Virus record (IMG/VR): IMGVR_UViG_3300031569_000043
Span: 1 to 23,122 of that record
Length of the DNA: 23,122 nt
Direction: 5' to 3' (one strand)
Source of the DNA: a virus
The notes under the pieces are model-generated. The model was not told the origin of the DNA. It did not search any database and worked only from the letters and a program-made list of their open reading frames with translations. The stretch's first letter is position 1. Each line of letters starts with the position of its first letter. Position numbers and translations under genes: made by a program. Below, one piece after another: positions 1-23,122 of this stretch.

Positions 1-123
1 TATATAACAGGAGTAGGGCTCTATAATGAAAATCAAGAGTTACTCGCAATTGCAAAACTAGCACAACCGCTACCAACAAGTAGAACAACAGATACAACAA
101 TAGTAGTAAATCTAGATAGGTAA
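1..123 (+). CDS. C-terminal end of a probable virion protein (partial)
   Basis: An open frame runs from base 1 to a TAA at 121-123 and gives the last 40 residues of a protein whose start lies outside the window. The tail contains the pattern TGVGLYNENQELLAIAKL followed by a Thr-rich stretch ending NLDR. From memory, similar 'VGLYN...LLAVAKL' endings are common in structural proteins of marine T4-like phages, so a virion role is likely, but the family cannot be named from this piece. The next gene starts 6 bases after the stop, so it is probably cotranscribed. Confidence 0.6.
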   Translation, partial: YITGVGLYNENQELLAIAKLAQPLPTSRTTDTTIVVNLDR

Positions 124-129
124 AAATAC

Positions 130-573
130 ATGTTAAAATGGTTATATGAAGAAGGAGAATTCTCTAAGAGAGAAGACTTTCCTGAGAGTTGTTACGGTTT
201 TGTATATAGGATAACAAACCTAAAGAACGGTAAGATCTACATAGGAAGAAAGATCCTACAGAATACATTAAATAAAAAACTTACAAAAAAAGAACTCTCC
301 GAACAGACTGGACCCGGCAGGAAGCCAACAAAGAAGAAGGTTGTAAAAGAATCTAACTGGTTAACGTATTGGGGGTCTAACAAACCACTCTTAGAAGATA
401 TCAAAGAACTCGGACAAGATAGCTTTGAAAGAGAGATAATAAAGTTGACTTTCTCAAAAAAGGAACTAACTTACTATGAATTACATTATCAATGTATATT
501 TGAAGTGTTACTAACAAACTCCTACAACTCCAACATTTTAGGAAAGTTTTACCCAAAAGATTTGGAAGTCTGA
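130..573 (+). CDS. GIY-YIG endonuclease-like protein
   Basis: This 147-residue protein has the GIY-YIG nuclease core. The first motif is GFVY (residues 23-26) and the second is YIG (37-39), followed by Arg40 and Lys41. A candidate catalytic Glu is E117 in the YYELHYQ segment, and Asn133 lies in the following YNSN motif. Between them is a Lys/Arg-rich loop (about 45-73) that may contact DNA. GIY-YIG enzymes cut DNA with a single metal ion; in T4 the Seg and I-TevI homing enzymes belong to this superfamily. There is no added DNA-binding domain, so this may be a stand-alone nuclease or a homing-type gene. It lies between a probable structural gene and the primase gene. The fold is well supported; the biological role is not known. 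Confidence 0.75.
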   Translation: MLKWLYEEGEFSKREDFPESCYGFVYRITNLKNGKIYIGRKILQNTLNKKLTKKELSEQTGPGRKPTKKKVVKESNWLTYWGSNKPLLEDIKELGQDSFEREIIKLTFSKKELTYYELHYQCIFEVLLTNSYNSNILGKFYPKDLEV

Positions 574-597
574 AGAATAGTTCGTATATTACGTTTA

Positions 598-1524
598 ATG
601 GTAAATCACTTACTTGTTAATCTCGTAGATAGCGTACTAGGAAAAGGAAAAACGACTTCGGGAGCTAACCTATCGTACCATTGTCCTTTCTGCAATCACC
701 GTAAAACTAAACTAGAGGTAAACTTCCAAGAGAATGAAGAAGGTATTAACCATTGGCATTGTTGGGTATGTAATGCAAGAGGTAAGTCAATAGCGAGCTT
801 ATTCAAGAAAGTATCTGCTCCTGCTAGTAAAATGCAAGAGCTTAAGGGATACGTTAAAATTTCATTTTACGATAATGTAAAGCAGCAAGAAGAAGTTCTT
901 GAACTCCCTAAAGAGTATACATCCTTAATCGATCCAGACACAAACAATATTACAACTAGACAAGCTTTAAGGTATCTAAAGAAAAGGAATGTAGGCCCTA
1001 CTGAAATTAAAAGATATGAAATAGGTTACTGCGCTACAGGTAGGTATAAGGACATGGTGATAATGCCTTCCTACACTGAAGAAGGTATTCTAAACTACTT
1101 CGTAGGCCGTAACTTTGGACCTTCAGACTATAAATATAAAAACCCAAAAGCTTCTAAAGACATAATACCACTAGGATTACATGTAAATTGGAACTCCCCT
1201 TTAATAATATGTGAAGGGATGTTCGACGCTTTAGCAATTAAACGAAACGCAATACCTTTACTAGGTAAAACAATACCAAAAAAGCTTATGCATAAGATAG
1301 TAGAATCTAATGTTAAGCAGATTTTTATCGCTCTCGATAATGATGCTCTAAAACAAGCATTTGAGTATTGTGAAACCTTTCTAAACCATGGTAAGGAAGT
1401 GTTTTTAATCGAACTAAACGATAAAGATCCATCAGAGCTGGGATTCGAAGAATTTACTAAACTATTACATAAAAGCATACCAATGACCTTTAAACATTTA
1501 ATAGAAAAGAAATTTCAATTATGA
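598..1524 (+). CDS. DNA primase, DnaG/T4 gp61 type
   Basis: This 308-residue protein has the two hallmarks of a bacterial-type primase. An N-terminal zinc-binding domain carries C29-x2-C32 and C55-x2-C58. A C-terminal TOPRIM domain has the EGMFDA motif (E206, D210) and the acidic pair in ALDNDA (D247, D249), which bind the metal ions for RNA primer synthesis. Between them the RYKDMVIMPSY...YFVGRNF stretch matches the N-terminal part of the RNA polymerase core of DnaG. The length is close to T4 gp61 (about 340 residues). Primases of this kind make short RNA primers for Okazaki fragments together with the replicative helicase, which is not in this window. The gene overlaps the next one by 4 bases (ATGA), which suggests translational coupling with the exonuclease. 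Confidence 0.88.
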   Translation: MVNHLLVNLVDSVLGKGKTTSGANLSYHCPFCNHRKTKLEVNFQENEEGINHWHCWVCNARGKSIASLFKKVSAPASKMQELKGYVKISFYDNVKQQEEVLELPKEYTSLIDPDTNNITTRQALRYLKKRNVGPTEIKRYEIGYCATGRYKDMVIMPSYTEEGILNYFVGRNFGPSDYKYKNPKASKDIIPLGLHVNWNSPLIICEGMFDALAIKRNAIPLLGKTIPKKLMHKIVESNVKQIFIALDNDALKQAFEYCETFLNHGKEVFLIELNDKDPSELGFEEFTKLLHKSIPMTFKHLIEKKFQL

Positions 1525-2315
1525 TTGAGAAAAACAAAGACATTAAGAAAGATGCATTCGTCAAAAGACTGATACATCCCGATTCAACCGCCCGTCAAAT
1601 TACGTTAACAGACAGTAGGTTCTATCAACGAAATAAGGATAAATACTATCCTTCCGTAACAACCGTACTCTCCTACTTCCCGAAAGGAAAGTTTTTTGAG
1701 AGTTGGCTTAAAGATGTAGGTGCAAATGCTAACATTATTATGCGAAGAGCAGGTAATGAAGGTACACAGGTACATGAAGCTATCGAAGCTTACCTCGAAG
1801 GAGAAGAGATTACATGGCTAGATCAATGGGGTAAAACTAAGTATAGCTTGCTTGTATGGAAAATGATCCTAAAGTTCGTAGACTTCTGGGAAACACATAA
1901 ACCGTTATTAGTTGAATCAGAAGTACACGTATTCTCGGATGAGTTAAAAATAGCCGGTACTGCGGATTTAATATTAGAAATAGACGGAGAGTTATGGATG
2001 GTTGATATAAAGACCTCTAACTACCTCCACGATACATACGACCTGCAACTAGCTTGCTACTCTCAAGCTTGGAATGAAAATTTCGAAAGACCTATTAAGA
2101 GAATGGGTATACTATGGTTAAAAGCAGCAACGAGAGGTGAGAGTAAAAAAGAAGGTATTATCCAGGGAAAAGGGTGGCAACTAAAAGAAGCTTCTACGCC
2201 TTTTGAAGAATGTAAAAGAATCTTTAAACACCTTTATGAAGTATATCTTATAAAACAACCTAACGTAAAACCAATAACAGAGATACTTCCTACAAGTATT
2301 AAGTTAAAAGAGTGA
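1521..2315 (+). CDS. PD-(D/E)XK exonuclease (RecB/Cas4-like)
   Basis: This 264-residue protein has the ordered motifs of the RecB/Cas4-like PD-(D/E)XK nucleases: GTQVHE (H85, E86), GTADLI (D149), VDIKTS (D162, K164) and QLACY (Q176, Y180). All the usual catalytic positions are present, so it should be an active metal-dependent DNase. There is no helicase domain, so it works alone or with separate partners in replication, recombination or host DNA breakdown. It overlaps the primase gene by 4 bases, which places it in DNA metabolism. No four-Cys iron-sulfur cluster of the Cas4 or AddB kind is visible. The exact substrate, and whether it acts as an exo- or endonuclease, cannot be read from the sequence. 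Confidence 0.83.
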   Translation: MIEKNKDIKKDAFVKRLIHPDSTARQITLTDSRFYQRNKDKYYPSVTTVLSYFPKGKFFESWLKDVGANANIIMRRAGNEGTQVHEAIEAYLEGEEITWLDQWGKTKYSLLVWKMILKFVDFWETHKPLLVESEVHVFSDELKIAGTADLILEIDGELWMVDIKTSNYLHDTYDLQLACYSQAWNENFERPIKRMGILWLKAATRGESKKEGIIQGKGWQLKEASTPFEECKRIFKHLYEVYLIKQPNVKPITEILPTSIKLKE

Positions 2316-2322
2316 TATTTAT
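2316..2322 (+). promoter_or_regulatory. TATTTAT element, candidate late promoter
   Basis: TATTTAT ends 5 bases before the ATG of the nucleotidyltransferase gene. It is one of eight copies found directly upstream of genes in this window. If it is a -10-like element, the transcript would start at or very near the start codon. Confidence 0.4.
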
Positions 2323-2327
2323 TAAAT

Positions 2328-3296
2328 ATGATAAAACTAACCACTCTTCTCAAGCAAGTAATAACAGAAGGAGGTAACGTATTTGGAACAACAGCACCAA
2401 TACAGAAGGATAAAATAGAACCTACATTAGAGAAGTTCGTTGAGGAGTTAGGTAGGATTTTTCCTACCAAAGCTTCTGCCTTTACTTCTTTTGAAAAACT
2501 AGGCTCAGCAGGTAAAAAAGATATGTCCGGCGACATAGATGTAGCCTTCCCTGTAGCACATCTAACTAAAGACGGAAAACCTGACCTAGAAGGTTGGGGT
2601 TTAGATGAAGAGAAGTTTAACGAATATTTTAATATATTTAGAAAGAGAGCAAGAACCGCTACAGAGTCTCAAACTAAACTAAAAGCAATGCTTACCTTAA
2701 TCGCAGAGAAGATTAATGAAAAGAGCACAGTACTACAGGCAGATCCTAAATCAGCAGGATCTAATTCTCTATTCTTAGCCTTTCCTCAATACGGAGTAGA
2801 CGGTGGAAGACAACCAGAGCTAATACAAGTAGATATAAATGTAGGAGATCCAGAATGGTTAAAATTCAGCTACTATTCAAACATGTACAAAGGAGTAGTT
2901 AAAGGTCTTCACAGAACTCAATTAATGTTAGCATTATTTACTGCAAAAGGCAAGATGTTTAAACACGAACAAGGAGTATTAGATAAAGAAACCAGGGAAA
3001 TAGAAGCTACTACACCAAAACAAGCCTTAACACTACTAAATAAACTTTATAGTATCGAATTGACTCAAGACCAGTTAAACGACTATTTTGAACTGTCTGA
3101 TGTATTAACATCGGAATTATCTAAAGAAGATTACGGTAAGGTTATGGACATATACTTAAAAATATTAGATAGAACTGGTCCATCTGCCCATGTACCGGAA
3201 AATCTAGAAGATTACTGGATAGCAAATCAAGAAAGATTAGGACTAACCGGTAAAAGGTTACCAGACGATTCAAACCTTAAAAAATACGCTAAGTAA
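2328..3296 (+). CDS. nucleotidyltransferase (Pol beta-like fold), possible head cargo
   Basis: This 322-residue protein has the signature of the Pol beta nucleotidyltransferase superfamily. A GS pair (G59, S60) is followed by SGDIDV with D69 and D71, and a third carboxylate, D169, lies in the QVDINV strand. These residues bind metal and the nucleotide triphosphate. The acceptor (RNA, protein, small molecule) is unknown. The N-terminus, about 14 residues long, ends VITE|G, a good match to a T4 gp21 prohead-protease site ((L/I)-x-E) at the end of a short targeting peptide. That suggests packaging into the prohead, but this is inference. The stop codon overlaps the start of the next gene (TAATG), and the next protein begins with a second domain of the same fold. 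Confidence 0.7.
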   Translation: MIKLTTLLKQVITEGGNVFGTTAPIQKDKIEPTLEKFVEELGRIFPTKASAFTSFEKLGSAGKKDMSGDIDVAFPVAHLTKDGKPDLEGWGLDEEKFNEYFNIFRKRARTATESQTKLKAMLTLIAEKINEKSTVLQADPKSAGSNSLFLAFPQYGVDGGRQPELIQVDINVGDPEWLKFSYYSNMYKGVVKGLHRTQLMLALFTAKGKMFKHEQGVLDKETREIEATTPKQALTLLNKLYSIELTQDQLNDYFELSDVLTSELSKEDYGKVMDIYLKILDRTGPSAHVPENLEDYWIANQERLGLTGKRLPDDSNLKKYAK

Positions 3297-6200
3297 TGTC
3301 AGGAGCAGCAGGAGGAACAAGAATACCAAGATCAGCAGTCGAACAGACAGTAAAAGACTATACGGAGAAAATACTCTCTAAAATAGAAGGCTTTAAAGAC
3401 GCTAAACTATCTGGATCTTTCAACAGACCGGATAAAGATGATTTTGGAGACATAGATATAGTAGTAACTATAGAGACAGGAGACGATAAGAAGGTAACTA
3501 AGAAGAAAATAATGGACTTGTTTACCACACTTCCTGATGACGAGCTACCGCCTCTTAGAAATCCTAAATACAAAGGTAAGAAAGCCATAAACCACGGAGA
3601 GATGGTATCCAACCTTTACCCTATATCAGGAATGCCTGGAGAATTTGTACAGGTAGATAACATTATAGCTCTATCTTCCGAAGAAGGATCGTTTAAGAAA
3701 ACCGTATTAGACTACCCAGCAGAACTTCAAGGAATAATACTAGGACTAGTAAAAACACCGTTACTAGAAGAAAAGCCAGAAGTAGTCTTTGCAAGGATGG
3801 GAATAAAAGACATACCAGAACCGGGACCTACTCAAGAATATGAGTTTCATATAGATACCGCAGGGTTAACTTTAAGACTGGTAACATACGGAGACAACTA
3901 TAAGATACTAGACAGTAATACTGTATGGCAATCTAGAGACTTCGCAGACGTAGAAAAACTACTAAAGGATTTTAACCTAGATGGTAGCTTTAGAGAACTT
4001 ATAGAACAAGTTAAAAACCTAAAAAATCCCCGCTCTAAGAATAGAGTTAAAGGATTCTTTAAAAGATCTATAAAAGTAGGAGCAGCAGAACGAGGTACAC
4101 CTAAAGGAGACGTAAAGCAACAAGCACTAGATACTGTAGATACTTTACAAGAAAGCAAAGCACTACTAACCCGTGCTAAGCTAGCAACAAAGTACTTAGA
4201 TGAAGATGAGAAAAGCAGGATAGCAGTATTTCCTGGAGCTTTTAAACCGCCTCACAAAGACCATATTGCTAGAATAAACGCAGCATCTAAGAAAGTAGGG
4301 GAGAATGGAAAAGTACTTGTACTAGTATCACCACTTCCTAGAACAAAAGAAGGACAGGAATCAATCTCTGCAGAACAAACTATTGCAGTATTCAACCTAT
4401 ACAAAGATAAAGGTATAATACCAAACAACGTAGCTTATAGGATAGCAGATGATAACTCACCAATTACAGCAGCATATAAAGAATTCGAAAGCGATAAAAC
4501 GCAACCTTATATCGCTGTATTTGGAAAAGACGATAAGGCGAGGTTTAGTAATATAGAAGATAAGTTACCGAACGTAGTTGTCGATAGCTTTGAAGAAGCA
4601 GGAGTAGGCAACGCATCCGCAACAGATCTTAGAACCGCTATCGCTAACAGAGATAAGGAAACAATAGCAACATTCATACCTGCAGAAGTTACAGCAGAGG
4701 AGTACTTAAACACGCTAGGAGTAAAAGAGACTATAGAAGAAGATGCATCAACCGACACCAACCTGTGGGAACCGCATGCTGCAATGTTAGCTAAGATAGA
4801 AAAGAAACCAGAACTACTTAAAGGGCTCTGGAAGAGTCTATCTAAACCCTCTAGGAAAGCCTTAGTACTCTACTTCAGGGAAAAGAATACACAAGTAGAA
4901 AATGTAATACCAGCAGCAGACGAAAAAGCTGCTCCTTACGGTTCCGGATACACTCCAGTAGAGGAAAGTCTTTGGGCTAATATCAACGCTAAAAAGAAGA
5001 GAGGAGAGAAACCTTCTCACGGAAACTCTAATGCATTTAAAGCAGCAAAGAAAGCAGGAGCTGCTCTCAAAAAAACAAAAGGACTAGAAGAGGGAAGCGG
5101 AGAAAAGAAGTTAAGAGTCTTTGACTTTGACGATACTTTAGTACATGTAGATGCAACAATATACATAACACATAAAGACGGAACAAAATCAGGACTAACG
5201 CCAGCAGAATACGCAGTCTACGTTCCACAGCAAGGAGACTTATTTAACTTCTCAGAATTCAGCTCTGTAATTAAGAAAGCTAAACCCTTAGAGAGTAATA
5301 TAGCAGATCTAATTAAATCCTACAACGACCCAACAGAGAAAACTACAATACTAACAGCAAGACTTCTAGGGTATCCGGTTAAGAAGTATTTAAAAGATGA
5401 ATTTAATATCGAACCTTATGTAGTAGGGCTGGGTTCAAGTGACCCGGAAGATAAATCTCGCTGGATTGAATCTCAAATTAAAAAAGGATATAACAACATT
5501 GAGTTTAGGGATGATTCTCAAAAGAATGTAGATGCAGTAGCGAGCCTTAAAGGTAAATACCCAGAGGTAGAGTTAACTTCTATGTTAGTAGCAGAAGGAG
5601 TAGAATCTATATCTCCAAAGCTCACCATTAACGAGAACGCTAGTTACTCTAAGAATATAGACATCAAGTATAAGATAGCAGAACTAGCTCAACACATGAT
5701 AGATAAAGGTATGAACGTACAGCCTCTACCTTCTGTTGAATTTATAAACGGAAACTCTAAAAACGCTGAAGAGTTTCTCGGCAAGACAGCCTACTACGAT
5801 CCGGCATCAAGTACAATAGTACTATACACAGAAGGAAGACACCCTAAAGATATCGTAAGATCATTTGCACACGAAATGATACATCACATTCAAAACTTAG
5901 AGGGAAGGTTGAATAATATTACAACAGCAAATACACTGGAAGATAGCAACTTAAACGATATTGAAGCTGAAGCTAACCTAAAAGGTACAATGACATTTAG
6001 GAACTGGACTGATAGTTTAAATGAATTAAAAAAGACCCCAGAATTACAAAAAAAGAAAATAAATATATCATTCGAACTTTTCGATGGAACTAAAATCTCG
6101 GAAGATATTACATTAGCTATGTCTCTTAACAGTCAAGGTTTATTTGAGTTAGGAGATAATATTGAAAAGTACTCAGGACTAACCCTAAAAGATGCTCAAG

Positions 6201-7786
6201 AATTTAACGAGACACCGGACGATGCTTACATCTACGGATTAGTTAACACTATGAACGACGGTCAAGATATATTCTTCTGGACTAACGGTACAAGACTACA
6301 AGGGAACGCTAAAAGAATAGGTACCCAAACAGCAGTAATAGAACAACTAGCTCATGAAGGCTTACATTTAACTAGAGCAATATTAGCTAAATCATTAATG
6401 GGAGATGGATTCCCAACCGAAGAGTGGCCTTCTATAGGAGAGCAAGACAATGATAGAATAGAGGAAGAACAATTAACTACTGCATTGAGTCATGTACTAG
6501 AAAAAATAAGTACCCCTTTCATAAAAATGGCTTCTAAATACCTACCTAAACTAGACCTAAATGAAAATACAGGTGATTCAAACCCGTTAAAGTTACCGTA
6601 CATCGATACCTGGCATAAGGGTCAATACGAAGTAAAAGATGGAGACTTTAAAGCTGGAATTAAATTAATGACTCAAGCTGCTAAGGAAGCTGAAAAATTA
6701 GCTAAAGAAGAACAAGATGGTGGAATAGCGGGTGAAGCAGGTTATTATAGAGGTACTGTTGCATGGTTAAAAAAAGATTATAATACAGTTGAAAAGTACA
6801 TTAAGGATAAATTTGTTAAATCAACAGGTAATGATGAAGTATTAAATCGTCTTTTAAAAAGTAAAGGTAAAACTTACAAAGAAGCATATCATTTAAAAGA
6901 AGCAATTGTAGGCGATAAAATCGAATGCGATAATTGTGGTTGGAGCTGGAAAATAGCAGATGGTGCAGATGATCTATTTATATGTCATAAATGCGGACAT
7001 GATAACACCCCTCTAGAGGAAAAGAAAAATAAAGACCCATTCGGCCTAAACCAGTACGCCCGTGAATTAGCAGCAGGTTTAGAAGAGGTGTTAATAAACG
7101 AAGGAGCATACGACACAATGACTGCTCAAGTATCTTCAGACATATTTAAGGCATGGAAAGACCAATTCAGTAAGGATAGTACTATAGAACAAGCTACATT
7201 CACAAAGAGTTACGACTTATTAAGTAAGACCGGAAGATCTATTGTATTCGATTTACAAGCAGACCTTAACTTTGTAGAAACAGAAGAAAGCATATACGCA
7301 CCAAACGGAAATGCAGATGCTGGAGATTCTGAAATATACGATGATGAAGGTGACATAGAAGATGCCGGTATAGACGGTAGCATACACCTGTATTTTCAAG
7401 TGGATCCCCGTACCTTACCTAAACTATGGTCTACTATATCAATGGACCTAAAAGACACCGTTAGACACGAAATTGAACACTTAACACAGGCCGGGTATAA
7501 TGTAATTCCTTCAAAAGAATTACCAGACGATAAACGATTAAGGTATTATATCAATGATCTAGAAATTCTACCAGCAAGCGATTACTATCTTTTAGATAAA
7601 GAGATACCAGCAATGCTACAAGGTTTACATTACAAGGCAAAAAAGATGAAGAGACCTTTTAAGGAAGTAGCAGAAGCATATTTAGATATCTTTGTGAATA
7701 ACGGAACAATAGATGCAGAGGCTAAAGTAGATGTACTTAACCGATGGAAACCAGAAGCTAAGAAATTAAATCTACCTTCCTTGTAA
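3296..7786 (+). CDS. giant multidomain protein: NTase, HIGH-NTase, HAD, three HExxH segments, zinc ribbon
   Basis: This 1496-residue protein joins several enzyme-like domains. Residues 1-160 are a Pol beta-type nucleotidyltransferase (G40 S41, D52, D54, D121). Residues about 305-475 are a HIGH-superfamily nucleotidylyltransferase (FPGAFKPPHKDH with H320 and H323; SATDLR at 441-446). Residues 490-600 are an unassigned Lys-rich stretch with SLWANINAKKKRGEKP. Residues 605-768 are a HAD phosphatase (FDFDDTL with D610 and D612; LTAR with T687; FRDD with D739 and D740). HExxH zinc motifs lie at 859-863, 1020-1024 and 1391-1395, each with a Glu further on that could be the third ligand (E890 or E892; E1056-1058; E1436). 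A four-Cys zinc ribbon lies at 1211-1233. No signal peptide or membrane segment is seen. All six (L/I)xE|(G/A/S/N) sites (after 286, 599, 780, 1090, 1202, 1269) sit in interdomain linkers, so it may be a polyprotein cut by the prohead protease. Domain calls are firm for NTase, HIGH and HAD; peptidase activity and packaging are inferred. Confidence 0.75.
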   Translation: MSGAAGGTRIPRSAVEQTVKDYTEKILSKIEGFKDAKLSGSFNRPDKDDFGDIDIVVTIETGDDKKVTKKKIMDLFTTLPDDELPPLRNPKYKGKKAINHGEMVSNLYPISGMPGEFVQVDNIIALSSEEGSFKKTVLDYPAELQGIILGLVKTPLLEEKPEVVFARMGIKDIPEPGPTQEYEFHIDTAGLTLRLVTYGDNYKILDSNTVWQSRDFADVEKLLKDFNLDGSFRELIEQVKNLKNPRSKNRVKGFFKRSIKVGAAERGTPKGDVKQQALDTVDTLQESKALLTRAKLATKYLDEDEKSRIAVFPGAFKPPHKDHIARINAASKKVGENGKVLVLVSPLPRTKEGQESISAEQTIAVFNLYKDKGIIPNNVAYRIADDNSPITAAYKEFESDKTQPYIAVFGKDDKARFSNIEDKLPNVVVDSFEEAGVGNASATDLRTAIANRDKETIATFIPAEVTAEEYLNTLGVKETIEEDASTDTNLWEPHAAMLAKIEKKPELLKGLWKSLSKPSRKALVLYFREKNTQVENVIPAADEKAAPYGSGYTPVEESLWANINAKKKRGEKPSHGNSNAFKAAKKAGAALKKTKGLEEGSGEKKLRVFDFDDTLVHVDATIYITHKDGTKSGLTPAEYAVYVPQQGDLFNFSEFSSVIKKAKPLESNIADLIKSYNDPTEKTTILTARLLGYPVKKYLKDEFNIEPYVVGLGSSDPEDKSRWIESQIKKGYNNIEFRDDSQKNVDAVASLKGKYPEVELTSMLVAEGVESISPKLTINENASYSKNIDIKYKIAELAQHMIDKGMNVQPLPSVEFINGNSKNAEEFLGKTAYYDPASSTIVLYTEGRHPKDIVRSFAHEMIHHIQNLEGRLNNITTANTLEDSNLNDIEAEANLKGTMTFRNWTDSLNELKKTPELQKKKINISFELFDGTKISEDITLAMSLNSQGLFELGDNIEKYSGLTLKDAQEFNETPDDAYIYGLVNTMNDGQDIFFWTNGTRLQGNAKRIGTQTAVIEQLAHEGLHLTRAILAKSLMGDGFPTEEWPSIGEQDNDRIEEEQLTTALSHVLEKISTPFIKMASKYLPKLDLNENTGDSNPLKLPYIDTWHKGQYEVKDGDFKAGIKLMTQAAKEAEKLAKEEQDGGIAGEAGYYRGTVAWLKKDYNTVEKYIKDKFVKSTGNDEVLNRLLKSKGKTYKEAYHLKEAIVGDKIECDNCGWSWKIADGADDLFICHKCGHDNTPLEEKKNKDPFGLNQYARELAAGLEEVLINEGAYDTMTAQVSSDIFKAWKDQFSKDSTIEQATFTKSYDLLSKTGRSIVFDLQADLNFVETEESIYAPNGNADAGDSEIYDDEGDIEDAGIDGSIHLYFQVDPRTLPKLWSTISMDLKDTVRHEIEHLTQAGYNVIPSKELPDDKRLRYYINDLEILPASDYYLLDKEIPAMLQGLHYKAKKMKRPFKEVAEAYLDIFVNNGTIDAEAKVDVLNRWKPEAKKLNLPSL

Positions 7787-7793
7787 ACTATAC

Positions 7794-7800
7794 TATTTAT
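7794..7800 (+). promoter_or_regulatory. TATTTAT element, candidate late promoter
   Basis: ACTATTTAT lies in the 20-base gap after the giant gene and ends 6 bases before the next ATG. It shares the same core and spacing with other copies in the window. Confidence 0.4.
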
Positions 7801-7806
7801 TACTAT

Positions 7807-8682
7807 ATGAAAGATAAACTACAAGAAAGACAAGAATCTGCAGATACAGAAAGCAAGTCACAAAAAGTAGCAAAAGGAATACACACTGCCATCAATAACG
7901 TTGATGAAAGCCTACATTACGAAGACTTCGCTAAAGCAGTTGCAATCACACTTAAAGAAAACTACGGCACTCATAATATAGCTCCATTCATGAAAGTACT
8001 GCATGCTGGATTAGGAATAAACGAAGTTAAAGCAGAAGATTTAGAAGAAGATCAATCATACGCTTCCTCTTTCGGAACATCATCAAAAAAGATAGACAAG
8101 GAAGAAGTCGAAGTAGCACTTAATAAAAGAGGTTACGACACTCCTAAAACAGGTATCTGGAATAAGATTCTTGTAAAGAAAGACGGTGCACGAATAGGAA
8201 TGATAGATACAGAAGAAAGTACTTATACTAGAGACGGTAAAAAGTATGAATGGGAAGGAACACAAGACTTTATCAAGCAGACAAAACCATTAAACGAAGC
8301 AAAAGCAACTTGCTGTCATAGATGCGGGAGAGTACACGTTAAAGGTACTCCATGCAAGAAACCTTACTTAAAAGGAAAAAAGAGCTGTGCAATAAAAGAA
8401 GTACAGGACCTACAGGAAATGTATAAAAAAATTAAAGAAACCAAATCAGCTCCAAAAGGACATTACTTTACTAAGGCAGGAAACCTAGTAAAGGGTAGAA
8501 TGACTAAAGATGCTGAAGAAAGAGGGGCAAGAAAAAGCGATCCAAAAGATAAAATGAGATCTAAGGTACCAAAACCCACTCAATATACTGAAATTGTAAA
8601 AGAGTATGTAAACAACAACCCTAAAATGAAGAAATCTGAAATGATGGAAGCAGTTAAAAACATAATAAAAATAAACAACTAA
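7807..8682 (+). CDS. zinc-knuckle protein of unknown function, possible virion or cargo protein
   Basis: This 291-residue, Lys-rich protein is not assigned to a named family. Residues about 37-70 (LHYEDFAKAVAITLKENYG onward) look like a small helical domain that I recall from marine T4-like phage proteins. A Cys cluster at C169, C170, C173, C183 and C194 (CCHRCG...GTPC...KSC) probably binds zinc. Directly before it is PLNE|A (L162-E164), a match to the prohead protease consensus, which would split the protein into an N-terminal half and a zinc-finger, strongly basic C-terminal half. The basic C-terminus (about 195-291) could bind nucleic acid. Its place between the giant protein and another protein with a targeting-like N-terminus supports a role in the head or among injected proteins, but no function is established. 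Confidence 0.6.
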   Translation: MKDKLQERQESADTESKSQKVAKGIHTAINNVDESLHYEDFAKAVAITLKENYGTHNIAPFMKVLHAGLGINEVKAEDLEEDQSYASSFGTSSKKIDKEEVEVALNKRGYDTPKTGIWNKILVKKDGARIGMIDTEESTYTRDGKKYEWEGTQDFIKQTKPLNEAKATCCHRCGRVHVKGTPCKKPYLKGKKSCAIKEVQDLQEMYKKIKETKSAPKGHYFTKAGNLVKGRMTKDAEERGARKSDPKDKMRSKVPKPTQYTEIVKEYVNNNPKMKKSEMMEAVKNIIKINN

Positions 8683-8683
8683 A

Positions 8684-10048
8684 ATGGATAACTTTAATAT
8701 AAGAGCATACCTAGCAGAAGGTAGATTAAACGAAGAAGAGGGAGTAAACAGTAGGAAGATACTAGCAACCTTAGAGGATAAGTTAAAGAAGCACGACTTT
8801 ACATACGGCAATGCAGATGGAAAGAGGTATACGAAAGGAGTAGATGAGCGAAAAGAAATAAACGACTTAATTAAAGCTCTAGGTAAAAGCGACGAAGCGA
8901 TAGCACTCTACAATAGATACGCTGCAAAAAACAACGTAAATAATAACGGTTCGGACTATACAATCAAGAAGGACTCGATTAAAGAAGTAACAGTAGAGGA
9001 AAAAAGACCCGACTACCCGGATGTAGATAAAGATGGCGATACAGAGGAGTCAATGGAAAAAGCTCTTAAAGATAGAGAAACAAGCACAGTAACTAATGAA
9101 GCTACAGCAGAAGATGCAGAAGGTACTAATTTCGATTACGACTACGCAGACATCGGACAGTTCTACCTAGAAGGACTTAATAAACCTTTTGATCTAACTG
9201 AAGACGAGTTAAAAGATTTAGGTGAATCAATAGTACGAACCCTATACAAAGGTGACATTAAAGCAGCTTACGATGCTATTGTTCACAATAAAGGCTTAAA
9301 GCATATAGTTAAGTATTCAAAACCAAACGATACATACCAAGTATGGTTAGCAGATGAAATAGTAACTGATTTTGCTACTAGAGAAAAAGCAGATGCTGAA
9401 GTTAGAAGGTTAAATGCTTTACAGGAAGATAAAATTGAAATAGAAGATACAACTGAATTTAAAATAGACTTAAAACATTTATTAGATAAACACGCTGTAA
9501 AAGAAGATTATTATCCTTCACTCAGAGCATACAATGTTATTGACGGAGATCGTAATATAGTATATAAAAACCTACCACGTCACACTGCAATAGAAAAAGC
9601 AGGTGAAAGAGAAGATTATAAATTTACAGCTACCGATTCATTAGCAGAAGATTTAGACATAGGACATCAAGACAACGAACCAGAAATGTTAAAAGCAGAG
9701 CTTTACCACATTGGTAGTTACGCTATGGAACTGTATAAAATGATGGATGCTTTAGAAGGCCAAGGTGAAGTTGATTTCCCAGCTTGGTGGCAATCAAAAA
9801 TTACTACAGCTAAAACTATGATCTCCGGTGCTAAGCATTACCTCGAATTTGAATTAAAAGAACCGGCTATCGAAGATATGGTAGATAATTTAACAGTGAG
9901 TAGTGTAGAGCTTCAAGAACTAACCCCAAACGAATTAGCAGGAGAAACAAAAGATGGACCTAATGCATACGAGGGGAAAATGCCACACTCAAGCAGCAAA
10001 GTAGAAGAGTTAAAGAAAGCAGTTTTAGCAAAGCTAAGCGGAAAGTAA
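8684..10048 (+). CDS. acidic virion-associated protein with N-terminal prohead-protease site
   Basis: This 454-residue acidic protein starts with a short peptide ending YLAE|G (L10-E12), closely resembling the targeting peptide of T4 internal proteins, followed by a second site, LNE|E (15-17). An EF-hand or dockerin-like acidic loop (D113, D115, D117, D119) suggests calcium binding. Residues about 325-390 (DIGHQDNEPEML, then YAMELYKMMDAL, then DFPAWWQ, then KHYLEFE) form a module that I recall from many marine T4-like phage proteins of unknown function. The middle, about 147-320, uses codons unlike the flanks (mostly TTA for Leu) and may be an inserted domain. The ATG lies 1 base after the previous stop. 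Role in the virion is inferred. Confidence 0.62.
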   Translation: MDNFNIRAYLAEGRLNEEEGVNSRKILATLEDKLKKHDFTYGNADGKRYTKGVDERKEINDLIKALGKSDEAIALYNRYAAKNNVNNNGSDYTIKKDSIKEVTVEEKRPDYPDVDKDGDTEESMEKALKDRETSTVTNEATAEDAEGTNFDYDYADIGQFYLEGLNKPFDLTEDELKDLGESIVRTLYKGDIKAAYDAIVHNKGLKHIVKYSKPNDTYQVWLADEIVTDFATREKADAEVRRLNALQEDKIEIEDTTEFKIDLKHLLDKHAVKEDYYPSLRAYNVIDGDRNIVYKNLPRHTAIEKAGEREDYKFTATDSLAEDLDIGHQDNEPEMLKAELYHIGSYAMELYKMMDALEGQGEVDFPAWWQSKITTAKTMISGAKHYLEFELKEPAIEDMVDNLTVSSVELQELTPNELAGETKDGPNAYEGKMPHSSSKVEELKKAVLAKLSGK

Positions 10049-10066
10049 ACTTTAAAAAGTTGCTTT

Positions 10067-10082
10067 AGAACTGGAAAGTTCT
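10067..10082 (+). other. RNA hairpin with GGAA loop in an intergenic gap
   Basis: AGAACT-GGAA-AGTTCT gives a perfect 6-bp stem with a GNRA-class tetraloop in the 54-base gap between two genes. No T-run follows directly, so it is not a standard terminator. It could be an RNA processing or stabilising element. Confidence 0.4.
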
Positions 10083-10102
10083 TATCTTTAGGTTATAATA
10101 AT

Positions 10103-10498
10103 ATGGCGTACAAGATAGTAACTAAAACAGAACAGGACTTAAGAGAAGTATTAGAGGGTATTGACAATTGGTTTGATACCGCTCAAGACTTTGAAGTAGG
10201 TTTTACAGAAGAAAAGAGAAAATTCCTCAACCCGGAAAGTAAAGCAATTGAAGAGAGGGATATTAACGTAATATTAATTAAGGAATATGCAAGCGGAAAA
10301 CAAGCTAAAGTTAAATTTATACCTCTACTAATATCTACGGAAATGAAAGTAGAGATTAACGGTGAAGGTGAGTTTCTAATCAAGAATAAGATAGCAAACC
10401 AACTTAAGAAGAAAGCAGTCCTGAAGTCATACAACAGAGATACCCTAAAACCTGCTAGCACTTCCAATAAAGCATTCAGCTTAGAAACAAACACTTAA
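10103..10498 (+). CDS. hypothetical protein, 131 aa
   Basis: The product is a soluble 131-residue protein rich in Lys and Glu, with no signal peptide, membrane segment, Cys pair or catalytic motif I recognise. An alternation of short beta-like stretches (DINVILIKEY, KVKFIPLLIS, KVEINGEGEFLI) suggests a compact alpha/beta or beta fold. The ATG at 10103 is preceded by TATAATAAT rather than a Shine-Dalgarno sequence. It lies between the acidic virion-like gene and a conserved zinc-ribbon gene, and the next gene begins 11 bases after its stop. Unknown function. Confidence 0.55.
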   Translation: MAYKIVTKTEQDLREVLEGIDNWFDTAQDFEVGFTEEKRKFLNPESKAIEERDINVILIKEYASGKQAKVKFIPLLISTEMKVEINGEGEFLIKNKIANQLKKKAVLKSYNRDTLKPASTSNKAFSLETNT

Positions 10499-10509
10499 AG
10501 AAGTACATA

Positions 10510-11079
10510 TTGTCAGAATCAAAACTAAAAAAAGAGTTCGCTAAGAAAGACGTTCAGAGATTACGAAACCTTATACAAGGTAAAGGAGGTGCGAATACAA
10601 CAATCTCCTCTGGTTACAGTAAACATATCAAAGACCGTGAAGAAGGAGAAGTTTGGCAAGAGGATGAAAGAACCTGGACTATTAAGAACGGTATAAAGCA
10701 GACAATCTCAAAGCTACAAGAAGCTAGAAACCTAGGAAAGACTCCGTTATTCTGTCCAGAATGTAATACAGTAATGAATCACCGGTACGATAAGGAATTC
10801 TATACTATTAATACAAGATGCTTTCATTGTCAAGTAAAGTTCGAAACCGATTTAAAAATTAGCGGGAAATGGGAAAGCTATAGAGATACTATACACAATT
10901 CTGAGATAGATAATACAATTAACAACTACGAAGTATGGGTAGACGACCTTATAAACAACTCTAACGATGGATTCATATCTGAAACCGGTGAATTAGAGAA
11001 CTGGTCTAAGGGAAACTCTACTAATATAACTAAGCAAAAGGAAGAAGCTATAGAGTATTTGAAGAGCTTAAAGAAATAA
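10510..11079 (+). CDS. conserved T4-like phage protein with zinc ribbon (TTG start)
   Basis: This 189-residue protein has a central four-Cys zinc ribbon (CPEC and, about 25 residues later, CFHC) after a helical N-terminus and the motif EDERTWTIKNGIKQTISKL. I recall this arrangement from a widely shared but uncharacterised protein of T4-like marine phages. The start is taken as TTG at 10510: the frame has an upstream TAA at 10468-10470 and no ATG between that stop and the conserved N-terminal region. The zinc ribbon suggests nucleic-acid or protein contact. Function unknown. Confidence 0.65.
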   Translation: MSESKLKKEFAKKDVQRLRNLIQGKGGANTTISSGYSKHIKDREEGEVWQEDERTWTIKNGIKQTISKLQEARNLGKTPLFCPECNTVMNHRYDKEFYTINTRCFHCQVKFETDLKISGKWESYRDTIHNSEIDNTINNYEVWVDDLINNSNDGFISETGELENWSKGNSTNITKQKEEAIEYLKSLKK

Positions 11080-11082
11080 GAC

Positions 11083-11089
11083 TATTTAT
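11083..11089 (+). promoter_or_regulatory. TATTTAT element, candidate late promoter
   Basis: ACTATTTATA fills most of the 14-base gap between two genes and ends 4 bases before the ATG at 11094. A conventional promoter here would give an almost leaderless transcript. Confidence 0.4.
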
Positions 11090-11093
11090 AAGC

Positions 11094-11573
11094 ATGAATA
11101 AGAATATACTCAGAAACCTTATTAGGGATGTAGCATCTAAGAAAGTAAAGACTACAGGCACTACTAAGTACATAGATATAAAGATACTAGAGACCCATCC
11201 TGAGTTAATTCCCATACTAAGTGACCTAATGACTCCGGACTTCCACCTCTTTACTAAAGATATAGAATGGATTGCACCTACACCAAAAACATATAGAGTA
11301 GTACTTAAGAATAATGAATTCTTCTACCTTTATGACTTAGGTAGATCATGGGTAGCTCAAGTAGCAGGTAAGAAACACTACCTTCTTAGCTTAGGAGAGG
11401 AGACAATGGCATCAAAGGCAATATCTAAATTGCTCCGATATACTCCTGCACTAGAAGGGGAAGTAGGGGAAGAAGATATAGAAATGGATAGCGAAGTAGA
11501 AGATACTACAGAACTACCCGTAGAAGATGTACCTACAGGAGATGAACTACCAACAGAACTAACACCAGCATAA
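11094..11573 (+). CDS. hypothetical protein with acidic C-terminal tail, 159 aa
   Basis: The first 120 residues look like a folded domain with a basic start (MNKNILRNLIRDVASKKVK), a beta-rich centre (KTYRVVLKNNEFFYLYDLG, then WVAQVAGKKHYLLSLGEE) and a final helix. The last 40 residues are almost entirely acidic with Thr and Pro, a likely disordered tail. I recall similar proteins in marine T4-like phages but no function. The stop overlaps the next start (TAATG), so the two are probably translated together. Confidence 0.58.
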   Translation: MNKNILRNLIRDVASKKVKTTGTTKYIDIKILETHPELIPILSDLMTPDFHLFTKDIEWIAPTPKTYRVVLKNNEFFYLYDLGRSWVAQVAGKKHYLLSLGEETMASKAISKLLRYTPALEGEVGEEDIEMDSEVEDTTELPVEDVPTGDELPTELTPA

Positions 11574-12823
11574 TGGATATATTAGATAAGGTACTTCTAG
11601 AATGGTCCTACCGATGTGAGAAAGGATACCCGAACCTCGACAGCAAAGAAGACTTAAAAATATTCGAAAAACTATTCGGATTTAACCCAATAGTTACAGA
11701 ACTAGAGAAGAGAGATTATGATGTTCTAACTGATAAAAGCAAAGCCCTTGCAAAGAAGATAATGACAGATTTTGAAGTAGGGAAAGAACAGATTATACCT
11801 GCTTCAAGTACACATCTTGTAATATACACTGAAGATAGACCAGCACTACTATATAGCTTTGAACAATCAGAAGAATACGGTCCTAACCTACTGAGTGCAA
11901 AAGGTAAGTTTAAAGTTGATGGAATAACGGTTACTTTAAAACCTACCGGAGAAAAAGCAGGAGAGTTTTACAATTTAAAACCTCAACAGCTAGGAATATC
12001 CCTTGATACAAAAATAACGTTAGAAACTCTTGAAAAAGAGTTAATTAACGGTGTAAATAATAATCAACAGCTATCACCGATACAGAAACAAGCCTTAATC
12101 TATTCCATAACAGGTAATAACAAACCTACCGAAGAAGAAATTAAAAACCTATCAAACGGATTTTATAACGAAGTTAGGAAAAACTTCGGTGAACCCCACG
12201 GTGCGTTACTTTACGGTAAAGCACAAGGAGCAGATTCCATACTCTTTCCATCTAAAGGCAACTATAGGATGATAGACTACCTACTCTATAAAGGTGAAGA
12301 GCAAATACAGGTTAGCGCAAAAGCAGCAAAAACTACCGGAAACACCGTCAAATACGAAGACGTATTAAAACTCATAGACCAGCGAAACGGCGATGTACCT
12401 GAAGCTATCCGCACTTATGAACAAATCATAACCAACAACACAGTATATGCAGGAGCCTTTGCTGCAATTGAAAAATACGGGAATCAGGAATTAAAAGCGA
12501 AAGTAACAGAATATATAAAAAAATATCCTCAGTTCCCTAGATTAGGAAAAACACCCGAAGATGAACAGTCTCATGTAGACCGTATAGCTATAGAAAGAGA
12601 GTTTGTCAAGTACCTTAATACTGAAAAACCCGAACTAGACTTTAACAGAATATTCAATCAGTACATCGCTGTAAGGTACGTTAAATACGACATTAACCAG
12701 AAAACATTACAAGCAAGTATCAAAGTAATAGACTCAGGAAACTTTAATGTAAGACACCGAAGTAAAAACACCACTAACCACGATTCTGATAAATTAGGAC
12801 TGGACGTTAAAAGTATAGGCTGA
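11573..12823 (+). CDS. hypothetical protein with EWSYR N-terminal motif, 416 aa
   Basis: The product starts MDILDKVLLEWSYRCEKGYP. A 'EWSYR...G.P' opening is one I recall from many uncharacterised marine T4-like phage proteins. LLE|W at residues 8-10 fits the prohead-protease consensus loosely. The middle (about 205-262) contains GEPHGALLYGKAQGADSILFP, then MIDYLLYKGEEQIQVSAKAAK, which faintly resembles a PD-(D/E)XK core (D235, K250) but with Ser where the second acid should be. No membrane segment is visible. It is coupled to the gene upstream (TAATG) and followed by a 53-base gap. Function unknown; a nuclease-like fold is only a possibility. Confidence 0.58.
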   Translation: MDILDKVLLEWSYRCEKGYPNLDSKEDLKIFEKLFGFNPIVTELEKRDYDVLTDKSKALAKKIMTDFEVGKEQIIPASSTHLVIYTEDRPALLYSFEQSEEYGPNLLSAKGKFKVDGITVTLKPTGEKAGEFYNLKPQQLGISLDTKITLETLEKELINGVNNNQQLSPIQKQALIYSITGNNKPTEEEIKNLSNGFYNEVRKNFGEPHGALLYGKAQGADSILFPSKGNYRMIDYLLYKGEEQIQVSAKAAKTTGNTVKYEDVLKLIDQRNGDVPEAIRTYEQIITNNTVYAGAFAAIEKYGNQELKAKVTEYIKKYPQFPRLGKTPEDEQSHVDRIAIEREFVKYLNTEKPELDFNRIFNQYIAVRYVKYDINQKTLQASIKVIDSGNFNVRHRSKNTTNHDSDKLGLDVKSIG

Positions 12824-12862
12824 GAACAGAAAAAACAACCTATTTAAGGTAAGATAGGTATA

Positions 12863-12869
12863 TATTTAT
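12863..12869 (+). promoter_or_regulatory. TATTTAT element, candidate late promoter
   Basis: ATATTTATA ends 7 bases before the ATG at 12877. Just upstream, ACCTAT (12838-12843) and ATAGGT (12854-12859) form a 6-bp inverted repeat with a 10-base loop. Confidence 0.4.
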
Positions 12870-12876
12870 AAAGGTA

Positions 12877-13494
12877 ATGTTAAACACCTTTAAACTAAAC
12901 CTTACCAGTATCCTCCTAACAGTCTTAGTAATAATAGTATTGATACAAAGTCAATGCGGGAGCGAAGAACAGCCAAAAGACACTACCGCTACTATTGTTA
13001 AAGTAGAAACCAAATGGGATACAGTTAAGATTAATACAGTAGAGTATGTACCTTACAAGAATACTGTAATTAAAACTGTTTACGAAACAATCCCTGCAGA
13101 CGTTGACACTCTTACAATTCTTCAAGAATACTTCAATAAAGTTGTATACACAGATACCATACAGATAGATACCTTTGGAAGTATAACCCTAATAGATACT
13201 ATCTCAAAGAATGCAATACTAAGCAGAAGAATTCTCTCAGACATAAGAATACCTACAACAACTATTACTGCAGAAACAGTAAAGAATAAAGTAGAAGTAT
13301 ATACAGGCATTAATGTAGCAGGGAATAAACAATACCTAAATCAAATAGGATTCAATGCTCTAATAAGAAGTAAGAAATCTAGAGTATACGGTATAGGCGT
13401 AGCAATCAACAGAGATATGCAACCTATAATAACAGGTAGCTACTACTGGAAAATTAATTTTAAAAAGCCAAAACTAAAAGTAAAGTTATTATAA
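12877..13494 (+). CDS. single-pass membrane protein of unknown function
   Basis: This 205-residue protein has one N-terminal hydrophobic segment (about residues 10-27, LTSILLTVLVIIVLIQ), then a Thr- and Val-rich beta-type region and a C-terminal part with GIGVAINRDMQPIITGSYYW. The segment is most likely an uncleaved inner-membrane anchor with the rest outside the cytoplasm. A Cys follows it, but the residues before the Cys (QSQ) do not make a proper lipobox. It sits just before the terminase and overlaps it by 1 base (TAATG). A role in lysis (inner-membrane spanin-like) or at the envelope is possible; no motif proves it. Confidence 0.6.
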   Translation: MLNTFKLNLTSILLTVLVIIVLIQSQCGSEEQPKDTTATIVKVETKWDTVKINTVEYVPYKNTVIKTVYETIPADVDTLTILQEYFNKVVYTDTIQIDTFGSITLIDTISKNAILSRRILSDIRIPTTTITAETVKNKVEVYTGINVAGNKQYLNQIGFNALIRSKKSRVYGIGVAINRDMQPIITGSYYWKINFKKPKLKVKLL

Positions 13495-15074
13495 TGAGTC
13501 AACAGAACCTAAAGCAGATAATCCGTCAGGAGTATGTAAGATGTGCTAAAGACCCGGTACACTTCATGAAGAAGTACTGCTATATACAGCATCCACAGAG
13601 AGGAAGAATACTATTTCAACTATACCCCTTTCAAGAAACAACACTAACACACTTTCAGGAGAATGACTACTCTATAATATTAAAATCTAGACAGTTAGGT
13701 ATCTCCACACTTGCAGCAGGGTACTCTCTCTGGTTAATGACCTTCCATAAAGATAAGAACGTACTAACATTAGCTACAACGCAAGCAACAGCTAGAAACT
13801 TAGTATCAAAAGTACAGTTTATGTACGAGAACTTACCTTCCTGGTTAAGAGTAGGTTCCCTAGAGAAAAACAAACTAAGTTTACGACTAATTAACGGATC
13901 AAAGATAACCGCTAAATCATCTAACGCAGACGCTGCTAGATCTGAAGCAGTATCACTCCTCCTAATAGATGAAGCTGCTTTTATAGACAACATCGGTGAA
14001 ACATGGGCATCAGCTCAACAGACTCTAGCAACAGGAGGTGGAGCAATAATACTATCTACACCCTACGGTACCGGTAATTGGTTTCATAAAACATGGGTAG
14101 CGTCAGAGAATAAAGAAAACGACTTCCTACCTATCAAACTACCCTGGTATGTTCACCCGGAAAGAGATCAAGCATGGAGAGATAGCCAAGACGCTCAACT
14201 AGGAGATCCTAGACTAGCAGCACAGGAATGTGACTGCGACTTCTCAACCTCTGGAGATACTGTAATATACGGAGACCTTATAGAATTCTATGAAAATACA
14301 TATAGGAAAGATCCAGCAGAGAGAAGAGGAGTAGATAGAAGCCTATGGATATGGGAACCGGTAGACTACTCTAGAAGTTACATGGTAGTAGCGGATGTTG
14401 CAAGAGGTGACGGTAAGGATTTCTCTACTTTCCATATAGTAGATATAGAAAACTGTAGTCAAGTAGGAGAGTATAAAGGACAACTACCACCAAAGGAATT
14501 TGCACACCTGTTAGTAGGTATAGCGACAGAATACAATAACGCACTCTTAGTAATAGAGAATGCAAATATCGGATGGTCTACTATTGAAACAGTACAAGAG
14601 AGAGGATACGCTAACCTATACCATTCACCGAAATCCGGAAACGTAACCGCTGAAAGCTATTTTGATCCTCACGGATTAAATTCAAACATGACACCTGGCT
14701 TTTCGAATACATCAAAAACAAGACCTCTTATAATAGCAAAACTACAAGAATCTATTAACGATAAGTCTGCAATCATACATTCAAAAAGAATGTTAGATGA
14801 GTTGAAAGTTTTCATATGGAAGAATAATAGAGCAGAAGCACAAGGAGGGTATAATGATGACCTAACAATGGCTTGGGCAATAGCAATGTACGTTAGAGAA
14901 ACAGCCTTTAGGATACAGACAGGAAATGCTAACATTGCAAGAAGCATATGGGAGAACGTAACCTCCACCAGCAACCACACAGACATGATATATGTACCTC
15001 AAAATAACAACAATCCTACCCAAATAGACAACGGTAAAGGCGGGGTGGAAGACATATCATGGATATATAAATAA
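13494..15074 (+). CDS. large terminase subunit (T4 gp17-like packaging ATPase-nuclease)
   Basis: This 526-residue protein is the DNA packaging motor. The ATPase domain has a Walker A-like loop KSRQLGIST (64-72), Walker B LLLIDEAAF (D159, E160) and coupling motif STPYGTGN (188-195). The nuclease domain has the three acids of an RNase H-like fold: D301 in VVADVARGDG, E355 in VIENANIG and D455/D456 in GGYNDDLTMAWA. In the Walker loop the usual Lys of GK(S/T) is Ile, and the nearest Lys is at the start of the loop (K64), as in the deviant motif of lambda gpA. The motor docks on the portal encoded by the next gene. The length is near that of T4 gp17 (610 residues), slightly shorter. Tail sheath and tube genes, which lie between 17 and 20 in T4, are absent. 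Confidence 0.95.
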   Translation: MSQQNLKQIIRQEYVRCAKDPVHFMKKYCYIQHPQRGRILFQLYPFQETTLTHFQENDYSIILKSRQLGISTLAAGYSLWLMTFHKDKNVLTLATTQATARNLVSKVQFMYENLPSWLRVGSLEKNKLSLRLINGSKITAKSSNADAARSEAVSLLLIDEAAFIDNIGETWASAQQTLATGGGAIILSTPYGTGNWFHKTWVASENKENDFLPIKLPWYVHPERDQAWRDSQDAQLGDPRLAAQECDCDFSTSGDTVIYGDLIEFYENTYRKDPAERRGVDRSLWIWEPVDYSRSYMVVADVARGDGKDFSTFHIVDIENCSQVGEYKGQLPPKEFAHLLVGIATEYNNALLVIENANIGWSTIETVQERGYANLYHSPKSGNVTAESYFDPHGLNSNMTPGFSNTSKTRPLIIAKLQESINDKSAIIHSKRMLDELKVFIWKNNRAEAQGGYNDDLTMAWAIAMYVRETAFRIQTGNANIARSIWENVTSTSNHTDMIYVPQNNNNPTQIDNGKGGVEDISWIYK

Positions 15075-15094
15075 AGATAAGTAGCCTTTCCCGA

Positions 15095-15101
15095 TATTTA
15101 T
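15095..15101 (+). promoter_or_regulatory. TATTTAT element, candidate late promoter
   Basis: GATATTTAT precedes the portal gene. It touches an ATG at 15102 and lies 21 bases before the preferred ATG at 15123, which supports using the downstream start. Confidence 0.4.
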
Positions 15102-15122
15102 ATGTATATTAGGAAATATAGA

Positions 15123-17021
15123 ATGGCAGATACAAGTATATTAAGCAGACTTAAGAGATTATTCTCTACAGATGTTATAATTAGAAACGTTGGTGGAGAC
15201 CAACTCAAGATTGCAGACGTTAATCAAATACAGATGTCCGGTAATCTAGAAAACAACTCATTCCACGATAGATATTCCAGTATACACTCTACGAGTCCCT
15301 CATCAATGTACGGCAACCAACAAGCGTACAACTACCAGACCTTAAGAACACAACTATACTCTGAATATGATGTAATGGACACAGACGCTATCATAGCCTC
15401 TACCCTAGACATACTATCAGAAGAGTCAACACTAAAGAATGATATGGGAGAAGTACTTCATATCAAATCTGCTGACGAAAACATACAGAAAATACTATAT
15501 AATCTATTTTACGATGTACTAAACATAGAATTTAACCTCTCCTGGTGGATACGAAACGCCTGTAAGTACGGTGATTTCTTCTTAAAACTAGAAATATCAG
15601 ACAAATACGGAGTATACAACGTAATACCCTTCACCGCCTACCATATAGAGAGACAAGACGGTTATGATAAGGATCACCCAATGTCTACTAGGTTTAAGTA
15701 TAATGAAGGAGGCTTATCAGGAGAAAGTTACGGGTACTACAGTACACCTAACACTAATGACGAGAAATCTGTATACTTCGACAACTACGAAATGGCTCAT
15801 TTCAGGTTATTAACCGACGTTAACTACCTTCCCTACGGAAGATCATACCTAGAACCTGCTAGAAAGTTATTTAAACAGTATACTATGATGGAGGATGCAA
15901 TGCTAGTACATAGAATCGTTCGAGCTCCTGAAAAAAGAATATTCTACATGAACGTAGGAGGAATAGCACCTGCTGAAGTTGAAAACTTCATACAGAAAGC
16001 TATATCTAAGATAAAGAAGACTCCTTTTATGGATCCGCAGACAGGAGAGTATAACCTGAAGTATAATATGCAGAACCTCATGGAGGATTTCTACATACCT
16101 ATGAGGAACGGAGATTCAACAACAAAGATAGACACATTAGGAGGACTACAGTACGACGGAATACAAGATGTAGAGTACTTACGTAATAAACTATTTGCCG
16201 CTCTTAAGGTACCTAAAGCATTTCTAGGATACGATGAAAACCTTCAAGGAAAAGCAACATTAGCAGCAGAAGATATACGCTTTGCTAGAACAGTGGAGAA
16301 GATACAAAGAATAATGATCTCAGAGCTATATAAAATAGCTTTCGTACACCTATACTCTCAAGGATACACTCAAGAAGAACTTGTAAATTTCGAACTCTCA
16401 CTAACTACTCCTTCTATAATATACGATCAAGAGAAGGTAGCACTTTTAAAAGAGAAAGTTGATTTAATGGCATCAATGAAAGAAACTAAGATGTTCTCTA
16501 GCGATTGGATGTATGAAAACATCTTCCACCTATCTTCTGAAGAGTATGAAGAGATGAGAGACCTAACCGCAGAGGATGCTAAGAGAGAGTTTAGAATGTC
16601 TCAAATAGAAGCAGAAGGTAATGACCCAATGCAGACTGGAGAATCATACGGTACACCGCATCAAATAGCAGTAGCGTACGGTAAAGGTAGAGTCTACGAT
16701 AGACCGGGTAATGTCCCTAAAGGATACGACGAAGATAAAGAGAACCCAGTAGGTAGACCGGAAGAAAAAGCTAGCTTCATTAATACTCAAGATGATCCAC
16801 TCGGACAAGATAGACTAGGACGAGATGCAATGAAAAACGACAATCAAGCAGGGTACGGAAAAAGTAAAACATCCCAACCGACCTTTGAAGGAGCGAAAAG
16901 AGAATATAATAAACACCTCAGATCTATAGAAGAGTTTCAAGATAAAAAAGTACTTCTTTTTGAAAAGAATAAAGCAGAAGGTGACTTATTAGATGAATCC
17001 CAGATAAGAGAAGAGATTTAA
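15123..17021 (+). CDS. portal protein (T4 gp20-like)
   Basis: The product is the dodecameric ring at the capsid vertex through which DNA is packaged and the tail is attached. The sequence contains typical gp20-like blocks: MDTDAIIASTLDILSEEST, a central LSWWIRNACKYGDFFLKLE, RIVRAPEKRIFYMNVGG and the region around LRNKLFAALKVPKAFLGYDE. I start at ATG 15123 (MADTSILSRLKRLF), because AGGA lies about 9 bases upstream and the ATG at 15102 directly abuts the promoter-like element; that alternative would add 7 residues. At 632 residues it is longer than T4 gp20 (524); the extra length is a charged, Gly-rich C-terminal tail from about 520. It is followed by prohead core genes, as in T4. Confidence 0.93.
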   Translation: MADTSILSRLKRLFSTDVIIRNVGGDQLKIADVNQIQMSGNLENNSFHDRYSSIHSTSPSSMYGNQQAYNYQTLRTQLYSEYDVMDTDAIIASTLDILSEESTLKNDMGEVLHIKSADENIQKILYNLFYDVLNIEFNLSWWIRNACKYGDFFLKLEISDKYGVYNVIPFTAYHIERQDGYDKDHPMSTRFKYNEGGLSGESYGYYSTPNTNDEKSVYFDNYEMAHFRLLTDVNYLPYGRSYLEPARKLFKQYTMMEDAMLVHRIVRAPEKRIFYMNVGGIAPAEVENFIQKAISKIKKTPFMDPQTGEYNLKYNMQNLMEDFYIPMRNGDSTTKIDTLGGLQYDGIQDVEYLRNKLFAALKVPKAFLGYDENLQGKATLAAEDIRFARTVEKIQRIMISELYKIAFVHLYSQGYTQEELVNFELSLTTPSIIYDQEKVALLKEKVDLMASMKETKMFSSDWMYENIFHLSSEEYEEMRDLTAEDAKREFRMSQIEAEGNDPMQTGESYGTPHQIAVAYGKGRVYDRPGNVPKGYDEDKENPVGRPEEKASFINTQDDPLGQDRLGRDAMKNDNQAGYGKSKTSQPTFEGAKREYNKHLRSIEEFQDKKVLLFEKNKAEGDLLDESQIREEI

Positions 17022-17026
17022 AACAC

Positions 17027-17033
17027 TATTTAT
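17027..17033 (+). promoter_or_regulatory. TATTTAT element, candidate late promoter
   Basis: ACTATTTAT lies in the 29-base gap after the portal gene and ends 17 bases before the ATG at 17051. Confidence 0.38.
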
Positions 17034-17050
17034 CATAAAATACCTTATAG

Positions 17051-17887
17051 ATGGCAACACCTAAACATTCAAAGTATAAAAATACCGGACTCCTCTTCGA
17101 ACTGCTAGTAAGACAAATTACAGCAGATACGATGAACGATACAAACTCTCCTGCAATAACTATTCTAAAAAAGTATTTCGTAAATACCGAACTCGGAAAA
17201 GAGTATAGGCTATACGAGCAATTAGGTAACTATAAGAACCAAAGCGAAACTAAATCTGAAATAATTATAAGTTCACTTTTAGAAGCTTCTGCTAAGTTAA
17301 ACAGGTCTGAAGTAAAAAAGCAAAGGTATAACTTAATTAAAGAAGTTAGAAATAAGTACAGCGAGGAGAAGTTTTTTAAAGTTAAGGTTAACAACTACAA
17401 GATTTATGCAGCGTTTAACAACCTAGTAGAGAATCAAAGTAATAAAGATATAACACCAGAAGATACTATACACAATAAATTAACCCTTCTAGAACATCTT
17501 ATCAAACCTCTTGCAAATAAACCTGCTGATACTTTAATGGAGGAGTATAAAGAGTACCCTAAAGATGTTAAGATCCTAACCCATCGTATAATGTTAGAGA
17601 AGTTCAACGACAAGTACGAACACCTCTTACCAGAGCAAAGGAACATCTTACGGGAAGTAGTAACTTCTATAGATAATACAAGCAAACTTAGAGATTTCTA
17701 TAATACTAAGATAACAGAGGTGAGAGAGAAACTTACCCACAAACTCGATACTTTAGAAGATAAAGTTATTAAGATAAAAATACAAGAAGTACTAAAGTAT
17801 ATTTCACCAGTTGAGAAGACTAGAACAGTTTCTGATGAAAATATTATAAACCTACTACAGTACTACGAACTAGATAACGCTCTATGA
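17051..17887 (+). CDS. conserved head-region protein, probable prohead component, 278 aa
   Basis: This strongly helical, Lys/Glu-rich protein starts MATPKHSKYKNTGLLFELL, followed by RQITADTMND and KKYFVNTELGKEYRLYE. I recall this opening from uncharacterised proteins of marine T4-like phages. It sits between the portal and the prohead protease, where T4 has the small prohead core genes 67 and 68, so a role in the core or in portal-dependent initiation of the prohead is likely. There is no sequence proof of homology with gp67 or gp68, and it is larger than both. The stop overlaps the next start (ATGA). Confidence 0.6.
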   Translation: MATPKHSKYKNTGLLFELLVRQITADTMNDTNSPAITILKKYFVNTELGKEYRLYEQLGNYKNQSETKSEIIISSLLEASAKLNRSEVKKQRYNLIKEVRNKYSEEKFFKVKVNNYKIYAAFNNLVENQSNKDITPEDTIHNKLTLLEHLIKPLANKPADTLMEEYKEYPKDVKILTHRIMLEKFNDKYEHLLPEQRNILREVVTSIDNTSKLRDFYNTKITEVREKLTHKLDTLEDKVIKIKIQEVLKYISPVEKTRTVSDENIINLLQYYELDNAL

Positions 17888-18111
17888 TAGAACCTCAAGA
17901 TAAGAGGAAAAACTGGTTAAAGCAGCAGTTAAAGGAGATGAGTACTTCTGCAGGAGCAGGAGCCTATAGTACCCCGTATGCCTTTGGAAGCAATAAAAAC
18001 GCTAGAGGTACAGCAAGGAACTACTATCTTAAAATGGGATACAAACTAGTTAATAAGAATCAGCTCAGGAAAAAAGCAAAAGGTTTAGTTTACAAAGATC
18101 TCTGGAAGTAA
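17884..18111 (+). CDS. small basic protein in the head module, 75 aa
   Basis: This 75-residue, very basic protein has a Gly/Ala/Ser-rich centre (STSAGAGAYSTPYAFGSNKN) and a basic C-terminus (KNQLRKKAKGLVYKDLWK). The ATG overlaps the stop of the gene before (ATGA), which indicates translational coupling and argues that it is real despite its size. I recall similar small 'AGAYSTPYAFG' proteins from marine phages. It lies in the position of T4 gene 67/68 core proteins but has no visible homology to them. DNA binding or a core assembly role is possible. Confidence 0.6.
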   Translation: MIEPQDKRKNWLKQQLKEMSTSAGAGAYSTPYAFGSNKNARGTARNYYLKMGYKLVNKNQLRKKAKGLVYKDLWK

Positions 18112-18133
18112 CACTAAACAGTAACATACTACA

Positions 18134-18140
18134 TATTTAT
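18134..18140 (+). promoter_or_regulatory. TATTTAT element, candidate late promoter
   Basis: ATATTTAT in the 34-base gap ends 5 bases before the ATG at 18146. Confidence 0.4.
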
Positions 18141-18145
18141 CAACA

Positions 18146-19318
18146 ATGAGAAGCCTACAAAACAATTATAACCTTATTACAGAAGGGAAAGGAAGTAAAG
18201 AACTCTTTATGAAACAAGTCAGAAGAGAGTTTCCTCAATATATAAGTAACGTACAGACCTTTGACCAGGCTGTCACCAAACTTAAAGAGAAGAGTATAAT
18301 ATCAGAAAACACTACGAGCAATATAACTGCTCCTATAAAAGATGTAAACTGGTTTAATATATTCCAGGAAAACCTAAACGAAGCTAAAGCTACTGAAAAG
18401 AAAACTAGTAAAGAAGTAGAAGAAGTTCAATCTAAAGCATACGACTACTCGGACCTTGATAATATGGATAACGTATTTGGACAAGAATTCCTAACAGGGT
18501 ATTATGCTGAAATGAAAGATCCAAAGAATGCTGAAAAAACTGAAGAAGACATAAAGAAGATTGTCGCTAAGAACTTAGCTAAAGACGAACTCTACTATGT
18601 AAAAGACGGACAGTTTGGAGTTAAGGGATTAGGGTATGTTGAAACTCCTACAAAAGAAGCAGAGGGTGAATACAAATCAAGTGGATACGGAACTATAAAA
18701 GAGTCTTACAATGAGGACTTAGCAGAAGAGGCTACTAGTTCTAGACAAGTTAAAGAATACATAGAAGATCAAGGAACTATAGCAAACGCTTTTGCAGACG
18801 CAAGTATAAACTCTAACGATACCGTCACCTTACGTATCACAGCTAATAGAGAAGAGACTAGATTAAAACCTATGTCTACTCAAGAAGCGATAGCTTATAT
18901 TGAATCAAAAGCTCAAGGGTTAGAGAGAACTTATAGCTTCGACGATCCAGAAGGGGACGGAGCTAAGTTAAATATTAACCTAAGTGATGATTTAGCAATA
19001 GATGTCTATAAGGCAAGGCCGTCAGACAAGTTCGTAGGAGTTAAAAAAGTAGTAGTAAAAAACACAGTAGGACTACCTGATCATATTATTAAAAGGATAG
19101 AGACACCAATGATACATTTAGGACAGGTGGAATCAGATGGATCTATATTTGCAGACCTGAGGAACCGTAAAGGTGAATCGGTTACGATCTTCTATGATAG
19201 ATTAGCTGAACCAAACGCTAAAGATACTTACGGTAAAAAAGATGAAAAAGAGATAGATGAGGAAGGCCTTATGGACCTTGAAAAACTTATAGGAGAGGTA
19301 CTTAGCAGTAAGGTGTAG
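18146..19318 (+). CDS. probable prohead core or internal protein with protease sites, 390 aa
   Basis: The N-terminus ends NLITE|G (I11-E13), like a T4 targeting peptide, and further prohead-protease matches follow at ISE|N (52-54) and LNE|A (77-79). The rest is acidic and helical up to about residue 210, then a mixed alpha/beta domain (about 225-360). The gene lies between the small coupled gene and the prohead protease, 1 base before the latter, which fits a core protein cleaved by it. The same LNEAKAT sequence occurs in the zinc-knuckle protein at residues 162-168. It is not recognisable as a named T4 protein. Confidence 0.62.
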   Translation: MRSLQNNYNLITEGKGSKELFMKQVRREFPQYISNVQTFDQAVTKLKEKSIISENTTSNITAPIKDVNWFNIFQENLNEAKATEKKTSKEVEEVQSKAYDYSDLDNMDNVFGQEFLTGYYAEMKDPKNAEKTEEDIKKIVAKNLAKDELYYVKDGQFGVKGLGYVETPTKEAEGEYKSSGYGTIKESYNEDLAEEATSSRQVKEYIEDQGTIANAFADASINSNDTVTLRITANREETRLKPMSTQEAIAYIESKAQGLERTYSFDDPEGDGAKLNINLSDDLAIDVYKARPSDKFVGVKKVVVKNTVGLPDHIIKRIETPMIHLGQVESDGSIFADLRNRKGESVTIFYDRLAEPNAKDTYGKKDEKEIDEEGLMDLEKLIGEVLSSKV

Positions 19319-19319
19319 A

Positions 19320-19919
19320 ATGAATAACCTACTAATAGAAACTAATATATTCCGACCTGTTAAAGGTACTTTGCTCGAAGGTAAACTTTCCAATAGAGGA
19401 AATCCTTTAGTAGAAGGTATACTTGCAACCGCAGAAATTGAAAACGGTAACGGAAGGTACTACTCTAAAGGCTTATGGGAGAGAGAAATAGACAAGTACC
19501 AAACTAACATATCAGAGAATAGAGCAGTAGGAGAACTAGACCATCCAGACACTACTGTTATAAACTTAAAAAACGTTTCACACAATATACTAGATATATG
19601 GTGGGATGGAAATAATATAATGGGTAAGTTAGAGATACTGCCAACTCCCTCCGGTAATATACTAAAAGCTTTAATCGAATCAAATATCACTGTAGGAGTA
19701 TCCTCCAGAGGGACAGGTTCATTAAAATCAGGAGCAGCAGTAATGGAAGTACAAGACGACTTCGAACTACTATGCTGGGACTTTGTATCAACTCCATCTA
19801 ATCCAGGATCTTATATGAACGTACTAAAAGAAGGACTAACAGGGAACTTGAAGGACTACAGTAAAGCACATAAGACCATTCAAGAAATTCTATGCAGCTT
19901 CGGCTCTTGCCCGGTATAA
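19320..19919 (+). CDS. prohead core serine protease (T4 gp21-like)
   Basis: This 199-residue protein matches the T4 gp21 family of herpes-like assembly proteases. The catalytic His is H75 in GELDHP, the Ser is in VGVSSRG (S128/S129), and a conserved DFELLCWDFVSTPS stretch follows. The family cuts core and capsid proteins after (L/I)-x-E once the prohead is complete, and then cuts itself. This protein itself contains LLE|G at 18-20, a likely self-cleavage site near its N-terminus. T4 gp21 is 212 residues. Its gene ends at a strong terminator, so the protease closes the transcription unit of the upstream head genes. Substrates in this window should include the scaffold, the major capsid protein and, by inference, the accessory proteins with matching sites. 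Confidence 0.93.
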   Translation: MNNLLIETNIFRPVKGTLLEGKLSNRGNPLVEGILATAEIENGNGRYYSKGLWEREIDKYQTNISENRAVGELDHPDTTVINLKNVSHNILDIWWDGNNIMGKLEILPTPSGNILKALIESNITVGVSSRGTGSLKSGAAVMEVQDDFELLCWDFVSTPSNPGSYMNVLKEGLTGNLKDYSKAHKTIQEILCSFGSCPV

Positions 19920-19940
19920 GCATTAACACCTAAAGACTCT

Positions 19941-19971
19941 AAAGCTCGATTGATTTCGGGCTTTTTTTTTT
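19941..19971 (+). terminator. intrinsic terminator after the prohead protease gene
   Basis: A stem of 9 bp (AAAGCTCGA with TCGGGCTTT, one G-T pair) and a 6-base loop is followed by a run of ten T. It ends the upstream unit and separates it from the scaffold-capsid pair. Confidence 0.9.
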
Positions 19972-20156
19972 GGTATATAGAAAAAACTTAAATAAAACAA
20001 GCTTCATATAGATATACTGCCTATATATAATAGTAGATGTTCATAAGAACACCTTACCTATGTACCATCATCTAATATGGTACTCAAATCACATTTAAAA
20101 ATTATTACGCTATACTATAATAAGCGTATTTCCCAAACAAATTTATTATTAGGAAA
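19972..20156 (+). promoter_or_regulatory. promoter and structured 5' leader region of the scaffold-capsid unit
   Basis: This is the longest non-coding stretch in the window. It holds no gene that I can support. TATAAT-like boxes lie at 20026-20031 and 20116-20121. Three hairpins follow one another: TGTTC-ATAA-GAACA (20038-20051), GTACCAT/ATGGTAC with an 8-base loop (20062-20083) and TACGCT/AGCGTA (20106-20128). Because a terminator stands just upstream and a terminator follows the capsid gene, a promoter here is needed for the capsid unit. It lacks an exact TATTTAT copy; the nearest is ATTTATTATT before the ATG, which overlaps an AGGA ribosome site. Confidence 0.55.
20062..20083 (+). repeat. 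7-bp inverted repeat GTACCAT/ATGGTAC
   Basis: A perfect 7-bp stem with an 8-base loop, central in the leader of the scaffold gene. It could be an RNA hairpin or a dyad operator. Confidence 0.55.
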
Positions 20157-21188
20157 ATGGAGAACAACCGAAATTTATTTAAAGAAGCTATTGCAGAAGC
20201 AAAAGCAGTAAAAGAAGTTTCTATTGCCAATGCAAAAGCGGCATTAGAAGAAGCTCTTACACCTCGATTAAAACAATTATTCGAACAAAAACTAACTGAA
20301 ATGGACGAAGAAGAAGAAACTTACACAGAAGAGAAGGAAGAGACGAATGAACTATTCGACTTAGAAGAACTCTTAGCAGAACTTGATTCTGAAGAAACAA
20401 TGACCGAAGAAGAAGAAGTAGAGACTGAAGAAACTGAAGAAGTGGAAACTGAAGAAACTGACGACGATGCGGAGACTGATGACGATGTAGAGATTGACTT
20501 CGACAACATGACAGAAGAGGACTTAAGAACGTTTATTGAAGAGGTAGTAGACGAAATGATTGAAGCAAACGAACTAGACATGGACTCAGACGAAGAGGAA
20601 ATGGAAGATGAGGATGTTGAAATCGAAGACGAAGACGAAGCAGGAGAGATGGAAATCGAAGATGAAATGGAGATGGAAATTACTGAAGACTCTAAAGGTA
20701 ACAAGGACATGCAGAAGGAAATGGAAGGAGCTATTAGAGATGATAGAGACCACATTAAGAGTCTTGAAAAAGACCTTGCAGATGATGAGACGAAATTAGC
20801 TAAATTAAAAGCTGATCACAAAAAAGAACTCAAAGAAGCTGTAGATGCTGTTAAAAGTCTACGTACTGAACTAAACGAAGTTAATTTACTTAACTCAAAA
20901 CTACTTTACTTAAACAAGATCTTTAAGGTATCAAACTTAAAAGAATCTCAAAAGGTAAAGACTATCGCTGCTTTCGATAAAGCAGAAACAGTAAAAGAAG
21001 TAAAATTAGTTTACGAAACACTACAAGAAAATCTTACGAAAGCATCTCCAAAAGAGACTACTAAGAAACTTGTTAGAGAATCTAAAAACTTTGCTTCTTC
21101 TGCTATTATTGGAGCTTCCCCAAAACAACCTGTAATGGAAGTGGATCCAGTAATTACTAGAATGAAAAAACTTGCAGGTTTACTTTAA
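20157..21188 (+). CDS. prohead core scaffold protein (T4 gp22-like)
   Basis: This 343-residue protein has the make-up of a T4-like scaffold. It has a helical N-terminus (FKEAIAEAKAVKEVSIANAK), a very acidic Glu/Asp centre (about 45-190), and a coiled-coil region (about 195-290). A short Lys-containing C-terminal segment (DPVITRMKKLAGLL) probably contacts the capsid protein. Prohead-protease sites such as IAE|A and LEE|A occur near the N-terminus, consistent with the known breakdown of gp22 to small peptides in T4. The gene stands immediately before the major capsid gene, as in T4, and starts after AGGAAA. Its low-complexity GAA/GAT-rich DNA makes long false frames on both strands. Confidence 0.87.
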   Translation: MENNRNLFKEAIAEAKAVKEVSIANAKAALEEALTPRLKQLFEQKLTEMDEEEETYTEEKEETNELFDLEELLAELDSEETMTEEEEVETEETEEVETEETDDDAETDDDVEIDFDNMTEEDLRTFIEEVVDEMIEANELDMDSDEEEMEDEDVEIEDEDEAGEMEIEDEMEMEITEDSKGNKDMQKEMEGAIRDDRDHIKSLEKDLADDETKLAKLKADHKKELKEAVDAVKSLRTELNEVNLLNSKLLYLNKIFKVSNLKESQKVKTIAAFDKAETVKEVKLVYETLQENLTKASPKETTKKLVRESKNFASSAIIGASPKQPVMEVDPVITRMKKLAGLL

Positions 21189-21209
21189 AATTAAAAAAAC
21201 AATTAAAAA

Positions 21210-22880
21210 ATGTCAACTGTACAAAATTTATTAGAATCTGCCAACCCTTGGCACAGCTTGCAATCTGACGCTGTTAGATTAGCAGGAAAATGGGAAAAAA
21301 CAGGCCTTTTAGAAGGCATGGACGGAGACGTAGACAAGAACAACATGTCTATGATTCTTGAAAATCAAGCAAAACAATTAGTAGTTGAGCAATCTGCTAC
21401 AGGAACTGGCGCTAGCTTTACAGCTGGTCAAGGTGAGCAATGGGCTGGAGTAGCTCTTCCATTGGTAAGAAAAGTATTTGGTCAAATAGCAGCAAAGGAA
21501 TTTGTTTCTGTTCAACCTATGAACTTACCTTCTGGACTAGTATTCTTCTTGGACTTCCAATACGGAACTTCAAAAAATCCATTTACTTCTGGAGACTCTA
21601 CTTACGGAGATACTTCTCCTGCTGATACTTTCGGTAATGCTTCAACAGGAGGTCTTTACGGAGCTGGTAGATATACTTATTCTACCAACCAGACTTCATC
21701 TGCAGCTTTAACTGTAACTAAAGCATCTGCATCTTTTGAAGACGTTAACTTTAACAGTACCTACTCTGCATCTATCGCAGCTGGTACACTTAACCCGGTA
21801 GCAGTATCTATCAAGAAACTTACTCTTGCTAACGCCGCTACTGTACTTCCTGGTTTTGATATCGAAGCCGTAAGAGGTTTCCTAATCAACGCTGCTGGTA
21901 TCACTGATGCTAACAACCTTTCAGAATTCACAGTAATGAACGGAACTTCTCTAGAATTCCTAGTAACAGGAACAGACGCTACTATGGCAGGTGCTATAGG
22001 TGGTGCTACTACAGTATTCTTTAACAAGGCTACTAGAGACGACGCAAGAGGAGACTTTGAATCAGGAGCAGCTTACGCTGTACCGAACGCTGAATCTGAT
22101 ACCGAGATTGTTATACCACAAATCAACGTTTCTATGAGATCTGAAGGTATCATTGCTAAAACTAAAAAGTTAAAAGCACAATGGACTCCAGAATTTGCTC
22201 AAGACCTTAACGCTTATCACTCTCTAGATGCAGAGGCTGAATTAACAAGTGTAATGTCTGAGTATATTTCATTAGAGATTGATTTAGAAATACTTGATAT
22301 GTTAATATCTTCTGCTGCTGCAGGTACTGAGTTCTGGTCAGCTGCAAACAACAACTTCATAAACGCTGCAAACACTCAGTTTGACGCTGCAGGAGTTGAT
22401 GCTGGAGGATTTTACAACAGTCAAGGTGCATGGTTCCAAACTCTTGGTACTAAGATGCAAAAACTATCTAACATCATACACCAAAGAACACTAAGAGGTG
22501 GTGCTAACTTCTGTGTAGTTTCTCCAACAGTAGCTACAATACTAGAAAGCATTCCTGGATTCGCTTCAAACTCTGACGGAGATGTGAGCAAAGGATCTTA
22601 TGCATTCGGTGTACAAAAAATGGGTCAAATCAACAGTAGATATACTGTTTACAAAAATCCATACATGAAAGAGAATACCATTCTTATGGGCTTCAAAGGT
22701 AGTCAATTCTTGGAAACAGGTGCAGTATTTGCTCCATATATTCCTCTAATAATGACTCCAATGGTTTACGATCCAGATACTTTCGTACCTAGAAAAGGAT
22801 TACTTACTAGATACGCTAAGAAAATGGTTCGTCCTGAATACTTTGGTAAAATATATGTAAGCGGTCTAAACACCTTATAA
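21210..22880 (+). CDS. major capsid protein (T4 gp23-like)
   Basis: This 556-residue protein matches gp23, the hexamer subunit of the T4-like shell (521 residues in T4). The N-terminal region contains KWEKTGLLEG and ILENQAKQ, as in T4 gp23 (W..LLEG, FENQ), then a likely maturation site VVE|Q after E60; T4 gp23 is cut after residue 65. After the cut comes a Gly-rich stretch with AGQ and then VFGQIAAKEFVSVQPMNLPSG, the conserved HK97-fold start of the family. The leader before the ATG is an A-rich run with no Shine-Dalgarno sequence. Codon use is shifted (more ATC, CTT, GCT and TCT than in most genes here), as expected of a highly expressed gene. A strong terminator follows. Confidence 0.95.
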   Translation: MSTVQNLLESANPWHSLQSDAVRLAGKWEKTGLLEGMDGDVDKNNMSMILENQAKQLVVEQSATGTGASFTAGQGEQWAGVALPLVRKVFGQIAAKEFVSVQPMNLPSGLVFFLDFQYGTSKNPFTSGDSTYGDTSPADTFGNASTGGLYGAGRYTYSTNQTSSAALTVTKASASFEDVNFNSTYSASIAAGTLNPVAVSIKKLTLANAATVLPGFDIEAVRGFLINAAGITDANNLSEFTVMNGTSLEFLVTGTDATMAGAIGGATTVFFNKATRDDARGDFESGAAYAVPNAESDTEIVIPQINVSMRSEGIIAKTKKLKAQWTPEFAQDLNAYHSLDAEAELTSVMSEYISLEIDLEILDMLISSAAAGTEFWSAANNNFINAANTQFDAAGVDAGGFYNSQGAWFQTLGTKMQKLSNIIHQRTLRGGANFCVVSPTVATILESIPGFASNSDGDVSKGSYAFGVQKMGQINSRYTVYKNPYMKENTILMGFKGSQFLETGAVFAPYIPLIMTPMVYDPDTFVPRKGLLTRYAKKMVRPEYFGKIYVSGLNTL

Positions 22881-22905
22881 TTACAAAGTTACCATACTTT
22901 AAGAG

Positions 22906-22937
22906 AAGCCTGACGAAAGTCAGGCTTTTTCTTTTTA
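22906..22937 (+). terminator. intrinsic terminator after the major capsid gene
   Basis: A perfect 9-bp stem (AAGCCTGAC with GTCAGGCTT) capped by a GAAA tetraloop is followed by a T-rich tract. It ends the scaffold-capsid unit. Confidence 0.93.
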
Positions 22938-22966
22938 TAGAGCTTGCAATTCTTATGAAGGTTTAC

Positions 22967-22973
22967 TATTTAT
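22967..22973 (+). promoter_or_regulatory. TATTTAT element, candidate late promoter
   Basis: ACTATTTATA lies between the capsid terminator and the next ATG, 12 bases upstream of it. As the terminator blocks read-through, this copy is the best candidate to start the following unit. Confidence 0.45.
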
Positions 22974-22985
22974 AAGAAAGTTATT

Positions 22986-23122
22986 ATGACACAAGCAAGT
23001 AATCATCATAGCGATGATGTTTTTAAAGAAAAGAGGAAACTTAAGAAGCCGATTAAATTTGGAATCACTTTAAACGAAGAGCAGAAAGTAACCAAAGCCT
23101 TAATACTTCAGAATCCCATAAC
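22986..23122 (+). CDS. PhoH-like ATPase, N-terminal part (partial)
   Basis: The frame from ATG 22986 is open to the window end and encodes 45 residues. After a charged, His-containing start comes KFGITLNEEQKVTKALILQ, which matches the segment just before the Walker A loop in PhoH-family ATPases (LNEEQ...AK..I). The P-loop itself would lie just past the end of the window. PhoH-like genes are common in T4-like marine phages; their role is not settled (RNA-linked ATPase is the usual view). The family call rests on this short stretch only. Confidence 0.62.
   Translation, partial: MTQASNHHSDDVFKEKRKLKKPIKFGITLNEEQKVTKALILQNPI

Follow-up and report, generated by a model that had tools for sequence, protein, structure and literature searches.

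In phage T4 the internal head proteins and Alt carry capsid targeting sequences (CTSs) that are cleaved by gp21, which cuts after L/I-X-E (PMC9026906). Very large head-packaged proteins are known from phage P1 (the Dar proteins DarB and DdrB), where DarB uses an N-terminal targeting signal (PMC9024508). Polyvalent proteins, long and shuffled multidomain chains with zincin metallopeptidases (MPTases) and nucleotide enzymes, are likely packaged into the head as well; the authors who described them had already drawn the polyprotein analogy and ascribed processing to an embedded zincin or assemblin peptidase (Iyer et al. 2017, PMC5512222). In giant phages a gp21-related protease (SPN3US gp245, phiKZ gp175) cuts many head and ejected proteins after a short motif ending in Glu; 13 of the 14 sites reported for SPN3US remove N-terminal propeptides, and a single chain giving rise to several free enzymes is not described there (PMC10052503). 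In the papers searched, no case came up of a prohead protease of a phage maturing a polyprotein.

The window analyzed here, a stretch of 23,122 nucleotides, comes from a marine T4-like phage and encodes a chain of 1496 residues (P0001). This chain is probably a polyprotein that is targeted to the head of a T4-like phage of Bacteroidetes type and processed there by that phage's own prohead protease, which is of the gp21 type. The preliminary description of this DNA had proposed a candidate polyprotein, a reading that gains support, at the level of sequence, from shuffled homologs, standalone leaders, a gene fusion, co-occurrence of the protease and a gp21-like motif profile. The system resembles that of the T4 internal proteins in its leaders of 10 to 20 residues ending in L/I-x-E, its gp21-type protease, its T4-type head genes and its predicted enzyme cargo; T4 packs single proteins, whereas several cargo modules here share a chain that has sites within it, and this chain, unlike T4 CTS proteins, has no N-terminal leader (PMC9026906). 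It shares with polyvalent proteins (PMC5512222) its length, candidate zincin-like domains, nucleotide enzymes and likely head packaging, and it combines at least two unrelated enzymatic domains in architectures that are shuffled among relatives; a trans-acting prohead protease with motif-defined sites at module edges is indicated here rather than an embedded peptidase. The Dar proteins are likewise very large, and their packaging in the head is what is proposed for this chain; in the account consulted (PMC9024508) they have no string of inter-module prohead-protease sites such as the one found here. The proposed release of several enzymes would likewise set it apart from SPN3US.

Module organization of the chain

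The predicted modules, an insert and a recurrent linker are as follows.

3296..7786, + strand, multi-module chain, candidate head-packaged polyprotein (1496 aa)
3296..4153, + strand, module 1 (residues 1 to 286), DNA polymerase X/beta-type nucleotidyltransferase (PF14792, Foldseek)
4154..4735, + strand, module 2 (core 304 to 480), HIGH adenylyltransferase, NMNAT/NaMNAT-like (weak matches to phrog_395, NF000843 and PF01467)
4967..5092, + strand, module 3 (558 to 599), 42-aa basic 'SLWANINAKKKRGEKPSHGNSNA' peptide, pI 10.4
5093..5596, + strand, module 4, HAD phosphatase, polynucleotide-kinase-phosphatase-like (DFDDT; phrog_415)
5636..6022, + strand, module 5, zincin-like 1 (HEMIHH)
6086..6550, + strand, module 6, zincin-like 2 (HEGLH)
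6566..6901, + strand, insert (1091 to 1202), no known family
6902..7030, + strand, module 7, zinc ribbon (CDNC...CHKC; PF07295-like, below cut-off)
7031..7102, + strand, recurrent linker KDPFGLNQYARELAxxLEE, ending in site INE↓G
7103..7783, + strand, module 8, zincin-like 3 (HEIEH), starting exactly after the INE↓G site

Module 1 matches PF14792 at the family cut-off (E = 2e-5), and Foldseek matches it to pol lambda/beta (E = 1e-6, probability 1.00); its fold and DxD motif (GDIDIVV) are those of pol X/pol-beta nucleotidyltransferases. The three HExxH modules were recognized by motif and conservation, and no Pfam zincin match was found for them. Foldseek with the model of the second half of the chain (pTM 0.39) gave no credible fold match, and a sequence search of the PDB with the whole chain returned nothing useful. 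The "insert" (1090 to 1202) of the preliminary domain list belongs to no recognized family.

Placement of the cut-site motifs

The 1496-residue protein has six matches, and no more, to the strict motif [LI]xE[GASN], all at the residues first reported. INE↓G (cut after residue 1269) closes the recurrent linker; the other five are given below with a secondary boundary site (arrows mark the predicted cut).

4145..4153, + strand, site LQE↓S, cut after residue 286
4958..4966, + strand, secondary boundary site VEE↓S (557), directly before the 'LWANIN' module
5084..5092, + strand, site LEE↓G, cut after residue 599
5627..5635, + strand, site INE↓N, cut after residue 780
6557..6565, + strand, site LNE↓N, cut after residue 1090, the least corroborated
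6893..6901, + strand, site LKE↓A, cut after residue 1202

The six strict sites had been identified correctly; the strict motif itself passes over boundary sites of the V type, VEE↓S among them. Shuffling the protein yields 4.9 sites, close to the six observed and to the chance level estimated before, so the number of sites in a single protein is uninformative. The earlier statement that the sites lie between domains and outside the core motifs agrees with their placement: the cores of the eight modules defined by homology span 79% of the residues and all six sites lie outside them, class-wise shuffling expects 1.4 linker sites and 3.5 core sites, and the probability of at least six sites in linkers with none in cores is 1.5e-4. 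No cut motif separates zincin-like 1 from zincin-like 2. In AlphaFold2 models of two halves of the chain, sites 599, 780 and 1090 fall within stretches of pLDDT <50, sites 286 and 1269 border such stretches, and site 1202 lies where a helix ends, modeled with moderate confidence (pLDDT ~63), directly ahead of the zinc ribbon. All six are outside folded cores, in loops or disordered linkers, and five are in or beside low-confidence linkers, as a structural check of the original proposal would have it.

Motif statistics among relatives

The comparative set comprised 326 public loci, and statistics were calculated on 101 dereplicated multi-module relatives; this evidence, also drawn from sequence, is far stronger than placement within the single protein. 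Motif density is 0.027 per residue in inter-module linkers and 0.0011 in module cores, a 24-fold difference. Sites are present at 73 of 127 junctions (17.9 expected from shuffling their own residues), counts that are partly non-independent because the modules are homologous, and in 15 of 23 junction types (3.3 expected). At P1 in linkers Glu alone is strongly enriched (86 vs. 18), P3 is enriched in L, M, I and V, and P1' in G, A, N and S; the specificity recovered from the linkers is that of a gp21 substrate, L/I-x-E↓ with a small P1'. Within cores the motif is depleted (44 vs. 121 expected), and this depletion, together with the P3, P1 and P1' specificity kept at fused junctions, indicates ongoing selection. 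It is therefore unlikely that the chain passes intact into the head and on into the next cell, its motifs being relics of a time when each module was a gene of its own (leader plus module edge) and mostly no longer cut, even though one polyvalent protein, N4 vRNAP, is packaged without processing (PMC5512222) and several sites are weakly conserved among orthologs.

Modules change order between relatives, and the site stays at each module's upstream edge. For zincin 3, [LIVM]xE↓[GASN] is found at one exact offset in 36 of 38 dereplicated internal contexts (2.8 expected), and the zinc ribbon has an edge site in 22 of 52 (5.9 expected). The start of zincin-like 1, LNE↓NASYS, is found again in unrelated contexts, and the basic 'SLWANINAKKKRGEKPSHGNSNA' peptide is both shuffled and repeated. 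Several 'LWANIN' module edges are without the strict motif and read KKE↓G or KKPG. Near site 286 the motif is present in 10 of 13 relatives; phage immuto, for example, reads LAE↓A at this very residue, and its chain (QQO92100.1) has predicted cuts after E286, E496 and E702. Conservation in homologs, proposed at the outset as a check, holds insofar as sites are kept amid shuffled surroundings, but site 599 is kept in close relatives only and site 1090, for which informative homologs are few, is corroborated in none of the 13 nearest. When the whole chain and two of its modules served as tblastn queries, the immuto phages were the only cultured relatives to appear. Searches for virion proteomics turned up none for any member of the group.

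Leaders, standalone modules and gene fusion

Leaders are predicted on the following genes of the window.

2328..3296, + strand, nucleotidyltransferase-like gene upstream of the chain, leader MIKLTTLLKQVITE↓GGNVF (ITE↓G)
8684..10048, + strand, protein with leader MDNFNIRAYLAE↓G, of a leader family shared with immuto
18146..19318, + strand, head-cassette protein with leader MRSLQNNYNLITE↓G

Standalone copies of the modules, those of zincin 3 included, carry a T4-CTS-like leader whose predicted cut is at the same residue as the linker site: a standalone HAD copy (L320) starts MIKLKTILRE↓GKTVSIFDFDDT, and a standalone zinc ribbon copy (L162) has the start MIKLKHILFE↓AIVGDKIEC after an upstream extension. 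The gene upstream of the chain bears such a leader, as do many relatives (e.g., L336, L203 and L276), and its stop overlaps the start of the chain (TAATG). In relative L336 the two are fused, and LTE↓S takes the precise place of the stop and start seen in the window; the P1' residue of that site is the Ser that follows the initial Met of the chain (MSGAAGG). Leaderless orthologs of the upstream gene begin with Met followed by GGNVF, exactly at the predicted P1'. As with T4 CTSs (PMC9026906), one leader type occurs on proteins with unrelated mature parts. The leader motif is sixfold enriched at residues 10 to 14 (993 genes); in the complete phage immuto it is present in 12 of 32 head-cassette genes vs. 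6 of 184 elsewhere (Fisher 1.5e-7), and the control phage crAss001 shows no leader excess.

The N terminus of the chain itself has no leader of 10 to 20 residues ending in L/I-x-E. Leaderless starts are shared by nearly all of its nucleotidyltransferase-first relatives and by many HIGH-first relatives, and this counts against head entry by these chains. This feature and the chance-level number of sites would suit an ordinary cytoplasmic fusion enzyme of nucleotide or RNA metabolism that never enters the head, its sites an accident of Glu-rich linkers. Such an enzyme is very improbable, given that shuffles of linker composition do not reproduce the motif density, that no P1 residue other than Glu is comparably enriched, and that leader and linker are equivalent, down to the L336 fusion at LTE↓S.

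Protease, capsid and scaffold genes

The head genes that bear on processing are the following.

19320..19919, + strand, gp21-like prohead protease, Peptidase S77 (PF03420, E = 7e-27; phrog_207, E = 2.5e-57)
20157..21188, + strand, core protein, scaffold-like judging by its position and composition; an N-terminal IAE↓A is joined by several motifs farther in
21210..22880, + strand, major capsid protein, gp23-like, its maturation cut predicted at ILE↓N (residue 51; codons 21354 to 21362)

The profile matches confirm the protease annotated in the preliminary description. An S77 protease is encoded in 19 of 22 related records and in 16 of 16 of at least 70 kb. The capsid proteins of the clade carry [MLI]LE↓NQ in 20 of 20 cases, at the position matching the mature N terminus of T4 gp23*. 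These data bear on the possibility that the chain is a polyvalent protein cut by its own zincin metallopeptidase domains and not by gp21, as the three HExxH domains and the release by embedded peptidases predicted for polyvalent proteins (Iyer et al. 2017, PMC5512222) might suggest. We regard self-cutting as quite unlikely: the linker motif is the L/I-x-E↓ of gp21, it recurs on the capsid protein and on leaders of zincin-free proteins, and the S77 protease accompanies the system in all large records.

Proposed maturation of the chain

In the polyprotein reading, enzyme modules are strung on linkers, most of which bear the (L/I/M)-x-E↓ motif of the phage's own gp21-type protease. The chain would be produced from the head-gene region and join the prohead core, in many relatives by way of a capsid-targeting leader that this chain lacks. 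At head maturation gp21 would cut it into separate enzymes, releasing a pol-X-type nucleotidyltransferase, an NMNAT-like adenylyltransferase, a HAD phosphatase, zincin-like metallopeptidases, a zinc ribbon and the 42-aa basic peptide; the upstream gene would contribute a second pol-X-type nucleotidyltransferase. The freed enzymes may then stay with the DNA and leave the head with it when the next cell is infected. Among related phages these modules are found reordered, fused or each in a gene of its own behind a leader of the capsid-targeting type, and wherever a module edge goes its cut site goes too. We lean slightly toward a wider picture, in which a widespread aquatic Bacteroidetes-type T4-like clade recombines cassettes of enzymes and basic peptides, each with an edge prohead-protease site, between leader-bearing single genes and giant polyproteins (up to ~1600 aa); a set of enzymes would thereby enter the head as a single chain and be freed by the head protease.

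If correct, this would be a polyprotein strategy in a tailed phage, with the capsid maturation protease also liberating a set of injected enzymes, an analog of Gag-Pol-type maturation, and the leader or linker motif would predict from sequence alone which unknown phage genes are head cargo. What cargo T4-like phages of environmental bacteria inject, a long-standing question, becomes directly testable because Flavobacterium phage immuto is cultured (host Flavobacterium sp. LMO8).

At the nucleotide level, Gly codons at the cut site are mixed (GGT, GGA, GGC and GGG), which weakens an explanation by conserved GAAGG-like DNA; the Glu codon is nearly always GAA.

Candidate prohead protease sites in P0001

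P0001, the 1496-aa multi-module chain encoded by the open reading frame at 3296-7786 (plus strand), contains exactly six [LI]xE[GASN] motifs, at the residues named in the preliminary description. T4 gp21 cleaves after L/I-X-E (PMC9026906). Because a composition-matched shuffle of the protein gives 4.9 such motifs, their number is no evidence, as had been allowed from the start. Their placement between domains was borne out: six lie in linkers and none in a core (P = 1.5e-4, class-wise shuffles). The gp21-like protease noted at 19320-19919 proved to belong to the S77 prohead protease family, and the source record, a virus contig of 23 kb, is a T4-type head region:

15102-17021, gp20 portal
19320-19919, S77 prohead protease (PF03420, E 7e-27)
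21210-22880, gp23 capsid protein (PF07068, E 2e-73)

AlphaFold2 was run on residues 1-790 and on 765-1496. The NTase, HIGH and HAD regions and those of zincins 1 and 3 are predicted well; zincin 2, which has few relatives, is poorly predicted. The idea that the sites occupy disordered linkers holds for 599, 780 and 1090 (pLDDT <50) and broadly for 286 and 1269, which adjoin such stretches; 1202 sits where a helix ends, in a part predicted with intermediate confidence. Conservation in near relatives is uneven: 1269 is kept in most that have zincin 3, 286 in 10/13, and 599 and 780 in the closer ones; 1090 is uncorroborated. Site 1202 is kept in two of the nearest relatives and is typical of the zinc ribbon family.

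Modules and their shuffling

A viral-contig search gave 123 relatives; 80 of them were retained, and extra module searches extended the set to 326 loci with mechanical gene calls. When P0001 is compared by BLAST with the ORFs of these loci, its modules turn out to be extensively shuffled: order, number and gene all differ for the HIGH adenylyltransferase, zincins 1 and 3, the zinc ribbon and the basic "LWANIN" peptide. Module 1 belongs to the DNA-polymerase-X/beta-type nucleotidyltransferases, with a PF14792 match and Foldseek similarity to pol lambda/beta at E about 1e-6. Module 2 is, on weak matches, NMNAT/NaMNAT-like, and module 4 is a HAD domain similar to the phosphatase portion of phage polynucleotide kinase (phrog_415). 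No curated family scored above threshold for the three HExxH modules or the zinc ribbon; assignment of the former as zincins rests on the motif, conservation and established knowledge of such chains.

The orthologue in the cultured Flavobacterium phage immuto (MW353176.1, 107087-109810), annotated solely as nicotinamide mononucleotide adenylyltransferase, is a four-module chain. The "LWANIN" fragment (window 4967-5092), repeated in relatives, would if released be a 42-aa, 4.5-kDa peptide of pI 10.4, perhaps an internal peptide that condenses DNA.

Sites are concentrated in linkers

With module cores delimited from homology alone, 101 dereplicated multi-module relatives carry 86 strict motifs in 3,177 linker residues and 44 in 38,636 core residues, a 24-fold contrast; cores are depleted (44 vs. 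121 expected). A site is present in 73/127 junctions, against 17.9 when the same linker residues are shuffled. Since junctions are partly homologous to one another, they were also grouped by type, which lessens the effect of shared ancestry; with V or M also admitted at P3, 15/23 types have a site in at least half of cases (3.3 expected). The linker excess is specific: among all residues tried at P1 (before the cut), Glu alone shows strong enrichment there (86 vs. 18 expected; for His, 3 vs. 0.9). Preferences at P3 are Met 9.2x, Leu 6.2x, Ile 2.8x and Val 2.2x, and at P1' (after the cut) Gly 8.8x, Ala 4.2x, Asn 3.6x and Ser 3.0x, with His at 3 vs. 0.4.

The protease itself occurs in 19/22 related records and in 16/16 of those of at least 70 kb. 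The clade's capsid protein has [MLI]LE|NQ(A/S)KQ in 20/20 (| marks the predicted cut), and its mature N terminus, aligned to mature T4 gp23*, falls within about two residues of that cut, which makes Asn at P1' plausible. In one record (G009, locus L332; S77 match 50206-50733) the protease frame contains one in-frame TAG, possibly stop recoding or a sequencing error.

Module edges, fusion and fission

Zincin 3 has [LIVM]xE|[GASN] at one exact offset in 36/38 dereplicated internal copies (2.8 expected), while the sequence ahead of the site varies. Standalone copies begin MITLKNLIIE|GRYDSL (L205), MQLTLSDILFE|GKYDSL (L077) and ...FLFE|GKYDRL (L243); a leader resembling the T4 capsid targeting sequence (CTS) thus ends at the same zincin 3 residue as the internal linker. 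The zinc ribbon follows the same pattern, with a site in 22/52 (5.9 expected) and a leader form, MIKLKHILFE|AIVGDKIEC (L162). So do the HAD module, with MIKLKTILRE|GKTVSIFDFDDT (L320), and the basic peptide, with MKLSNLLREIIKE|SLWANIN (L042/L272). The P1' glycine is encoded by mixed codons, an argument that selection acts on the protein.

The upstream gene (2328-3296), whose product begins MIKLTTLLKQVITE|GGNVF, overlaps the P0001 start by its stop (TAATG). On a 44.8-kb record (L336) gene and chain are fused into a protein of about 1535 aa that reads MTKLTSAIIKE|GGNVF...LIKYQTLTE|SGSIGANRIPRAAVE and carries a site at the window's stop/start point. Where the upstream-gene orthologue lacks a leader (immuto, L005 and L226), it opens at the predicted post-cut residue, as M|GGNVF or M|GGNIF.

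In its proposed working, leader plus gp21, the system is like the T4 internal proteins; in the build of the chain it is like the polyvalent proteins, whose authors already drew the comparison with RNA-virus polyproteins (PMC5512222). There, processing is ascribed to embedded zincin or assemblin domains (PMC5512222), whereas here a prohead protease would act in trans on predicted sites at module edges, an arrangement not found in the literature searched. Nor was virion proteomics of any member found.

Leaders across the clade

P0001 has no leader, nor do its NTase-first relatives except the fused one (L336). Perhaps P0001 joins the core with the leader-bearing upstream NTase, or via helical linkers like KDPFGLNQYARELAxxLEE, which recur ahead of sites. 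The helical linker KDPFGLN(Q/A)(Y/F)AxELxxxLEE directly precedes modules in about 40 contexts (window 7031-7102; L087, L120, L173 and others); it is similar to the MDNFDLRKYLAE leaders and could serve as a targeting element inside the chain. A second, GKAAPYGSGYxxVxE (window about 4928-4966), precedes modules in 51 contexts in related loci, with a motif within the next 9 residues in 33/51.

The first 81 loci supplied 993 dereplicated genes, among which motifs that place the cut at residues 10-14 are enriched 6.4-fold, and cuts at 7-24 number 209 against 61 by shuffling. In the complete immuto genome, 12/32 genes of the head cassette (100-130 kb) have a leader motif (1.8 expected), against 6/184 elsewhere (5.4 expected; Fisher P 1.5e-7); the control Bacteroides phage crAss001, with unrelated head genes, gave 5/96 (3.7 expected). 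Five immuto proteins share a MENFDLKKFLVEN-like leader and are otherwise without detectable similarity, the same behavior as that of T4 CTSs.

In the window, CTS-like leaders ([LI]xE|G/A) occur at 2328-3296 (ITE|G), 8684-10048 (LAE|G), 18146-19318 (ITE|G) and 20157-21188 (IAE|A), all candidates for further head or core cargo. Among relatives, Zeta-toxin/polynucleotide-kinase-like P-loop kinases and a DMDGV 5'-nucleotidase-like protein (L016:8787-9725, L010:4404-5171, L018:4908-5450) begin MIKLSDLILE|A or MNTSIVDLLE|A; as they bear the same leader, more head-cargo enzymes are likely.
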